Source: Blastococcus mobilis (lineage in GTDB: Bacteria; Actinomycetota; Actinomycetes; Mycobacteriales; Geodermatophilaceae). From it: DNA of 64,000 nt. The notes beneath the pieces are model-generated. The model ran no database searches and was not told where the DNA came from. It saw nothing but the letters and a program-made list of their open reading frames with translations. Below, piece after piece: positions 1-64,000 of this stretch. A program made the translations under genes and the position numbers. Position 1 is the first letter of the stretch, and every line of letters begins with the position of its first letter. The stretch lies in NCBI RefSeq assembly GCF_900188025.1, contig NZ_FZNO01000003.1, positions 1-64,000 on the forward strand, given 5' to 3'.

Positions 1-456
1 CGGGTTCTCGGTGGTGGCCGCGATGAGGCTGACGATCCGGTCCTCGACCGCTGACAGCAGGGAGTCCTGCTGGGTCTTGGAGAAGCGGTGCACCTCGTCG
101 ATGAACAGCACCGTGCGACGGCCGGCGTAGGTGAGCTCCCGCTTGGCCGCGGTGATGACCGCGCGGACCTCCTTGACGCCGGAGTCCAGCGCCGAGAGCT
201 GCACGAACTGCCGCTTGGTGGCCAGCGAGATGACGTGCGCGAGCGTCGTCTTGCCGGTGCCCGGCGGGCCGTACAGGACCAGCGACATGGGCTCGTCGGA
301 CTCCACCAGCCGCCGCAGCGGGGCCCGGTCACCGAGCAGGTGCTGCTGGCCCACGACCTCGTCGAGCGCGCGGGGCCGCATGCGCACCGCGAGCGGTGCG
401 CCCGGGTCGACGGGCGCCGGCCCGCCCTCCTCTGGCGCGTCGAACAGCGATGTCAC
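1..456 (-). CDS. rarA: RarA/MgsA replication-associated recombination ATPase (3' end off window)
   Basis: AAA+ ATPase of the clamp-loader branch that acts at stalled replication forks. Only the first 152 codons are present; the rest lies beyond the left edge. Visible are the Walker A loop GPPGTGKTT at about residues 63-71 and the Walker B/sensor run [11 protein letters not shown] at about 117-127, followed by the [10 protein letters not shown] segment typical of RarA. The GTG start at 456 gives the family N terminus MTSLFD. It is divergent from the aldo/keto reductase, whose start is only about 30 bases away, so the promoters must overlap. Confidence 0.93.
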
Positions 457-485
457 GGTTCCCGACGCTACCCGCGGGGCACGAC

Positions 486-1352
486 ATGCCCGTGAAGAAG
501 CGACGCATCGGGGACGTGACGGTCAGCGCGATCGGCCTCGGAGCGATGCCCCTCTCCACCAAGTCCGACCGGCCCTCACGGGAGGACGCCGTCGGCGTCG
601 TCCACGCCGCCTTGGACGCCGGGGTGACGCTGATCGACACCGCCGACGCCTACGCCCGCGACGAGTCGGAGTTCGGGCACAACGAGACGCTGGTCGCCGA
701 GGCGCTCGCGTCCTACGGCCCCGGTGCGGCGGACGTGCTGGTCGCGACCAAGGGCGGCCACACCCGCCAGGGCACGGACTGGGGCCTGGACGGCTCGTCG
801 GCCTACCTGCGCCGGGCCGCCGAGGACTCGCTGCGACGGCTGGGTGGGGACGCGATCGGGCTCTACCAGTACCACCGGCCCGACCCCGAGACGCCGTGGG
901 AGGAGTCGATGGGCGCGCTGCGGGCGCTGGTCGACCACGGGCTGGTGCGCATGGTCGGGGTCTCCAACGCCGACATCGCGCAGATCGACGTCGCCCGCTC
1001 GGTGATCGGTGACGCCTTCGTGAGCGTGCAGAACCAGTTCTCGCCGGGCTGGCGGTTCTCTGCCGACGAGCTCGAGCACTGTGCGACGCACGGATTGGCC
1101 TTCATCCCGTGGAGCCCGTTCGGGGGCGTGAGCGCGGCCGGCTCGCTGGACTCCGCCGCCCCGGCGTTCGCGGAGGTCGCCGACGAGCTGGGCGTCTCGG
1201 TGTACCGGGTGGCGCTGGCCTGGCACCTGGCGCAGGCCGACGTCGTGCTGCCCATCCCCGGGGCCTCACGGGCGGCGTCCATCCAGGACTCCGCGGCGGC
1301 CGCCGACCTCACGCTCACTTCCGACCAACTGGCCCGCCTGAACGCCGGCTGA
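486..1352 (+). CDS. Aldo/keto reductase
   Basis: Probable cytosolic NADPH-dependent oxidoreductase of the AKR superfamily, about 288 residues, the normal size. The catalytic tetrad can be placed: Asp and Tyr in [10 protein letters not shown], Lys in LVATKGGHT and His in [10 protein letters not shown]. The late [16 protein letters not shown] segment matches the cofactor-binding end of the barrel. ATG 486 is preferred because it starts the conserved beta-hairpin ([17 protein letters not shown]); ATG 450 would overlap the rarA start region. Substrate cannot be deduced. It begins the accessory block between rarA and aspS. Confidence 0.88.
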
Positions 1353-1420
1353 CCGATGACTGCGGTGCATCCGCGCAGTCGTCTGCGTACGAGCACCGCA
1401 CGATCCGGGAGGTATGCGGG

Positions 1421-2020
1421 ATGGACACCGGCAGAAGCGAGATCGCCGAGCGGTACCGCCGGCGGGCGGACGCCTTCGAGGCGACGGTCGCGGCCGTCGG
1501 GGAGGAGGGCTGGGGCCGGCCGTCACCCTGCGCCGAATGGGACGCGCGGGACGTCGTACGGCACGTCGTCGACATGCACTCCGTGATGCTCCGGCCGTAC
1601 GGCAGGCAGCCGACGCCCGCGGACGTGGACGCCGACCCGCTCACCGCCTTCCGGACCGCCCGGGCGGACGTCGAGGCGGTCCTGGACGATCCCGACCTCG
1701 CCGGGCAGGTGACCGAGAGCCCCGCGGGCACGATGCCGGGGGCGGACATGGTCGATCGGGTGGTCAGCGAGGACATGGTGCTGCACCGCTGGGACCTGGC
1801 CCGGGCCACCGGTCAGGACGACACCATCGACCCGGCGGAGCTGGAGCGCATGTGGCCGGCCCTGCAGGAGATCCCCGACGTCATGCGCGTGCCTGGAGCG
1901 TTCGGCCCCGGCGTCACCGTCTTCGGCCCGGTCGTCGAGGTGCCCGACGACGCCCCGCTCCAGCACCGGGCGCTCGGCCTCCTCGGTCGCGACCCCGCTT
2001 GGAGGCCGCCCGCCGGCTGA
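1421..2020 (+). CDS. TIGR03086-type DinB-like metal-binding protein
   Basis: A 199-residue protein of the DinB/mycothiol maleylpyruvate isomerase N-terminal superfamily (TIGR03086-like). These are four-helix bundles that bind a divalent metal and in several members use mycothiol as cosubstrate. The metal histidines are visible in VVRHVVDMHS and VLHRWDLARATGQ, and the Asn/Pro-Cys-x-x-Trp entry motif appears as PSPCAEWDARDVV. ATG 1421 has a GGGAGG ribosome site ten bases upstream. It follows the aldo/keto reductase by about 70 bases and may share its transcript. Exact activity is unknown. Confidence 0.8.
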   Translation: MDTGRSEIAERYRRRADAFEATVAAVGEEGWGRPSPCAEWDARDVVRHVVDMHSVMLRPYGRQPTPADVDADPLTAFRTARADVEAVLDDPDLAGQVTESPAGTMPGADMVDRVVSEDMVLHRWDLARATGQDDTIDPAELERMWPALQEIPDVMRVPGAFGPGVTVFGPVVEVPDDAPLQHRALGLLGRDPAWRPPAG

Positions 2021-2039
2021 GGGCAGTCAGGCCGCCGAG

Positions 2040-2099
2040 TGAGCAGTTGGTGCCGCCGACACGCGTGGACACGCCCGCACGACCGACCACTACTGCTCA
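2040..2099. repeat. 60-bp inverted-ended repeat, left copy
   Basis: A 60-bp unit that begins TGAGCAGTTGGTG and ends with ACTGCTCA, so its termini are inverted repeats (TGAGCAGT/ACTGCTCA). A second 60-bp copy in the same orientation lies at 3075-3134; the two match at about 50 of 60 positions. The inner part repeats CGACACG/GGACACG. The two copies bracket the broken DUF559 gene. Confidence 0.75.
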
Positions 2100-2183
2100 G
2101 CCGGTGGATCCACACGTCCCGCCGTTGTCCACGGATGGCGAAACGGTCCCCATCGACGGTCACGCACGCCCGACGCTCCGCAG

Positions 2184-3052
2184 ATGGACTCCTCGGAGCT
2201 GCCGCCCTCCTACACCCGGCAGCAGGCACTGGCCGCCGGACTGACCAGGTCGCAGCTCAGGACGGACGGAGTCCGGGTGAGTCGCGGCGCCTACGTCTCC
2301 CGTTCGGTGCCGCTCGGCGTGTTCGCTGCGTGCTGTGCGCTGTTCCCGGTCCTGCCCTCGGCGGCCGTCTTCTCGCACGCCACGGCGGCCGCGTTGCTCG
2401 GTGCACCCGTGCCGCACGACTGGCCCTGGCCGTGAGTCTGCCGCCGGGTGTCTACCGACCACGGCGGCGCCGCGTCCGCGCGCACGTCCGGGACCTGACC
2501 GACGAGGACGTCGTCCACCACCGCGGGCTGCCGCTGACCAGCGGACCGCAGACCTGGCTGGACCTCGCCACGCTGGTGCCACCACCGGAACTGCTGGCCG
2601 TCGGCGACGACCTCATGCGGCGAGGTCACCTGCACCCGACTGCCCTGGCCCGTCGCCTCGAGCGGGCATCGGGAGCACGCGGGATCGTGTTCGCCCGGCG
2701 GCTGGCACCGCTGCTCACCCCGTCGGCTGCCTCGCGTCCGGAGAGCCTGGTCCGGTACGCGCTCATCGACAGCGACCTCCCCGACCCGGAGGTCCAGGTG
2801 CCGGTCCTGAGCGTGCGGGGACGGCCCGTCGCGCACGCCGACCTGGGCTACTCGCGCTGGAAGGTCGCCCTCGAGTACGAAGGCCGGCACCATGCCGAAC
2901 GCGGCCAGTTCGACCGAGACCTCGAGCGGTACTCGCTGATGGCGGCCGACGGCTGGCTCGTCCTGCGATTCGGACGCGGCGTCCTGGGACGCCTCCACGC
3001 CGTCGTCGAGCGGACGCGTCGGGCCTTGGTCAGCCGGGGCGCCACCTGGTGA
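2184..3052 (+). pseudogene. AbiEi-N/DUF559 endonuclease-like gene, broken by one-base frameshift
   Basis: Two frames together encode one protein of about 290 residues. The first, from ATG 2184, reads MDSSELPPSYTRQQALAAGL (AbiEi-like winged-helix start) and stops at 2433-2435. The second, entered near 2424, reads LAVSLPPGVYRP onward to 3052. Adding one base in the CCC run at 2424-2426 restores HDWP-LAVSLPPG. The C-terminal half has the DUF559/Vsr-like nuclease core: SRPESLVR, HADLGYSRWKVALEYEG and DRDLERYSLMAADGWLVLRF, with acidic residues as expected for PD-(D/E)XK folds. It lies inside two 60-bp repeats. A sequencing error is the main alternative to a true pseudogene. Confidence 0.8.
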
Positions 3053-3074
3053 AGCTCAGCGCCGACCAGCCGAC

Positions 3075-3134
3075 TGAGCAGTTGGTGTCGCCGACACGGG
3101 CCGACACGCCCGGCCGAGCGACCGGAACTGCTCA
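3075..3134. repeat. 60-bp inverted-ended repeat, right copy
   Basis: Second copy of the 60-bp element, beginning TGAGCAGTTGGTG and ending AACTGCTCA. Here the terminal inverted repeat is nine bases, TGAGCAGTT/AACTGCTCA. It starts 22 bases after the DUF559 stop codon and ends just before the convergent aminotransferase gene. Confidence 0.75.
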
Positions 3135-3151
3135 CTCGACGGCAGCGACGC

Positions 3152-4240
3152 TCAGCGGCCGAGGACGTCCTCGAGCGCGGCCAGCACGAGCGCCACCTTG
3201 TCGGGGGTGGCGTTGGCGCCCATGAGCCCGATCCGCCAGACCGTGGTCGCGTGGGCGCCCACTCCCCCGCCGATCTCGATGTCGAAGCGTTCCAGCAGCT
3301 CCTTGCGCACGGCGGCCGAGTGGACGCCGTCGGGCACCTTCACCGTGGTCAGCTCCGGCAGCCGGTACCCCTCCGCGGCGAACAGCTCGAGCCCCAACTC
3401 CTGCAGGCCGGCGTGCAGCAGCCGTCCGGCCTCCTCGTGGCGGGCGTGGACGGCGTCCAGTCCCTCGTCGAGGATCCGGCCCAGGCCCGCATGCAGGGAC
3501 ACGACCATGCCCGTGGGCGCGGTGTGGTGGTAGGTCCGGCCGGACCCCGTGGCCTCGCCTGCGTACCCACCCAGCAGACCGAGGTCGAGGTACCAGCTCT
3601 GCGGCTTCCCGATCCGCCGCCCCCACGCCCGATCGCTGATGGTGAAGGGCGCCAGGCCGGGTGCGACACCCAGGCACTTCTGCGAGCCGGAGTAGGCCAG
3701 GTCGACACCCCAGTCGTCCAGCTGGACCGGGATGCCACCGAGCGAGGTCACGCAGTCGGCGAGCAGCAACGCATCGCCCTTGCCGGCCCCGAGCGGCTCG
3801 AGGTCGGACCGGACGCCGGTGGAGGTCTCGGCGTGGACGGCGGCGATCACCTTCGGGGCGGGATGCGCGGCCAGCACCCGCTCGGCGTCGACCGGCTGTC
3901 CCCACTCGTGGTCCACCCGGACGACCTGGGCGCCGCACCGGGAGGCGACCTCGACCATGCGCTCGCCGAAGAGCCCGTTCACCGCGACGACGACGACGTC
4001 GCCGGGGCCCACGGTGTTGACGAACGCCGCCTCCATGCCCGCCGAGCCGGTCGCGGACAGCGGCAGAGTGCGGCGGTTCGCCGTTCCGAAGACGTGCCGG
4101 AGCCGGTCCGAGGTCTCGTCGAGGATCGCCAGGAACACCGGGTCGAGGTGCCCGAGCAGCGGCTGCCCGAGGGCCACCGTGGCCTCCGGGTAGGGGTTGG
4201 ACGGTCCGGGTCCGAGGAGGGTACGGGCGCGCAGCGACAT
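3152..4240 (-). CDS. PLP-dependent alanine-glyoxylate/serine-pyruvate aminotransferase family protein
   Basis: Class-V fold-type-I aminotransferase of 362 residues, close to the usual 360-400. The N-terminal LLGPGPSNPYPEATVALGQP and HLDPVF signature is typical of alanine-glyoxylate/serine-glyoxylate enzymes. The cofactor aspartate lies in LLLADCVTSLGGIP and the Schiff-base lysine in YSGSQKCLGVAPGLA; the substrate-binding YHHTAPTGMV and RIGLMGANA near the end also fit. ATG 4240 is preferred (GGGGGC upstream); an earlier in-frame start at 4273 would overlap the caspase gene. It lies ten bases after the caspase stop on the same strand, so it may be cotranscribed. Amino donor is not known. Confidence 0.87.
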   Translation of the reverse strand: MSLRARTLLGPGPSNPYPEATVALGQPLLGHLDPVFLAILDETSDRLRHVFGTANRRTLPLSATGSAGMEAAFVNTVGPGDVVVVAVNGLFGERMVEVASRCGAQVVRVDHEWGQPVDAERVLAAHPAPKVIAAVHAETSTGVRSDLEPLGAGKGDALLLADCVTSLGGIPVQLDDWGVDLAYSGSQKCLGVAPGLAPFTISDRAWGRRIGKPQSWYLDLGLLGGYAGEATGSGRTYHHTAPTGMVVSLHAGLGRILDEGLDAVHARHEEAGRLLHAGLQELGLELFAAEGYRLPELTTVKVPDGVHSAAVRKELLERFDIEIGGGVGAHATTVWRIGLMGANATPDKVALVLAALEDVLGR

Positions 4241-4250
4241 GCCCCCGACG

Positions 4251-6254
4251 TTATCGGGAGCCGATCGGGTCACCCTCGAGCCGCCGGCCCGTGCGCGCCT
4301 GGGAGAGGTAGCAACCGGCCAGCGAGCAGACGACCGACACCAGTGCCACCACGGTCGCTCGGGCGTCGACCGGAAAGTTGTCGATGACCAGCGCCTGGAC
4401 GTGGCCCGATGCCACCCACACGGCGAGAACGGTCGCGGTGGCCAGCCCGAACAACCGCTGGGCGCGGTCGAGGTCCAGGACCACCACGGGGAAGCAGACG
4501 GCGGCCAACAGCAGCGCCGGTTCGTTGAACGTCAGCCACGGCGACGCCTCGTCCTGCGCGGTCAGCCAGGCCGCGAGGCCACCGACGACGAGCAGCACAC
4601 CGCTGAAGGCGCGCCAGTCGCTCCGGACTCCCGGGCGGGCGCGCAGGGACGGTTGCCGGAGCACCACGACCGCGCCGCCCAGGAGGACGACGGCGCCGAG
4701 CAGCGTCGCCCACCACCCCGGCCCTGGCATCTCACTCGTCTCCGGGGTGCGGAAGTAGGCCCAGGTCGCCAGCACCAGGTCCAGCTGGCTCAGAGCCGCA
4801 CCGCCGACCATCCCTCCGGCCAGCGCGACCCCCCACGCGGCGGTTCCCCGCACGACCAGCAACTGGAAGGCGACCAGGAGCGGCAACCCCGCCCCGATCA
4901 CCCAGGAGATCCAGTGGATGCCGTTCTGGAAGTCCGCGGCCACGACCGTGTACGTGCTCTCGAACACCAGGAACCGCGACAGCAGCAGGAGGACGCCGCC
5001 GACCAGGGTGACCGTCAGGAGGAGCGGGAGCGCCCCCGGGGGCTGCGCCTGTGCTGCGTCGTCCGGCCCGGCCGCTCGACCCCGTGTGCGCCCGTCCACC
5101 GTCGGGCCCGCGGGTGTCGCGGATCTCCTCGGCGTGGCCGAGGCGTCGGGTGGCGGCGCCTTCGCGGTCACCGGAGGTCTCCTCGCCGGACCGGAGACAC
5201 CCGAGGCGGCCCCGGTGGTGACCGCCGCAGGTCCTCCCGGAGCCTGCACGGCCCGGGTCTCGGCTGCGGGCTCGCGAACGGTCCGCTCGGAGGACGTCCC
5301 GCCGTCGAGTCCCAGCCGCTCCTGGAGCCCGGACGCGGCGGCTGCGACCGAGCGGCTGTCGTCCGCGGCCAGCACGGCCAGCTGCTCCGCGACCGCCGCG
5401 CGGACGATGTCGTTGCCCGCCCGGTGCAGGTGCTCCAGCTCCTGCACGGCGCTCAGCCGCTGTGCGGCGATCGGGCTCTCGATCACGTGCTGCAGGTGCA
5501 CCGGCAGCGTCCAGTGCACGTTGCGGGCGATGAGGATCCGCCCGTCGACGTCCTCCTGCTTCTTCGGCCGCTGCTGCGGCATCTCGGTCGTCACCCGGTC
5601 GTACACGTAGCTGTACAGCTCGTCGAGCGCGATGTCGCCGTCCTCGTCCAGGTCGGCGGCGCCGCTGCTGATCGCCTCGACCAGGTACCGCGTGAAGACC
5701 GACGACGTCCCGGTGCCGCGCAGGTCGTCGCCCTCGAAGGCGTACTGCGTGGCGTCGGAGGCGGTCAGCACCGCCCGGCCCTTGCCCTGGAAGCGCTCCA
5801 GCGTCTGGACGCCCTCGTCGGCCTTGGCGCGCCGCCCGGACGGGAACGCCCCGCTGTAGCAGCAGTCGAGGATCAGCACCTTGCGCCGCGACGCCGAGGC
5901 GTCCATCGCGTCGTTGAGCTGGGCCCCGGAGATGGCGGTGAACATCAGCGCCGAACGGCGGGTGTTGGTCATCGCGAGGTAGAGGCGGCCCTCGTCGTCC
6001 TTCAGCCCGTGCCCGGTGAAGTAGAGCAGCGTCAGGTCGTCGCGCCGGGCCCCGGTGTAGAAGTCCGCGATCGCCTCACCGACCACGTGGTGCGGTTGGT
6101 TGACCAGCATCGTGACGTCGAAGCCCGCGACGGCCGGGTCCTCGAGGACCGCGGCCAAAGCTTCCGCGTCGTGCTCGGGCGCCGCCAGCCGACGCAACCC
6201 GCCGTCCGCGTACTCGTACGTGGCGACGACCAGCGCCTTGCGGCCGGCGGCCAT
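4251..6254 (-). CDS. Caspase-fold (C14) protease with C-terminal multi-pass membrane domain
   Basis: A 667-residue protein. Residues 1 to about 250 form a caspase/orthocaspase domain with catalytic His82 in LLYFTGHGLKDDEG and Cys132 in LILDCCYSGAF, both dyad residues intact. A helical segment and a Pro/Ala/Arg-rich linker (about 330-405) follow. The C-terminal third contains roughly eight hydrophobic stretches, beginning LPLLLTVTLVGGVLLLLS, that should anchor it in the membrane. It lies three bases after an EACC1-like gene, the pairing described for actinobacterial conflict systems in which proteases act as effectors. Inference: a membrane-tethered, conditionally activated protease causing growth arrest or death. 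No substrate is evident. Confidence 0.88.
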   Translation of the reverse strand: MAAGRKALVVATYEYADGGLRRLAAPEHDAEALAAVLEDPAVAGFDVTMLVNQPHHVVGEAIADFYTGARRDDLTLLYFTGHGLKDDEGRLYLAMTNTRRSALMFTAISGAQLNDAMDASASRRKVLILDCCYSGAFPSGRRAKADEGVQTLERFQGKGRAVLTASDATQYAFEGDDLRGTGTSSVFTRYLVEAISSGAADLDEDGDIALDELYSYVYDRVTTEMPQQRPKKQEDVDGRILIARNVHWTLPVHLQHVIESPIAAQRLSAVQELEHLHRAGNDIVRAAVAEQLAVLAADDSRSVAAAASGLQERLGLDGGTSSERTVREPAAETRAVQAPGGPAAVTTGAASGVSGPARRPPVTAKAPPPDASATPRRSATPAGPTVDGRTRGRAAGPDDAAQAQPPGALPLLLTVTLVGGVLLLLSRFLVFESTYTVVAADFQNGIHWISWVIGAGLPLLVAFQLLVVRGTAAWGVALAGGMVGGAALSQLDLVLATWAYFRTPETSEMPGPGWWATLLGAVVLLGGAVVVLRQPSLRARPGVRSDWRAFSGVLLVVGGLAAWLTAQDEASPWLTFNEPALLLAAVCFPVVVLDLDRAQRLFGLATATVLAVWVASGHVQALVIDNFPVDARATVVALVSVVCSLAGCYLSQARTGRRLEGDPIGSR

Positions 6255-6257
6255 GGC

Positions 6258-6632
6258 TCACGCCGGCTGATGGCGTCGGACGAAGGTCTCGATCAGGTCG
6301 GCCCGCTCGACCGGTGTGGCGTGGCTCAACTCCAGGGTGTCGCCGTCGATGGTGACCGTGACCTTGTGCGCCCCGTCCCGCCGCGAGAGCCACTCCCGGA
6401 TCGTGGCGATGACGGTCACGAAGACGCCGCCACCGCTGCTGAGGGTCACCAGCCACTCGGTCAGCGACGCGGCCGCACCGGACTTCGCCCCGTCCGGCGC
6501 CGGCGCGCCGGCGACCGGTGTCACCTCGTCGACGTCGAGTTCCCGCAACTCGTTGCGCAGCTGCCGGCCGAGGCGCTCCCGGTCCTCCGCATCCGTGCTC
6601 GGATCCGGTTGCAGGACGACCGTGAGCTCCAC
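6258..6632 (-). CDS. EACC1-like effector-associated constant component
   Basis: A 124-residue protein starting MELTVVLQPDPS and followed by a charged segment (DRERLGRQLRNELRELDVDEVTP). A central hydrophobic stretch (LSSGGGVFVTVIATIREWLSRR) precedes a C-terminal small beta domain (VTVTIDGDTLELSHATP). This layout matches my knowledge of Effector-Associated Constant Component 1, a small membrane-associated partner of trypsin- or caspase-type effectors in multicellular bacteria. The partner caspase starts four bases downstream, so the two should be translated together. The assignment rests on pattern and context, not on a search. Confidence 0.7.
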   Translation of the reverse strand: MELTVVLQPDPSTDAEDRERLGRQLRNELRELDVDEVTPVAGAPAPDGAKSGAAASLTEWLVTLSSGGGVFVTVIATIREWLSRRDGAHKVTVTIDGDTLELSHATPVERADLIETFVRRHQPA

Positions 6633-6690
6633 GGCCCGGATGGTCCGCCGCTACCGGACCGCCGACAAGGGCCTTGCGCCCCCGCGGCGC

Positions 6691-8466
6691 TCAGTGCGCC
6701 GGGTTCGTGGGACCGGGCGCTCCGGGCTCCCCCGGCAGCGCCGGCTCCTCCGGCTTCGCGTCGATGCCGGCCTCCTTGCGCTGCGCCTCGGTGATCGGCG
6801 TCGGCGCACCGGTCAGCGGGTCGAACCCGGCACCGGTCTTCGGGAAGGCGATGACCTCGCGGATGGACTCGACACCCGAGAGCAGCGCGGAGAGCCGGTC
6901 CCAGCCGAGCGCGGCGCCGGCGTGCGGCGGCGGGCCGTAGGCGAAGGCCTCGAGGAAGAAGCCGAACCGCTCGCGGGCCTCCTCGCGGGACATGCCGAGG
7001 GTCTCGAAGACCCGCTCCTGCAGCCCGGCGTCGTGGATACGGACCGAGCCGCTCAGCACCTCGTTGCCGTTGATCACCATGTCGTAGGCGTCGGACAGGG
7101 CCGCGCCCTTGTCGTCGGCGAACCGCTCCCGCCACTCGGGCGTGGGCGAGGTGAACGGGTGGTGCATGAAGGTCCAGGAGCCGTCCTCGGTCTCCTCGAA
7201 CATGGGGAAGTCGACGACGAACAGGAACGACCAGGTGCCGGGCTCGATGAGCTCCAGACGCTTGGCGATCTCGTTGCGGGCCGCGCCCAGCAGCTCCTGC
7301 GAGGTGCGGCGGGCACCGGCGGCGAAGAAGACGCAGTCGCCCGGCTTCGCGCCCACGGCCTCGACCAGGCCCGCGCGCTCGGCGTCGGAGATGTTCTTGG
7401 CCACCGGCCCGCCGAGGGTGCCGTCCTCCGCGATCGTCACGTAGGCCAGCCCCCGCGACCCGCGCGACTTCGCCCAGTCCTGCCAGGCGTCGAACGCGCG
7501 TCGCGGCTGCGAGCCACCGCCGGGCATCACGACGGCGCCGACGTAGGGCGCCTGGAAGACGCGGAACGGCGTGTCGGCGAAGTACTCGGTGAGCTCGGTC
7601 AGCTCGATGCCGAACCGCAGGTCGGGCTTGTCCGACCCGAAGCGGTCCATCGCCTCGCGGTAGGTCATCCGCGGTATCTCGGGCACGTCGTAGGCGGCGA
7701 GCTCCTGCCACAGCGCCCGGACGACGTCCTCGGCGACCGCCAGCACGTCGTCGCGCTCCACGAAGCTCATCTCGAAGTCGAGCTGGGTGAACTCCGGCTG
7801 CCGGTCGGCGCGGAAGTCCTCGTCCCGGAAGCAGCGGGCGATCTGGTAGTAGCGCTCGAGCCCGCCGATCATGAGCAGCTGCTTGAACAGCTGCGGCGAC
7901 TGCGGCAGGGCGTACCACTTGCCCGGCTGCAGCCGAACGGGGACGACGAAGTCGCGGGCCCCCTCGGGCGTGGATCGCGTCAGCGACGGCGTCTCCACCT
8001 CGACGAACCCGTGCGAGGCCATCACGCCGCGGGCGATCCGGTTGACCTCCGACCGCAGCCGAAGGGCCTTCGCCGGGCCCTGCCGCCGCAGGTCGAGGTA
8101 CCGGTACTTGTAGCGGACGTCGTCGGACGCGGCGTGGTCGGTCTCGATCGGGAAGGGCAGGGGCGCCGAGGCCGACAGCACCTCCAGGGACGACGTGGCC
8201 ACCTCGATCTCACCGGTCGGCAGCTCGGGGTTCTCGTTGCCCTCGGGACGGCGGCGCACCTCGCCGGTGACCAGGACGCAGTACTCGTTGCGCAGGTGGT
8301 GGGCCTCCTCCTCGCGGACGACCACCTGGACGTAGCCCGAGGCGTCCCGCAGATCGAGGAAGACGACCCCGCCGTGGTCGCGGCGGCGGGCCACCCAGCC
8401 GGCGAGGGTGACGGTGGTTCCGGCGTCGGCCGCGCGCAGCGTGCCGGCGTCGTGGGTGCGAAGCAC
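6691..8466 (-). CDS. aspS: Aspartyl-tRNA synthetase
   Basis: Class II synthetase of 591 residues charging tRNA-Asp (and in many actinobacteria also tRNA-Asn). The N-terminal OB-fold anticodon domain reads [24 protein letters not shown]. Motif 1 is around [20 protein letters not shown], motif 2 is [20 protein letters not shown], and motif 3 is [15 protein letters not shown] near the C terminus. The bacterial GAD insertion lies between motifs 2 and 3. The last 40 residues are a Pro/Glu-rich tail ([19 protein letters not shown]). It is the last gene of an MBL-hisS-AKR-aspS string. Confidence 0.97.
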
Positions 8467-8513
8467 AGGTGGGGATCCTTCGGGTGGGTGGTGGGACGTC
8501 GACCGAGCGGGGG

Positions 8514-9500
8514 CTACCAGCGGTCGTGGACGTGGGCGCGGATGCGCTCGTCGTAGACGCGCTCGAGGTCGCTGAGCTGGGAGTCGGACAGGGGCGCCAG
8601 GGTGGCGGCCGCGACGTTGCCGCGGACCTGGGTGACGGTGCGGGCACCCGGGATGACGGCGGTGACGCCGGGCTGGTCGATCACCCAGCGCAGCGCGAAG
8701 GCGGCGGTCGGCACGGCGTCACCGGCGATCTCGGCCACCGCGCGGGCGGCGGCCACACCGACGTCGAACGGGACGCCGGAGAAGGTCTCGCCGACGTCGA
8801 AGGCCTCGCCGTGGCGATTGAAGTTCCGGTGGTCGTCGGCGGGGAACGTCGTCGACTCGTCGTACTTCCCGGTCAGCAGGCCGCTGGCCAGCGGCACGCG
8901 AGCGAGGATGCCGACGCCGGCCCGCTGGGCTGCCGGCAGCAGCTCCTCGAGCGGCTTGCGCCGGAAGATGTTGAGGATGACCTGGATGGTCTGCACGCCC
9001 GGGTGCTGGAGCGCGGTCATGCCCTCCTCGACCGTCTCGACCGACACGCCGTAGGCGGCGATCGCCTGCTCCTCGACCAGCGTGTCCAGGGTGTCGTAGA
9101 CCCGGTCGTCGGAGTAGACGGCCGTCGGCGGGCAGTGCAGCTGGACCAGGTCGAGGGTGTCGACGCCGAGGTTGCGGCGCGAGCGGTCGATCCACGCGCG
9201 CAGGTTGTCGGGCGTGTACTGCGCCGCCTCGAACGGGTCGGCGCGGCGGCCGGCCTTCGTGGCGACGAAGGGACGCTCCGCCCGCGGCGCGAGCGCCTTC
9301 CGGATGCGCTGCTCCGAGCGCCCGTCGCCGTACACGTCGGCGGTGTCCAGCAGGGTCACGCCGGCGTCGAGCGCGGCGTCGAGGACGTCGGCGGCCGCGT
9401 CGTCGTCGACGTCGCCCCAGTCACCGCCGAGCTGCCAGGTACCCAGCCCGATCACGCTGACGTCGGCGCCGGTGCGCCCCAGAGGTCGCTGTTCCATCAC
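8514..9500 (-). CDS. Aldo/keto reductase
   Basis: A 328-residue AKR-superfamily oxidoreductase, distinct from the one at the left edge. Catalytic residues are Asp and Tyr in [14 protein letters not shown], Lys in FVATKAGRR and His in [11 protein letters not shown]; the cofactor end reads [18 protein letters not shown]. Its ATG overlaps the hisS stop by four bases (ATGA), so it is translationally coupled to hisS, and it ends 47 bases before aspS. No link to tRNA charging is apparent. Confidence 0.9.
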
Positions 9501-10762
9501 TTCTCCACCGTCGCACGCCGCAGGGCATCGAACAGCTCGGCCACCGGGACCGGCCGCTGCTCGCCGGTCCGCATGTCCTTGAGCTGGCCCACTCCCTCGG
9601 CCAGGTCCCGCTCGCCGACCACGACGACGTGCGAGGCCCCGGACCGGTCCGCGGCCTTCATCGCGCCCTTGAGCCCGCGGTCGCCGTACACCGTGTCGGC
9701 GGCGATCCCGGCCTGGCGCAGCTGCCCGATCAGCCGGACGGCGACGCGCTTGGCCTCGGCGCCGAGCGGGACGACGAACGCCTGGACCCCCGCCGTGACA
9801 CCGATGTCCAGGCCCTCGGCCTGCACCGCCAGCAGCGTGCGGTCGACGCCGACCGCGTACCCGATGCCCGAGACGTCGGGGCCGCCGAGCGCCGCGGACA
9901 GCCCGTCGTACCGTCCGCCGCCTCCGATGGCCGACTGCGCGCCCAGGCCGCGGTGCACGAACTCGAACGTCGTCTTCGTGTAGTAGTCCAGCCCGCGCAC
10001 CAGCCGGGGGGCCTCGGTCCAGGTGACCCCGAGGTCGGTCAGGTGCTGCCGGACGGCGTCGTAGTGCGCCTTCGTCTCGTCCGAGAGGTGGTCGACCATC
10101 AGCGGCGCGTCGTCGAGCTGGGCCTGCACCTCCGGACGCTTGTCGTCGAGAACCCGCAGCGGGTTGATCTCCGCGCGACGGCGGGTCTCCTCGTCGAGGT
10201 CGAGCTTGGCCAGGTACTCGACGAGCAGCTCCCGGTACTGGGGCCGGCAGGTGGCGTCGCCCAGCGAGGTCAGCAGCAGCTCGAAGTCCGTCAACCCGAG
10301 ATCGCGGAAGCCCTGCACGCCCAGCGCCACGACCTCGGCGTCCAGCGCGGGGTCGTCGACGCCGAGGGCCTCCATGTCCACCTGGGTGAAGTGCCGGTAG
10401 CGGCCGGCCTGCGGGCGCTCGTAGCGGAACGCCGAGCCGACCGTCCAGAGCTTCACCGGCAGCGCGCCGTCGTGCAGCCGGTGCTCGATGAAGGCGCGCA
10501 TCAGTCCGGCGGTCAGTTCCGGGCGCAGGGTCAGCGAGCGGCCGCCGCGGTCCTCGAAGGTGTACATCTCCTTGGTCACGACGTCGGTGGACTCCCCCAC
10601 CCCGCGCGAGAAGACGGCGGTCTCCTCGAACACCGGCGTCTCGACGTAGCCGTAGCCCGCCCTCCGCAGAGGTGCGGTCAGCGTGTCGCGGACGGCGAGG
10701 AACCGTGCGGAGTCCGGGGGCAGGGTGTCGAACGTGCCCTTCGGCGCGCTGAGCCCGCTCAC
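9497..10762 (-). CDS. hisS: Histidyl-tRNA synthetase
   Basis: Class II synthetase of 421 residues. Motif 1 region is [18 protein letters not shown], motif 2 is [20 protein letters not shown], the histidine-binding loop is [15 protein letters not shown], motif 3 is [15 protein letters not shown], and the C-terminal anticodon domain runs from about residue 325 (VQAFVVPLG). The GTG at 10762 is chosen because it gives the family start [17 protein letters not shown] and overlaps the upstream stop by four bases. A longer upstream frame is just antisense read-through of the MBL gene. Confidence 0.97.
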
Positions 10763-11442
10763 AGCCCGCGTCCCGACGGCGCCTGGGCGGCCTCGGCCAG
10801 GTACGGGTTCGTCGCCCGCTCGCGGCCGATCGTCGTCGCCGGGCCGTGGCCGGGCAGCACCACCGTCTCGTCGTCGAGCGGCAGGACGACGTCGCGCAGC
10901 GAACGGAGCATCGCGTCCCACGACCCCCCGGGGAGGTCGACCCGGCCCACCGAGCCCGCGAAGAGCACGTCTCCGGCCAGCAGGCCCGGCGCCTCGCCCA
11001 GGTCCACGGAGAACATCACCGACCCCTGGGTGTGCCCGGGGGCGTGGCGGACGGTCAGCTCGACGCCGGCCAGCGAGAGCACCGCGCCGTCGTCCAGGGG
11101 GCGGACCTCGGACGGGTCGGGCAGCCGGACGCCGGTGATCAGCGGGGCCAGCTGGGGGCCGTGCCACTTCGCGGGGTCGGCGAGCATGCCGTGGTCACTC
11201 GGGTGCAGGTACGCGGGGATGTCGTAGCCGTCGCACACCGGCAGCACGGAGAAGGTGTGGTCCAGGTGGCCGTGGGTCAGGACGACGGCCACCGGCTTGA
11301 GGCCGTCCTCGGCCAGCATCCGGGCCAGGGGCTCGACGGCGTCCATGCCGGGGTCGACGACGACGCACTCCTGTCCGGGACCGGATGCCACGGCATAGCA
11401 GTTCGTGCCGAACGCGCCGGCGGGGAAGGAGCGGATGAGCAC
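10759..11442 (-). CDS. MBL-fold metallo-hydrolase (glyoxalase II-like)
   Basis: A 227-residue metallo-beta-lactamase-fold hydrolase with the zinc motif THGHLDH at about residues 56-62, a second ligand set in [10 protein letters not shown], the bridging aspartate in LLAGDVLF and a final histidine in [10 protein letters not shown]. It resembles the short glyoxalase II-like hydrolases that precede hisS in other actinobacteria. Substrate is not deducible. ATG 11442 starts [16 protein letters not shown], the usual family beginning. Confidence 0.92.
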
Positions 11443-11596
11443 TCGTGCAGGTTACGCGGGGGGCTCTCCCTGCCCGGCGCTGCCGGGGCCCGCCCAGGTC
11501 CGCCTCCTAGACTCGGCAGCCGACCAGCGGGCAGCGGCCGATCCCATCGCGCACCGCCGCCCCCGCGTGCACCCGTCCGTCCGAGGAGTTCGATCC

Positions 11597-12406
11597 GTGC
11601 CCACGAACAAGCAGCGCCGCCAGGCTGCGCAGCGTCACCTGCAGCGCCAACTGGAGCGCCGCGCCGAACTGGCCAAGAAGCGCCGCCGCAACCTGGGCAT
11701 CGTCGCCAGCGCCATCGCCGTCCTCGTGGTGGTCGGCGCGGCCCTGCTGCTCACCGGCGTGTTCACGGGCGACGACGACCCCGACGTCTCCGCCGACCCG
11801 GGCACCGACACCGCGGCCACGGTCGACGGCAGCGACGGCACCTGCGACTTCACCCCCGACGAGAGCGGCAACCCGAACCTCACCCAGGTCGAGCCCCCGC
11901 CGGCCGAGGTCGAGACGACCGGCACCACGACCGTGACGATGAGCACGAGCGCGGGCGACATCGGATTGACCCTCGACCGCGCGAAGGCCCCGTGCGCGAC
12001 AGCGAGCATGGTCCACCTCGCCGAGCAGGACTTCTTCGACGACACTCCCTGCCACCGGCTCACGACCTCCCCGGGCCTGGAGGTGCTGCAGTGCGGCGAT
12101 CCGTCCGGTACCGGCATGGGTGGACCGTCCTACGAGTTCCCGACCCAGGTCACCGGCGACGAGACGTACCCGCGGGGCACCATCGCAATGGCGAACAGCG
12201 GGCAGGGCACCGACGGCAGCCAGTTCTTCCTGGTCTACGGAGACAGCCTCGAGAACAACCCCAACTACACGGTCCTCGGCACCATCGACGGGCCCGGCCT
12301 GGAGGTACTGGACCAGATCGCCGAAGCCGGGGTCGAGGGCGGCACGACCGACGGGGCGCCGGCGACCCCGGTGACCATCACGGACATGGCGGTCGCCGCC
12401 GCGTAA
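11597..12406 (+). CDS. Membrane-anchored cyclophilin-type peptidyl-prolyl isomerase
   Basis: A 269-residue protein. The N terminus is very basic (KQRRQAAQRHLQRQLERR), followed by one membrane helix (about residues 35-56, IVASAIAVLVVVGAALLLTG), an acidic low-complexity linker, and a cyclophilin domain from about residue 110. Domain marks are FFDDTPCHRL, GTIAMANSGQGTDGSQFFLVYGD and YTVLGTI. It should assist folding on the extracytoplasmic side. The GTG at 11597 has GAGGAG upstream. Convergent with relA; an intervening hairpin ends its transcript. Confidence 0.92.
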   Translation: MPTNKQRRQAAQRHLQRQLERRAELAKKRRRNLGIVASAIAVLVVVGAALLLTGVFTGDDDPDVSADPGTDTAATVDGSDGTCDFTPDESGNPNLTQVEPPPAEVETTGTTTVTMSTSAGDIGLTLDRAKAPCATASMVHLAEQDFFDDTPCHRLTTSPGLEVLQCGDPSGTGMGGPSYEFPTQVTGDETYPRGTIAMANSGQGTDGSQFFLVYGDSLENNPNYTVLGTIDGPGLEVLDQIAEAGVEGGTTDGAPATPVTITDMAVAAA

Positions 12407-12709
12407 CCACGACCTGAAGGGCTCGAATGGCGCTCCCCCGCGGGTGCCGTTCGAGCCCTTTCGGCAGTCCGGCCGGCCTCCGCAGGCCCGCGGCGGTGCC
12501 CCGGACGGGGCCTGTGGGGGCTTTCGGTCCCCGAGAGCTCGTTCAGGCGGTGTTCATGGGCCTGACTCCGCGCCCCGATCCGCTCCTCGCTCGCTGGCGC
12601 TCGCTGCGATGCTCCCTGGGCTGTCGTCAGGCGGGTTCATCGGCCTGACTCCGCGCCCCGGTCCGCTCCTCGCTCGCTGGCGCTCGCTGCGATGCTCCCT
12701 GGGCTGTCG
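12407..12709. other. Intergenic region between convergent ppi and relA
   Basis: About 300 bases without a gene. It holds a terminator hairpin just after the isomerase gene and most of two tandem 83-bp repeats reaching the relA stop codon. I see no coding potential of note in the remainder. Confidence 0.7.
12416..12462 (+). terminator. Hairpin terminator after cyclophilin gene
   Basis: An 11-bp perfect stem, AAGGGCTCGAA (12417-12427) pairing with TTCGAGCCCTT (12450-12460), sits about ten bases after the stop codon. There is no strong T run, as is common in high-GC genomes. Confidence 0.75.
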
Positions 12710-12717
12710 TCAGGCGG
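12552..12717. repeat. Two tandem copies of an 83-bp intergenic repeat
   Basis: Copy one starts at 12552 (GTTCATGGGCCTGACTCC) and copy two at 12635 (GTTCATCGGCCTGACTCC), period 83, differing at only a few positions. The core is CGCTCCTCGCTCGCTGGCGC followed by TCGCTGCGATGCTC. The second copy overlaps the last codons and stop of relA. A related copy of the core is found at 22057-22098 next to the yebC stop. Confidence 0.85.
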
Positions 12718-15205
12718 TGACGCGCTCGACGTCGAAGACGCCGTCGACGTTGCGCACGGTCTGCAGGACGGCACCGAGGTGGGCCGGGTCGGCCAGCTCG
12801 AAGGTGAACCGGCTGACGGCCACGCGGTCGCGACTGGTCTGCACCGACGCCGACAGGATGTTGACCCGCTCGTCGGCGAGGGCCTTGGTCACGTCGGACA
12901 GCAGGCGGTGCCGGTCCAGGGCCTCGACCTGGATGGCGACGAGGAAGACCGATCCGGGCTGCGACGCCCACTCCACCTCGACCAGCCGTTCCGGCTTGCG
13001 CTGCAGGTCTGCGGCGTTGGTGCAGTCGGTGCGGTGCACGCTCACGCCGCCGCCGCGGGTGACGAAGCCGAGGATGTCGTCGCCCGGCACCGGCGTGCAG
13101 CACTTGGCGAGCTTCGCCCAGACGTCGGACATGCCGTGCACGACGACGCCCGGGTCACCGCTGGCGGTGCGGCGCGGTGTCGCGCGCCGCGTGGGGATGG
13201 CGGTCTCGGCGATGTCCTCGACCGCGCCCTCGCTCCCACCCAGTGCGGTGATGAGCTTCTCCACCACCGAGGCCGCGGAGATCTGGTGCTCCCCCACCGC
13301 CGCGTACAGGGCGGTGACGTCGGCGTAGCGCAGGTCCTTGGCGAGGGTGGACAGCGCCTCCCCGCCCAGCAGCCGCTGCAGCGGCAGCCCGGCCTTGCGC
13401 ATGGCGCGGGTGATCGCTTCCTTGCCCGCCTCGACGGCGTCCTCGCGGCGCTCCTTGGTGAACCACTGCCGGATCTTCGTGCGCGCCCGGGACGATCCGA
13501 CGAAGTTCAGCCAGTCCTGCGACGGGCCGGCGGTCGGCGACTTGGAGGTGAAGACCTCGACGACGTCGCCGTTGGAGAGCTTGCTGTCCAGGGACACCAG
13601 CGAGCCGTTGACCCGTGCGCCGATCGTGCGGTGCCCCACCTCGGTGTGCACCGCGTACGCGAAGTCCACCGGCGTCGACTCGCCAGGCAGGCTGATCACA
13701 TCGCCCTTGGGCGTGAAGACGAAGACCTCCTGCGGGCCGAGGTCGTAGCGCAGCGTCTCGAGGAACTCGCCGGGCTCCTGCGCCTCCCGCTGCCAGTCCA
13801 GCAGCTGTCGCAGCCACAGCATGTCGTCGCGCGAGCCGGCCTTCGGCGCCCCGAACTCTCCGGCGCTGGGCCTGCCGCCGGCCCTCGCGTTCTCCTTGTA
13901 CTTCCAGTGCGCGGCGATGCCGTAGTCGGCGGTGCGGTGCATGTCGTGCGTGCGGATCTGCAGCTCGACCGGCTTGCCCTGCGGGCCGATCACCGTCGTG
14001 TGCAGCGACTGGTACATGTTGAACTTCGGCATTGCGACGAAGTCCTTGAAGCGGCCCGGCAGCGGCTGCCAGTGGGCGTGCATGATGCCGAGCGCCGCGT
14101 AGCAGTCGCGGACGGAGTCGACCAGGATCCGGATGCCGACGAGGTCCCAGATGTCGGTGAAGTCGCGGCCGCGGACGATCATCTTCTGGTAGATCGAGTA
14201 GTAGTGCTTGGGCCGGCCGGTGACGACCGCGTCGATCTTGGCCGCCTTCAGCTGCTCGCTGACCTGGGAGGTCACCTCGGCCAGGTAGGTGTCCCGCGAC
14301 GGCGCCCGCTCGGCGACCAACCGCACGATCTCGTCGTACCGCTTCGGGTAGAGCGTGGCGAAGGCGAGGTCCTCGAGCTCCCACTTGATCGTGTTCATGC
14401 CCAGCCGGTGCGCCAGCGGGGCGAGGATCTCGAGCGTCTCGCGCGCCTTCTTCTCCTGCTTCTCGGGCGGGAGGAAGCGAAGCGTGCGCATGTTGTGCAG
14501 CCGGTCGGCGAGCTTGATGACCAGCACCCGCGGGTCCCGGGCCATCGCCACGATCATCTTGCGGATGGTCTCGGCCTGGGCGGCATCGCCCAGCTTCACC
14601 TTGTCGATCTTGGTGACGCCGTCGACGAGGTGGGTGACCTCGGAGCCGAAGTCGGCAGTGATGGAATCCAGCGTGACGCCGGTGTCCTCCACCGTGTCGT
14701 GCAGGAGAGCCGCCACCAGCGTGGTGGTGTCCATGCCCAGCCCGGCCAGGATGGTCGCGACGGCGAGCGGATGGGTGATGTAGGGGTCGCCGCTCTTGCG
14801 CTTCTGCCCCGAGTGCGCCGCCTCGGCGACGTCGTAGGCCCGCTGCAGCAGCGCCAGGTCGGCCTTGGGATGACTCTGGCGGTGCAGTGCGGCCAGCGGC
14901 TCCAGGACGGGACGGACGACGGTGCTGCGCTGACCGACGACGATCCTGCGGGCCAGCCGGTCACGGACCCGGCGGCGGGGAGCGCTGTCGGCATCCCCTG
15001 GCTCGGTGCCGACGTCGTCGGGCCGGCGCACGGCAGGTCGGTCGGGCAGCGGAGGAAGACGAGGCGCCTGGCCGGCCGCCTGAGCCTGAGTCGCTGCCGC
15101 CTGAGTCGCTGCCGCCTGAGTCGCTGCCGCGGTGGGCCCCTGGGACGCCGTCACGGGCTCACCCGGCCGCGCGGGAGCCGCGTCTGCGGCTACGTCGGAG
15201 GCCAC
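12710..15205 (-). CDS. relA: Bifunctional (p)ppGpp synthetase/hydrolase Rel
   Basis: Stringent-response enzyme of 831 residues that makes and degrades (p)ppGpp. After an N-terminal extension of about 95 residues come the HD hydrolase domain ([31 protein letters not shown]), the synthetase domain ([26 protein letters not shown]), the TGS domain ([20 protein letters not shown]) and a C-terminal ACT domain after a zinc-finger-like [13 protein letters not shown] segment. The extension contains three near-identical AAATQ units. Start is GTG 15205. It follows apt on the same strand. The single long Rel is usual for actinobacteria. Confidence 0.97.
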
Positions 15206-15298
15206 GGCGACTCCTGCCCGATCGAGGAGAGATGACCCTCTCCATGCTAGCGGGGCAGCGCCGCGGACGACCCCGTCCGTGGGCGAGGTCTCCCTCGG

Positions 15299-15913
15299 TC
15301 AGGTGGTCCACAGGGTGTGCACCGTGTGCGGCGCCAGCCGCTGCCGTCCCCCGAGCGCGGCGAGCTCGACCACCACCGAGACCGCGGTGACGATGCCGCC
15401 GAGCCGTTCGACCAGCGCGATGGCCGCGCCCAGCGTTCCGCCGGTGGCCAGCACGTCGTCGACCACGAGCACCCGGGACCCCGGGCGGATGGAGTCGGCG
15501 TGCAGCTCCAGGGTCGCCGTACCGTATTCCAGGGCGTAGTCGGCGGCGATCCGTTCGCGGGGCAGCTTGCCGGCCTTGCGGACCGGGACCACGCCCACGC
15601 CGCTACCGAGGGCGACCGCGGCCGCGAGCAGGAACCCCCGGGCCTCCACACCGACGACGACGTCGAACCCGGCGTCGCTGTCCGGCCCCGCTGCCTCGGC
15701 GATGGCGGCCGCGCGGGGGTCCGAGGCGCCCGGTGCGGCCAGCCCCTCGACCATGCGCCGGAAGGCGGGCCCGTCCGCGAAGACGGGGGTGAGGTCCCGG
15801 AACAGGACGCCGGGCTCCGGATAGTCGGGCACGTCGACGGTCAGGGAGGCGATCAGCTCGTCGAGGGGTGGCTCTTCGGACACCGGCGCACCGGCGGCGG
15901 CGGGCCGGCTCAT
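15299..15913 (-). CDS. apt: Adenine phosphoribosyltransferase
   Basis: Purine-salvage enzyme joining adenine and PRPP to make AMP. The PRPP-binding signature is VLVVDDVLATGGT at about residues 150-162; FRDLTPVFADG and VGVEARGFLLAAAVA are the other family signatures. The length of 204 exceeds the usual 170-180 because of a short N-terminal extension (MSRPAAAGAPVSEEPP). Its ATG overlaps the secF stop by four bases, an arrangement also seen in other actinobacteria. Confidence 0.95.
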   Translation of the reverse strand: MSRPAAAGAPVSEEPPLDELIASLTVDVPDYPEPGVLFRDLTPVFADGPAFRRMVEGLAAPGASDPRAAAIAEAAGPDSDAGFDVVVGVEARGFLLAAAVALGSGVGVVPVRKAGKLPRERIAADYALEYGTATLELHADSIRPGSRVLVVDDVLATGGTLGAAIALVERLGGIVTAVSVVVELAALGGRQRLAPHTVHTLWTT

Positions 15914-17250
15914 CGGCGCTTCTTGCCCGGCGGGCGTCCCCTGGCGCCGGGACGCTGCGGGCGTGCGCCGGGACGCGGGGCCGCCGTGGCACCGCTCCCG
16001 CTGTCCGGACGGACCGACGACGGCGACTCCACGACGACGTCGGCCTCCACGGAGTCCGGCAGTTCGGCGACCGCGACACCGCCCCGGGCCGGTCGGGCCC
16101 GCCGGGCGCGGGCCACGGGACCGGCCGGTGCACCCGCGCGCGGGCCGCCCGACCGCGCCTCGGAGGAGCGGCGGGCCTGGACGCGCCGGCGCAGTGCCTG
16201 CACCTCCGGCTCCCGCTCCTTGAGGTCGGCCACGATCGGGGTCGCCAGCACGATCGACGAGTAGGCGCCGGCCGCGAGCCCGACGAACAGCACCAGCGCC
16301 AGGTCCTTGAGCGTGCCCACCCCGAGCAGGCCGGCGCCGACGAACAGCAGACCGGCGACCGGCAGCAGCGCGATCACCGACGTGTTGATCGAGCGCATGA
16401 GCGTCTGGTTGACCGCCAGGTTGGCGGCCTCGCTCCAGGTCATGCGGGCACTGCGCTCGAGGTCCTTGACGTTCTCGTCGACCTTGTCGAACACGACGAC
16501 GGTGTCGTAGAGCGAGAAGCCCAGGATCGTGAGGAAGCCGATCACCGTGGAAGGCGTGACCTCGAAGCCGATCAGGGAGTAGATGCCGGCCGTCACGATG
16601 ATGTCGTGCAGCAGGGCGGCCATCGCCCCGATCGCCATCTTCGGCTGGAAGCGGACCGCCAGGAACAGCACGACCGCGACCAGGAAGACGGCCAGGGCGA
16701 TCAGCGCCTGGTCGGTGATGTCCCGACCCCAGTCGGCGCTGACCGACTCGGGGCTGACCTCGGAGGCCTGCACCCCGGCGGCGTCGGCGATCGCCTCGAC
16801 GACGGCGCGCTCGGTGTCGTTGTCGAGGGTCCCCGTGCGCAGGAGCAGCTCGTCGCCACCGACCACCTGGGCGGTCGACACATCGGCGCCGGCCTCCTCG
16901 GCCGCCTCGCGCACCTCCACGAGCTGCTGCTCGGTGCCGGGCACGCGGAAGCTGTTGCCCCCCTCGAAGTCGATGCCGAAGTTGAATCCTCGGAACACCA
17001 TCGACAGGAGGCAGAGCAGCACCACGACGGCGGTGATCCGGTAGATGAGCCGGCTGTTGCCGACGACGTCCAGGCCGGCCTCACCGTTGTAGAGCCGGTG
17101 GCCGAGCCCGGACCAGCGGTTCCCGGTGCGGGCCGCGGGCGCAGCGGTGCCGCCGTCGGCGGGCAGACCGGCGTCGGCCAGCGCCTGTTCGTCGGCGGCC
17201 TGCTCGGCCGATCCGTCGACCGGCCCGTCGTCCTCGGAAGTGCGGGTCAT
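15910..17250 (-). CDS. secF: Protein translocase subunit SecF
   Basis: Integral membrane partner of SecD; the SecDF complex uses proton motive force to pull exported proteins outward. The 446 residues show the family start (YRITAVVVLLCLLSMVFRGFNFGIDFEGG), a large extracytoplasmic domain, and the conserved GFSLYDTVVVFDKVDEN segment with the proton-path aspartate. The C terminus is a long Arg/Pro-rich cytoplasmic tail, typical of actinobacterial SecF. ATG overlaps the secD stop (ATGA). Confidence 0.96.
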   Translation of the reverse strand: MTRTSEDDGPVDGSAEQAADEQALADAGLPADGGTAAPAARTGNRWSGLGHRLYNGEAGLDVVGNSRLIYRITAVVVLLCLLSMVFRGFNFGIDFEGGNSFRVPGTEQQLVEVREAAEEAGADVSTAQVVGGDELLLRTGTLDNDTERAVVEAIADAAGVQASEVSPESVSADWGRDITDQALIALAVFLVAVVLFLAVRFQPKMAIGAMAALLHDIIVTAGIYSLIGFEVTPSTVIGFLTILGFSLYDTVVVFDKVDENVKDLERSARMTWSEAANLAVNQTLMRSINTSVIALLPVAGLLFVGAGLLGVGTLKDLALVLFVGLAAGAYSSIVLATPIVADLKEREPEVQALRRRVQARRSSEARSGGPRAGAPAGPVARARRARPARGGVAVAELPDSVEADVVVESPSSVRPDSGSGATAAPRPGARPQRPGARGRPPGKKRR

Positions 17251-18989
17251 GACGTGCTCCTGTCTGCCGGGCCGCCGGACCGGGTGCCGGCTCCCGAGGG
17301 GCTGCTGCCGGCACCGACGAGGTCACGGCCGGCCGCCGCGGGTCCGCGGACCGGCCGGCGGGTGTGCTCGACCCGGCCCAGACCGGAGATCCGGCTGTTG
17401 CCGAACCACCGGAAGCGGGACAGCACCGCCAGCAGCGGGTGGGTGAAGAGGAAGACGACGACCAGGTCCAGGACCGTCGACATGCCCAGGGTGAAGGCGA
17501 AGCCCTTCACGTCACCGATCGCCAGCAGGTAGAGGATGGCCGCGGCGAGGAAGCTGACCGCGTCGGCGGAGAGGATCGTCCGCCGAGCCCGGACCCACGC
17601 CCGCGGCACCGCGGACCGGAAGCTGCGGCCCTCGCGGATCTCGTCCTTGAGTCGTTCGAAGTAGACGACGAACGAGTCCGCGGTGATGCCCAGCGAGACG
17701 ATGAAGCCGGCGATCCCGGCGAGGCTCAGCGTGAAGCCGATCTCCCGGCCCAGCAGCACCAGGCAGGCGTAGACCACGACGCCCGACAGGATCAGGCTGG
17801 CGATCATCACCAGCCCCAGCAGCCGGTAGTAGACCAGCGAGTAGAGGAAGACCAGCGCGATGCCGATGGCGCCCGCGATCAGGCCCGCCTCCAACTGCTC
17901 CTCGCCGAGCTCGGTGGAGATGGACTGCGCCGTGGCCTGGGTGAAGCTCAGCGGCAGGGCGCCGTACTTCAGCTGGTTGGCGAGCTCCGTGGCCGACTCC
18001 TGGTCGAAGCTGCCCGAGATCTCGGTCCCGCCGGAGATGGCGGAGTTGATCGTCGGTGCGGAGATGACACGGCCGTCGAGAGTGATGCCCACGCTGCTGC
18101 CGACGTTGGCGGCCGTGTAGGCCGCCCATGCCGCCGAACCCTCGGGGTCGAAGTCCAGCTGGACGATCCACTCGCCGGTGCCCGCACGCGTGCCGGCGCT
18201 CGCGTCGGTGACGGCGGTGCCCTCCACGACCGCCGGGCCGAGCAGGTACTTGGCCGTGCCGTCCTCACTGCAGGCGGCGACGTAATCCTCCGGACGGTCC
18301 ACCGAACCCTGCGCGTCGGTCTCGCAGGTGAGCGTCGCGTACTCGGCGGCGGCCTGCTCCTGGGTGACGGGCGGGCCCGAGGCATCCGTCTCCGGGTCCT
18401 CGACCGCGTCGCCGGACGGAGCCGCCGTCCCGGTGGACGCGGCGGGGTCCGTCGGTGCGGCAGGGTCGGTCGGCGCGGGGTCGGTCGGCGCGGGGTCGGT
18501 CGGCGCGGGGTCGGTCGGCGCGGGGTCGGTCGGCGCGGGGTCGGTCGGCGCGGCCGAGTCCGTGGGCGCGGCGGGGTCGGTCGGCGCGGCGCTGTCGGTG
18601 GGGGCGGGCGACACCGGCTCGGGCCCCTGGATCACCGGCCGGAAGCGGAGCTGAGCGGTCTGCCCGAGCTCACGTGCCTGGTCCCCGTCGTCCCCCGGGA
18701 CGGAGATGACGATGTTCGAGTCGCCCTCGGTGACCACCTCGGCCTCGGCGACGCCGAGGCCGTTGACCCGCTGCTCGATGATCCGGCGCGCGAGCTCCAG
18801 GTCCTCCTGGGCCGGCGCCTGGCCGTCGGGGGTGCGGGCCGTCAGCGTCACCGTCGTGCCGCCGCGCAGGTCGAGGCCGAGCTGGGGCGTGCGGGTGGTG
18901 CCGGTGAAGTAGATGAGCCCGTACAGGACGGCGACGATCAGCAGGAACGCGGCGAAGTACCGTCCTGCCGGCATCGAGCGGTTGGCCAC
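17247..18989 (-). CDS. secD: Protein translocase subunit SecD
   Basis: SecDF subunit of 580 residues. Visible are TM1 (FAAFLLIVAVLYGLIYFTG), the GLDLRGGTTVTL motif, the P1 head domain, and the C-terminal block of five TM helices with GITADSFVVYFERLKDE, where the aspartate is part of the proton path. The P1 loop carries a Pro/Thr/Asp/Ala repeat tract (PTDPA units). GTG 18989 is chosen: it lies 13 bases after the yajC stop with GGGGA in front, whereas the longer frame to 19070 would overlap yajC by 68 bases. Confidence 0.95.
   Translation of the reverse strand: MANRSMPAGRYFAAFLLIVAVLYGLIYFTGTTRTPQLGLDLRGGTTVTLTARTPDGQAPAQEDLELARRIIEQRVNGLGVAEAEVVTEGDSNIVISVPGDDGDQARELGQTAQLRFRPVIQGPEPVSPAPTDSAAPTDPAAPTDSAAPTDPAPTDPAPTDPAPTDPAPTDPAPTDPAAPTDPAASTGTAAPSGDAVEDPETDASGPPVTQEQAAAEYATLTCETDAQGSVDRPEDYVAACSEDGTAKYLLGPAVVEGTAVTDASAGTRAGTGEWIVQLDFDPEGSAAWAAYTAANVGSSVGITLDGRVISAPTINSAISGGTEISGSFDQESATELANQLKYGALPLSFTQATAQSISTELGEEQLEAGLIAGAIGIALVFLYSLVYYRLLGLVMIASLILSGVVVYACLVLLGREIGFTLSLAGIAGFIVSLGITADSFVVYFERLKDEIREGRSFRSAVPRAWVRARRTILSADAVSFLAAAILYLLAIGDVKGFAFTLGMSTVLDLVVVFLFTHPLLAVLSRFRWFGNSRISGLGRVEHTRRPVRGPAAAGRDLVGAGSSPSGAGTRSGGPADRSTS
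18466..18540. repeat. 15-bp tandem repeat inside secD
   Basis: Five perfect consecutive copies of a 15-bp unit (TCGGTCGGCGCGGGG on the plus strand) plus degenerate units on both sides. The repeat is in frame and encodes APTDP pentapeptides in the extracytoplasmic loop of SecD. Confidence 0.92.
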
Positions 18990-19002
18990 GCTGGTCCCCG
19001 GC

Positions 19003-19341
19003 TCAGAGGGTGCCGTCGGCCGGCCGTCCGCCGGTCGCGCCGGGCGTCCCGGTGTCGGTGCCGTCATCACCGACGGCCCCCAGGGGCTTGCGCACCTCGA
19101 GGATCGCCGGCCGCGCGAAGGTCACGACGACGCCGGGGGCGATCTCGAGGTCGACCGTGGTCTCCCCGAGAGCGGCGACCGTGCCGTGCAGACCGCTGGT
19201 GGTCATGACCGGCGTCCCGATGGTCAGCGAGTCCTGCATCGCCTGCGCCTGGGCCTGCATGCGCTTGCGCTGCCGGGCCGGCAGGACGAACAGCATGACC
19301 GCCAGCAGGGCCAGGATGATGATCGGAAAGTACTGCTCCAC
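19003..19341 (-). CDS. yajC: Preprotein translocase accessory subunit YajC
   Basis: A 112-residue single-pass membrane protein that associates with SecDF. N-terminal TM helix (YFPIIILALLAVMLFVLPAR) is followed by a basic RQRKRMQAQAQAM segment and the conserved SLTIGTPVMTTSGLHGTVAAL beta domain. The C-terminal tail is Gly/Asp/Thr-rich. First gene of the yajC-secD-secF-apt string. Confidence 0.95.
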   Translation of the reverse strand: MEQYFPIIILALLAVMLFVLPARQRKRMQAQAQAMQDSLTIGTPVMTTSGLHGTVAALGETTVDLEIAPGVVVTFARPAILEVRKPLGAVGDDGTDTGTPGATGGRPADGTL

Positions 19342-19501
19342 AACAGGTGTGCCTCTCTACCGCGGATCCAGCTCCGCGGTGGGTGCGGTCCCGGATGGGA
19401 CCGCTCGGGGTGCGTCGGTTGCCTCACGTTCACGGCGCGCGGGCGACCGGACGGACGCGCACAGCCGCGGCCGAACGAGTTGCGCGCCGGCGATCGGAAG
19501 T

Positions 19502-20635
19502 CTATGCGTCGAACAGGGTCTCTGACGACGCACCCGGGGTCGTCGGTGCGCCGATGACCCCACCGGCCCCTCCCAGGAGGGCGCCGCCGCGGGGCAGGGG
19601 GTGCCCGAGGTGGTGCCACGCGGCCTCGGTGGCCACCCGTCCACGGGGTGTGCGGGCGAGCAGGCCGGCCCGGACCAGGAAGGGCTCGCACACCTCCTCG
19701 ACCGTGTTGGGCTCCTCCCCCACCGCGACGGCGAGCGTGGCGACGCCGACCGGCCCGCCACCGAAACGGACGACGAGGGCTTCGAGGACAGCGCGGTCCA
19801 ACCGGTCCAGACCCAGGACGTCGACGTCGTAGAGCGCGAGGGCGGCCTGGGCCACCTCGCGGGTCACCCGGCCGTCGGCCTCGACCTCCGCGTAGTCACG
19901 CACCCGGCGCAGGAGCCGATTGGCGATCCGGGGTGTGCCGCGCGAGCGGCCGGCGATCTCCGCCGAACCGTCCTCGGTGAGTTCGACCCCCAGCAGGTCG
20001 GCGCTCCGGCGGAGCACCTGCTGCAGCTCGGCCGGCTCGTAGAACTCCATCTGCCCGACGAAGCCGAAGCGGTCGCGCAGCGGTCCGGTGAGCAGCCCGG
20101 CACGGGTGGTGGCACCGACGAGGGTGAAGGGGCTGATCTCCAGCGGGATCGCCGTCGCCCCCGGCCCCTTGCCGACGACGACGTCGACCCGGAAGTCCTC
20201 CATCGCCATGTAGAGCAATTCCTCGGCGGGGCGGGCGATGCGGTGGATCTCGTCGATGAAGAGGACGTCGCCCGGGGCCAGGTTGGACAGCATCGCGGCC
20301 AGATCACCGGAGCGCTCGATCGCCGGGCCGCTGGTGATCTTCACCGAGGTGCCCAGCTCGGAGCCGATGATCAGGGCCAGGCTGGTCTTGCCGAGCCCGG
20401 GTGGGCCGGAGAGGAGCACGTGGTCCGGCGGACGGCCGCGCCGTTTGGCCCCCTCGAGGACCAGCGCCAGCTGGCGGGCGACCTTGGGCTGGCCGATGAA
20501 GTCGTGCAGCGAGTGCGGCCGCAGCGCGGACTCGACGACCCGTTCCTCGTCACCCGCGAGCGAGGAGACCCCGCCGTCCTGGCCCAGGCTCCCGTCGACC
20601 CCTCCGGTCAGCGGCCGGTCGAAGGGCGTGCTCAT
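19502..20635 (-). CDS. ruvB: Holliday junction branch-migration helicase RuvB
   Basis: AAA+ motor of the RuvABC resolvasome, 377 residues. Walker [12 protein letters not shown] and Walker [24 protein letters not shown] are visible, along with the RuvB hallmark [18 protein letters not shown], the sensor/Arg-finger region [18 protein letters not shown] and the C-terminal winged helix ([25 protein letters not shown]). It is preceded by ruvA and ruvC and follows the LexA-box promoter of that operon. Confidence 0.97.
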
Positions 20636-20663
20636 GCTGTGCCCTGTCGCTCCCGCGGGGCGC

Positions 20664-21302
20664 TCACGACCGCCCCAGCAGCTGCAGTGCCTGGCGCAGG
20701 AGGACCGCGACCTCGACCGACCCCGTCGACGCGATCTGCTCGTCGGCCACGGGGGCCAGCTGGGCGAGTGCGCTGTCGGCCTCCTTGGCCGACCAGCCCA
20801 GGCCGACCAGCGCGGAGGTGAGCTGGTCCCGCCACGGCGCCACCGGCGTCACCGACGGGAGGCCTGCGACGGCGGGGCCGTCCACCGACGTGTCCGACGT
20901 GGTGGAACCGAGCCGGTCCCGCAGCTCCAGGATCAGCCGTTCGGCGCCCTTCTTGCCGATGCCCGGCACCTGCATGAGCGCCTTGACGTCGGCCATGGAG
21001 ACCGCCCGGCGCACCTCGCGCGGCGGATGGATGGCCAGCACCGCCTGGGCGAGCCGCGGACCCACCCCGTTCGCGGTCTGCAGGAGCTCGAACAGCTGCC
21101 GCTCGTCGTCGTCGGCGAACCCGTAGAGGGTCAGCGAGTCCTCGCGCACGATCAGGCTGGTCGAGAGCCGGGCGCTCTCCCCCACCTGCAGGCGGGCGAT
21201 GGTGCCGGGGGTGCACTGGACGGCGAGCCCGATGCCGCCGACCTCCACGACCGCACCGTCGGGCGAGACCGCCGACACCCGGCCACTCACCGAGGCGATC
21301 AT
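20664..21302 (-). CDS. ruvA: Holliday junction DNA helicase subunit RuvA
   Basis: Tetrameric junction-binding subunit of 212 residues. Domain I starts [23 protein letters not shown]; domain II has two helix-hairpin-helix motifs ([17 protein letters not shown] and [18 protein letters not shown]); domain III, which contacts RuvB, is the C-terminal segment [23 protein letters not shown] 21302 overlaps the ruvC stop by four bases. Confidence 0.96.
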
Positions 21303-21868
21303 CGGGCGGCCACCCCCGTCCAGCGCGGGAGGGTGGTCCGCCGCACGGGGGCGCCGATCCCGCGGGCGACAGCGGCCGCGCGCAGCCGATCCTGGGCGGG
21401 CCCGCGCCAGGCGTGGCAGACCGCCAGCGCCAGGGCGTCGGCGGCATCGGCCGGCTTGGGCGCCTCGGTCAGGCCCAGGACGCGGGTGACCATGATCGCG
21501 ACCTGCTCCTTGTCCGCCCGGCCGCTGCCCGAGATGGCCGCCTTGACCTCGCTGGGCGTGTGCCAGGCGACCGGCCGGTCGGCCTGGGCGGCAGCCAGGG
21601 CGGCGACGCCCGCAGCCTGCGCCGTACCCGTCGCGGTGCCCTTGTTGTTCTGGGTGAAGACCCGCTCGATCGCGACGACGTCCGGCCGGTGCTCCCGCAG
21701 CAGGGCGGTCACGGCGGTGTGCAGCTCCAGCAGGCGCAGTTCGAGGTCCAGTTCGGCCATCGTGCGCAGCACGCCGACCCCCACCGCCGTGGGCCGCGCG
21801 CCAGGACGCCCGTCCACGACCCCCCACCCGCACCGGGTGAGGCCCGGGTCGATACCGAGCACCCGCAT
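21299..21868 (-). CDS. ruvC: Holliday junction endonuclease RuvC
   Basis: Resolvase of 189 residues with an RNase H fold. The catalytic acidic residues are in [30 protein letters not shown] and [19 protein letters not shown] 21868 starts the canonical MRVLGIDPG; longer in-frame starts upstream give no family sequence. A LexA-type box lies 19 bases upstream, implying SOS control of ruvCAB. Confidence 0.97.
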
Positions 21869-21886
21869 GTGACTCCCCTCGGTCGG

Positions 21887-21902
21887 CCGAACGCGTGTTC
21901 GA
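21887..21902. promoter_or_regulatory. LexA/SOS box upstream of ruvCAB
   Basis: CCGAACGCGTGTTCGA matches the actinobacterial SOS box CGAAC-N4-GTTCG, with CGAAC and GTTCG as perfect inverted halves. It lies 19 bases before the ruvC start. Damage-inducible ruvCAB is established in relatives such as Mycobacterium. Confidence 0.88.
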
Positions 21903-22056
21903 TCCGAGGCTAGCCCGCGAGGACGACGGGCCGAGCGCAACACGCCGCGCCTCCGTGACCTCGTCCCGACGGCCCTCCCGCAGGGCCCGGCCGCGAGCTC
22001 GCGAGTGCTGGGGACAGGAGGGTTCTCTTTCAGCCGACCTTGTCCATGCGTCGGCT

Positions 22057-22098
22057 TCCGGCCCCGCTCCGCTCCTCGGTCGCTGGCGCTCCCTGCGA
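22057..22098. repeat. Third copy of the dispersed repeat core
   Basis: GCCCCGCTCCGCTCCTCGGT followed by CGCTGGCGCTCCCTGCGATG closely resembles the core of the 83-bp repeats after relA. As there, it lies immediately beyond the 3' end of a minus-strand gene (yebC). Confidence 0.75.
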
Positions 22099-22112
22099 TG
22101 CTCACGGCACCG

Positions 22113-22865
22113 TCAGCCAACCTTCTCCAGCACCTCGTCGGACACGTCGTAGTTCGCGTACACGTTCTGGACGTCGTCGCAGTCCTCCAGCGCGTCGATC
22201 AGCCGGAAGACCTTGCCCGCGGCATCCTCGTCGAGCTGGACCGTCACGCTGGGGACGAACCCGGCCTCGGCCGAGTCGTAGTCGATGCCGGCGTCCTGCA
22301 ACGCGGTGCGGACGGCGACGAGATCGCCGGGCTCGCTGACCACCTCCAGGGTGTCGCCGAGGTCGCGCACCTCCTCCGCCCCGGCCTCGAGCACGGCGGT
22401 GAGCACGGCGTCCTCGTCCACGGTGTCGGTCTTCGGGACCACGACGACGCCCTTGCGGGAGAAGAGGTAGGAGACCGAACCGGGATCGGCCATCGACCCG
22501 CCGTTGCGGGACATGGCGGTGCGGACCTCCATGGCCGACCGGTTCTTGTTGTCGGTCAGGCACTCGATGAGGACCGCCACACCCCCGGCGGCGTAGCCCT
22601 CGTAGGAGATCGACTGGTAGTCGACACCCCCGGCCTCGAGGCCGGCGCCGCGCTTGACCGCCCGGTCGATGTTGTCGTTGGGCACCGAGCTCTTCTTCGC
22701 CTTCTGGATGGCGTCGAACAGCGTCGGGTTGCCCGCCGGGTCACCGCCGCCGGTGCGGGCGGCCACCTCGATGTTCTTGATCAGCTTGGCGAAGAGCTTG
22801 CCCCGCTTGGCGTCGATCCCAGCCTTCTTGTGCTTGGTCGTCGCCCACTTGGAATGGCCGCTCAC
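22113..22865 (-). CDS. YebC/PmpR family protein
   Basis: A 250-residue cytosolic protein of the YebC/TACO1 family, annotated as a transcriptional regulator and more recently linked to relieving ribosome stalling. The start [25 protein letters not shown] is invariant in the family, as are [32 protein letters not shown] and [22 protein letters not shown]. It commonly neighbours pdxT and ruvC in actinobacteria, as here. Confidence 0.95.
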
Positions 22866-22897
22866 GAGACCTCCTCGCTGTCCCCCGCAAGCGGGAG

Positions 22898-22936
22898 GTG
22901 CCCCCAGCGGGGCGGCCGCGTTCGCGGCCCCGCTGC
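22898..22936 (-). terminator. Hairpin between pdxT and yebC
   Basis: AGCGGGGC followed by GGCCGCG, a TT turn and CGCGGCCCCGCT form a GC-rich near-perfect hairpin in the 100-base gap between two same-strand genes. It may terminate or attenuate the pdxST transcript before yebC. There is no T run, so termination is inferred. Confidence 0.5.
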
Positions 22937-22965
22937 TGTGCTCACCGTTGAGCTCGCAAGCTCGC

Positions 22966-23619
22966 TCACGAGTCGTGTCCTTTCTCGTCGTCGGCGTCGG
23001 CGCCGGCCCTCTCGGCCAGGTGGCGGCGGACGATGTCGACGAACAGCGCGTGCACCCGGCGGTCCCCGGTCAGTTCGGGGTGGAAGCTCGTGGCCACCAG
23101 GTTCCCCTGGCGGACCGCGACGATCCTATCGTCGGCCGCTCCCCCCACGACCCGTCCGAGGACCTCGACGCCCTCGCCGGCCTTCTCCACCCACGGCGCA
23201 CGGATGAACACTGCACGCAGGGGTCCCCCGTCGAGTCCGAGGTCGACCTCGGACTCGAAGGAGTCCACCTGCCGGCCGAAGGCGTTGCGGCGGACCGTGA
23301 CGTCGAGACCCCCGACCGTCTCCTGGTCCGGAGGCGCATCGAGGATGCGGTCGGCCAGCAGGATCATCCCGGCGCAGGACCCGTAGGCAGGCAGACCGGC
23401 TTGCACCGCGGCACGCAACGGCTCCAGCAGACCGAAACGGGCGGCCAGCTTGACGATCGTGGTCGACTCCCCGCCGGGGAGCACGAGCCCGTCGACGGCG
23501 GCCAGCTCCTCGGGACGGCGCACCGGGACCGCGCGGGCACCCTGCTCGGTCAGCGCACCCAGGTGCTCCCGGACGTCGCCCTGCAGCGCGAGCACCCCGA
23601 TGACGGGCGTGCTCACCAC
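22966..23619 (-). CDS. pdxT: Pyridoxal 5'-phosphate synthase glutaminase subunit
   Basis: Class I-like glutaminase of 217 residues that feeds ammonia to PdxS. The nucleophile is in [25 protein letters not shown] and the oxyanion/His-Glu pair [11 protein letters not shown] are present. The start is ATG 23619 or GTG 23616; the latter overlaps the pdxS stop by four bases, and both are compatible with coupling. It forms an operon with pdxS. Confidence 0.96.
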
Positions 23620-24515
23620 CCGCGCGTGGAGTAGCGCTCGCTCTCCGGGAGCGTGGCGACGTTGATCCCGACCATCGGCTCCCCCAGACCGCGCGAGACC
23701 TTGGCGATCACGCCGGGGTCGTCGTGGAAGGTGGTGGCCTGGACGATCGCCGCGGCGCGCTGGGCGGGGTCACCGGACTTGAAGATGCCCGAGCCGACGA
23801 AGACGCCCTCGGCGCCCAGCTGCATCATCATCGCGGCGTCGGCGGGGGTGGCGATGCCACCGGCGGTGAAGAGCACGACCGGCAGCTTGCCCTCACGAGC
23901 GACCAGGGCTACCAACTCGATCGGTGCGCGCAGTTCCTTGGCCGCCACGAACAGCTCGGTCTCGTCCAGGGTGCCCAAAGCCTTGATCCCCGCCCGGATC
24001 GACCGCATGTGACGGGTGGCCTCGACCACGTTGCCGGTGCCGGCCTCGCCCTTGGAGCGGATCATCGCGGCGCCCTCGGAGATGCGGCGCAGCGCCTCGC
24101 CGAGGTCGGTCGCGCCGCAGACGAAAGGCACGGTGAACTCGCTCTTGGCGATGTGGTGCGCCTCGTCGGCCGGGGTGAGGACCTCCGACTCGTCGATGTA
24201 GTCGACCCCGAGCGCCTGCAGGACCTGCGCTTCCACGAAGTGACCGATGCGGGCCTTGGCCATGACCGGGATCGAGACGGCGCCGATGATGCCCTCGATC
24301 ATGTCGGGGTCGCTCATGCGGGCGATGCCGCCCTGCGCGCGGATGTCGGCGGGCACTCGCTCCAGGGCCATGACGGCGACGGCGCCGGCGTCCTCGGCGA
24401 TCTTGGCCTGCTCGGGGGTGACGACGTCCATGATGACGCCGCCCTTGAGCTGCTCGGCCATCCCGCGCTTGACGCGCTCGGTGCCGGTGCCGGTGGAGGC
24501 GGTTTGCGCTGTCAC
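23613..24515 (-). CDS. pdxS: Pyridoxal 5'-phosphate synthase synthase subunit
   Basis: A TIM-barrel enzyme of 300 residues making PLP from ribose 5-phosphate, glyceraldehyde 3-phosphate and ammonia. The family sequence is near-invariant: [51 protein letters not shown] with the first active-site lysine, [13 protein letters not shown], and the [16 protein letters not shown] phosphate loop. It is the deoxyxylulose-independent vitamin B6 route. Confidence 0.97.
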
Positions 24516-24552
24516 GGGATTGCCTCACGGATCGACGGAAGATCAGGAGCCC

Positions 24553-25104
24553 TCATCGTACGGCCGATCGGTGACCGGCCCGCCCGGCACCTGCCACCTG
24601 CTCCAGGCGGTCGTCGATGTCGAAGTAGCGCGGCAGCGGCCGGCGCGCGTGCAGGCGGAGCAGCCGGGGCAGGCGCTGCCGGCGCAGCGCCCGGGTGTCA
24701 CGGACCGCGTCGTTGTAGAAGCGGCGAGCCAGACCCACCCGGGTGGTCGTGCCCGCCAGATCGGTCTGGAGCGCCACCGGGACCCCGGACAGGTCGGAAG
24801 GCAGGTCGCGCAGCTCCCGGCCGAGCGCGTTCTCGGCCACCTCCCGGTCGCCGTCGGCCGGGGCGCGAGCCGCGGCCGCCACTGCGGCGAGCGCGCCGGC
24901 GCGCTGGTCGCCCAGCGCCCCCGGGTAGTGGCGTGCCAGCTCCTCGGCCAGCCCGGCGCGCCGCTGCAGCTGGGTGTCCAGCACCGTCCAGGCGCGGGCC
25001 ACCCGCGCCTCCAGGCGGCTGAGCCGGACCAGGGTCCAGGCCACCCAGGCGAGCAGCAGCAGGAGCACGGCTCCGGCCAGCAGCATCCACGCGTCGGGCA
25101 TCAC
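24553..25104 (-). CDS. LemA-like single-pass membrane protein
   Basis: A 183-residue protein with an N-terminal TM helix (AWMLLAGAVLLLLLAWVAW) and a helical domain. LSRLEARVARAWTVLDTQLQRR and TTTRVGLARRFYNDAVRDT resemble LemA family signatures (helix after the membrane, and the R/FYNDAV motif). In Mycobacterium a Nudix gene occupies roughly this position. Function of LemA proteins is unclear. The end runs eight bases from the pimA stop region. Confidence 0.7.
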   Translation of the reverse strand: MMPDAWMLLAGAVLLLLLAWVAWTLVRLSRLEARVARAWTVLDTQLQRRAGLAEELARHYPGALGDQRAGALAAVAAAARAPADGDREVAENALGRELRDLPSDLSGVPVALQTDLAGTTTRVGLARRFYNDAVRDTRALRRQRLPRLLRLHARRPLPRYFDIDDRLEQVAGAGRAGHRSAVR

Positions 25105-25115
25105 GGGGCGTCAGG

Positions 25116-26324
25116 CTAGCGGGGTGCCCACCGCCGTGGTGACGTTCGCGCCTGCCTGCGTGCCGGCGGCACCGCCGGGAAGTCGTCGTCCTCCCCCGCC
25201 GTGACCACGGTGCCGTCCGGCGGCACGACCGTCTCGTAGACGGCGAGGATCCGGCGCGCGAGCACTGCCCAGTCGTAGGCCGCCGCCGCACGCGGCCCCC
25301 CCTCCGAGAGCTCGGCCCGGCGGTCGGGATCGGCGAGCAGGGCGCAGAGCGCCCGACCGAGGGCGCCCGGGTCCCCGCGCCGGACCAGCACGCCGGCCGC
25401 GCCGTCCTCCAGCACTCTGGCGAAGGCGTCCAGGTCGCTGGCCACGATCGGCGCACCGGCGGCGAGGGCCTCGATGAGGACGACGCCGAAGGACTCGCCG
25501 AGCAGGTTCGGCGCGCAGTAGACGTCGACCGACCGCAGGAACGCGGCCTTGTCGGGTTCGGAGAGCTCGCCGAGCAGGGTGACGTGCGGGCGCAGGTCGT
25601 CGCCGACCAGCTCACGGAGGTCCGCGGCGTCGCCGCGCCCGGCGATCAGCAGGCGTGCCCCGGGGTGCTGGCGGACCACCGTGCGCATGGCCTCCAGCAG
25701 CACCGGCAGGCCCTTGCGCGGCTCGTCGTAGCGCCCGAGGAAACCTATGGTGGGGCCGTCGCGGCCACGGGCGAAGCCGGGCAGGGACGGTCCGTGCGTG
25801 AACGCCTCGACGTGCACGCCGTTGGGGATGATGACCGCGTCGCCGTCGAGGTGCTCGACCTGTACCCGCCGGGCGAAGTCGGAGACCGCGATCCGGCCGC
25901 TGATCCGCTCCAGCCAGGGCCGGGCCATCGGCCCCACGGCGGCCAGCCACTTCGACCGCGTGGTGGCGGCGTGGAAGGTCGCCACGATCGGGCCCTTGGC
26001 GATCATGCAGACCAGCAGGGACACCGACGGCGAGGCCGGCTCGTGCACGTGGACGACGTCGAAGTTCCCCTCGCGCAGCCAGCGCCGAACCCGCGCGGCG
26101 GAGACCGGCCCGAACTGCATGCTGGCCATCGAGCCGTTGTACGGGACCGGCACCGTCCGGCCGGCGAAGGTCGCGTCAGGCGGAAGGGACTCCTCCCGCA
26201 CGGCGGGGGTCAGGATCTCCACGTGGTGACCCATGCCGCGCAGGGTCTCGGCCAGGTCGCGGACGTGGTACTGGACCCCGCCGGGCACGTCCCACTGGTA
26301 CGGGCAGACCAGACCGATCCGCAT
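25116..26324 (-). CDS. pimA: Phosphatidylinositol mannosyltransferase PimA
   Basis: GT4 glycosyltransferase of 402 residues that transfers mannose from GDP-mannose to phosphatidylinositol, first step of PIM synthesis at the inner leaflet. It starts MRIGLVCPYQWDVPGGVQYHV, a PimA hallmark. The GT-B donor site is at FLGRYDEPRKGLPVLLEAM and NLLGESFGVVLIEALAAG, with the EX7E motif. ATG 26324 abuts the acyltransferase stop (TGATG). The longer frame upstream is a frame overlap with the acyltransferase gene. Confidence 0.95.
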   Translation of the reverse strand: MRIGLVCPYQWDVPGGVQYHVRDLAETLRGMGHHVEILTPAVREESLPPDATFAGRTVPVPYNGSMASMQFGPVSAARVRRWLREGNFDVVHVHEPASPSVSLLVCMIAKGPIVATFHAATTRSKWLAAVGPMARPWLERISGRIAVSDFARRVQVEHLDGDAVIIPNGVHVEAFTHGPSLPGFARGRDGPTIGFLGRYDEPRKGLPVLLEAMRTVVRQHPGARLLIAGRGDAADLRELVGDDLRPHVTLLGELSEPDKAAFLRSVDVYCAPNLLGESFGVVLIEALAAGAPIVASDLDAFARVLEDGAAGVLVRRGDPGALGRALCALLADPDRRAELSEGGPRAAAAYDWAVLARRILAVYETVVPPDGTVVTAGEDDDFPAVPPARRQARTSPRRWAPR

Positions 26325-27259
26325 CAGGCCTCCCCGGCAGCGGTACCGCGCGGCGGATCGGGTGGCACGTCCGGCCAGATGCGACCCAGCATGTGCCAGT
26401 CCTCCGGCCGGTCGGCGATCGAGGGGGCGAACGCGTCGGCGACGGACTGCATGGCGCCGGCCACCCGGTCCTTCAACCGGCCGGGGCCGTCGACCGGGAC
26501 CTCCGGGGACAACACCACCCGCCACCCCCGCTCGGTGAACTGGCAGACAGCCGGGACGAGCGCGGCTCCGGTCTGCGCCGCCAGCAGCGCTGCCCCACCG
26601 GGCAGCGTCGCGCTGCGGCCGAGGAACTGGACCGGCACTCCCCCGCTGCCGAGGTTGCGGTCGACCAGCAGGCAGGTCACCCCGCCGGCCCTCAGCCAGT
26701 CCCGGAGCACCTCGGTGCTCGGCCGGGGCCCGCCGGTGAGCGGGACCACCCGGAAGCCCAGCGACTCCCGGTAGGCCAGGAACCGCTCGTAGAGCGACTC
26801 GGGCCTCAACCGCTCGGCGACGGTCATGAACGGCCCGTCCAGCCAGTCGATGAACCACACGCCGGCCGCGTCCCAGTTGCCGCTGTGCGGCAGCGCCATG
26901 ACCAGTGGCCTGCCCCCGGCGCGCGCCTTCTCGAGGTGCTCCAGACCCACCATCTCCGTGCCCGCGACGATCCGCTCGCTGCTCAGCGTCGGCAGCCGGA
27001 AGGCCTCCTGCCAGTAGCGGGCGTAGGACTGCACGGCCCGGGTGGTGAGCGCGGCGAGTTCGGGTTCGCTCAGCCGGCCGCCGGTGGCCACGCGCAGGTT
27101 GGCCCGCAGCTGCCGGATACCCGTGCCGTCCCGGCCGGCCGCCCAGCGTCCGGCACGGTCGAAGGCGCCCCTGGCCGCCGGCTCCGGCAGCAGCCGGACC
27201 GCGTGCCAGCCGGCCGCGAAGCCGGCGTCGGTCAGCCGCGCGGCGAGCGTTCCACTCAC
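26324..27259 (-). CDS. Phosphatidylinositol mannoside acyltransferase
   Basis: A 311-residue LPLAT-family acyltransferase (PatA/HtrB-like) expected to acylate the mannose of PIM. The catalytic HX4D motif is visible as ALPHSGNWDAAG; RPESLYERFLAYRESLGF and VDRNLGSGGVPVQFLGR are further family blocks. GTG 27259 overlaps the pgsA stop by four bases. It sits between pgsA and pimA as in Mycobacterium, which fixes its role. Confidence 0.93.
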   Translation of the reverse strand: MSGTLAARLTDAGFAAGWHAVRLLPEPAARGAFDRAGRWAAGRDGTGIRQLRANLRVATGGRLSEPELAALTTRAVQSYARYWQEAFRLPTLSSERIVAGTEMVGLEHLEKARAGGRPLVMALPHSGNWDAAGVWFIDWLDGPFMTVAERLRPESLYERFLAYRESLGFRVVPLTGGPRPSTEVLRDWLRAGGVTCLLVDRNLGSGGVPVQFLGRSATLPGGAALLAAQTGAALVPAVCQFTERGWRVVLSPEVPVDGPGRLKDRVAGAMQSVADAFAPSIADRPEDWHMLGRIWPDVPPDPPRGTAAGEA

Positions 27260-27894
27260 GGTGCCGGCGGGGACGGCGGCACGGGCAGGGGGCGGCCGGA
27301 GGCGGCGCGACGGACGGCGACGAAGCGTTGCCCCACCGTGATCGCACTGCCGACGAGGAGCGCCCACAGCGCCACGTGCACCGCGTACGGAATGCCCAGG
27401 CCGGTGAAGCCGGTGCCCACCAGGACCAGGATCAGCCGCTCGGTGCGCTCGACGATGCCGACGTCACAGGAGAGCCCGACGCCTTCGGCACGAGCCTTGA
27501 TGTAGGAGGTGAGCACCCCGAGCACGAGGCAGACGAGCGCGAGGAGGACCAGGAGCCGGTTGTCCCCCTGACCGGAGAACCACCAGACCAGTGCGCCGAA
27601 GATGGCGGCGTCGGCGGCCCGGTCGCCGGTGGAGTCCAGCACCGCGCCGAACACCGACCCGCCGCCACGGGCACGGGCCAGCGCCCCGTCGAGCATGTCC
27701 AGCAGGACGAAGACGGTGACGGCGAAGGCTCCCCAGAAGAGCCGACCGTTCCCGATCAGGAAGACCGCGGACGCGACCGCGCCGAGCGTGCCGGTGATCG
27801 TCACCATGTCCGGGGTGACCCCGGCACGGGCCAGGCGGGCGACGACGGGTGCCCAGAAGCGGGCGACCGCCGGGCGCACGTTGCTGCCGAGCAC
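27256..27894 (-). CDS. pgsA: Phosphatidylinositol phosphate synthase (CDP-alcohol phosphotransferase)
   Basis: A 212-residue membrane enzyme joining CDP-diacylglycerol and inositol phosphate. The CDP-alcohol phosphotransferase motif D-x2-D-G-x2-A-R-x8-G-x3-D-x3-D is seen as DMLDGALARARGGGSVFG followed by AVLDSTGDR. Several TM helices follow. GTG 27894 directly follows the HIT stop. Position between the HIT gene and the acyltransferase supports the PI rather than PG pathway. Confidence 0.93.
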   Translation of the reverse strand: MLGSNVRPAVARFWAPVVARLARAGVTPDMVTITGTLGAVASAVFLIGNGRLFWGAFAVTVFVLLDMLDGALARARGGGSVFGAVLDSTGDRAADAAIFGALVWWFSGQGDNRLLVLLALVCLVLGVLTSYIKARAEGVGLSCDVGIVERTERLILVLVGTGFTGLGIPYAVHVALWALLVGSAITVGQRFVAVRRAASGRPLPVPPSPPAP

Positions 27895-28485
27895 TCAGGC
27901 CTCCCGGTCGTCGGCGGCCTCGGGCCATGCCTCCGCGAGCAGCTTCCGCGTCTCGCGCAGCACCTGCGGCAGCACGCGGGTGAGGCCGATGACGGGCATG
28001 AAGTTGGTGTCGCCGCCCCAGCGCGGCACGGCGTGCTGGTGCAGGTGATCGGCGATGCCGGCACCGGCGACCGACCCCTGGTTCATCCCGATGTTGAACC
28101 CGTGCGCCCCGCTGACCGCCCGCACCGTCCGCATCGCGGCCTGCGTGAACGCCCCCAGCTCGGCGACCTCCGCAGGCGTGAGGTCGGTGTAGTCCGGCAC
28201 GTGCCGGTACGGGACCAGCATGAGGTGCCCGGCGTTGTACGGGTAGAGGTTGAGGACGGCGAAGACCGTCGTCCCCCGGGCGACGATCAAGCCCTGCTCG
28301 TCGCTCATCGTCGGGATGACGCAGAACGGGCAGTCGTGGGCGCCGGTGGGCTTGCCCTCCCCGCGGATGTAGGCCATCCGGTAGGGCGTCCACAGATGCT
28401 CGAAGACCGTCGCGGGGCCGCCGTCGTCGGAAGGGACGGCGACTCGGTACGTCGTCTCGTCACCCACCCATCCGTCCTCGCTCAT
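27895..28485 (-). CDS. HIT-domain nucleotide hydrolase/transferase
   Basis: A 196-residue histidine-triad protein. The catalytic motif is [10 protein letters not shown], and a zinc-type CPFCVIP element lies near residue 51. The order thrS-HIT-pgsA is conserved in actinobacteria; relatives act on diadenosine polyphosphates. ATG 28485 overlaps the thrS stop by four bases. Confidence 0.92.
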
Positions 28486-30509
28486 CCGGCTGTCAGCGGG
28501 GTCTCGGCGGTCGGGTCGGCGTTGTGCCGCGCGGTCACCCACGCGACGACCTGCTCGACGGCCTCGTCCACGGGGACACCGTTGCGCTGGGAGCCGTCGC
28601 GGTAGCGGAAGGAGACCGCCCCGGCCTCGGCGTCGGTGGCGCCGGCGAGGAGGACGAACGGGATCTTCTGCTTGCTCGCGGTCCGGATCTTCTTCTGCAT
28701 CCGGTCGTCCGAGTCGTCGATCTCGACGCGGATCCCACGGGCCCGCAGCTTCAGCGCGACGTCGGTCAGGTAGGGCACCTGCTCGTCGGTGATCGGGATG
28801 CCGACCACCTGCACCGGCGCCAGCCAGGCCGGGAACGCACCGGCGTAGTGCTCGGTGAGCACGCCGAAGAAGCGTTCGATCGAGCCGAACTTCGCCGAGT
28901 GGATCATCACCGGCTGCTCGCGGCCACCGTCGGCAGAGGTGTACTCCAGCCCGAAGCGGGCCGGCTGGTTGAAGTCGTACTGGATGGTCGACATCTGCCA
29001 GGTGCGGCCGATGGCGTCCCGCGCCTGCACGGAGATCTTCGGGCCGTAGTAGGCCGCGCCACCGGGATCGGGCACCAGCTCCAGCCCGGTCTCGCGGGCC
29101 GCCTCCTCGAGCACGGCCGTCGCGACCGCCCACTCCTCGTCGGATCCGATGAACTTGTCGGAGTCGTCGCGCGTGGACAGCTCGAGGTAGTAGTCGTCGA
29201 GGCCGAAGTCGCGCAGCAGGCCGAGCACGAACGAGAGCAGATGGCGGATCTCGCCGGGCGCCTGTTCCGGCGTGACGTAGCTGTGCGAGTCGTCCTGGGT
29301 CAGCCCGCGCACCCGGGTGAGGCCGTGGACGACGCCGGACTTCTCGTACCGGTAGACCGAGCCGAACTCGAAGAAGCGCAGCGGCAGCTCGCGGTAGGAC
29401 CGCCCGCGCGACCGGAAGATCAGGTTGTGCATCGGGCAGTTCATGGCCTTGAGGTAGTACTTCGAGTTGTCCAGTTCCATCGCCGGGAACATGGTGTCCT
29501 CGTAGTACGGCAGGTGCCCGGAGGTCTCGAACAGGCCGCCCTTGCTGATGTGCGGGGTGCCGACGTACTCGAAGCCCTCCTCCAGGTGCCGGCGGCGGAC
29601 GTAGTCCTCCATCTCCCGCTTGAGGACGCCGCCCTTGGGGTGGAAGACCGCGAGCCCGGACCCGATCTCGTCGGGGAAGCTGAACAGGTCGAGCTCGGCT
29701 CCCAGCCGCCGGTGGTCGCGCCGCTCCGCCTCGGCCAGGTGCTCCAGGTAGGCCTTGTGCGCCTCCTTGCTCTCCCACGCCGTGCCGTAGATGCGCTGCA
29801 GCTGCGGGTTCTTCTCGCTGCCCCGCCAGTAGGCGGCGGCGCTCCGGGTGAGGCTGAACGCGGGGATGGTGCTGGTGCGCGGCAGGTGCGGGCCCCGGCA
29901 CAGGTCGGTCCAGACCCGTTCACCGGTGCGCGGGTCGAGGTTGTCGTACATGGTCAGCTGGGCGCCGCCCACCTCGACCGACGCGCCCTCCGCGTCGTCG
30001 GCCGCACCTCCCTTGAGACCGATCAGCTCGAGCTTGTACGGCTCGTGCGCCAGTTCGGCCTTCGCGTCCGCGTCGCTGATCTCGCGGCGGGCGAAGTACT
30101 GCCCGGCCCGGACGATCTCCTGCATCTTCTTCTCGAGGGCGGTGAGGTCCTCCGGGGTGAAGGGCCGCTCCGGGTCGAAGTCGTAGTAGAAGCCGTTCTC
30201 GACCGGCGGTCCGATCCCCAGCCGGGTGCCCGGGAAGAGCTCCTGAACGGCCTGGGCGAGGACGTGCGCAGCCGAGTGCCGGATGACCGCCCGCCCGTCG
30301 CCGCTGGCGGCGGCGACCGGCTCCACCTCGGCGTCGGCCTCGGGGGACCAGGCGAGGTCCTTGAGGTCGCCGGTGGCGACGTCGCGGACGACGACGGCGC
30401 CATCGGGGCCCTTGAGCGGGATCCCGGCGTCCTTGAGCGCCTGCTGCGCCGTCGTCCCGGCCGGCACCCGGATCGGGGCGACGGCGGTTGGCGAGGGCGG
30501 GGTCGACAC
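28482..30509 (-). CDS. thrS: Threonyl-tRNA synthetase
   Basis: Class II synthetase of 675 residues. A TGS domain is at the N terminus ([17 protein letters not shown]), followed by the editing domain with [16 protein letters not shown] and the [14 protein letters not shown] metal site. In the catalytic core, the [29 protein letters not shown] region includes motif 2, and [21 protein letters not shown] is motif 3. An anticodon domain is at the end. GTG 30509 gives the natural start; the longer frame lacks homology. No T-box leader is visible upstream. Confidence 0.97.
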
Positions 30510-30676
30510 GTGGAGCTCCTGGAGGGATCGAAGGACGGAGGCGGCGGGAGGCAACTTGAGCCTAGTGCGCGCCCTCGGTCGGCTCGGGACGACAGTCGGG
30601 CCCGCTGCGACGGCACCCCGCCGGTCGAGCACCTCGACGACGTCAGCCCGGGACCGGGTGGGCGGCACGACCCAGG

Positions 30677-31228
30677 TCAGACCAGCAGCACGGGATCCCC
30701 GGTGCGCACCGCACCCGGGGCGACGACGTCGGCATAGACGCCCAGGCAGTGCTTCGGCGTGCGGGTGACCCGCAGGAGGACCTCGCCCACACGCAGGTCA
30801 CGGCCGACCCACGCCCGTTCGTCCCCGTCCAGCGTGAGCAGGAGGTTGGCCCGCGGGTCCTCGGCCGAGCAGCCCTCCGGCAGCTCACCCGCCGCGGCTC
30901 GCTCGACGGCCTGGCGCGAGACCAGGTGCACGGGGGCCACGTCCGGGCGCGCTCCCGACGTCGGCTGCAGCCGAACCGGGCGCCCCAGGACGGCGGCGAG
31001 CCGGCCGGCGTCGGCCGTGGGGTCACCGGACGGCGCGACGTCGCGCATCGCCGGCGCCTCCTTGGGCCGGATCACGGAGCCGTCCTCACCGGTCACGGTC
31101 CACGCGCGGTCCCCCGCCAGCCCGCCCGGCGACACCTCCGCATCCGTCAGCTCCCTCCCGGCGAGCGAACGCACGGGATAGATCCAGATCCGCTCGACCC
31201 GGCCGACGGCGTGTTCCTGCGGCTGCAT
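30677..31228 (-). CDS. MOSC-domain protein
   Basis: A 183-residue protein combining an N-terminal MOSC beta-barrel ([27 protein letters not shown]) and the C-terminal MOSC core ending [15 protein letters not shown], with the conserved cysteine that handles sulfur or binds molybdenum cofactor. Likely cytosolic. ATG 31228 is preferred over upstream frames that run into the HNH gene. Substrate unknown. Confidence 0.88.
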
Positions 31229-31238
31229 GCTGCCGACG

Positions 31239-31637
31239 CTAGGCCAGCTGCTCATCCGCTCGCTCCGCCGCTGGCCGCCGACGCATCCGGCGCAGTTGGG
31301 CGTCCAGGTAGGGGCGCGCGCGTCGCTGTCCGCCCTCGCGTGCGATCGCGTCCACCAGATGCGCCAGTGCCCGCGCCAGCCTCGGCTCGTCCGGTTCCCA
31401 GCCGCGGCGCAGGCACTCCTCGAGCCACTCCACGGGACCACGGTGCCCGCGTTCGCAGTTGCAGCGGCGGCACGCCGCGACCTCGTTCTCCGGCCAGGAC
31501 GGCCCGCCCTTCACCCGCGGGACGACGTGCTCGGTGGTCGGCGGGACGAGGGACGTGAAGGCGCGCCCGCACCAGATGCAGGTGGCACCGTCGCGCTCGA
31601 CGGCGGCCCGGAGGCGCGCGGTGCGGTCCATGGCCAT
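31239..31637 (-). CDS. HNH endonuclease-domain protein
   Basis: A 132-residue protein with an HNH layout: CIWCG near residue 23, PTTEHVVPRVKGG with the general-base histidine, the Asn in WPENEVAACRRCNCERG, and a CRRC zinc pair. The C terminus is Arg-rich and helical. ATG 31637 is chosen since the open frame further upstream runs into the tRNA-Val gene and cannot be coding. Role, whether host housekeeping or mobile, is not known. Confidence 0.82.
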   Translation of the reverse strand: MAMDRTARLRAAVERDGATCIWCGRAFTSLVPPTTEHVVPRVKGGPSWPENEVAACRRCNCERGHRGPVEWLEECLRRGWEPDEPRLARALAHLVDAIAREGGQRRARPYLDAQLRRMRRRPAAERADEQLA

Positions 31638-31780
31638 CAGGGACCATCGTCCTCCGGCCGCCGGTGTGGCGCACGGGTCCGATGACCGGCCTGCTGCGCT
31701 CGGGGCACAGTCCGCAGGGGCCGCACACGACGAAGGGCCAGGCCGACCCATGTCTGGGTCGACCTGGCCCTCCGTGCCAG

Positions 31781-31852
31781 TGGGCGATACTGGGTTCGAA
31801 CCAGTGACCTCTTCGGTGTGAACGAAGCGCTCTACCACTGAGCCAATCGCCC
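31781..31852 (-). tRNA. tRNA-Val (CAC)
   Basis: A 72-base cloverleaf: acceptor GGGCGAT/ATCGCCC, D arm GGCTCAGTGGTAGAGC, anticodon loop TTCACAC in a CTTCG/CGAAG stem giving anticodon CAC, T arm CTGGTTCGAACCCAG, discriminator A. No encoded CCA. Confidence 0.96.
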
Positions 31853-31908
31853 GGTGCAGCCGTCGACGGAGACCGTCGGTGCCCTGCGCTGACGATTGTG
31901 CCAGAAGG

Positions 31909-32373
31909 TCACCGCCAGAGCGGCACCCACCCCGGTACCCAGTCCGGCACCCCCATCACGTGCAGGGTGACCACGAGGACGCCGTAGACGAACGCGGCCG
32001 TGGCCGCCCCGATCAGCAGCCGCACCCACATCCGCTGGGCGGTGACCCAGTCGGTCCAGCGCTTCACCTGCTTCTTGGTGTACTCCAGCAGCCGCTCGGC
32101 CCAGGTGAACTCGGTGGCCAGGACGAAGAGGCCGGCGATCACCGTGAGCCATCCGGGACCGGGCAACGGGATCGTGGTGAGCCCGACGGCCACGATCAGC
32201 CCGCCGACGATGCCCACAGCCACCCGGTAGCCGTGGTCGAGGGGACGGCGGGCCGCCAGGCGCCGTCGCCAGCGCGCCCGGGCCACCCGCTCGCGGAGGC
32301 TGTGCACCTCGTCGGCGTCGTAACGGGCCCGTCGCTCCGACCAGGTCTCCCGCCGCGCTCGTTCCGCCGGCAC
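31909..32373 (-). CDS. TIGR02611/PGPGW-family membrane protein
   Basis: About 154 residues with an Arg-rich cytosolic N terminus and three hydrophobic segments. The family signature is the central TIPLPGPGWLTVIAGLFVLAT, followed by EFTWAERLLEYTKKQVKRW. Function unknown. The start is uncertain; GTG 32373 is used, but the frame is open a little further upstream. It follows the anti-sigma gene on the same strand. Confidence 0.8.
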   Translation of the reverse strand: MPAERARRETWSERRARYDADEVHSLRERVARARWRRRLAARRPLDHGYRVAVGIVGGLIVAVGLTTIPLPGPGWLTVIAGLFVLATEFTWAERLLEYTKKQVKRWTDWVTAQRMWVRLLIGAATAAFVYGVLVVTLHVMGVPDWVPGWVPLWR

Positions 32374-32399
32374 GGGGCGCGACGCGGTCTCCTGTTCGC

Positions 32400-33185
32400 T
32401 CAGCTGGTCACCTGCCCGATCGCGACGACCTCCGTCGGTTCCGAAGGAGGCTCCTGACCGGGCTCGATGCTGATTCCGTACTGCGCGAAGTCATCGAGAC
32501 CGGTCAGCCCGGAGCCTACGGCCAGCAGGCTCATCTGTGACCGATCCACGTCGAAGGTGCCCAAGGCTTCCGGTTCGTCTCCACCGAGTCCCCACACCAC
32601 GTACGTCGTGCTCCCGGCGTCGTTGACCTCGAGCCCGTGGGTGATCACCTGCACCACGTCGTCCCGGGCCACCACCGTGGCGACCGGCCGGCCGTCGCGG
32701 GCCAGCGGTGCGATCGTCGCCCGGCCCGGCGTCAGCAGCAGGTCCATCACCTCGCGCTGCTCGGCGACCGTCGCCTGCAGCTCCCGGCGGTCCTCAGTGA
32801 GGACGACGGTCCAGATCCCGAGCCCGGCGACCGCCGCGACCACGGCGGCGACCAGCGCGGCCGCGAGCGCCCGGCGGGGCCGTCGCCCACGTCGCGGCAG
32901 CGGCATGGGAGGAGTCGCCGCCGGCACCGGTGGAGCGACGGGACGGTGCACCTGCTCGGTGCCGGCGACAGCGTCGCGCACGCGCGAACCCAAGGCGTCG
33001 GACGGCGCGACCTGCGGCAGATCCGCCGCCATCGCCCCCATCACCTCGGTGGTCTCCGCGACCGTCTGCGCACACCGCACGCAGCCGCCCAGGTGACGGG
33101 CGAAGACCGCCTCGTCCTCCGGTTCGAGCGCGTGCAACGCCCAGCCGACGGCGAGCTCGTCGAAGGCTGCGTGGTCCTCGGTCAT
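32400..33185 (-). CDS. Anti-sigma factor, RskA-like with zinc finger
   Basis: A 261-residue membrane regulator. The cytosolic N-terminal anti-sigma domain has a ZAS-type motif, FARHLGGCVRCAQTVAE (HxxxCxxC). One TM helix (AAALVAAVVAAVAGLGIWTVVL) separates it from an extracytoplasmic RskA-type domain (GRATIAPLARDGRPVATVV, TTYVVWGLGGDEPEALGTF). It should hold the adjacent sigma factor inactive until signalled. ATG overlaps the sigma gene stop (ATGA), so the pair is cotranslated. Confidence 0.92.
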   Translation of the reverse strand: MTEDHAAFDELAVGWALHALEPEDEAVFARHLGGCVRCAQTVAETTEVMGAMAADLPQVAPSDALGSRVRDAVAGTEQVHRPVAPPVPAATPPMPLPRRGRRPRRALAAALVAAVVAAVAGLGIWTVVLTEDRRELQATVAEQREVMDLLLTPGRATIAPLARDGRPVATVVARDDVVQVITHGLEVNDAGSTTYVVWGLGGDEPEALGTFDVDRSQMSLLAVGSGLTGLDDFAQYGISIEPGQEPPSEPTEVVAIGQVTS

Positions 33186-33853
33186 GCTCGCGAATCCTCG
33201 GCCGTGACGGCGTCCCCGAGCGCGCCACCGCCCTGGGAGCCGCCGAGCTCCTGCTTCAGCCGCCGCATGCCCGCGAGCATGCGGGTCTTGACCGTGCCGA
33301 GGGGTGTCCCGGTGAGCGCAGCCACCTCCCGCTGGGTGTAGCCCCCGTAGTAGGCGAGGGTCAGTGCCTCCCGCTGGGCGTCCGAGAGCACGCCCAGCGC
33401 GGTCCGCACCTGGTCGGCGACCACCCGCGACCAGGCCTCCTCCTCGACGTGGCGCGTCGCCATCGGCGCGTCGAGCGCCATCTCGTCCTCCGCCTGCGCT
33501 TGCCGACGGCGCCGGGACTCCTCCCGGCGGACGGCGTCCACCGCCTTGTGGTGCACGACGGCCAGCAGCCATGAGGCCACACTGCCGCGGCCCGGGTCGA
33601 AAGCGGCCGGGTGGCGCCACACGCTCAGGAACACCTCCTGGATGACGTCCTCGGCCAGGGCGTCGTCGGCCAGGATGCGACGGGCCAGTGCGAAGGCCGG
33701 CCGGTGGAACCGCGCGTAGAGGTCGTCGACCGCGCTGCGGTCCCCCGCCCGGATGCGGTGCATCACCTCGGCGTCCGCGGAGCCGTCGTCCCCGGAGCCG
33801 TCGTCGGGACGCCGCACCGGGGAGGTCACGGCTCTGATGATCACACGGATCAT
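33182..33853 (-). CDS. ECF RNA polymerase sigma factor (SigK/SigL-like)
   Basis: A 223-residue ECF sigma factor. Region 2 is LYARFHRPAFALARRILADDALAEDVIQEVFLSVWR and region 4 is LGVLSDAQREALTLAYYGGYTQREVAALTGTPLGTVKTRM. ATG 33853 (MIRVIIRAVTS) is chosen; the frame is open to 34063 but that stretch lacks sigma features and would overlap ssgA. It pairs with the downstream RskA-like gene. Two 11-bp direct repeats lie immediately upstream and may be control sites. Confidence 0.93.
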   Translation of the reverse strand: MIRVIIRAVTSPVRRPDDGSGDDGSADAEVMHRIRAGDRSAVDDLYARFHRPAFALARRILADDALAEDVIQEVFLSVWRHPAAFDPGRGSVASWLLAVVHHKAVDAVRREESRRRRQAQAEDEMALDAPMATRHVEEEAWSRVVADQVRTALGVLSDAQREALTLAYYGGYTQREVAALTGTPLGTVKTRMLAGMRRLKQELGGSQGGGALGDAVTAEDSRA

Positions 33854-33855
33854 TC

Positions 33856-33885
33856 GTTCACTCCCGTCCCACCGGTTCACTCCCG
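33856..33885. promoter_or_regulatory. Direct repeat upstream of sigma factor start
   Basis: GTTCACTCCCG occurs at 33856-33866 and again at 33875-33885 (period 19). Read on the minus strand it is CGGGAGTGAAC; the copy nearest the ATG would also supply a GGGAGTG ribosome site. A role as a binding site is a guess. Confidence 0.4.
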
Positions 33886-34022
33886 CCACGCGCGACGGTT
33901 CGCCCAGACCCCTTGCGGGCATGTCAGGGGGCGACAAGACCCCGCCCCATGGGACGGGTGTGACGGATGTGAAGGAAGTGCAATGCCACGTCACTTCGAG
34001 AACCGACGGTCGTTGATCTGAC

Positions 34023-34490
34023 ATGCGCAGCGGTTGGACTCCCGGGCACTCCTCCCCCATCACGCTTCAGCTGGTCGGTCCGCAGGCGTGGACCGAGGTA
34101 CCGGCGTTGCTCTGCTACGACGCGGCCGACCCGTTCGCCGTCCGGATCGCTTTCGGTGACGTCGGCGACGAGAACGGCGTGGTCGAGCCCGACGAGGGTG
34201 GCATCGCCTGGCTGCTCAGCCGTGAGCTGCTGCAGGCAGGACTGGAGGCCCCGGCCGGCGAGGGTGACGTCCGGCTGTGGCCGGCGCACGCGGCGACCGA
34301 CGTGCTGTTCCTCCACCTGCGCGCGCCCTCCGGCGAGGCGCTGTTCGAGCTGTCGCGGGCGACCGTGGCGGCCTTCCTCCGGCAGAGCGAGGCCCTGGTG
34401 CCCTCGGGCTCGGAGAGTCAGCTGCTCGACCTCGACGACGAGCTGCACGTCCTCCTGTCCAACGGTGGGGCGGACCCGACGGGGCGCTGA
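34023..34490 (+). CDS. SsgA-family sporulation/cell-division regulator
   Basis: A 155-residue SsgA-like protein. Family marks are ITLQLVGPQAWTEVPALLCYDAADPFAVRIAF, WLLSRELLQAGLEAPAGEGDVRLWP, and SGEALFELSRATVAAFLRQSEALVPSG. SsgB-type members recruit FtsZ to division sites in morphologically complex actinobacteria. It is divergent from the sigma/anti-sigma pair, separated by about 170 bases, and could be a target of it. Which SsgA-like subtype it is cannot be told. Confidence 0.9.
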   Translation: MRSGWTPGHSSPITLQLVGPQAWTEVPALLCYDAADPFAVRIAFGDVGDENGVVEPDEGGIAWLLSRELLQAGLEAPAGEGDVRLWPAHAATDVLFLHLRAPSGEALFELSRATVAAFLRQSEALVPSGSESQLLDLDDELHVLLSNGGADPTGR

Positions 34491-34585
34491 CCTGCGCGTT
34501 CGGTCCCGCACCTCCACACGGCGGGGAGTGCGGGGACCCCCTGGTTGGAGGGCTCAGGGGCGTCGGTTAGAGTTCTCCACGCAAC

Positions 34586-34657
34586 GCGGACGTGGCTCAG
34601 TGGTAGAGCATCACCTTGCCAAGGTGAGGGTCGCGGGTTCGAATCCCGTCGTCCGCT
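34586..34657 (+). tRNA. tRNA-Gly (GCC)
   Basis: Acceptor GCGGACG/CGTCCGC, anticodon arm TCACC-TTGCCAA-GGTGA giving GCC, T arm CGGGTTCGAATCCCG, discriminator T, no encoded CCA. First of a three-tRNA cluster. Confidence 0.96.
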
Positions 34658-34698
34658 CGGAACCTCGGGCGCTGGTCGAGAGACTGGCGCCCGCGTGC

Positions 34699-34769
34699 GG
34701 TGGAGTGGCCGAGAGGCGAGGCAACGGCCTGCAAAGCCGTCTACACGGGTTCAAATCCCGTCTCCACCT
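34699..34769 (+). tRNA. tRNA-Cys (GCA)
   Basis: Acceptor GGTGGAG/CTCCACC, anticodon arm ACGGC-CTGCAAA-GCCGT giving GCA, T arm CGGGTTCAAATCCCG, discriminator T. Confidence 0.96.
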
Positions 34770-34822
34770 CGTCTCCTCGCGGAGCCCGAGCGCGGAGGAG
34801 GGTCCGGTCGCACGACCGGGAA

Positions 34823-34894
34823 GGGCGATTGGCGCAGCGGTAGCGCGCTTCCCTGACACGGAAGAGGTCACTGGTTCGATCCCAGTATCGCCCA
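34823..34894 (+). tRNA. tRNA-Val (GAC), prophage attachment site
   Basis: Acceptor GGGCGAT/ATCGCCC, anticodon arm CTTCC-CTGACAC-GGAAG giving GAC, T arm CTGGTTCGATCCCAG, discriminator A. The integrase gene ends 17 bases beyond the 3' end, the classic arrangement for integration into a tRNA 3' end. Confidence 0.96.
34865..34894 (+). other. Probable attL core within tRNA-Val 3' end
   Basis: The 3' end of tRNA-Val(GAC) is the likely left attachment core because the integrase gene lies immediately beyond it. The extent cannot be fixed here since attR is outside the window; a repeat of this 3' sequence at the far prophage end is predicted. Confidence 0.6.
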
Positions 34895-34910
34895 CGCAAG
34901 AAAGTGCAGG

Positions 34911-36056
34911 TCAGAGCCCCCGTCCCGCCGGACGGGGGCTCTCCTCGTTTTCGCCGTGCGCCACCCGTGCGCCAGCAGCCCAGACCGCGCGCACGTCGTC
35001 ATCCCGGTTCGGGTCGAGGTGGGCGTAGGTCGACACCATCCGCGTCGACGAGTGCCCCAGCAGCCGCGCCACCCGGTAGTCCGGCAGGCCCGCCTGGATC
35101 CACCACGACGCCGCGGTGTGCCGCATCGTGTACGGGTCCTCGTAGTCCACGCCGGCCAGCTCGAGCGCCGGCCGCCACACCCGGTTGCGGAAGTTCGCCT
35201 CGTTCACCCGCAGCCCGGTCGGCGACAGAAACACCGGCCCGGACGGCCGGTCGGCGACCAGCGACCACAGCAGCCGCCCAACCTCGTCCGGGAAGGGCAC
35301 CCACCGGTTCGAGGAGTCCGTCTTCGGATACCGCTTCATCCCGTGCCGGGTCAGCACCTGCCGCACGTGCACCTGCTGCCGGCCGAAGTCCAGGTGGCGC
35401 ACGTCCAGGCCGGCGAGCTCCCCTGGGCAGCGCAGCCCGGAGAAGCAGCCGAGCGCCACGTACGCCTGCCACGAGTGGGCCAGCGGGTCGGGCACCTCGG
35501 TCTTGCCCCGCCGCAGCGTCCGGCCGCCGAGAGCCAGCTGGATGCGGTCATACTCGTCGCGAGTGAACCAGCGCGCCTCCGGCTTGACCACCTTGGGCAG
35601 GTCGATCTCCTGGCACGGCGACGCCGTCAGCAGCCCCTCGAGGACGGCGTCATGCAGCATCGCCGACAGCAGCCGGTAGGCGCCGCCGACGGTGTCCGCC
35701 CCGGCGCCGGCCTTGGTCATGTCGTTGACCCAGGTCTGGACGTCCAGGCGGCCGATCGAGGCCAGCGGCCACGTCTTCCACCGCGGCAGCACGTGGGTGC
35801 GCATGTGGGAGGCGTTCTTCGCCGCGGTGTTGGCCTCGACGTTGCGGGCCTCCGTCCAGCGGGCCTCCCACTCCCCCACGGTGGTCTTGCGCCCCGTCTC
35901 GGTCTCGGTGACCCCGCGACGGAACTGCGCCTCCAGGTCGTCGGCCCACGCCTTGACGACGCGTTTCAGCAGGTCGGTGCGGGTGACCTTGTGCCCGGCC
36001 GGGTGCCGGACGGTGGCCTGGTACTTGCCCGAGGGCAGCCTGCGGATATACGCCAC
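34911..36056 (-). CDS. int: Phage tyrosine integrase
   Basis: Tyrosine recombinase of 381 residues. The N-terminal arm-binding and SAM-like domains (TTVGEWEARWTEARNVE, MRTHVLPRWKTWPLASI) are followed by the catalytic domain: first Arg in CFSGLRCPGELAGL, Lys in RYPKTDSSNRWVPF, HxxR in YTMRHTAASWW, His in LLGHSSTRM and nucleophile Tyr in VSTYAHLDPN. It lies next to its tRNA target. Its last ten codons also form the terminator hairpin for the opposing tRNA transcript. Confidence 0.96.
   Translation of the reverse strand: MAYIRRLPSGKYQATVRHPAGHKVTRTDLLKRVVKAWADDLEAQFRRGVTETETGRKTTVGEWEARWTEARNVEANTAAKNASHMRTHVLPRWKTWPLASIGRLDVQTWVNDMTKAGAGADTVGGAYRLLSAMLHDAVLEGLLTASPCQEIDLPKVVKPEARWFTRDEYDRIQLALGGRTLRRGKTEVPDPLAHSWQAYVALGCFSGLRCPGELAGLDVRHLDFGRQQVHVRQVLTRHGMKRYPKTDSSNRWVPFPDEVGRLLWSLVADRPSGPVFLSPTGLRVNEANFRNRVWRPALELAGVDYEDPYTMRHTAASWWIQAGLPDYRVARLLGHSSTRMVSTYAHLDPNRDDDVRAVWAAGARVAHGENEESPRPAGRGL
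34913..34951 (+). terminator. tRNA-operon terminator overlapping int 3' end
   Basis: A perfect 13-bp stem, AGAGCCCCCGTCC (34913-34925) and GGACGGGGGCTCT (34930-34942), with a 4-base loop and then CCTCGTTTT. On the plus strand this is a good intrinsic terminator 18 bases after tRNA-Val; on the minus strand no T run follows. Confidence 0.85.
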
Positions 36057-36136
36057 GAGAGACCTCCGCGCGTGCGTTGTCGATGCCGTCGGCGGAGGTT
36101 AGCGGGTGTCGAGAGCGACAGCCGACTCCGGGCGTC

Positions 36137-36319
36137 CTACGCCACTGGGAGAAGCAGGCCGCCCAGCTCGCGGCCCGCTTCGGCTTGCAGGTCGGCGAGG
36201 GCCTGGGCGCGCTCCGCCGGCGACAGAGAGCGCAGCACGGTGACCAGGTTGAGGTGCTGATGCCAGTCCGCCCGCCGGCCGTGCGGCAGGTAGTCCACTT
36301 CGACAAGCTTCACGGCCAT
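36137..36319 (-). CDS. Small phage protein upstream of integrase
   Basis: A 60-residue protein, MAVKLVEVDYLPHGRRADWH and on, rich in charged residues, with a predicted helical C-terminal half (SPAERAQALADLQAEAGREL). ATG 36319 has GGGGAA at a good distance. It lies between repressor and integrase on the same strand, 80 bases before int, so it could be an integration or induction accessory factor. No family recognised; the opposite-strand frame here is less convincing. Confidence 0.55.
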   Translation of the reverse strand: MAVKLVEVDYLPHGRRADWHQHLNLVTVLRSLSPAERAQALADLQAEAGRELGGLLLPVA

Positions 36320-36339
36320 CGGTTCCCCAGTCCCCCAGC

Positions 36340-36359
36340 GTCACCCCCATCAGGGTGAC
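36340..36359. promoter_or_regulatory. Inverted repeat upstream of small phage gene
   Basis: GTCACCC (36340-36346) and GGGTGAC (36353-36359) form a perfect 7-bp inverted repeat with a 6-base centre, about 20 bases before the 36319 start. A half-site-like TAGACAC follows at 36375-36381, similar to those in the main operator region. Confidence 0.5.
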
Positions 36360-36419
36360 TCTCAGCTGGGAACGTAGACACACTGGGTGACAGATTTCCA
36401 GCGGGAAGCTGACCCGGAA

Positions 36420-36435
36420 TCGAACTCGCGTTCGA
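36420..36435. promoter_or_regulatory. LexA-like SOS box between repressor and int genes
   Basis: TCGAACTCGCGTTCGA has perfect 6-base inverted halves and fits the actinobacterial SOS box TCGAAC-N4-GTTCGA better than the ruvC site does. It lies seven bases after the repressor stop codon and about 100 bases upstream of the small minus-strand gene and integrase. Function is inferred from the match only. Confidence 0.65.
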
Positions 36436-36441
36436 ACAGGC

Positions 36442-36837
36442 TCAGCTCCGGTCGCGGCGGCCGCGTTCGTATCCGCGCTGCTCAGCTACCAGGTACAGGG
36501 CGATTGCCTCCTCGAACACCCGTCGATGTTCGGGGGGGACCCGGTCGAAGGTGGGCGGCAACTGCCAGCGGGTTTGTGGCCGTGGCGCCCCAGCAGCCTC
36601 ATACACCTCACCCACGGGCACATCGAGGGCGGTGGCCAGCCCCTCGGCGACGCGGTCGCTGATCCGGCCGGAGTGCTCGCCGCGGGCGATCGCGTACAGC
36701 GTGTGGAAGGACAGCAGTCCGCGCGAGCGGTCGGCGGCGCGCCTGGCCGACATGGGCCGGCCAGGCTCGCCCAGCTCGGCCAGGCGTCGGAGCACCAGTT
36801 GCTGCAGCTGGTCCACGAGCTCCCCGTCGTCGGTCAC
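36442..36837 (-). CDS. XRE-type phage repressor
   Basis: A 131-residue DNA-binding protein. The HTH domain spans about residues 20-70 (MSARRAADRSRGLLSFHTLY, ARGEHSGRISDRVAEGLATALDVPVGEVYEAAG), followed by a short C-terminal helical domain (PPEHRRVFEEAIALYLVAEQRGYERGRR). GTG 36837 is preceded by AGGAGA. Divergent from the early operon and bordered by the GTGTC/GACAC operator array, it is the probable lysogeny repressor. It has no peptidase domain, so RecA-type self-cleavage is not expected. Confidence 0.85.
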   Translation of the reverse strand: MTDDGELVDQLQQLVLRRLAELGEPGRPMSARRAADRSRGLLSFHTLYAIARGEHSGRISDRVAEGLATALDVPVGEVYEAAGAPRPQTRWQLPPTFDRVPPEHRRVFEEAIALYLVAEQRGYERGRRDRS

Positions 36838-37145
36838 GTGCGCTCTCCTGGGGAGCGCAGCGTGCCGGGCGCGGGGCGTGGTGGCAAGGCCTGCGTGCGG
36901 CCCCGCGTCGGGTGTCGGTCTAGACACTCTCCGTGACGAGGGTTCACGCAGAGACACTAGTGCGTGTTCGGCTTGCGCGTTGTCGAAGGTGTCGTCTAGT
37001 GTCGATTCCGACAGCAGACAAACCCGCCGGTTCGGACGCTGCCACCACTTCCGCCAGCCCCGTCCACTCCGCCACTGCACCACCTTGACGCATCATCAAG
37101 GTGTGAGGTGTCGGTGTAGACACCATTCACCGGAAAGGAGTGCCC
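36838..37145. promoter_or_regulatory. Divergent immunity/operator region
   Basis: A gene-free stretch between repressor and early operon. It contains GTGTC-N6-GACAC palindromes at 36912-36927 and 37108-37123, a GACAC-N6-GTGTT site at 36953-36968, direct GTGTC half-sites at 36989-36993 and 36999-37003, and a perfect inverted repeat CACCTTGA/TCAAGGTG at 37081-37103. Several sites include TCTAG or TAGAC. These are likely operators for the repressor or excisionase; precise promoters are not identifiable. Confidence 0.7.
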
Positions 37146-37349
37146 GTGAGCCTCCGCCTACTCACCATCCCCCAGGCCGCCGCCCGCCTCGGCTGCTCCC
37201 GGCCCCACGTCTACGACCTCATCGCCGCCGGCAAGCTGCGCCGCTACAACATCTCCGCCAAGCCCGGCAGCACCAAGACCCGCGTCTCCGACGAGGACAT
37301 CGACGCCTACATCAAGTCCATCGAGATGCCCGTCAAGGCGTCGGCGTGA
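37146..37349 (+). CDS. Excisionase-type helix-turn-helix protein
   Basis: A 67-residue HTH_17/excisionase family protein: LRLLTIPQAAARLGCSRPHV, YDLIAAGKLRRYN, then SDEDIDAYIKS. Probably controls excision or early transcription. GTG 37146 is chosen because AAAGGAG ends five bases before it. It opens the rightward operon and sits next to the operator palindrome at 37108-37123. Confidence 0.85.
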   Translation: MSLRLLTIPQAAARLGCSRPHVYDLIAAGKLRRYNISAKPGSTKTRVSDEDIDAYIKSIEMPVKASA

Positions 37350-37705
37350 CCGCCCCGACCGCGGCGTACGCACAGGCCCACCTGCACGCCACCGCGACCG
37401 AGGCCGCCGCGCAGCAGCGGATCACCCCGAAGGCGGGCCAGCTGCGCGGCCGCGTGCTCCAGCTGGTCGCTACCGCCGGCGAGACGGGCCTAACCGCCCT
37501 CGAGGTGTACCAGCAGTACGCCTGGCTGTTCGGGGAGCCCACCGGTGGCCTGTACTCCCTCGCCCCGCGCCTTTCCGAGCTCGAGCGGCGCGGCGGCTGG
37601 GTGCGCAAGTCCGGCGACGTCCGCGACCGCCGCGCCGCCTACGTGGCCACCGACGCCGGCCGCGCCTGGGTCGCACGCAACCCGCTGGACGTGCCGGACG
37701 CCTGA
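37346..37705 (+). CDS. Winged-helix (MarR-like) phage protein
   Basis: A 119-residue protein. The central part (LRGRVLQLVATAGETGLTALEVYQQ, LSELERRGGWVRKSGDVRDRRAAYVATDAGRAWV) looks like a winged helix with a beta wing. GTG 37346 overlaps the upstream stop by four bases. Likely a small DNA-binding regulator; no specific family assigned. Confidence 0.65.
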   Translation: MTAPTAAYAQAHLHATATEAAAQQRITPKAGQLRGRVLQLVATAGETGLTALEVYQQYAWLFGEPTGGLYSLAPRLSELERRGGWVRKSGDVRDRRAAYVATDAGRAWVARNPLDVPDA

Positions 37706-37779
37706 CCCCTGCAAGGCCAAGCCCTCCCCCACCCGCTTCCCGGCAGACCGGGGGAGAGCCCGACAAGAAGGAGAGAGTA

Positions 37780-38253
37780 ATGCCCACCCTCACCGCCGAC
37801 GCGGTTCTCCGCGCGGCCGCTGATCATCTCGACGCCCATCCCGAAGCGTGGGGCAAGGAGTTCTGGCGTGACCCGGCTACGGGCTGCCGCTGCTCCGGTG
37901 GCCTGATCGCCCTCATCGTGGCCCCGGACGACCAGGACGGCGACCCCTACGCGCTGCCTCTCGACGGCCGGCGCGCCCTGGCCACGGCCGCGATCGAGGC
38001 GTTCGAGGCGTACGTCCACGACGAGCTGCTCGACCGGTTCGACCCCGAGGGCATCCAGGCGGCCGGTGAGCCGCTGATCGGCCTGTGGAACGACCGGTGC
38101 GCCCGGGACGCCGCGCACGTGGCCGCGACGATGCGGGCCGCCGCTGACCGTCTGGCGCCGTGCACGTCCTGCCACGGGCAGGGCGGCTGGCAGCAGCCGG
38201 ACGGGCTGATCGTGGAGTGCCCCCGCGGCTGCATGACCGGCGGTGCGGCATGA
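37780..38253 (+). CDS. Hypothetical phage protein with C-terminal zinc-knuckle-like motif
   Basis: A 157-residue protein preceded by AAGGAGAG. The N-terminal part contains GCRCSGGLIALIV; the end has CTSCHGQGGW and ECPRGCM, a DnaJ-type CxxCxGxG zinc element. Function unknown. The following gene overlaps its stop. Confidence 0.7.
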   Translation: MPTLTADAVLRAAADHLDAHPEAWGKEFWRDPATGCRCSGGLIALIVAPDDQDGDPYALPLDGRRALATAAIEAFEAYVHDELLDRFDPEGIQAAGEPLIGLWNDRCARDAAHVAATMRAAADRLAPCTSCHGQGGWQQPDGLIVECPRGCMTGGAA

Positions 38254-38468
38254 GCGCCCGCATCGAGGTGACGGTCGTCGTCGAGGTGGACGTCGACGAG
38301 TACGCCGAGACGTACAACGTCGACGCCGACTGCGCCGAAGCCGACGCCGCTGAGTACCTCGAGCGGATCGTCTCCGACGCCGTGCAGCAGCAGATCGGCC
38401 CGCACAAGACACTGAGCTGGGGCGAGGTCGACTTCGTCACCTCGCGAGGCCTGGGAGACGTGCTGTGA
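38250..38468 (+). CDS. Hypothetical small acidic phage protein
   Basis: A 72-residue acidic protein (SARIEVTVVVEVDVDEYAE) with alternating hydrophobic/acidic beta-like start and a helical middle. No family recognised. The ATGA overlaps on both sides show that it is a translated member of the operon. Confidence 0.65.
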   Translation: MSARIEVTVVVEVDVDEYAETYNVDADCAEADAAEYLERIVSDAVQQQIGPHKTLSWGEVDFVTSRGLGDVL

Positions 38469-38695
38469 GCCGCCCCCTGCCGGCCCGGCTGTCGCCGCGG
38501 GCCGGATCCGGTGTCCGCCGCACGGTCCGCCGTCTGCGCCGTTCCCCCGCCGCCGCGCACCTGCGCGCCTCCACCGCCGCCGCGTTCTGGCCCGCGGTGA
38601 TCCTGTCCGGCCTCCTCCTCGGCCTTCTCACCCGCGACGTCTTCATCACCTGGGACGGCGTCCACAACATCTCCACCTACGGAGCGAACCGATGA
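38465..38695 (+). CDS. Small Arg-rich single-pass membrane protein
   Basis: A 76-residue protein with a very basic N-terminal half ([19 protein letters not shown]) and one hydrophobic helix (FWPAVILSGLLLGLLT). Expected to sit in the membrane with the basic part inside. GTG 38465 and the stop overlap both neighbours. Function unknown. Confidence 0.6.
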   Translation: MSRPLPARLSPRAGSGVRRTVRRLRRSPAAAHLRASTAAAFWPAVILSGLLLGLLTRDVFITWDGVHNISTYGANR

Positions 38696-39612
38696 GCTTC
38701 ACCTTCACCCCCGCCGCCCGCGAGGGCTCGTTCGCCCGCATCGCCCTCGCCGGCCCGTCCGGGTCCGGGAAGACCTGGACCGCCCTCACCACCGCCCGCG
38801 AGCTTGCCGACCGGGTCGCCGTCATCGACACCGAGCGCGGCTCGGCGAAGAAGTACGCCGGCGACGACGGCTTCACCTTCGACGTCCTCGAGATGACCCA
38901 CTTCGACCCCCGCGACCTCGTCAAGGCGTTGGCCGCCGCCGGGGCCGCCGGCTACGGCTGCGTGGTCGTCGACTCCCTCTCCCACTTCTGGATGGGGTCC
39001 GGGGGCATGTTGGAGCAGGTCGACAACGCCGCGAAGCGCTCCGCTGGCGGCAACTCCTTCGGCGGGTGGAAGGAAGCCCGCCCGATGGAACGCCAGATGA
39101 TCGAGGCGCTCCTCGGCTACCCCGGGCACGTCGTGGTGACGATGCGCACGAAGACCGAGTGGGTCATCGAGGAGAACGAAAAGGGCAAGAAGGTGCCGCG
39201 CAAGATCGGCACCAAGCCGGAGCAGCGCGAAGGCATCGAGTACGAGTTCGACCTGGTCGGCGACATGGACCTCGAACACACCCTCGTCGTGTCGAAGTCC
39301 CGCATCCTCCCGCTCGCTGACGCGGTGGTGCGCCGCCCGGACGGCGAGTTCGGGCGGCAGATCGCGAAGTGGGTCGGCGACGGGGTGCCGCCGAAGTCGG
39401 CCCTGGAGTACCGCGACGACGCCCTCGACATCCACGTCACCTTCGAGCAGCTCGGCGCCCTGTACCGCGAGGTGAAGGGCAAGCGCCTGGACGGTGCCGC
39501 CGTCATCGACGGCACCGGTGACACCACCACCCTCGGCGAGCTGATCCGGGCCCGCGGCGAGGAACTCAAGAACGCCCACCGCACCACGACCGCTGAGGAG
39601 CAGCCGGCATGA
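38692..39612 (+). CDS. RecA-like phage ATPase (AAA_24/Sak4-like)
   Basis: A 306-residue P-loop ATPase: Walker A LAGPSGSGKTWTA at about residues 19-31, IDTERGSAKKYA, Walker B CVVVDSLSHFW, and VVVTMRTKTEWV. Only the RecA core is present, as in Sak4-type single-strand annealing partners of phage recombination systems, which is the likely role. The C-terminal third is charged and helical. The neighbouring genes at 39609 and 39965 may work with it. Confidence 0.8.
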   Translation: MSFTFTPAAREGSFARIALAGPSGSGKTWTALTTARELADRVAVIDTERGSAKKYAGDDGFTFDVLEMTHFDPRDLVKALAAAGAAGYGCVVVDSLSHFWMGSGGMLEQVDNAAKRSAGGNSFGGWKEARPMERQMIEALLGYPGHVVVTMRTKTEWVIEENEKGKKVPRKIGTKPEQREGIEYEFDLVGDMDLEHTLVVSKSRILPLADAVVRRPDGEFGRQIAKWVGDGVPPKSALEYRDDALDIHVTFEQLGALYREVKGKRLDGAAVIDGTGDTTTLGELIRARGEELKNAHRTTTAEEQPA

Positions 39613-39968
39613 CCACCCCGACCACGAACCCCGCTCTCGAGCACCGCGACGCGCTGCTCGACGTGTTCAACGAGATCACCCAGGACTGCGCGCTCAACGA
39701 CCTGAGCCCGGTGAACGTCTCCCTCACCCGTTACTCGTCCGGGGAGTTCCACGTGTCCGTGCAGATCCCCAGGCAGAACACGGCCGCCGTCAACATGCTG
39801 GCCGACGCCTACGGGTTCCCGCCGTCACTGGCCGACGGGAGCGGCAACTACACCCGGCAGGGCCGGCTGGACGTCGACGGCTACCGCGTCCACCTGGCCG
39901 TGTACTGCGGCCGCCCGAAGCTGCCGACCTACCCGGCCGGCTACGCCCCGCAGGCGGTGGAGGCATGA
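39609..39968 (+). CDS. Hypothetical phage protein
   Basis: A 119-residue protein beginning MTTPTTNPALEHRDALLDVF with mixed alpha/beta character (VNVSLTRYSSGEFHVSVQIP, YRVHLAVYCG). No family recognised. It overlaps the ATPase gene and its downstream neighbour by four bases each, so it may belong to the recombination set. Confidence 0.7.
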   Translation: MTTPTTNPALEHRDALLDVFNEITQDCALNDLSPVNVSLTRYSSGEFHVSVQIPRQNTAAVNMLADAYGFPPSLADGSGNYTRQGRLDVDGYRVHLAVYCGRPKLPTYPAGYAPQAVEA

Positions 39969-40480
39969 CCGCCACCGTCAACCCCCCGGCGCTGACCGCG
40001 CACGACCGCGCCACCCGCCTCCTGGCCCTGCGGGTCCTCAAGGACTGGATCGCCGTCGAGGACCGGAAGCTGCGGGACGAGATGTGCGCCGAGCTGGTCG
40101 TCGGCGAGCGCTACTCCGGCCTGCTCGACCCGGCCGACAAGGAGTCACTGCTGGGGTTCGTGCAGCTCACCAAGGCCCGCGAGACCGCCTCGGTGGTCGA
40201 CCCCGAGGCGCTGCTGGCCTGGGTGGAGGAGCACTGCCCCAGCGAGGTGATCACCACCCGCAGCGTGCGGCCGGCGTTCGTGCAGGCGCTGCTGGCGTCG
40301 GTGAAGGCCGACGGCGGCTGGGTCGACCCGGAGACCTCGGAGCTGCTCGAGGTGAAGGGCGTCGAGGTCCGCACCGGGTCACCGACGCTGACGGTGAAGC
40401 CGACCGCGGAGGCCGATGCCCTGGTGGCTGAGGCGCTGGCCGCGCGCCGCCTGCAGTTGATGCCGGCCACCGCCCGCTGA
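39965..40480 (+). CDS. Phage protein next to recombination ATPase
   Basis: A 171-residue mainly helical protein: ATRLLALRVLKDWIAVEDRK, a central VVDPEALLAWVEEHCPSEV and C-terminal VKGVEVRTGSPTLTVKPTAEADALV. The pattern recalls small actinophage proteins encoded beside single-strand annealing genes, possibly nuclease inhibitors, but this is a contextual guess. Confidence 0.65.
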   Translation: MTATVNPPALTAHDRATRLLALRVLKDWIAVEDRKLRDEMCAELVVGERYSGLLDPADKESLLGFVQLTKARETASVVDPEALLAWVEEHCPSEVITTRSVRPAFVQALLASVKADGGWVDPETSELLEVKGVEVRTGSPTLTVKPTAEADALVAEALAARRLQLMPATAR

Positions 40481-40569
40481 CCGAACCGCCCGGCGCCGGA
40501 CGTATGTCGTCCGGCGCCGGGCCACCACTCCTAGACCGCGAAGTAGCTGCTCACCCAAGGGGGAAAACC

Positions 40570-41175
40570 GTGCAGCGAACGGGGACGGGCCGAACCATGC
40601 CCACAGCCCAGCACGCTCAGTCAGCAACCAACTACACACCGGCCCAGGTTCGGAACTTGGCCGCCCTGCTCGGCCTCGACGACGAGGGCTGGTCGTGGCG
40701 GGACGATGCCCTCTGCGCCCAGGTCGACAGCGAGCTGTTCTTCCCGGAGAAGGGCGGCAGCACGAAGGACGCGAAGAAGCTGTGCGGCCTGTGCGAGGTC
40801 AAGGCCGCGTGCCTCGACTTCGCGCTCCAGCGGGACGAGCGCCACGGCGTGTGGGGCGGGCTGTCGGAGCGGGAGCGGCGCGCCCTGAACGCACGCCGCA
40901 AGCAGTACGCCACCGAACAGGCACAACGCCGCCGCGCCCGCCAGCCACGGCCTGCCGTGGCCCCTGAGCCTGCCGAGCGCCCCGCGGAGGTGACGCCGAT
41001 CCGGCGTCAGGTGCGCGGGCCGCGCCGGTGGACGACGGCCGAGGCGCAGGAGGCGATCCGCACTCTCACCGCGCACGGCATGTCCGCCGCGGAGATCGCC
41101 CGGGAGCTCGGCATCAGCTCCCGAACCGTGCAGCGCATCCGGTCGGCCCAGCGCGCCCGACGGGGTGCGGCGTGA
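40570..41175 (+). CDS. WhiB-like regulator fused to C-terminal HTH
   Basis: A 201-residue protein. The WhiB domain has the four iron-sulfur cysteines in WRDDALCAQVDSELFFPEKG and KKLCGLCEVKAACLDFAL, then the GVWGGLSERERRAL turn. After a basic linker comes a separate HTH near the end (MSAAEIARELGISSRTVQRI). GTG 40570 has AAGGGGG upstream; ATG 40597 is an alternative. It resembles phage WhiB proteins such as the mycobacteriophage TM4 one, which represses host whiB2. The added HTH is unusual. Confidence 0.88.
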   Translation: MQRTGTGRTMPTAQHAQSATNYTPAQVRNLAALLGLDDEGWSWRDDALCAQVDSELFFPEKGGSTKDAKKLCGLCEVKAACLDFALQRDERHGVWGGLSERERRALNARRKQYATEQAQRRRARQPRPAVAPEPAERPAEVTPIRRQVRGPRRWTTAEAQEAIRTLTAHGMSAAEIARELGISSRTVQRIRSAQRARRGAA

Positions 41176-41525
41176 GCGCCCCGCTCGACCAGGCCACTGC
41201 GGCTGCAGCCCCCCGCTGGGGAGTGCTCGACGAGCACACCGGCGAGTGGTTGGCCAGCAGCCTGCCCGACGAGCGGGCCGCGTGGCGGGCGCTGTTGGAG
41301 GTCGACTCTCCGCACCCGTGGGAGCTGGCCGTTCGCGAGCAGCCTGCCGAGGAGAGCCCAGCGGACCCGCGGGTCGAGTGCCCGGACTGCTGGACGACCG
41401 GGGAGTGCGACGGCTGCGGTCGGGAGTGCACTCGCTGCGACGGTGACGGGTGGCTCCCCTGGTCCGAGCTGGCCGAGCACGAGCGTCGACGCCACCTCCG
41501 CCGCACCCAGCGGGGTGCTGCGTGA
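41172..41525 (+). CDS. Small phage protein with zinc-ribbon-like cysteines
   Basis: A 117-residue protein with a C-terminal cysteine cluster, ECPDCWTTGECDGCGRECTRCDGDGWLPW, resembling a DnaJ-type zinc domain. The N-terminal half has GVLDEHTGEWLASSLPDERAA. GTG 41172 overlaps the WhiB stop by four bases. Function unknown. Confidence 0.65.
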   Translation: MSAPLDQATAAAAPRWGVLDEHTGEWLASSLPDERAAWRALLEVDSPHPWELAVREQPAEESPADPRVECPDCWTTGECDGCGRECTRCDGDGWLPWSELAEHERRRHLRRTQRGAA

Positions 41526-41857
41526 CCGACGAGCGCCTCGCTGAGGACCTGGTGCCGATCGCCGCAGAGCTGGTCGGCACGGTGCGGGACTACGGGCCCG
41601 ACGACGTCGCCGCCATCCTCGCCCCCCTCTCCCCCGGGCACCTGTATCGGCTGGCGATCGTCCTGGCGGCGATGGTCGACCCGGACGCCCGCCCGGCGGA
41701 CCTGCTCGCCTGGACCGTTGAGGGGCCGGTGCCCTCCCGGGAGGGCTTCACTCCGGGCCGGCGGCTGACCATCTGCCGGGACTGCGGTGAGGTGCTGCAG
41801 GAGGACTCCCTGCGGCGGCACCAGACCCGGCTGCACGCCGACGTCGAGGCGGCCTGA
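41522..41857 (+). CDS. Small phage protein with C2H2-like zinc finger
   Basis: A 111-residue protein. A helical N-terminal half (LAPLSPGHLYRLAIVLAAMV) is followed by LTICRDCGEVLQEDSLRRHQTRLHAD, a C-x2-C-x12-H-x4-H zinc finger. GTG start overlaps its predecessor. Perhaps a DNA-binding or anti-host factor; not assigned. Confidence 0.65.
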   Translation: MTDERLAEDLVPIAAELVGTVRDYGPDDVAAILAPLSPGHLYRLAIVLAAMVDPDARPADLLAWTVEGPVPSREGFTPGRRLTICRDCGEVLQEDSLRRHQTRLHADVEAA

Positions 41858-42264
41858 TGGCCGGGCTGCCGTGGATCCGGTTCGACACCGACCTCCCGGA
41901 CAACCCGAAGGTGCTCGCCCTGATCGCCCGCCGCGGAGGCCAGGCCGCCGCGTTCGTCTACTGCTGCGGGCTGGCCTACTCCGGCCGGCATGGAACCGAC
42001 GGGTTCATCCCCGCGGCCGCGCTGCCCCGGGTGCATGGCCGCCGCGCTGACGCCACCGCACTGGTGGCGGTCGGCCTGTGGGACGAGACCGACGACGGCT
42101 GGTTCATCCACGGCTGGGACGAGTACCAGCAGGCGTCGTCGACGTCGGAGGTGATCCGCGGCAAGAAGCGGGAGGCCAGCCGCAAGGGCAACTGCGTCCG
42201 CCACCACGGGGAGTCCTGCGGCTGCTGGAAGCGGCCGGCCGACGGGCTGAGGGCCGTCCGATGA
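41857..42264 (+). CDS. Phage replication-type protein (replisome organiser-like N-terminal domain)
   Basis: A 135-residue protein: LPWIRFDTDLPDNPKVLALI, GGQAAAFVYCCGLAYSGRHG, DGFIPAAALPRVHG, GWFIHGWDEYQ. This pattern is seen at the start of phage replication initiators with a winged-helix domain that measures DNA target recognition. Here the usual long C-terminal part is missing, so it may be a truncated or stand-alone form. It ends with a CGCW element. Confidence 0.6.
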   Translation: MAGLPWIRFDTDLPDNPKVLALIARRGGQAAAFVYCCGLAYSGRHGTDGFIPAAALPRVHGRRADATALVAVGLWDETDDGWFIHGWDEYQQASSTSEVIRGKKREASRKGNCVRHHGESCGCWKRPADGLRAVR

Positions 42265-42422
42265 CCTCCCATCTGCGATCCCACGTGGGACTCCCATCTG
42301 CGACTCCCACCGCCGTCCCGGCCGCGACTCCTACGGGACGGGACGGGACTAACGGAAGAACTACTCACCCTGAGAGGGCGTCTTACGTGAGCAACGCGCG
42401 CGTCGCGGGAGAACCCCGATGA
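42261..42422 (+). CDS. Very small phage ORF
   Basis: A 53-residue Thr/Pro/Arg-rich frame with ATGA overlaps at both ends. It contains repeated DNA (CATCTGCGA... CATCTGCGACTCCCA) encoding low-complexity protein. It could be the remnant of the missing C-terminal part of the upstream replication gene rather than a functional gene. Confidence 0.4.
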   Translation: MTSHLRSHVGLPSATPTAVPAATPTGRDGTNGRTTHPERASYVSNARVAGEPR

Positions 42423-42694
42423 CCCCGCAGCAGGCGGCGATGGTCGCCAAGACCGAGCAGCGCATCGCCGACCGGTTCACCGAGCTCGGTGTCCCCCACC
42501 CGGCCGAGTCCGCGAAGCGGCTGGTCGAGGACCTGCTGCGTGCGGGGTGGCGGCCGTGGCCGGCCCTGGTCGACGGCCCCCCGCCCCGCCGGGTCGCCCC
42601 GTCGGCCGTCGCCCAGGCGGAGCTGGCGAAGGCCCGTGAGGTGCTCGCCGAGAAGCGCGGCCACCGGCCCGAGCTCGCGGACGGTGCCCGGTGA
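42419..42694 (+). CDS. Hypothetical phage protein
   Basis: A 91-residue helical protein (MTPQQAAMVAKTEQRIADRF, SAKRLVEDLLRAGWRPWPALVDG, AQAELAKAREVLAEKRG). The layout resembles small proteins downstream of phage replication initiators, but no family is assigned. It is overlapped by four bases at each end. Confidence 0.65.
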   Translation: MTPQQAAMVAKTEQRIADRFTELGVPHPAESAKRLVEDLLRAGWRPWPALVDGPPPRRVAPSAVAQAELAKAREVLAEKRGHRPELADGAR

Positions 42695-43170
42695 AGCGCA
42701 AGCCGCTGAAGCGGGGGAAGCCCCTCGCCCGGAAGGCCCGCGGGCCCCGCCAGACACCGCCCAAGCCGTCGAAGTCCCCCGACATGCCCCTGTGGGTGCG
42801 CCACGCCGTGTACGCCCGCTCAGGGGACCGGTGCGAGGTGGGGGCGACGGCGGAGTGCCGGCTGCGCGCGGGCTGGTTCGACAACGTGACCGGCCGGTCG
42901 ATCCACCACCGCCGGCCGAGGCGGATGGGCGGCACCCGCGCGGTGGACATCCACGACCCGGCGAACCTCCTCGCGGTGTGTGGCAACGGCACCCGCGGAT
43001 GCCACGGCTGGATCGAACGGAACCGGGTGGCTGCCATGGAGCAGGGCTGGCTGCTCGGCTCCGGCGCCGACCCCGTCTCCCGGGCCTGCACGCTGCGGGA
43101 CGGCCGCACGGTGCTGCTGCGGGTCGACGGGTACGTGGTGCTGTTCGGCGCCGACGGGCGGGCGGCATGA
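42691..43170 (+). CDS. Phage HNH-type nuclease-like protein
   Basis: A 159-residue protein. A Lys/Arg-rich N terminus (KRKPLKRGKPLARKARGPR) precedes an HNH-like core: YARSGDRCEVGATAECRL, IHHRRPRRMGG with tandem histidines, then DPANLLAVCGNGTRGCHGWI. Such phage genes are often called HNH endonuclease or gp37-like. GTG 42691. May act in DNA metabolism or packaging. Confidence 0.75.
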   Translation: MKRKPLKRGKPLARKARGPRQTPPKPSKSPDMPLWVRHAVYARSGDRCEVGATAECRLRAGWFDNVTGRSIHHRRPRRMGGTRAVDIHDPANLLAVCGNGTRGCHGWIERNRVAAMEQGWLLGSGADPVSRACTLRDGRTVLLRVDGYVVLFGADGRAA

Positions 43171-43896
43171 ACGTCCTGTCCCTGTTCGCCGGCATCGGCG
43201 GCCTTGAGCTCGGCCTGGAGCGGGCCGGGATGACCACCGTCGGGCAAGTCGAGATCGACCCGTTCTGCCGGCGCGTGCTGGCAAAGCACTGGCCGGAGGT
43301 ACCGAAGCATGACGACGTCCGCACAGCAGTCGACTGGTGGCGATCCCAGCCCCGACGACGAGTTGATGTTGTGGCCGGAGGTTTCCCCTGCCAGCCGACT
43401 TCCGATGCGGGCCGCCGGCTGGCGCAGGCCGACCCCCGTTGGCTCTGGGACCCCATGCGCGATGTCGTCGACAAGCTCCGCCCAACGTGGGTCATTGCCG
43501 AGAACGTGCCCGGTCTGCGACGGCGAGGACTTGCTCTTGTCCTCGCCGATCTCCGAGCCATCGGCTACCGGCCACGGGCTGGCTACGTCTCAGCTTGCGA
43601 GATGGGCGCCCCACACCCACGTCGCCGGTTGTTCATCCTTGCCCACCCCGAAGGCGAAGGACGGTGCCCGTGGGGGGCTGAGCGAAGCGGCACTAATCCG
43701 GCGCATGGCGAACTCGAAGACCTCAGTCGATCTCGGCGACGCACTTGGTGGTCCACCGAATCCGGAGTTCGTCGAGTGGCTCATGGGGTTCCCTCCCGGG
43801 GTGGACCGACGTCGAGCCCTCGGAAACGCCGTCGTCCCCCAGGTCGCCGAGCACATCGGCCGGCTGATCGTCGCGGCCGAGCGAGGTGTCTCGTGA
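43167..43896 (+). pseudogene. C5-cytosine DNA methyltransferase, frameshifted near 3' end
   Basis: From ATG 43167 the frame encodes the methyltransferase motifs: I (LSLFAGIGGLELGLERAG), IV (VAGGFPCQPTSDAGRR with the catalytic Cys), VI (VIAENVPGLRRRG) and VIII (GAPHPRRRLFILAHP). The final motif X (ALGNAVVPQVAEHIGRLIVA) is in the +1 frame ending at 43896. Removing one G from GGGG at 43798-43801 joins them as HGVPSR-VDRRRALGNAVVP. Without the shift the first frame runs on through the next gene to 44381. Inactivating mutation, sequencing error, or programmed shift are all possible. Confidence 0.8.
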
Positions 43897-44381
43897 CGTC
43901 GCTGCGGCACCTGGAGGCGTGGAAGCTGCGCGGGCGGTGCGCCACGTACCCGGACCCGGAACTGTGGTTCGCCGAGCACCCCGCGGGCGTGGCGGAGGCC
44001 AAGAGCGTGTGCGCCGGCTGCCTGGTGCGCGACGTGTGCCTCGACGACGCCCTGGCGCGTGGGGAGGCGCACGGGGTGCTGGGTGGCCTCACCCCGGCCG
44101 AGCGGCGGGCTGCCGCGGCCGGTCGTGGGCTGCCGCGGCCGTCGATCCACGGGGCCACGCAGCACGGGCAGCGGTCCGGCTACGTCGCCGGCTGCCGCTG
44201 CCCGGACTGCCGCCGCGGCAACAGCGTCTACATGGCCGGGTGGCGCGCGGAGCGCCGCTGGTCTGTCACGACCGGGGGTCTGCTGATCGCAGTCCTCGAC
44301 CACCGCACCGGCCGGGGCCGCACCACCGCCTGGCCCGGCCAGCTGTACCTGCCGCTACCGACCGAAGGGATCGCGTCGTGA
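43893..44381 (+). CDS. WhiB-like protein with extra CxCPxC module
   Basis: A 162-residue protein. WhiB cysteines lie in LRGRCATYPDPELWFAE and SVCAGCLVRDVCLDDAL, followed by GEAHGVLGGLTPAERR. A second module reads RSGYVAGCRCPDCRRGNSVYM, and the C terminus has PGQLYLPLPTEG. GTG 43893 overlaps the methyltransferase frame's stop by four bases. The C-terminal layout is shared with the third WhiB protein at 47791. Probably a phage regulator of host or phage transcription. Confidence 0.85.
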   Translation: MTSLRHLEAWKLRGRCATYPDPELWFAEHPAGVAEAKSVCAGCLVRDVCLDDALARGEAHGVLGGLTPAERRAAAAGRGLPRPSIHGATQHGQRSGYVAGCRCPDCRRGNSVYMAGWRAERRWSVTTGGLLIAVLDHRTGRGRTTAWPGQLYLPLPTEGIAS

Positions 44382-44935
44382 CCATGCCGTTGGAGGAGTT
44401 CACCCCGGCCGAGCTGGAGAAGCTTGCGGAGTTCGACGCGGCGCGCAACGAGCGTGTCCCGTTCGCCGAGGAGCCGCTCACCCCGACCGGGCCGATCGTC
44501 TATCCCCACGAGATGGTCCCCCACCCGATGGCTCAGCCGGACGGCTACCGAACCGGTACGGCCGAAGAGTGGGCGCGTGCCGAGGCCGCCCGGGCGTGGG
44601 CGCAGCGGGGCCTGTCCTGGCATCTGGTCAGCAACCCGTCGCTCAGCAGCAAGACCCCGGAGGAGATGCACGACTACATCGCCGAGCACTCCGAGTGGGT
44701 CGACCAGTTCTCGATCTGGTTCCTGCTGCGGCACGTCAGCGACGACGTCGTCCGCGAGCTTGGCGAGATCCTCGACGCCGGCGACTGCCTCGACGAGATG
44801 CTGTGGGACTGGCTGAACGGGCAGGGCATCGACGCCAAGCGGATCCGGTCGTTCCCGACGCGGGCCGAGGCGATCGAGCGGCAGACGCAGCGTCGCGCCG
44901 AGCGTGAGGCTCAGCGTGCCGGGGGCCAGTCGTGA
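44378..44935 (+). CDS. Hypothetical acidic phage protein
   Basis: A 185-residue protein, largely helical and acidic (FTPAELEKLAEFDAARNERV, MHDYIAEHSEWVDQFSIWFL, VVRELGEILDAGDCLDEML), with an Arg/Gln-rich C-terminal helix. No family recognised. GTG 44378 overlaps the WhiB stop; ATG 44384 is an alternative. Confidence 0.7.
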   Translation: MTMPLEEFTPAELEKLAEFDAARNERVPFAEEPLTPTGPIVYPHEMVPHPMAQPDGYRTGTAEEWARAEAARAWAQRGLSWHLVSNPSLSSKTPEEMHDYIAEHSEWVDQFSIWFLLRHVSDDVVRELGEILDAGDCLDEMLWDWLNGQGIDAKRIRSFPTRAEAIERQTQRRAEREAQRAGGQS

Positions 44936-45273
44936 CCGCCGCCGTTCTCGCTCACCTGGCCGCTCTCGACCACGCCCACGACGCCGCAACACCGGGCAGG
45001 TGGGAGGTTGACGGGGAGTACCCCGGCGAGGTCTACAACGGCCGTTCCGGCGACGAAGAGCGGCTCGTTGTCGACTGCCAGGACCACGCCGACGCCGCCG
45101 CGATTGTCGCCGAGCACAACGCGTTCGGTCCGCTCCTCCAGGCCGTCCGCGAGTTCGCCGAGCTGGAGGCGTCCTACCCGCTCGGCTCCGACGTGCCCGT
45201 GTACCGGCTCGGACGCATCGTGGCCCGACTCGAAGCGGCGCTCGGCGTGGACCCCGGGGCAGGTGCCCGGTGA
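44932..45273 (+). CDS. Hypothetical phage protein
   Basis: A 113-residue protein, AHLAALDHAHDAATPGRWEV, with DCQDHADAAAIVAEHNAFGP in the middle. The TPGRWEV/ADAAFIVAEHN combination is a frequent small actinophage protein family of unknown function. GTG start overlaps the previous stop. Confidence 0.7.
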   Translation: MTAAVLAHLAALDHAHDAATPGRWEVDGEYPGEVYNGRSGDEERLVVDCQDHADAAAIVAEHNAFGPLLQAVREFAELEASYPLGSDVPVYRLGRIVARLEAALGVDPGAGAR

Positions 45274-45509
45274 GCATCGACCCGAACTGGAAGCCGGACC
45301 CGGTCAAGGTCGCCGCCCTGATCGCCGACCACGAGGCCGACGTGGCAGCGCAGGAGCTGATCGTCGAGAAGCTGCGGGACCTGGTCGACGACGAAGAGCG
45401 AGAGCTGACCCGCCGTCAGCGCCGCGTCGAGGAGATCCGCGAGGCGTGGGCCCGTCACGGCGTCGAGGTGCCCGACGGCCTGCGCGGCGCTCTCGGGGCG
45501 TCGTCGTGA
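45270..45509 (+). CDS. Small coiled-coil phage protein
   Basis: A 79-residue protein almost wholly helical and charged (VAALIADHEADVAAQELIVE, LVDDEERELTRRQRRVEEIREAW). It probably forms a coiled coil. GTG 45270. Function unknown. Confidence 0.65.
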   Translation: MSIDPNWKPDPVKVAALIADHEADVAAQELIVEKLRDLVDDEERELTRRQRRVEEIREAWARHGVEVPDGLRGALGASS

Positions 45510-45904
45510 CCCGGCCCGCTGCCGCCCCTGGCACCGCCGGAGACGACGTGCGCGACCTCCTGGCCGAGGCGCTGCGGGACTGGAATCGCATCCCCTCGCC
45601 CTACGCCATGCTCACGCGCTCCCAGCGGCTCGCCATCGCTGACGTGCTGGCCCCCGTGGTGTCCCGGCTCATCGCCGACGCCGAGGAACGGGGCCGCCAG
45701 TCGGTCGGCCTGGGCGACTTCCTGCCCGACCCGTGTGGCGAAGAGGAGCGCGCCCCGGACTGGCACTTCGTGGAGTCCTACGGCGATTGGCTCTCGTGCT
45801 CCCGCAGCAGCGGCCACGACGGCGACCACGAGCACTCGGACTCGGGCTTCACCTGGCCCGCTCTCGCCCCTCCCGTCACCGAACCCACCGGAGAGAAGCC
45901 ATGA
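45506..45904 (+). CDS. Hypothetical phage protein
   Basis: A 132-residue protein with a helical N-terminal half (DDVRDLLAEALRDWNRIPSP, RLAIADVLAPVVSRLIADAEERG) and a polar Ser/His/Asp-rich second half (SYGDWLSCSRSSGHDGDHEH). No family recognised. GTG 45506 overlaps the previous stop. Confidence 0.65.
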   Translation: MTRPAAAPGTAGDDVRDLLAEALRDWNRIPSPYAMLTRSQRLAIADVLAPVVSRLIADAEERGRQSVGLGDFLPDPCGEEERAPDWHFVESYGDWLSCSRSSGHDGDHEHSDSGFTWPALAPPVTEPTGEKP

Positions 45905-46014
45905 GCGCCCGTCTACCCCTTCGCGCCCGCGCCGCTGTCCACGAAATTCGCTGCTCCGAGTGTCGGGTCACCTGGTGGTCGCTCGTCGGACGCTTGATCG
46001 GAGTCGTCCGATGA
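45901..46014 (+). CDS. Very small CxxC phage protein
   Basis: A 37-residue frame from ATG 45901, preceded by a GGAGAG ribosome site: MSARLPLRARAAVHEIRCSE and CRVTWWSLVGRLIGVV. A single CSEC-like pair and a hydrophobic end. It overlaps the next start (ATGA). Real as a translated link of the operon, but function is unknown. Confidence 0.5.
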   Translation: MSARLPLRARAAVHEIRCSECRVTWWSLVGRLIGVVR

Positions 46015-46325
46015 ACGTCGGCACCTGCGGCTGCGACACCCGCGAGACTCACCCGGCGAGCGAGTGCGTCGCCCCCTGGGAGTCGCCGGAGGACGTGATG
46101 CAGAACGACGTCCGGGCGCTTCTGCTCGCCGTGGGGCTGTCCCCGCACGCCCGCCCGTACTCGCCGCACGCCGTCATCCACCGCGAGTTGCTGCCCGCGC
46201 TCCACAGCCTGCCGCTGCCGGAGTGCCCGACGCACGCCGTGTGCCCGAACTGCCGCGAGGGCCGGGGGCACTGGAACGGCGAGCGGTACGAGCCGACCGA
46301 GCAGTCTCGCGAGGCGAACCGATGA
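46011..46325 (+). CDS. Hypothetical phage protein with cysteine pairs
   Basis: A 104-residue protein, MNVGTCGCDTRETHPASECV, ending with CPTHAVCPNCREGRGHWNG. The paired cysteines could bind zinc. Overlaps both neighbours by four bases. Function unknown. Confidence 0.65.
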   Translation: MNVGTCGCDTRETHPASECVAPWESPEDVMQNDVRALLLAVGLSPHARPYSPHAVIHRELLPALHSLPLPECPTHAVCPNCREGRGHWNGERYEPTEQSREANR

Positions 46326-47035
46326 TCGCCGACGAGCCCATCACCGCCCGGGACGGGGAGCGGCAGTTTCCGTACCGCCCGGCCGACTGTCCGCACGGCT
46401 CATGGTCGGTCAGCGGAGTTGTCTGGACGTGCCAGCTCTGCGGCGATCAGCGGAGGTACAGCGCCGCCCCGGCAGCCGAGGCCGACAACGCGGGCGAGGT
46501 GTACGGGCTTCGCATGGACGGCAACCACCAGCGGCATCCCGTACGCCCCGCTGTCTCTCGGGGTGGGAGTCTCGGCTCACGCTTCGCCGCGCACGAACGC
46601 GAGCTCGACAACGACGCGGCGATCACCCGCCCCGCTGTCTCTCCGGGCGGGCAGGCCGCCGACAGTTCACACCCGACCGGCGGCGACGTGAATACCGACC
46701 GCGGGAATGTGCGCGCGCGTGACAACGCCGAGGGTGTGGAGGAACTGCGGGAGCAGATCGCGCGGTGGCTGTGGAACGACCGATGGAACGACGGCGATCA
46801 GGACCCCGACCCGGCCAACGCCGCGATGCCGTGGGACGAAGCGCACCCGGTGCAGCAGCAGCTCATGCGGGAGCGCGCCGACTCACTGCTCACCCTGCCT
46901 GGACTCGCGCCGCTGGTGGCCGACCGGCAGGCGGTGAAGCGCGTCGAGCACGTGCTCGCCCTCTACCGGGGCTACGAGAGTTCGGCGTATGTCGACGTCA
47001 GCGTGGTCCGCCGCGCGCTGGACGGCGACCGGTGA
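46322..47035 (+). CDS. Hypothetical phage protein, mosaic
   Basis: A 237-residue protein. The N terminus carries a zinc-like CPHG/CQLCGDQ pair. The middle (about residues 75-135) is low complexity and encoded by DNA containing two copies of GCCCCGCTGTCTCT (46545 and 46629), each able to form a hairpin. The C-terminal part is helical with many Trp/Asp residues (EELREQIARWLWNDRWNDGD). The middle looks like an insertion. No family assigned. Confidence 0.65.
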   Translation: MIADEPITARDGERQFPYRPADCPHGSWSVSGVVWTCQLCGDQRRYSAAPAAEADNAGEVYGLRMDGNHQRHPVRPAVSRGGSLGSRFAAHERELDNDAAITRPAVSPGGQAADSSHPTGGDVNTDRGNVRARDNAEGVEELREQIARWLWNDRWNDGDQDPDPANAAMPWDEAHPVQQQLMRERADSLLTLPGLAPLVADRQAVKRVEHVLALYRGYESSAYVDVSVVRRALDGDR

Positions 47036-47280
47036 GCGCCGGCGCCCAGGTGTGGCTCGCCGCCCTGACCATCCTCACCCTCGCCGCCCTCGGCATCGCC
47101 CTGTACGCCGTCTACGCGCCCCGCGAGCAGCTCGACCGGGTGGACGACACCGCCGACCAGGCGTTGGCCCTCGGCCAGTCCATCGCCGAACACCTGACCG
47201 GAACCGAACCCGAGAGCACCGGCCGGCACGCCGACGGACAACCCGCCATCTACCGGGCACCCATCCACTACGAACCCTGA
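47032..47280 (+). CDS. Small phage membrane protein
   Basis: An 82-residue protein with one N-terminal TM helix (VWLAALTILTLAALGIALYAVY) and a polar tail. GTG 47032 overlaps the previous stop. Its stop codon starts the 11-mer TGACCTGTCAC found at two other phage gene ends. Function unknown. Confidence 0.65.
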   Translation: MSAGAQVWLAALTILTLAALGIALYAVYAPREQLDRVDDTADQALALGQSIAEHLTGTEPESTGRHADGQPAIYRAPIHYEP

Positions 47281-47336
47281 CCTGTCACACCCCGCGACAC
47301 CGTCGAAGCAGACCGCAACGACGGAGGGGGACTCTG

Positions 47337-47471
47337 GTGAGGGATCTGATCGGCTGGACGGCCGGCGCCATCGCGACACTGGCCGCGATCGGCCTGGGCT
47401 ACGCGATCCGAGTGTGGGGATTCGGGGACTGCTGCCCCCACGACGTCGACACCCCGCAGGCGTCCGCGTGA
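47337..47471 (+). CDS. Very small phage membrane protein
   Basis: A 44-residue protein from GTG 47337 with GGAGGGGG just upstream, a strong ribosome site. One hydrophobic segment (LIGWTAGAIATLAAIGLGYA) and a Cys-Cys pair. It overlaps the next start by four bases. Function unknown. Confidence 0.6.
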   Translation: MRDLIGWTAGAIATLAAIGLGYAIRVWGFGDCCPHDVDTPQASA

Positions 47472-47794
47472 GCGCCGGCATCAGCCTGTGGACCCGGCAG
47501 CCGTCCACCGTCGAGGCCCTGCAGCTGGTGGAGCTCCGGGACCTGCACGCCGCCGAGCTGTGGTTGCGCGGACACGGCCTCGAGTCCGCCCACCGCCACC
47601 CCGCGTTGGCCGGGCGGGGGCTGCTGGTGCCCGCCGGGCCGGGCGGCATCTTCACCATCGCAAAGCTCGGCCAGTGGCTCACCCGCGACCGGGTCACCGG
47701 GGACTTCGCCGTCCCCGACGACCGCACCTTCCGCCGAGTGCACACCCCGCTCCCGCACGACGAGCTGACGGCACTGGTGGACGCCACCCAGTGA
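47468..47794 (+). CDS. Hypothetical phage protein
   Basis: A 108-residue protein with WTRQPSTVEALQLVELRDLH, AGRGLLVPAGPGGIFTIAKL and WLTRDRVTGDFAVPDDRTF. It resembles small actinophage proteins with a VPAGPGG...GDWLVR-like block, but no function is known. GTG 47468. Confidence 0.65.
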   Translation: MSAGISLWTRQPSTVEALQLVELRDLHAAELWLRGHGLESAHRHPALAGRGLLVPAGPGGIFTIAKLGQWLTRDRVTGDFAVPDDRTFRRVHTPLPHDELTALVDATQ

Positions 47795-48363
47795 GCAGCC
47801 CGACTCTCCTCCGCCCCCCGGACTGGACGCGGCAGGCCGCCTGCCAAGGCATCTCCGGCCGCGACCTCGACCCATGGCATCCACCCGAGCACCTCACGGC
47901 CGCGGAGCAGGCCACCCAGCACGCCCTCGCCCGCCTCGTCTGCGCCCGCTGCCCAGTCCGCCACCCCTGCGCCCTCGAAGCGTTGCAGGCAGGCATCGGG
48001 CACGGCGTGTGGGGCGGCCTGACCGTCGCCGACCGCAGGCGCATCGCCCGCCGGCACGGCTACCCGCAGCCCGGCGCCGCCCAGCACGGCACCCGGGCCC
48101 GCTACATCGCCGGCTGCACCGACGGGCCCGACGGCAAAGCCTGCCGCCCGTGCCTCGAAGCGCACCGCCGGTGGGTCGCTGAGCAGCGCGCCCGCACCGC
48201 GGCCCGCAAGGCCGCCGTCATCCCGCCACCGGCGCTCGTCCTGGTCCTCGGTCACGGCCGCAGGCGCGCCTACCCGGGCCAGTACGTGCTGTTCACCGAC
48301 GGGCTACCAGCGCACGCCCTGCTGCGACCGGCTGACACCGGTGGTCGCACCGTGGCCGCATGA
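47791..48363 (+). CDS. Third WhiB-like phage protein
   Basis: A 190-residue protein. WhiB cysteines are in DWTRQAACQGISGRDLDPWH and RLVCARCPVRHPCALEAL, then GIGHGVWGGLTVADRRR. A second module, QHGTRARYIAGCTDGPDG with KACRPCLEAHRRWVAEQ, parallels that of the 43893 protein, and the tail PGQYVLFTDGLP also matches. So these two are paralogues, while the 40570 protein has an HTH instead. GTG 47791. Confidence 0.85.
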   Translation: MSSPTLLRPPDWTRQAACQGISGRDLDPWHPPEHLTAAEQATQHALARLVCARCPVRHPCALEALQAGIGHGVWGGLTVADRRRIARRHGYPQPGAAQHGTRARYIAGCTDGPDGKACRPCLEAHRRWVAEQRARTAARKAAVIPPPALVLVLGHGRRRAYPGQYVLFTDGLPAHALLRPADTGGRTVAA

Positions 48364-48602
48364 GCCTGGCCAACTTCGTGCCGCGCGACCACGACGGCGT
48401 GTTCACGCACGAGCAGGTCCTGGCCACCCTCCCAGCCGCCATCCAGGACGACTTCCGCACCGCCGAGGACAGGGCCCGTCACCGCGAGCTGGCTGCCGAA
48501 CGCCGGTACGCGCGGGCACTGGACTACGTCTGCGGCTACCACCCCAACGGCGCCTTCCTCGTGCCCCACCACGAGATCAAGAGACTGGACCAGTACGCAT
48601 GA
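48360..48602 (+). CDS. Hypothetical phage protein
   Basis: An 80-residue protein, ANFVPRDHDGVFTHEQVLAT, with RARHRELAAERRYARALDYV and LVPHHEIKRLDQY. Overlaps both neighbours by four bases. No family recognised. Confidence 0.65.
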   Translation: MSLANFVPRDHDGVFTHEQVLATLPAAIQDDFRTAEDRARHRELAAERRYARALDYVCGYHPNGAFLVPHHEIKRLDQYA

Positions 48603-48835
48603 CCGACGGATTCCGCGCGGGCTGGGACCACGCCACCTTCCTCGCCGGCTACCTCTCCGGCGCCGTCTGGCCCCTCCTCCTCGTTGCTGCGCTCTTCGCC
48701 CTGGGCTGGCGGTCCTCCGACCTGCTGTCTCACTACCGCAAGGTGTGCAAGCTCCGCCGAGACTCGCAGCGCACCGGCCGCTACCCGCTGCCGACCACGG
48801 ACGAGCTGGACACCAGCGGTCCGGCGTTCCGCTGA
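48599..48835 (+). CDS. Small phage membrane protein
   Basis: A 78-residue protein with one TM helix (YLSGAVWPLLLVAALFALGW) and a basic tail (HYRKVCKLRRDSQRTGRY). Located just before the terminase genes. ATG 48599. Function unknown. Confidence 0.65.
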   Translation: MTDGFRAGWDHATFLAGYLSGAVWPLLLVAALFALGWRSSDLLSHYRKVCKLRRDSQRTGRYPLPTTDELDTSGPAFR

Positions 48836-49317
48836 TGCCCCCACCCCTCGACCCGGCCAAGCGCGCCGCGATCGCCGACGCCATCCGCGCCGGCGGCCAA
48901 CGCAACGCCATCGCCCGCGAACACGGCGTCTCCCCCTCCACCGTCACCACCATCGCCACCCAAGAAGGCATCGACGGCGCCTTCGACCGGACGGCGACGA
49001 AACGCGCGACGGAGGCCCGGAACGCGGACACGTCGGCCCGCCGGGCGGAGCTGAAGTCGTTGCTGGTGGAGGACGCTCACCGACTGCGGGCGCAGCTGTG
49101 GCAGCCGTGCACGATGCACAACTTCGGGGGGAAGGACAACACGCACAACTCGATCGACCTGCCGCAGCCGACGTTCGAGCAGCAGCGCAACATCATGACG
49201 AGTGTGGGGATCGCGGTGCAGCGGGTCGCGGACCTGGAGAAGCTGGACATGGGGGGCGGGGTGGAGGAGGCCGCGGGGCTGATCCGGGACCTGGTCGACT
49301 CCATCCGGGGCGGCTGA
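48835..49317 (+). CDS. terS: HTH phage protein, possible terminase small subunit
   Basis: A 160-residue protein. The N-terminal HTH reads KRAAIADAIRAGGQRNAIAR and EHGVSPSTVTTIATQEGI; the remainder is helical (RRAELKSLLVEDAHRLRAQL, IMTSVGIAVQRVADLEKLD). Its HTH and position just upstream of the large terminase suggest it recognises the packaging site. Stop/start overlap with the previous gene is one base (TGATG). Confidence 0.65.
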   Translation: MPPPLDPAKRAAIADAIRAGGQRNAIAREHGVSPSTVTTIATQEGIDGAFDRTATKRATEARNADTSARRAELKSLLVEDAHRLRAQLWQPCTMHNFGGKDNTHNSIDLPQPTFEQQRNIMTSVGIAVQRVADLEKLDMGGGVEEAAGLIRDLVDSIRGG

Positions 49318-49350
49318 CGACGGTGAGTCACGTCACGCTACGGTCGGTGC

Positions 49351-49518
49351 ATGACCCAGTCGACCCCGTCCCAGTCCGACGTCGAGAACCTGCTGCTGTC
49401 CGCCATCCGCTCCAACGTGGACACCGCCGGCAGGGCCGCAGTGGCAGCCCACGCGCTGGCGCACGCCCAGGCCGCGCACGAGCTCGTGCAGGCGTACAAG
49501 ATCCTGCGCCAGACCTGA
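49351..49518 (+). CDS. Small helical phage protein before terminase
   Basis: A 55-residue protein from ATG 49351: MTQSTPSQSDVENLLLSAIR then SNVDTAGRAAVAAHALAHAQ, ending in YKILRQT. It is fully helical and rich in Ala/His. It lies between the HTH gene and the large terminase. No clear ribosome site, so the start is less certain. Confidence 0.6.
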   Translation: MTQSTPSQSDVENLLLSAIRSNVDTAGRAAVAAHALAHAQAAHELVQAYKILRQT

Positions 49519-49534
49519 CGGTGGCGGCCGACAG

Positions 49535-50851
49535 GTGAGGTCCGCTCACCTGTCGGCCAAGCAGAAGCAGTCCATCCGGGAAGCCGGCGCCCGCATCAAC
49601 CTGTGGGAAGGCTCCGTCCGCTCCGGTAAGACCCTGTCGTCGATCATCGCGTTCCTCGAGGCGTTGCGTACCGGACCCAAGGGACCGGTGGCGATCATCG
49701 GCAAGACGCGGGACACCGTCGCCCGGAACGTCATCGACCCCATGGCCGACTTGTTCGGCACCCTCGCCCCCTCCGCCGTGCAGTACACGCGGGGTGCCCC
49801 CACGGCGGTGATCCTGGGCCGGCTGGTGCACGTCATGGGGGCCAACGACGCGAGGAGTGAGGGTCGGCTGCGTGGCCTGACCCTGGCCCTGGCCTACGTC
49901 GACGAGGCGTCCCTCGTCTCCCGCCCGTTCTGGGGGCAGCTGCTGTACCGGCTCTCGGTGCCCGGCGCCCGCCTGTTCGCCACCACCAACCCCGACAGCC
50001 CCGCGCACTGGCTCAAGCGCGAGTACCTCGACCGCGCCGGCGAGCTCGACATGGCCACCTGGCACTTCACCCTCGACGACAACCCCGCCCTCACCGCCGA
50101 CTACGTGGCGGCGATCAAGGCCGAGAACGTGGGCCTGTTCTACAAGCGGTTCGTCCAGGGCCTGTGGGTCGCCGCTGAGGGCGCGATCTACGACATGCTC
50201 GACCTCGATTCGGGCGGCGTGCACCGCGCTCACTGGGGCCAGGTCCGCCGCCTGCTGGTGGGCCGCTGGTGGATGGGCGTGGACTACGGCACCTCCAACC
50301 CCACCCACGCCGTCCTGTTGGGCCTCGGGGCGGATGAGCGGCTGTACGTGTGCGGGGAGTGGCGGCACGACGGCCGCGCCCAACGGTCCCTGTCCGACGC
50401 CGAGCAGTCCGAGCGGATCCGGGCGTGGCTGGACGCTGGCGCCGGGCTGCCCCTCCCCGACGGTGCGCACCCCGACGCCCGGCCCGGCCCGGTGTGGCCC
50501 GAACGGACCGCCGTCGACCCCTCCGCGGCGTCGTTCCGGCGGCAGCTGCGCAACGACGGCTGGACCGGCCTCGTCGAAGCGGAGAACGCCGTCGTCGACG
50601 GGATCCGCAACGTGTCTTCCCTGCTCGCCGCCCGAAGGCTGCTGTTCCTCGCCGACGACCGCGGCCAGCCAGCCGCCCCGGAGCTCGAGCGGGAGCTCCT
50701 GGGCTACGTGTGGGACGAGAAGAAGCAAGCCAAGGGCCTGGACGAGCCGGCGAAGGTCGACGACCACGGATGCGACGCACTGAGGTACAGCTGCCAGGTC
50801 TCTCGGCCCGTGTGGCGGCCCTGGCTACAGGCCAGCGCCCTGGCCGCCTGA
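49535..50851 (+). CDS. terL: Terminase large subunit
   Basis: Packaging motor and nuclease, 438 residues. ATPase: Walker A LWEGSVRSGKTLSSI at about residues 23-37, Walker B LALAYVDEASLVSRPFW, coupling motif FATTNPDSPAHWLK. Nuclease: MGVDYGTSNPTHAVLLG with the first acidic residue and KVDDHGCDALRYSCQ with the last. Start GTG 49535 (an upstream GTG at 49521 is not excluded). Closest in style to PBSX/SPP1-like terminases. Confidence 0.92.
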   Translation: MRSAHLSAKQKQSIREAGARINLWEGSVRSGKTLSSIIAFLEALRTGPKGPVAIIGKTRDTVARNVIDPMADLFGTLAPSAVQYTRGAPTAVILGRLVHVMGANDARSEGRLRGLTLALAYVDEASLVSRPFWGQLLYRLSVPGARLFATTNPDSPAHWLKREYLDRAGELDMATWHFTLDDNPALTADYVAAIKAENVGLFYKRFVQGLWVAAEGAIYDMLDLDSGGVHRAHWGQVRRLLVGRWWMGVDYGTSNPTHAVLLGLGADERLYVCGEWRHDGRAQRSLSDAEQSERIRAWLDAGAGLPLPDGAHPDARPGPVWPERTAVDPSAASFRRQLRNDGWTGLVEAENAVVDGIRNVSSLLAARRLLFLADDRGQPAAPELERELLGYVWDEKKQAKGLDEPAKVDDHGCDALRYSCQVSRPVWRPWLQASALAA

Positions 50852-50876
50852 CACCCGGGCGCTGATCCTCAGCCGC

Positions 50877-52310
50877 ATGGCCTGGTACCTGTCCCCCTCC
50901 GGCTGGCCGCAGTGGGCCGACGACGGGGGCCTGTTCGCGCAGCGGCTCACCGCCAACGGCTGGCAGCTGATCGACGCCTCGCAGGTGCAGGCCGCGATCG
51001 ACGCCTACAACGCCGCCACGCCCGCGCCGGTCCCGGCGGACTTCGTCACGGTCGACGAGTTGGACGACCCGACGTCACCGGCGTCACTCGCCCTGAGGGC
51101 GGCCTCTGTGCTAGCCGTCGCTGAGGACCTCGGGGACCCCGGAACGGACCTCGGCGCGATCGCCAAGTCCTTCGTGCCGGTCACCCGTGGGGTCCGGGTG
51201 GCGATTCACGGCGAGTCGCACGCCGTCGGCACGTCCACGAACAGCCCCCGCGCGCTGTCCCCCACCGAGCCACTGTCATGGGCGCACTGGCTGTCCGGTG
51301 CCCGCTTCCAGTACGTGTGGAACGGCGGGGTGGGCACCACCTCCACCGCCCAGCACCTCACCACCCTCGGCACCGTGCTCGCCGCCGACCCGGACGTCGT
51401 GGTGTACCTGGCGGGCACCTACGACATGAACCCGACCAACGGGGTGCCGTTCACCACCTACCAGGCCAACGTCAAGGAGCTGGTGTCCCGCGTGCGGGCC
51501 GCCGGGGCGCTGCCGGTGCTCGGCACCGTCCTCCCCGCCGCACCGAATGGCACCGGCGCCAAGGGCAACACCGACGCGGCGAACGCCTGGCTTCGCACCT
51601 GGTGTGCCAACGTCGGGGTGCCACTCCTGGAGACCTTCACCAACCTGGTGGACCCCGCCACGGGCCTCATCCAGGCCGCGCTGCGCGACGCCTCCGGGGT
51701 CCACGCCAACGCCGCCGGGAACAAGGTGCTCGGCCAGGCCCTCGCCGACCTGCTCGCACCCCGACTACCCCTGTGGACACCCCCAATGGCCGGGTACCAG
51801 ACCAGCGAGAGCAAGAACCTCGTCCCCAACGCCCTGTTCCTCACCGACGGCGACGCCAACGGCAAGGCCGACTCGACATCCTGGACGGCCAACGCCACCG
51901 CCAGCCTCGTCGCCGCCACCGCCCCGGCGCTGGGCAACTGGCAGCGCATGGTGTCCACCGACGACGCCCAAGCGTTCTTCGCCATGAACCTGCCCGCCAC
52001 CGGCACGAGCACCTGGCAGCCCGGGGACCGGATCGCCTTCTGCGGCCGGTTCCTGCACGAGCAGGGCACCTCGACCAAGACACTGAGCATCCAGCTCAAC
52101 TTCACCGGCGGCACCCCCAACAGCGTTCGGCCTGTCGCCGCTCTCAGCGCGGGCGGCACCGGCGTCTTCTACGTCGAGGAGACGATCCCCGCCGGGACCA
52201 CCGCCATGAGCGTCAACGTGATTCACAACGCGGGCACGCTCGGCACCGGCCTCGCCTCCCAGGTCGGCCAGCTCACCGTGCTCGACCTGACGAAGCTCGG
52301 CGCCGCCTAG
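50877..52310 (+). CDS. SGNH/GDSL hydrolase-domain phage protein
   Basis: A 477-residue protein. A short N-terminal region (WYLSPSGWPQWADDGGLFAQ) precedes an SGNH hydrolase domain: Ser in VAIHGESHAVGTS, oxyanion Gly in WNGGVGTTS, VVVYLAGTYDMN in place of the usual GxND, and Asp/His in DASGVHANAAGNKVLGQAL. The C-terminal 160 residues look like a beta carbohydrate-binding domain (NLVPNALFLTDGDANGKADS). It may be a virion protein that deacetylates or cleaves host surface polymers. Its place between terminase and portal is unusual. Confidence 0.8.
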   Translation: MAWYLSPSGWPQWADDGGLFAQRLTANGWQLIDASQVQAAIDAYNAATPAPVPADFVTVDELDDPTSPASLALRAASVLAVAEDLGDPGTDLGAIAKSFVPVTRGVRVAIHGESHAVGTSTNSPRALSPTEPLSWAHWLSGARFQYVWNGGVGTTSTAQHLTTLGTVLAADPDVVVYLAGTYDMNPTNGVPFTTYQANVKELVSRVRAAGALPVLGTVLPAAPNGTGAKGNTDAANAWLRTWCANVGVPLLETFTNLVDPATGLIQAALRDASGVHANAAGNKVLGQALADLLAPRLPLWTPPMAGYQTSESKNLVPNALFLTDGDANGKADSTSWTANATASLVAATAPALGNWQRMVSTDDAQAFFAMNLPATGTSTWQPGDRIAFCGRFLHEQGTSTKTLSIQLNFTGGTPNSVRPVAALSAGGTGVFYVEETIPAGTTAMSVNVIHNAGTLGTGLASQVGQLTVLDLTKLGAA

Positions 52311-52352
52311 CCTTCGGCCCTGATCCGGCGTGACAACAGCGAGCCCCCCGGC

Positions 52353-52520
52353 TCACGCCGGGTCGTTCAGTAGCGCCCGCAGCGTGGCGACGTACTCCTC
52401 GGCCACCTCAGAGGGCTCCCGGCCGGCAGGCGATGCCAGCCTCGGCCAGTCACGCCGAATCGTCACGGACTCCTGGTACTCCAGCGTCAAGTCCAGCAGC
52501 TTCCGCGCCTGTTCCTCCAC
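52353..52520 (-). CDS. Small antisense phage protein
   Basis: A 55-residue protein on the minus strand from GTG 52520: VEEQARKLLDLTLEYQESVT, IRRDWPRLASPAGREPSEVA, EEYVATLRALLNDPA. It has strong helix-like composition and codon use typical of the genome. It overlaps the 3' end of the membrane-protein frame by 71 bases. It faces the late phage genes, suggesting expression in the lysogen. Confidence 0.6.
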   Translation of the reverse strand: MEEQARKLLDLTLEYQESVTIRRDWPRLASPAGREPSEVAEEYVATLRALLNDPA

Positions 52521-52785
52521 GGCGCGGGATGCTACTCGACGGCCTCAACCACTGCGGAAGCATGATCAGTACGACCGCAATAGCTACACCAACCCAGGTC
52601 ACTCCCCAGCTGGCTCCCAGGCGATGGTGTAGCTGCGCGTTGCAGTCGCCGGTCGAAGCGGCCTCGACCAGATCGACTGCGGCAGACCCGCAGTCCACCG
52701 CGCCTGCGTGAACTGGCAGGAACACCAGGGTCACCCCGGCGGCTATCAGTAGTACCGCCAACGTGTGCAGCGCCCTTCGCAGCAA
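52450..52785 (-). CDS. Two-helix membrane protein, antisense phage cassette
   Basis: A 111-residue protein from TTG 52785, with AGGGGGG upstream. First hydrophobic helix LAVLLIAAGVTLVFLPVHAG, a middle segment with two cysteines (VDCGSAAVDLVEAASTGDCN), a second helix VTWVGVAIAVVLIMLPQW, and a polar tail. The two Cys in the presumably external loop may form a disulfide. It resembles superinfection-exclusion or other lysogeny-expressed membrane proteins in layout only. Confidence 0.65.
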   Translation of the reverse strand: MLRRALHTLAVLLIAAGVTLVFLPVHAGAVDCGSAAVDLVEAASTGDCNAQLHHRLGASWGVTWVGVAIAVVLIMLPQWLRPSSSIPRRGGTGAEAAGLDAGVPGVRDDSA

Positions 52786-52895
52786 CGGACCCCCCTGTGT
52801 CGCCAGGGGACGCTACCCCGCACCCACTCGCCCAGAGGGGGCCGCCCTGGGCTACTGCCCCGCCCGGCTGACACCCGCCGCTTGACGCTGGGCGG

Positions 52896-54497
52896 GTGCC
52901 GCTGCCCCAGTCCACCGCCTCCACTCCGTGGCCCCCGGCGGACATCGCCCCCTACGTCAAGGACCAGGCCGCGTGGGCGGCCTGGTGGTCCGGGGACACC
53001 GGGAAGTTGGCCGACACCACGCAGGGCGGGGGCACGACCGGACGGCGCTCGTTCTGGTCCCGGCGGAAGATCGGCCCCGACTCGACCCGGGCGACGGCGC
53101 AGCTGCACGCCACCCTGGCCGCCGACATCGCGTCCACGTCCGCGGATCTGCTGTTCGGGGAGCCACCGGACCTGCTGATCCCTGACGTGGGCCTGGCGCG
53201 GGCGTATGAGCGGCGCGCCGCGGGCAGCGGCGGGGAGGGTGAGTTGGCCGCCTGGCCCGCCGACTCCCGGCTCACCACCGCCGACACCGTGGCAGCGCAG
53301 GACCGCCTCGACGAGCTCGCCGACACGTTGGGCCTCGCCAACCGCCTCCTCGAAGCCGGCGAAGTGTGCGCCGCCACCGGCGGCGTGTACCTGCGGCCCC
53401 TGTGGGACAAGGCCGCCGCCGACCACCCGATCCTCACCGTCGTCGACCCCGACCGGGCCATCCCCGACTTCCGGTACGGGATCCTGCACGCCGTCACCTT
53501 CGTCGAAGAGGTCCACCGCGAAGGCGGGGAGGTGTGGCGGCACCTCGAACGCCACGAGCCCGGCGTCATCCTCCACGGCCTCTACGTCGGCACCGGGGTG
53601 ACGCTGGGCCGGCAGGTGGCGTTGACCGACCACCCCGCCACCCAAGGCTTCATGCCCGAGGTCGCCCTGCCGGTGGAGGTCACCGGCGGGAAGCCCGGCA
53701 TCATGCCCCGGTTCGTGCCGAACGTGCTGCCCAACCGGAAGCACCGCAAGTACCCGATCGGCCGATCCGACTACGCCGGCTGCGAACCGTTCCTCGACGC
53801 CCTCGATGAGGCGTGGACGTCGTGGATGCGGGACCTCCGCCTGGGCCAGGCCCGCCTGATGGTGCCCGACGAGTTCCTCACCCCCGTCGGCGCCCGCCCC
53901 GGGCAGACCACCGGTGCCGCGCGGGGGTTCGACGTCGATCAGGAGCTGCTCACCGGCCTCAACATGGCCGACCTCACTGGCCTCACCGGGAAGGACGCGA
54001 TCACGCAGGTGCAGTTCGACATTCGCGTCGAGCAGCACGAACGCACCACGGTCGCCCTCACCGAGCACATCATCTCCACGGCCGGCTACTCCCCGCAGAC
54101 GTTCGGCCTGCAGATCGAGGGCCGCGCCGAGTCCGGCACCGCGCTGCGGATCCGGGAGGGCAAGACGTGGCGCACCCAGGGCCGTAAGCAGCGGTATTGG
54201 GCGCCGGAGCTGTCGGCGTCGTGCGAGACGCTGCTGGCGCTGGACCGGGTGGTGTTCGGCCGCCCCACCCCGGTGGCCCGTCCGGTGATCGGCTGGCAGG
54301 AGCTGGCCGACGACCCGCAGGGCACCGCCCAGTGGGTCAACACGTTGGCCGCCGCCCGGGCCGCGAGCATCGAGACGCGGGTGCGCCTGGCGCAGCCCGG
54401 CCTCGACGACGACCAGGTCGCGCAGGAAGTCGCGCGGATCAAGGAAGAGGACGGCATGGGCCTCCCCGACCCCGTCCCCGGCCTGGAGATCCCCTGA
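52896..54497 (+). CDS. Phage portal protein
   Basis: A 533-residue protein of the SPP1 gp6-like portal group, forming the dodecameric DNA gate of the head. Recognisable blocks are TLAADIASTSADLLFGEPPDL near the N terminus, GEVCAATGGVYLRPLWDK, the long helix region with EHIISTAGYSPQTFGLQIEG and the RESGTALRIREGKTWRT-like segment SGTALRIREGKTWRTQGR. The GTG at 52896 begins the late head operon proper. Confidence 0.9.
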   Translation: MPLPQSTASTPWPPADIAPYVKDQAAWAAWWSGDTGKLADTTQGGGTTGRRSFWSRRKIGPDSTRATAQLHATLAADIASTSADLLFGEPPDLLIPDVGLARAYERRAAGSGGEGELAAWPADSRLTTADTVAAQDRLDELADTLGLANRLLEAGEVCAATGGVYLRPLWDKAAADHPILTVVDPDRAIPDFRYGILHAVTFVEEVHREGGEVWRHLERHEPGVILHGLYVGTGVTLGRQVALTDHPATQGFMPEVALPVEVTGGKPGIMPRFVPNVLPNRKHRKYPIGRSDYAGCEPFLDALDEAWTSWMRDLRLGQARLMVPDEFLTPVGARPGQTTGAARGFDVDQELLTGLNMADLTGLTGKDAITQVQFDIRVEQHERTTVALTEHIISTAGYSPQTFGLQIEGRAESGTALRIREGKTWRTQGRKQRYWAPELSASCETLLALDRVVFGRPTPVARPVIGWQELADDPQGTAQWVNTLAAARAASIETRVRLAQPGLDDDQVAQEVARIKEEDGMGLPDPVPGLEIP

Positions 54498-54526
54498 CCT
54501 GTCACAGCGAAGCCGAGCATCAGGCC

Positions 54527-54817
54527 ATGAGCATCGTGATCACCGGAGCGTCCGACGACCTCATCGAGATCGACGGCGACATCACCGAAGAGTTCTACGG
54601 CAACGACGAGGACGGCGACCTGCTCGCCTTCTCCGACGGCACCGTCCTGCGCATCAGCTACACCCGCTCCGGCGTGTGGCGCATCGTCCCGATCACCACC
54701 GGCCCCGGCTTCGTCGGCATCACGCAGGCGCCCGAGGGCGACGAGGACAACTACACCGACCGCGCCGAAGTCACCGACGCCACGTGGGTCGTGCACGGCA
54801 AGGCGATCGCCCGATGA
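54527..54817 (+). CDS. Hypothetical phage protein in head module
   Basis: A 96-residue acidic protein (MSIVITGASDDLIEIDGDIT, EEFYGNDEDGDLLAFSDGTVLRISYT) with a predicted beta-rich fold. Many phages have such a small gene inserted after portal. The function is unknown. Preceded by the TGACCTGTCAC motif at the portal stop. Confidence 0.7.
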   Translation: MSIVITGASDDLIEIDGDITEEFYGNDEDGDLLAFSDGTVLRISYTRSGVWRIVPITTGPGFVGITQAPEGDEDNYTDRAEVTDATWVVHGKAIAR

Positions 54818-54836
54818 CCGCTGACGGCGACTAGCG

Positions 54837-55922
54837 GTGCCGGTCTCCCCTGACGGCGGGGCGCGGTTCGCCAAGGTCCTTGCCGACCTGTACGGCGACG
54901 CCGCCCAGCACCTCATCGCCCTCGTCGCCGACCGCCTCGCCGCCGGGATCACGGATCCGGGGTGGGCGGAGCGGAAGCTGTCCGACGTGCTGCGCCTACG
55001 CCGGGACGCTCAGCGGTTCGTCACTCGCCTGGCCGACCAGGTGGATGCCTCCCTGTACGAGCTGCTCGCGGAGGCGTACAGCGCCGGGGTGCTGGCCGCT
55101 GGTGGGCCCGGGGTCACCGAGGCGCAGGCCGGCATCGTGGCCACGAACCGGGGGGCGGTGCAGGCCTACGCCGCCGAGCTCGCGGGCACCGTGCAGACGA
55201 CGCACACCCGCATCCTGCGCACCGCCGAGGACGTGTACCGGCGGGTCATCGCTGATGTGGCCGGGCAGGTCGTGACCGGGGTGCAGACGCGGCGGGAAGC
55301 AGCAGCCCGGGCGGTGTCCCGCTTCGCACAGCAGGGCGTCACCGGGTACGTGGACGCCAAGGGCCGCAACTGGTCCATCGACACCTACGCCGAGATGGCC
55401 ACCCGGACCACGGCGGGGCAGGCGCACCTGCAGGGCGGCATCGACCGCTACCAGCAGCAGGGCAGGTACCTCGTCGTCATCTCCGACGCCCCCGAGGAGT
55501 GCAGCCTGTGCAGGCCCTGGGAACGGACGGTGCTGTCACTGACCGGGCGGGAACCGACCCCGGGTGAGGTGGAGGGGCACCGGTACGGCGGCACGCTGGC
55601 GCAAGCCCGGGCCGCTGGCCTGTTCCACCCGCAGTGCCGGCACAGCATGGCCGGGTTCATCCCTGGCCTGACCCGGCCCGCCGGTCGGCCGACCGCGGAG
55701 CCGGAGGGGGACGCGTTGCGGCAGCGGCAGCGCGCCCTGGAGCGGGCCGTGCGGGAGTCCAAGCGGCGGGTCGCCGCCGCGGAGCCGTTCGGGGACACCG
55801 CGCAGCTGGCCCGGGACCGGGCGCTGCTACGGAAGCGGCAGGCCGCCCTCCGCGAGTTCGTCGCCGAGCACGACCGGAAGGCCGACGTGTCCCGGCGCCG
55901 CGTGAACCTCGTCTCCCGCTGA
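54837..55922 (+). CDS. Phage minor capsid protein (SPP1 gp7/Mu F-like)
   Basis: A 361-residue head morphogenesis protein. The N-terminal half is helical; the C-terminal region holds the conserved VISDAPEECSLCRPWERTVLSL with a CxxC, EVEGHRYGGTLAQARAAGLFHPQCRHSM, and a basic helical tail (RALERAVRESKRRVAAAEPF). It follows portal as expected. GTG 54837. One or a few copies are thought to sit within the procapsid. Confidence 0.85.
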   Translation: MPVSPDGGARFAKVLADLYGDAAQHLIALVADRLAAGITDPGWAERKLSDVLRLRRDAQRFVTRLADQVDASLYELLAEAYSAGVLAAGGPGVTEAQAGIVATNRGAVQAYAAELAGTVQTTHTRILRTAEDVYRRVIADVAGQVVTGVQTRREAAARAVSRFAQQGVTGYVDAKGRNWSIDTYAEMATRTTAGQAHLQGGIDRYQQQGRYLVVISDAPEECSLCRPWERTVLSLTGREPTPGEVEGHRYGGTLAQARAAGLFHPQCRHSMAGFIPGLTRPAGRPTAEPEGDALRQRQRALERAVRESKRRVAAAEPFGDTAQLARDRALLRKRQAALREFVAEHDRKADVSRRRVNLVSR

Positions 55923-55951
55923 CCTGTCACGCCGGGCCGGACGCTGAGGGT

Positions 55952-56308
55952 ATGCCGATCCGCCCGGAGAACCGAGGCCGCTACCCGGCCGACTGGCAGA
56001 AGATCAGCCACCGCATTAAGGCCGAGCGCGCCGGGTGGCGCTGCGAGTGCCTCGGCGAGTGCGGGCGCGGAACCCATGACGGCCGCTGCCCCAACGTGCA
56101 CGGCCAGCCGGCCTACGGCACCGGCTCCAAGGTCGTCCTGACCACGGCACACCTCGACCACACCCCCGAGCACTGCGACGACGACAACCTGCGGGCGATG
56201 TGCCAGGGATGCCACCTGCACTACGACCGCGAGCACCACGCCGAGACGCGCGCCAGCACGCTGGCCGCCGCGGCTGCCGTCGCTGGCCAGCTGTCACTCC
56301 TCGACTGA
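55952..56308 (+). CDS. HNH endonuclease-like phage protein
   Basis: A 118-residue protein with an HNH/zinc layout: RAGWRCECLGECGRG, VLTTAHLDHTPEHCDDDNLRAMCQGCHLHYD. The histidine pair HLDH and following N...C..C fit the fold. It lies in the head module between minor capsid and scaffold, where free-standing HNH genes are common. Confidence 0.78.
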   Translation: MPIRPENRGRYPADWQKISHRIKAERAGWRCECLGECGRGTHDGRCPNVHGQPAYGTGSKVVLTTAHLDHTPEHCDDDNLRAMCQGCHLHYDREHHAETRASTLAAAAAVAGQLSLLD

Positions 56309-56363
56309 CACCACTGGGCGCACGGTGGGCGGGTCCCACCCTCAGGAGCCCAGGGAGCCCCGC

Positions 56364-57101
56364 ATGGCCGAACGCCCCCGCACGTCCCCCGCCAGCATGA
56401 CGCCCGAGCTGGCGCAGCAGCTGGCCGCCGACTTCCTCGCCGCACGCCGCGCCCGCCACGGCGACCTGGTGATGCGCCTGGACGCCCCCCCGGCCGACCA
56501 GCCTCCCGCGGACACCCCGCCCGCCGACACTCCCCCGGCCGACCAGCCCCCGAAGGACGAGCCCAAGCCGGAGTTCACGCAGGCCGACCTGGACCGCGTG
56601 CTCAAGCAGCGCCTCGCCGACGAGCAGGCGAAGTGGCAGAAGAAGCTCGACGACGCGCAGGCGCTGGCGGGGAAGAACGAGACCGAGAAGCTGACCATCG
56701 AGCGGGACCAGGCGCAGCAGCGGGCCGCCGAGGCCACGCAGAAGGCCGCCGAGCGCGTGGCGAAGACCGAAGCCAAGGTCGCCGCGTTGGCGGCGGGTGC
56801 GAACCCGGAGCGGGTCGCCGCGATCGTCCGCAACGCCGACCTGGCCGCCGCGGTGAAGGACGGCGACGTCGACGAGGCCGCCGTCAAGGCCGCGGTGGAG
56901 AAGGTGCTCACCGAGTACCCCGAGTGGAAGGCCGGCACGCAGCAGTCGGTGCCGTCGTCGTCCGGTGGGGACCTGAACGGCGGGAAGGACAGCAAGCCGA
57001 CGTTCACCCGGAAGCAGCTCGAGGAGATGCCGCCGGACGAGATGGCGAAGCGGATCGACGAGATCAACGAGGCCATCGCCGACGGGCGGGTGACCGGCTG
57101 A
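56364..57101 (+). CDS. Phage scaffolding protein
   Basis: A 245-residue protein. After a Pro/Asp-rich repeat (PPADQPPADTPPADTPPADQ) it is strongly helical and charged (RVLKQRLADEQAKWQKKLDD, ERDQAQQRAAEATQKAAERV), with a polar C-terminal segment (SKPTFTRKQLEEMPPDEMAKR). Composition and position just upstream of the major capsid gene identify a scaffold that shapes the procapsid. ATG 56364 has GGGAG upstream. Confidence 0.82.
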   Translation: MAERPRTSPASMTPELAQQLAADFLAARRARHGDLVMRLDAPPADQPPADTPPADTPPADQPPKDEPKPEFTQADLDRVLKQRLADEQAKWQKKLDDAQALAGKNETEKLTIERDQAQQRAAEATQKAAERVAKTEAKVAALAAGANPERVAAIVRNADLAAAVKDGDVDEAAVKAAVEKVLTEYPEWKAGTQQSVPSSSGGDLNGGKDSKPTFTRKQLEEMPPDEMAKRIDEINEAIADGRVTG

Positions 57102-57373
57102 TGGTGCCAACCCGCTGGCGGAAGAAGCCAGTCGAGATCGTCGCACTGCAGTACGACGGAACCAACGCGAACCAGATCGTCAACTGGATCGAAGGTTCGC
57201 GTCCGGACGGCTTCGTGCCCGCCTACACCGACGACCAGGGCGAGCTGCACATCGCCACCCTCGAAGGCGACATGCACGTCAGCATCGGCGACCACGTCAT
57301 CCGGGGCGTCCAGGGTGAGTTCTACCCCTGCAAGCCGGACATCTTCGCCGCGACGTACGACCGCGTCGGCTGA
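57101..57373 (+). CDS. Small conserved phage protein
   Basis: A 90-residue protein, KKPVEIVALQYDGTNANQIV and DHVIRGVQGEFYPCKPDIFA, ending ATYDRV. This GD(W/H)VIRGV-GEFYPCKPDIF pattern recurs in many siphophages next to structural genes; the role is unknown. ATG overlaps the scaffold stop by one base. Confidence 0.8.
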   Translation: MVPTRWRKKPVEIVALQYDGTNANQIVNWIEGSRPDGFVPAYTDDQGELHIATLEGDMHVSIGDHVIRGVQGEFYPCKPDIFAATYDRVG

Positions 57374-57804
57374 TGCGGCCGGCCTCGATCCCCGACGGCG
57401 AGGTGTGGGACGGCGCCCGCCGGATCGTCATCGGCGCACCCAACGGCGACCTCACCGACCCCACCATCGCCTCCGTCGAGGTCCTCGTCGACCAGGCCGC
57501 CATCGGCCCCCGCATCTCCGCCCGCTGCGTCCTCGAGCACGGCGACCTCGACGCGTTGGCCGCCGGCGGCACCGTGTGGGTGTCGTTCTACGGGCAGCAG
57601 CTGGCGCCGTTCTCCGTCGACGTCCTGCCCCCGGCCGGGGCCCCGGTGCCGAACGTGCGCATGGAGGTGGACATGTCCGGGGACGCCCCCGGCTTCCGCG
57701 CCTTCCTGGGCGGGGTGCCCGAGGGCATGGACGCGGCGGACTTCGCGGAGGGCTGCGCTCAGGCACTGCTCGCGATGGCCGACGAGTGGCGGGCCGGGCA
57801 GTGA
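57373..57804 (+). CDS. Hypothetical phage protein in head module
   Basis: A 143-residue protein with beta-rich character (RRIVIGAPNGDLTDPTIASV, VLEHGDLDALAAGGTVWVSF) and an acidic end. No family recognised. It overlaps its neighbours by one and four bases. Confidence 0.65.
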   Translation: MRPASIPDGEVWDGARRIVIGAPNGDLTDPTIASVEVLVDQAAIGPRISARCVLEHGDLDALAAGGTVWVSFYGQQLAPFSVDVLPPAGAPVPNVRMEVDMSGDAPGFRAFLGGVPEGMDAADFAEGCAQALLAMADEWRAGQ

Positions 57805-57893
57805 GCCTGGCCGAGGGCCTGTGGCGGTGGCTGGACCACCTGCTGCAGCGGTTCGAGGAACGCTGGCTGAAGACAGACGGGAGCCAGCGGTGA
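57801..57893 (+). CDS. Very small phage ORF
   Basis: A 30-residue frame, VSLAEGLWRWLDHLLQRFEE then RWLKTDGSQR, with stop/start overlaps at both ends. It looks like an amphipathic helix. The tight coupling suggests it is translated; function unknown. Confidence 0.45.
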   Translation: MSLAEGLWRWLDHLLQRFEERWLKTDGSQR

Positions 57894-58126
57894 GCCAGGA
57901 GACCACCGACGCCCTGGAGGCGGCCGTCCGGGCACACGTCGCCGACGAGGGCGAAGGTGCCTACCTCACCGACTGGGTGCTGATCGCCGCTGGCGCGATG
58001 CCCGAGGACCCGCACAGCACCACGTACATCACCGAGTCCAGCGACGGCCCGATCCATCACCGCACGGGGCTCGTGCGCTACCTGGCCTGTCGCACCGACC
58101 AGCTGCTGACCGACGACGAGGACTGA
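57890..58126 (+). CDS. Hypothetical phage protein before major capsid
   Basis: A 78-residue acidic protein, ETTDALEAAVRAHVADEGEG and YLTDWVLIAAGAMPEDPHST, with TGLVRYLACRTDQLL. Similar small proteins occur near structural genes of actinophages. GTG 57890. Confidence 0.65.
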   Translation: MSQETTDALEAAVRAHVADEGEGAYLTDWVLIAAGAMPEDPHSTTYITESSDGPIHHRTGLVRYLACRTDQLLTDDED

Positions 58127-58298
58127 CACGCGGCATCCCACTCTGCTGGTAGCGCCCGGCTGACCGGGGGGAAGCCGGAAGGCCGGGCGCGGACCCCACG
58201 GGGTCAGGGGCACCACCCGCACACCCAGGCGGGCGCCGACGGGCGACACCACGGACCAGCACCATCACCCGTCCGCTGCGACCCCCGAGAGGGCCACC

Positions 58299-59162
58299 GT
58301 GAGCCTCAACAACTTCATTCCCGCCGTCTGGGCGGCCAACCTCCTCTCCAACCTGAACAAGGCGCTCGTCTACGCCCAGCCGGGCATGGTCAACCGCGAC
58401 TACGAGGGCCAGATCCGCGGCTCCGGCGACCGCGTGAAGATCAACAGCATCGGCCGGGTGACGGTCTTCGACTACACGAAGAACGTCGACATGCCCGCAC
58501 CCGAGGTCCTCACCGACGCCCAGCGTGAGCTGGTCATCGACCAGGCCAAGGGCTTCAACTTCCTCGTCGACGACATCGACAAGGCGCAGGTGTCCGGCAC
58601 CGTCATGCAGGAAGCCACCCGCGAGGCCGCGTACGCCCTCGCCGACCTGGCCGACCGCTACGTCGCCGGCCTGTACGTGTCCGCCGGCACGAACATCGGC
58701 TCCACCGCCGCCCCCGAGGTCCTCGACACACCGGGCGAGGCGTACGAGCTGCTCGTCGAGCTCGCCGTCTCCCTCGACGAGGCCAACATCGCCTCCCAGA
58801 ACCGGCAGGTCGTCGTCCCGCCGTGGTTCGCCGGGCAGATCACCCTCGACGACCGGTTCGTCAAGGCCGGCACCGCCGCGTCGGACGCCGTCCTGCGCAA
58901 CGGCGTGGTCGGGGAGGCGGCCGGCTTCACCATCGTGAAGTCGAACAACGTCCCCACCACCACCGACGCCACCGCCGGCACCTCGTTCAAGATCCAGGCG
59001 TCCACCCCGCAGGCCCGCTCCTACGCCGAGCAGATCTCCGAGACGGAGGCCTACCGCCCCGAGAAGCGGTTCGCCGACGCCCTCAAGGGCCTGCACGTGT
59101 ACGGCGGGAAGGTCGTCCGCCCCGAGGCGCTCGCCGTGGCGCACGTCAAGCGCCCGGCGTAA
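58299..59162 (+). CDS. Phage major capsid protein
   Basis: A 287-residue capsid protein of the P22 coat/gp5-like group with an expected HK97 fold: FIPAVWAANLLSNLNKALVY, MVNRDYEGQIRGSGDRVKIN, VLTDAQRELVIDQAKGFNFLVDD, and the C-terminal YRPEKRFADALKGLHVYGGKVVRPEALA. GTG 58299 is preceded by a 170-base leader without genes and GAGAGGG. A strong hairpin follows, so this gene can be expressed as a separate high-level unit. Confidence 0.9.
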   Translation: MSLNNFIPAVWAANLLSNLNKALVYAQPGMVNRDYEGQIRGSGDRVKINSIGRVTVFDYTKNVDMPAPEVLTDAQRELVIDQAKGFNFLVDDIDKAQVSGTVMQEATREAAYALADLADRYVAGLYVSAGTNIGSTAAPEVLDTPGEAYELLVELAVSLDEANIASQNRQVVVPPWFAGQITLDDRFVKAGTAASDAVLRNGVVGEAAGFTIVKSNNVPTTTDATAGTSFKIQASTPQARSYAEQISETEAYRPEKRFADALKGLHVYGGKVVRPEALAVAHVKRPA

Positions 59163-59173
59163 GCCCCCTGACC

Positions 59174-59215
59174 GTTCCCGGGGCCGTGTGGAGGGCTCCC
59201 CGGCCCCGGGAACGC
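59174..59215 (+). terminator. Hairpin after major capsid gene
   Basis: Perfect 14-bp stem, CGTTCCCGGGGCCG (59174-59187) with CGGCCCCGGGAACG (59202-59215), 14-base loop, 11 bases after the capsid stop. No T run follows. It is probably a partial terminator or an mRNA-stabilising structure. Confidence 0.75.
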
Positions 59216-59261
59216 ACCAGCACTGACATCCTGACCAGCAGATCAGCGGAAGGCGGACACC

Positions 59262-59717
59262 GTGGCCACCAGCACCAGCAAGCCGAAGCAGGACAAGGTC
59301 CAGACCGAGCCGAACCCGGAGCTCCAGGCGGCCCTGACCGACCCGGAGCAGGATCGGCAGGAGCAGCACATCGTGCCCGAGTCGGCGCCCTCCCCGGCCG
59401 ACGAGCGGTCCGCGGAGGCACCCGGCATCCGCACCGAGGCCGAGGTGGTCGCCGACCATCAGGCCGACAACGAGCGGGCCGCCGCCGCCCTCGCCGCGAA
59501 CCCGCACACCGCCGACCCGGCCGCCTCCACGTCCGCGGTGAAGCTGCCGCGGGTGGAGAACCGCGACCGCGTCGTGTGGTTCAAGCGGAAGGCCGACGGC
59601 CGCATCGACTCCGTCAACGAGGGCACCCCCGAGCACGGGGTGGTGCTCACCGACGCCGACTTCGAGGTCCTCGACTCGAAGCCCAGCCAGGCCGACATCG
59701 AGAAGGCCAACGCCTGA
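59262..59717 (+). CDS. Hypothetical phage protein downstream of capsid
   Basis: A 151-residue protein with a polar, disordered N-terminal half (STSKPKQDKVQTEPNPELQA) and a C-terminal domain (VWFKRKADGRIDSVNEGTPE, HGVVLTDADFEVLDSKPSQ). Perhaps a head decoration or connector accessory; not assigned. GTG 59262. Confidence 0.65.
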   Translation: MATSTSKPKQDKVQTEPNPELQAALTDPEQDRQEQHIVPESAPSPADERSAEAPGIRTEAEVVADHQADNERAAAALAANPHTADPAASTSAVKLPRVENRDRVVWFKRKADGRIDSVNEGTPEHGVVLTDADFEVLDSKPSQADIEKANA

Positions 59718-60022
59718 TGGCCGACGACACCACCCCCGACACCGGCGGCGACCTGCCGCCGGTGTCCGGGGAGACCGCGCGCACCGGCTGGTACCGCTCC
59801 CCGTCCGGGACGATCGCCCACGCCGACGGCCCCGACCAGAAGCGGGCGTTCGCCGACCGCGGCTGGGACGAGATCAGCGAGGACGACGCGAAGACGGCGA
59901 TCGCGGAGGGCGTGCAGCTCACCGTGGACCGCGGGGACACGAAGGGCACGTTCGACGCCGACGCCGTGAACGCTGCGGTGGCCAACGAGTCCACCAGCCG
60001 CCCGCGTCGCCGCCGGGCCTGA
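59717..60022 (+). CDS. Hypothetical phage protein
   Basis: A 101-residue acidic protein (DDTTPDTGGDLPPVSGETAR, GWYRSPSGTIAHADGPDQKR, DRGWDEISEDDAKTAIAEG) with an Arg-rich end. Overlaps the previous stop by one base. Unknown role in head assembly. Confidence 0.65.
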   Translation: MADDTTPDTGGDLPPVSGETARTGWYRSPSGTIAHADGPDQKRAFADRGWDEISEDDAKTAIAEGVQLTVDRGDTKGTFDADAVNAAVANESTSRPRRRRA

Positions 60023-60024
60023 CC

Positions 60025-60399
60025 GTGGGGGCGTTCGCCACCGCCGCAGACCTCTCGGCCTGGCTTCCCCCGGGCCAGGCCGAGAGCCTCGGCGACGACA
60101 CCGACCGGATCCTGGCGCGCGCCTCCGAGCTCGTCGCGGAGGCCGCCACCTCCGGCTGGCCGGTCGACGCCCAGAACCTGCCCGCCCTGGCCGAGGACCG
60201 GGCGACGCTGCGGGACGCCACCCTCGCCCAGGTCGAGCAGTGGCTGGAGGTCGGGGAGGAGAACGACATCGCCGGCTACTCCCGCGCCACCTCGATGGGG
60301 CCCAACGGCCTGTCGGTGTCGTCGCTGCCCGCGATCCTCGCGCCCCGCGCCCGCCGCATCCTGCGTTCAGCCGGCCTGACCGGCGGGCGGGCGTACTGA
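60025..60399 (+). CDS. Head-tail connector protein
   Basis: A 124-residue protein matching the gp15/gp6-like adaptor style: FATAADLSAWLPPGQAESLG, DRILARASELVAEAATSGWP, TLRDATLAQVEQWLEVGEEN, then PRARRILRSAGL. These adaptors bind below the portal ring. GTG 60025. Confidence 0.78.
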   Translation: MGAFATAADLSAWLPPGQAESLGDDTDRILARASELVAEAATSGWPVDAQNLPALAEDRATLRDATLAQVEQWLEVGEENDIAGYSRATSMGPNGLSVSSLPAILAPRARRILRSAGLTGGRAY

Positions 60400-60707
60400 T
60401 GCGCGTGCCCTCCCAGCTGCTGCGGCAGCACGTGCAGGTGCGGGACCGCACCGAGGACATCGGCGACGGCCCCGGCTACGGGCCGTCCCGGCGGATCCGC
60501 TGCCGGGTGGACTGGAAGACGCAGCTGGTGCGCACCTCCACTGGTGAGGACATCACCGTCGTCGGGACCGGCATCATCCGCCCCGACACCCAGCTGGCCG
60601 CCGGCGCCGAGATGACGATCGACGGGGACGCCCGCACGGTCGCCGACGTCGTCCCCATCTACGGTCCCGGCGCGAAGCTGGCCGGCCGAAAGTTCCTGAT
60701 CCAGTGA
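60399..60707 (+). CDS. Head closure (stopper) protein
   Basis: A 102-residue beta-rich protein: QLLRQHVQVRDRTEDIGDGP, VDWKTQLVRTSTGEDITVVG and ARTVADVVPIYGPG. Size, order and composition fit SPP1 gp16-like head closure proteins. It overlaps the connector stop by one base. Confidence 0.72.
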   Translation: MRVPSQLLRQHVQVRDRTEDIGDGPGYGPSRRIRCRVDWKTQLVRTSTGEDITVVGTGIIRPDTQLAAGAEMTIDGDARTVADVVPIYGPGAKLAGRKFLIQ

Positions 60708-61039
60708 AGCTCCGCGTGAAGATCAACCCTGCCGCCACCAGGGCCATGCACGAGGCCGCGGCGAACGCCCTGGACGACGTCCTGGAGGACACCCTCAAGG
60801 AGTCCAACGAGGTCGCCCCGATCGAGGAGACGACACTGATCCGGTCCGGGTTCACCGAGGTCGACCGCAAGCAGCTCGTGGGGCAGGTCGCTTACGACAC
60901 CCCGTACGCCGTCGTGCAGCACGAGGACCCCACCCTCAAGCACGACCCGGGCCGCAAGGACCACTACCTCGAGGACACGGTGGAGGCCAACCGGAAGCGC
61001 TACGTCGAGTACCTGCAGCGGAAGGTGGCTGGGGCCTGA
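60704..61039 (+). CDS. HK97 gp10-like neck protein
   Basis: A 111-residue protein. Family-like blocks: helical start TRAMHEAAANALDDVLEDTL, then SNEVAPIEETTLIRSGF, YDTPYAVVQHEDPTLKHDPGR and YLEDTVEANRKRYVEYL. The -APIEE.TL..SG-...-YA..QHE- pattern is typical of minor head-tail proteins. GTG 60704. Confidence 0.82.
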   Translation: MKLRVKINPAATRAMHEAAANALDDVLEDTLKESNEVAPIEETTLIRSGFTEVDRKQLVGQVAYDTPYAVVQHEDPTLKHDPGRKDHYLEDTVEANRKRYVEYLQRKVAGA

Positions 61040-61476
61040 TGTTCGCCGCCGCTGTCCTCCGCTATCTCCACAGCCTGGGGATCGTCACCTACGGGGTGGC
61101 GGGCGCCGACGCGTTCCTCAACGCCCTGCCCGACAAGCCCGTCGAGGCGGTCGCCGCCTACGGGCGGCCCGGTGGGGCGGAGACCGACGGCGGGCACGGC
61201 TACGACGAGCCCGCGGCGCAGTTCATCGTCCGCGGCGACCACAAGACCCCAGCCGGACGGCGGGCCGGGTACGCGCGGGCGGTCGCGATCCGGGACGCCC
61301 TGCACGGCCTCGCCGGGGTCACGATCGCTCCGGGGACGGACGACGAGACGTATGTGGTGCAGTGCCTGGCCACCCAGTCCGAGCCCACCGACCTGGGTGG
61401 GGACCCGGACGGCAGGCCGCGCTGGTCGGTGCCGGTGCGCGCCGAGGTGTACCGCCCGACAGCCCTGCGGCCCTGA
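61039..61476 (+). CDS. Tail terminator/completion protein (minor capsid-like)
   Basis: A 145-residue protein: AAVLRYLHSLGIVTYGVAGA, VEAVAAYGRPGGAETDGGHG, FIVRGDHKTPAGRRAGYARAVAIRDALHGL. This matches the tail terminator group annotated as minor capsid protein, which caps the tail tube and joins it to the head. Its stop begins a repeated intergenic motif. Confidence 0.75.
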   Translation: MFAAAVLRYLHSLGIVTYGVAGADAFLNALPDKPVEAVAAYGRPGGAETDGGHGYDEPAAQFIVRGDHKTPAGRRAGYARAVAIRDALHGLAGVTIAPGTDDETYVVQCLATQSEPTDLGGDPDGRPRWSVPVRAEVYRPTALRP

Positions 61477-61538
61477 CGCTGACACCCGCTGTCCGACGCT
61501 GACCGGGAACTCCCACCCCAGCGCGGAAGGCGGCCGAC

Positions 61539-61991
61539 GTGGCCAAGGTCAAGATCCTCGCCCGGCACCTCAAGCCGGCGCTCAACACGGGCACGGACGC
61601 GATCCCGGTGTGGACCCCCATCGGCGGTCTGAACAGCCTCACCTTCTCCACGGAGAAGACCGACACCGACGACACCGACTTCGACTCCGACGGCTGGGCC
61701 GAGCACAAGGTGGCGCAGCGCGCCTCCTCGATCAGCATGGAGGGCTTCTACAAGGAGGACCCGGTCACCGGTGACCGGGACGCCGGCCAGGAGGCGCTCA
61801 TCGCCCTCGCGGACGCTGTCGGCTACGACTCCCTCAAGAGCCTGCGGGTCACCACTCCCGGCGGGAACGTCACCACCTACCGGGTGTCGGCGCGGGTGGA
61901 CGCCCCGGCCGGTGGCGGGCTGAACGACAACTCCGGGTTCAACGCGGAGCTCACCGTGTCCGGCAAGCCGACCTACGTGCCGAGCCCGTGA
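61539..61991 (+). CDS. Major tail (tube) protein
   Basis: A 150-residue tail tube subunit: NTGTDAIPVWTPIGGLNSLT, STEKTDTDDTDFDSDGWAEH, GQEALIALADAVGYDSLKSL, and a final ELTVSGKPTYV beta strand typical of tube proteins. GTG 61539 preceded by GGAAGG. Followed by the tail chaperone genes. Confidence 0.88.
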   Translation: MAKVKILARHLKPALNTGTDAIPVWTPIGGLNSLTFSTEKTDTDDTDFDSDGWAEHKVAQRASSISMEGFYKEDPVTGDRDAGQEALIALADAVGYDSLKSLRVTTPGGNVTTYRVSARVDAPAGGGLNDNSGFNAELTVSGKPTYVPSP

Positions 61992-62401
61992 CCCAGTTCC
62001 ACGACTTCGACGCCGCCTGGGCCGACGAAGAGGACGAGCCGGTCGTCGTCAAGCTCCTGGGCGAGGAGTGGGCGTGCAAGCGCCCCTCGGAGGTGCCGGC
62101 CGCGCTGCTGCTCAAGCTGGACCGGCTCATGCTCGCCGCCGCCGGCGCCGACGTCCCCGACGACTTCGTCGTCGACGACTCCCTGTCCTCCGAGTCGATC
62201 CTGCGGCAGCTCGCCGGCGACGACAACGTCGACGCCTGGCTGGCCCGCGGCCTTCCCTACAAGCGGCTGGCCGCGGTGTCGCAGTACCTCAACGCCGTCT
62301 ACCGGGGGCAGGACCCGGCGGGGGAAGCGCCGGCCGCCAACCGCCAGGAGCGGCGGGCGGCGGCCAAGAAGCCGAAGCGGTCCGGATCGCCGAAGTCCTG
62401 A
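61988..62401 (+). CDS. Tail assembly chaperone G
   Basis: A 137-residue acidic chaperone (DDEDEPVVVKLLGEEWACKR-like: ADEEDEPVVVKLLGEEWACK, VPAALLLKLDRLMLAAAGAD, VDAWLARGLPYKRLAAVSQY) with a basic end. It sits between tail tube and tape measure, where G/GT chaperones wrap the tape measure protein. The candidate slip site GGGGGAA lies at 62320-62326. GTG 61988 overlaps the tube stop. Confidence 0.85.
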   Translation: MTQFHDFDAAWADEEDEPVVVKLLGEEWACKRPSEVPAALLLKLDRLMLAAAGADVPDDFVVDDSLSSESILRQLAGDDNVDAWLARGLPYKRLAAVSQYLNAVYRGQDPAGEAPAANRQERRAAAKKPKRSGSPKS

Positions 62402-62652
62402 CCCACTGGAAGGCGCTCGAGTGCGACTTCCACGACAGGTACGGGGTCGCTGACCTGCAGCACGAGTTGACGAGACGGACGTGGAGGTGGTTCACGGTGA
62501 AGCTTTCCGGCCTCCTGTCCACCGACTCGCTGCTGACCAACGTCCTGTTCCCGGTCGACCCCACGACGGGTGAGCGCACCCGGGCCGAGCCGGTGACGGT
62601 GCTCGACGACCCGGACGCCGTGGACGCGTTCTTCGCCCGGCAGGCCGGCTGA
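61988..62652 (+). CDS. Tail assembly chaperone GT (-1 frameshift product)
   Basis: The T part lies in the -1 frame: after the slip the reading continues as EAVRIAEVLTHWKALECDFH, RTWRWFTVKLSGLLSTDSLL and DDPDAVDAFFARQAG, ending at 62652. It lacks its own start and is open back to about 62068, so a -1 shift in G is required. LTHWKALECDFHDRYGVADL has the look of the tail-binding T domain. The site is probably GGGGGAA (62320-62326), in X-XXY-YYZ register, but the exact position is inferred. Confidence 0.8.
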
Positions 62653-64000
62653 TGTCCCTCACCGCCGCCGAACTCAAGGCGGTCTACACCGTCGACGAGG
62701 GCCCGCTGGACCGCTCCCTGGGCGGGCTGGGCGGGAAGGTGAAGGGCGCCGTCGGGGGCGCTGTCGCCGCCGCCGCGGGCCTGTTCGCGTTCGGCGAGAT
62801 CAAGGACGGGTTCCTGTCCTTCACCGGGGCGGCGTCGGACCTGAACGAGACGATCAACAAGTCGTCGGTGATCTTCGGTGCCAACGCGGCGGCGATGGAC
62901 GACTGGTCGAAGGGGGCGGCGACCAACCTCGGCCTGTCCCGGCAGCAGGCCCTCAACGCCGCTGCCGGGTTCGGCGACATGTTCTCCCAGATCGGGTTCG
63001 CCGGCGACAAGGCCGCCGACATGTCCCGGCAGGTCGTGCAGATGTCGGCCGACCTGGGCAGCTTCAACAATCTGGACACCGCGGACGTCGCCGACCGGAT
63101 GAGCGCCGCGTTCCGCGGCGAGTTCGACTCCCTCCAGGCGCTCATCCCCAACATCAACGCCGCCCGGGTGGAGTCCGAGGCGCTGGCGATGACCGGCAAG
63201 GAGAACGCCGAGGCGCTGACCGCGCAGGAGAAGGCCGCGGCCGTCCTCGCGATCGTGCAGAAGGACGGCGCCCGCGCCATGGGCGACTTCGCGAAGACCT
63301 CCGACGGGGCCGCGAACTCGGCGAAGATCGCCACCGCCGAGTGGGAGGACCAGAAGGCCGCGATCGGCCAGGACCTGCTGCCGGCACTGACGGCCATGAT
63401 CGGGTTCGTCCGCTCCACGGTGATCCCCGGCGTGGGGGCGCTGGCCTCGTTCATCAAGGATGACGCGATCCCCGCCATCCGGGACATGGCGCAGTGGATC
63501 GACGCCAACAAGGGCCCGATCATGGTCGTCGCCGGTGTGATCGCGGCGGTGTTCCTGCCGCACCTGATCGCCCTCGGCGTGCAGTCGCTGCGGACGAAGG
63601 CCATCGTCGTCGGCGCGTGGATCGCCAAGCAGGCCGCCGCGATCGGTGCCGCCATCGTCCACTCCGCGCAGATCGCCTGGATGATCGTCCGGTTCGTCGC
63701 CCTCTCCGCGGCCGCGGTGCTGAACGCCGGCCTCACGGTGGGCGCCTGGATCGGCATGGGTGTCGCCGCCGTCGCTCAGGCCGCGATCGTCGCCGCCGCG
63801 TGGCTGGGAGCTCAGGTGCGCACTGTGGCGTCGCTGGTCGTCATGGCCGCCGGGTTCGTCGCCCAGGGCGCGGTCATGGTCGCGTCCACGGCCGTGACGG
63901 TCGCCTCTGTCGTCGCCGGCTGGGTGCTGATGGGCGCTCAGGCGCTCATCCAGGCCGCTCGCATGGCCGCCGCCTGGTTCATCGCCCTCGGCCCGGTCGG
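62652..64000 (+). CDS. Tape measure protein (3' end off window)
   Basis: Starts at ATG 62652 and runs open past the window edge; 449 codons are visible. It determines tail length and forms the channel for DNA ejection. The N-terminal part (LKAVYTVDEGPLDRSLGGLG, FSQIGFAGDKAADMSRQVVQ, MSADLGSFNNLDTADVADRM) is followed by long hydrophobic Ala-rich helices (VVAGVIAAVFLPHLIALGVQ and many more). It overlaps the GT stop by one base. Confidence 0.92.
   Translation, partial: MSLTAAELKAVYTVDEGPLDRSLGGLGGKVKGAVGGAVAAAAGLFAFGEIKDGFLSFTGAASDLNETINKSSVIFGANAAAMDDWSKGAATNLGLSRQQALNAAAGFGDMFSQIGFAGDKAADMSRQVVQMSADLGSFNNLDTADVADRMSAAFRGEFDSLQALIPNINAARVESEALAMTGKENAEALTAQEKAAAVLAIVQKDGARAMGDFAKTSDGAANSAKIATAEWEDQKAAIGQDLLPALTAMIGFVRSTVIPGVGALASFIKDDAIPAIRDMAQWIDANKGPIMVVAGVIAAVFLPHLIALGVQSLRTKAIVVGAWIAKQAAAIGAAIVHSAQIAWMIVRFVALSAAAVLNAGLTVGAWIGMGVAAVAQAAIVAAAWLGAQVRTVASLVVMAAGFVAQGAVMVASTAVTVASVVAGWVLMGAQALIQAARMAAAWFIALGPV

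Follow-up and report, generated by a model that had tools for sequence, protein, structure and literature searches.

Nuclease genes with an AbiEi-like and a Vsr-like domain are bracketed by cognate palindromes across a bacterial class, suggesting a counterpart of REPIN-RAYT systems

In REPIN-RAYT systems, a single-copy enzyme gene is flanked by palindromic repeats, with one repeat class per enzyme, and the same repeats are scattered in extragenic space as hairpin-forming units (PMC3116915, PMC8049555). The enzymes concerned (i.e., RAYTs) are IS200-like HUH tyrosine transposases that have been described as vertically inherited (PMC3116915, PMC8049555). AbiEi proteins bind inverted repeats (PMC7319586).

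The locus described here lies in a 64,000-nucleotide stretch of the Blastococcus mobilis genome (Geodermatophilaceae; contig NZ_FZNO01000003.1, positions 1 to 64,000; hereafter the window), in which a first-pass annotation had pointed out two 60-bp direct repeats of about 83% identity, with terminal inverted repeats, on either side of a frameshifted DUF559 nuclease gene. Both repeat copies (2040–2099 and 3075–3134) indeed proved to be in direct orientation and identical at 50 of 60 positions. Moreover, alignment with solitary copies and with relatives revealed that the full unit is longer than this 60-bp core and forms an imperfect palindrome of ~72 bp (i.e., CGAGTGAGCAGTTGNGGTCG...core CGACACGNGCGGACACGCCG...CGACCACAACTGCTCACTCG), one on each side of the gene (Table 1), with arms of ~20 bp and a conserved core CGACACGNGCGGACACGCCG. 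The 60-bp repeats are real, each being the core of this palindrome, and the inner arm of the left copy has a single mismatch (TACTGCTCA). Solitary copies fold with z-scores of –6 to –8.6 versus shuffled sequence, and the window copies fold moderately better than their shuffles (z of –2.8 and –3.8). No Rfam family covers the repeats at the gathering threshold.

Table 1. Features at the bracketed nuclease locus of the window.
Feature	Coordinates	Strand	Evidence
Aldo/keto reductase, left neighbour marking the common locus	486..1352	+	Pfam Aldo_ket_red, E 9.6e-63; adjoins most clade loci
Upstream palindrome, type A arms	2034..2105	+	Covariance model R1, 75.3 bits, E 5.8e-13; solitary-copy alignment
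Frameshifted AbiEi-like + DUF559/Vsr-like nuclease gene	2184..3052	+	tblastn and HMM to intact orthologues, 60–68% identity; Pfam DUF559; fold of L052
Downstream palindrome, type A arms	3069..3140	+	R1, 80.3 bits, E 4.2e-14; starts 16 bp past the stop of the gene
Class V aminotransferase, right neighbour marking the common locus	3152..4273	–	Pfam Aminotran_5, E 9.8e-20; adjoins many clade loci

The bracket encloses the DUF559 gene only, and its frameshift was confirmed: the gene is split near position 2432 across two frames (N-terminal part 2184–2432, C-terminal part 2435–3049, stop 3050–3052) and is a single open frame in relatives. Its Pfam DUF559 match falls just under the curated cut-off, and just above it in a six-frame search. 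Elsewhere in the window (4251–6632, minus strand), the stretch between aspS and the aminotransferase gene encodes, on our own reading of the sequence, a presumed caspase-like peptidase whose C-terminus is predicted to lie in the membrane, next to a small protein that presumably resembles an EACC1-type effector-associated component. Since aspS and the aminotransferase gene are adjacent in several relatives, the caspase-like stretch looks like a separate insertion.

The structure of the intact orthologue L052 from Blastococcus haudaquaticus DSM 44270 (genome G002) was predicted with an alignment-based model (mean pLDDT of 93.4). In this predicted fold, the N-terminal part matches the AbiEi antitoxin 6y8q (residues 1–179, Z of 12.9 over 172 residues) and Rv2827c (residues 1–181, Z of 9.4), while residues 183–287 match the catalytic domain of I-Bth0305I (3r3p; Z of 12.6, rmsd of 2.3, 95 residues), the putative endonuclease NGO0050 (Z of 11.8), and Vsr (Z of 10.3). 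Of these, I-Bth0305I acts in homing and Vsr in mismatch repair. Five residues (E187, D220, E231, H237, and D246) are invariant among 48 homologues and would fit an active EDxHD site, E187, D220, H237, and D246 being the ones that we take to form this motif. The open-access literature yielded no assigned function for DUF559 proteins of this architecture.

A profile of the clade (clade HMM) found the gene in 82 of 112 genomes of the family, and for 80 loci the upstream flank of each gene was compared with its downstream flank, independently of the repeat model R1. Among the 78 testable loci (including the window), 65 carried matched upstream and downstream palindromes, each scoring above every coding-DNA comparison, versus only 3 of 216 control genes taken from the same loci (odds ratio 355, p-value of 6e-48). 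These DUF559 genes are thus regularly flanked by matched repeats, as the first-pass annotation had proposed to check. The three passing controls all coincided with the aminotransferase gene position; those at L175 and L266 are flanked by a bracket and, on the opposite side, by a solitary palindrome. When the downstream flanks were reshuffled among genes, the observed mean score of 29.4 was never reached in 5000 permutations (best 16.7), and a chance origin of the matched flanks was ruled out by these permutations together with the coding-DNA background and the control genes. In the remaining 13 of 78 loci no matched pair exceeded the threshold, and many loci missed by R1 turned out to carry palindromes with other arms that still matched on both sides. 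Typically, the upstream palindrome ends ~75–105 bp before the start codon and the downstream one starts ~6–12 bp past the stop codon, as measured with an arm comparison without offset that understates matching and was used for positions only. Pairs of palindromes ~1.02–1.04 kb apart recur, and every pair examined brackets a homologue of the window gene.

This cognate bracketing extends to more distant genes. Among the DUF559 paralogues of the genus, 13 of 17 are bracketed by reading of their flanks, with different arms again. At the level of the class, homologues are present in 259 of 394 sampled genomes, and 24 of 25 valid loci from nine families outside the window's own (best-scoring homologues rather than a random draw) have flanks matched above the 99th percentile of the background, with new arms; 20 of these loci score at least 20, versus a background maximum of 14. 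One locus near a contig end (L348) was left out of this count as its flanks overlap. A separate palindrome family of 56 bp (GATCATGGCGCCGTGACCACC...) occurs as pairs ~1.05 kb apart at G004:C1:651727-652834, G020:C23:260779-261896, and G044:C6:430127-431234; the G004 pair exactly encloses a distant DUF559 gene. At L229 (G107, 2417–3511), the brackets have the common core CGACACGCGCGGACACGCCG with wholly different arms (AAGGCACTCCGTGCC), which suggests that core and arms may evolve separately. Two clade genes (L055 in G014 and L090 in G004) keep the upstream type-A palindrome only, L090 being followed by a different short palindrome; units that have lost a bracket in this way may have become immobile.

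The arms of the brackets were sorted into types labelled A to J, some of which were set by hand from the flanks, and placed on the tree of the nuclease proteins. Type A (23 rows) and type C (20 rows) each form a single clade (support of 99 and 100, respectively) and each spans six genera. Over the whole tree, arm type changes 11 times versus 44 times for shuffled labels. Genus labels require 25 changes, and the genus of the window is scattered (10 rows, 10 changes). Protein phylogeny therefore follows arm type and not genus, indicating that gene and palindrome are co-inherited. The first-pass annotation had regarded the gene as cargo; since arm type tracks the phylogeny of the protein, the gene does not look passive, and the nuclease is suggested to recognise its own ends. 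Where a genome has two typed clade genes (eight cases), their types differ, and no genome has two genes of one type among the typed loci. One genome (G015) combines a type-C gene at the locus (L175) with many type-A solitary palindromes, which would be consistent with replacement of an earlier type-A cassette whose palindromes stayed.

Clade genes were found in six genomic contexts, with 67 genes sharing that of the window (i.e., beside the aldo/keto reductase gene, the aminotransferase gene, or both). Since most bracketed genes occupy this same site family-wide, the brackets at the window locus are largely orthologous, and repeated independent insertion at this locus was not adopted as an explanation. 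Five of the 67 genes are inverted (L223, L230, L231, L234, and L244, in part of genus g3), where the whole bracketed unit is reversed at the same locus, perhaps via recombination between its two palindromes. In several genome pairs whose flanks are 94–96% identical, the window locus holds diverged genes with brackets of different arm types, and homology breaks and resumes ~10–40 bp outside the palindromes. In addition, one genome (G013) has an empty site of 58 bp, and other genomes have internally deleted or frameshifted remnants still beside palindromes. The cassette differences could have arisen without nuclease action, through ordinary homologous recombination in the flanks. The earlier proposal of a small moved unit is partly supported, by the presence of the unit at six loci and by cassettes differing between close relatives.

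Solitary palindromes were examined with R1, a covariance model of the repeat by which one palindrome may count on both strands. R1 matches at about ten places in the genome of the window and in 13 of 16 genomes of the genus, which excludes chance as the source of the repeat. Family-wide, 77 of 112 genomes, from 8 of 12 genera, gave matches (1 to 40 per genome), and a purely local duplication was ruled out by this dispersed, family-wide occurrence. Within the genus, 50 of 53 solitary copies are intergenic versus 26% of random positions, where gene positions were assigned by a simple method based on codon-position GC content. Most lie just past stop codons, at a median of 22 bp from a gene 3′ end, and 6 of the 53 are situated between divergent genes. 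Two 200-kb stretches, both from one of the nine families outside the window's own, contain several palindrome families, including solitary copies with the arms of brackets, versus none in shuffled sequence.

Copies were counted in the 112 genomes by exact arm patterns, for which reversed-pattern controls were at or near zero, and bracket copies (two per cognate gene, or four for R1) were subtracted before testing. With these counts, which are uncorrected for relatedness among genomes, the GATCATGG type has a median of 12 copies with and 0 without the cognate gene (p-value of 6e-8), R1/type A 10 versus 2 (p-value of 2.5e-6), and GATCATCG 4.5 versus 1.5 (p-value of 0.03), while for GCAGTTG both medians are 0 and the mean is higher with the cognate gene (p-value of 0.008). 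This link is correlative, and weak for two of the four types after bracket subtraction. Non-cognate pairings of gene and arm showed no excess in raw copy counts with brackets included. In genus g3, the seven genomes with a second bracketed locus are exactly the seven richest in GATCATGG (14–41 versus 0–12 copies). Some genomes carry palindromes without a detected cognate gene (e.g., G001, G003, and G088). The repeat is common away from any DUF559 gene, an observation that the first-pass annotation had held to speak against its reading; solitary copies are however in excess in genomes with the cognate gene, so that they appear to belong to the system and not to refute it.

Close relatives also differ in which solitary palindromes they have. 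In three genomes, the spacer preceding the aminotransferase gene on its upstream side contains a palindrome (one of type A, two of type C); in others it is short. Over 340 kb of alignment between G100 and G101 (~94.5% identity), one of 16 indels of 40–200 bp is a clean 80-bp difference with a type-C palindrome, and a second one contains a palindrome of unrelated sequence; scores this high are reached by ~1% of random stretches. Neither a target-site duplication nor precise insertion chemistry was seen at the few presence/absence sites compared.

Two alternative explanations would assign the palindromes a role in gene expression. The palindromes might be regulatory operators, bound by the AbiEi-like domain first at its own gene and then across a dispersed regulon, with the nuclease as a fused effector and nothing moving. 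AbiEi and Rv2827c autoregulate via inverted repeats in their promoters (PMC7319586), the N-terminus has a predicted AbiEi fold, and the distance of the upstream palindrome to the start codon in most loci would suit such a role. An equally matched palindrome directly past the stop codon argues against operators, however, as do the polymorphism of copies between close relatives and the position of solitary copies, near gene 3′ ends and seldom between divergent genes, which is the opposite of that expected; we regard this explanation as unlikely. The same positions, directly past stop codons, and the strength of the hairpins would instead favour bidirectional terminators that were selected at gene 3′ ends and occasionally duplicated, with the DUF559 gene as one beneficiary. 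However, gene-specific arms around a conserved core, in step with the phylogeny of a single protein across six genera, are not required for termination, and neither is a type-specific excess of copies. Other genes also lack matched pairs (3 of 216), making terminators very unlikely.

Two further alternatives start from the nuclease. In a homing-like cassette, it would cut solitary palindromes or cassette-less alleles, and repair would copy the bracketed gene in, so that solitary palindromes would be targets or deletion scars. I-Bth0305I being among the top fold matches of the catalytic domain, the different cassettes at one locus with the unit also at five others, and the existence of the empty 58-bp site and of decayed cassettes all point this way. 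Against this, no genome has two same-type genes at typed loci although same-type solitary sites number up to tens, and most units stay at one common locus, so that we judge homing distinctly unlikely. The gene might also be a phage-defence or restriction-type nuclease, with palindromes that mark or protect self DNA or that allow cassette exchange at a diversity locus. PADLOC AbiEi models match the N-terminus of the protein, and the locus holds divergent alleles between close relatives, a pattern that resembles defence-gene exchange. Nevertheless, no partner toxin or methylase is bracketed with the gene in the window, and type-specific dispersed palindromes would be unexpected of a plain defence gene, leaving this as the least probable of the alternatives weighed here.

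The explanation we favour, at somewhat better than even, is a class-wide two-part system of an AbiEi-Vsr nuclease with its own palindrome population, similar to REPIN-RAYT but with an unrelated enzyme. One part would be a gene, present as a single copy, whose product combines a DNA-binding N-terminus of AbiEi type with a nuclease C-terminus of Vsr/EDxHD type, and the other a set of palindromes of ~55–75 bp, two of which bracket the gene while the rest are scattered mostly 3′ of stop codons. Mobilisation of the palindromes by the nuclease is what we infer from these patterns: the N-terminal domain would bind the arms of its own palindrome type, the nuclease would cut at or beside these arms, and subsequent repair or replication would copy or move palindromes in trans, with the gene riding between two palindromes and persisting as one copy per type. 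Such a mode of action, with an HUH transposase as the enzyme, has been described for REPIN-RAYT (PMC3116915, PMC8049555). To the wider proposal, we would give an even chance: in a lineage of AbiEi-Vsr fusion nucleases spread over the class, a capacity to mobilise dispersed palindrome families may have evolved separately from that of HUH transposases, with each nuclease recognising the arm type of its own family and its gene being carried between two palindromes of that type, which would make them a convergent REPIN-RAYT counterpart that also passes between species as a cassette. Since the nuclease gene of the window is broken, its palindromes are probably relics.

No description of a link between DUF559 proteins and palindromes was found in the open-access literature. 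Should the proposed mechanism prove true, bacterial chromosomes could harbour a population of short hairpin elements and its dedicated enzyme in a second, unrelated manner, and some of the palindromic repeats in actinobacterial genomes could be accounted for. The cognate palindromes offer an immediately testable substrate for DUF559 proteins, which are widespread. Moreover, the cognate protein-arm pairs over many genera form a natural experiment on DNA reading by AbiEi-type domains.

Compared with known systems, the unit is not a member of the RAYT, AbiE toxin-antitoxin, or insertion sequence/MITE groups, since each fails a defining feature that was tested. With MITEs and insertion sequences it shares inverted repeats, small non-autonomous copies, and presence/absence behaviour; in contrast to these, the bracket encodes neither a DDE nor an HUH transposase (the DUF559 gene being the sole gene there), and a complete palindrome serves as the repeat on either side of the gene. 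No target-site duplication was apparent at the few sites compared. The AbiEi fold of the N-terminal ~180 residues (Z of 12.9) recalls the type IV toxin-antitoxin system AbiE and Rv2827c, from which the protein differs by its nuclease domain and by the lack of an adjoining AbiEii (DUF1814) toxin gene at the window locus, where the neighbours are the aldo/keto reductase and aminotransferase genes. Its C-terminal fold and conserved acidic and His residues are those of EDxHD/Vsr-like nucleases (i.e., I-Bth0305I, Vsr, and DUF559 proteins), although to our knowledge neither I-Bth0305I nor Vsr is bracketed by its own palindromes. A gene for an EDxHD homing endonuclease would be expected in an intron, an intein, or its own cleavage site; the gene described here is intergenic, between those for the aldo/keto reductase and the aminotransferase, and G013 has the empty site of 58 bp. 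With respect to REPIN-RAYT, the enzyme is not a Y1 (HUH) tyrosine transposase but AbiEi-like and Vsr/EDxHD-like by predicted fold and DUF559 by HMM, and types of gene plus bracket are common to several genera at one locus. Nevertheless, it is with REPIN-RAYT that the unit shares a gene flanked by palindromes (65 of 78 loci in the family, 24 of 25 outside), many extragenic cognate palindromes (50 of 53 solitary copies being intergenic), and one enzyme gene per repeat class (types always differing in the eight two-gene genomes).
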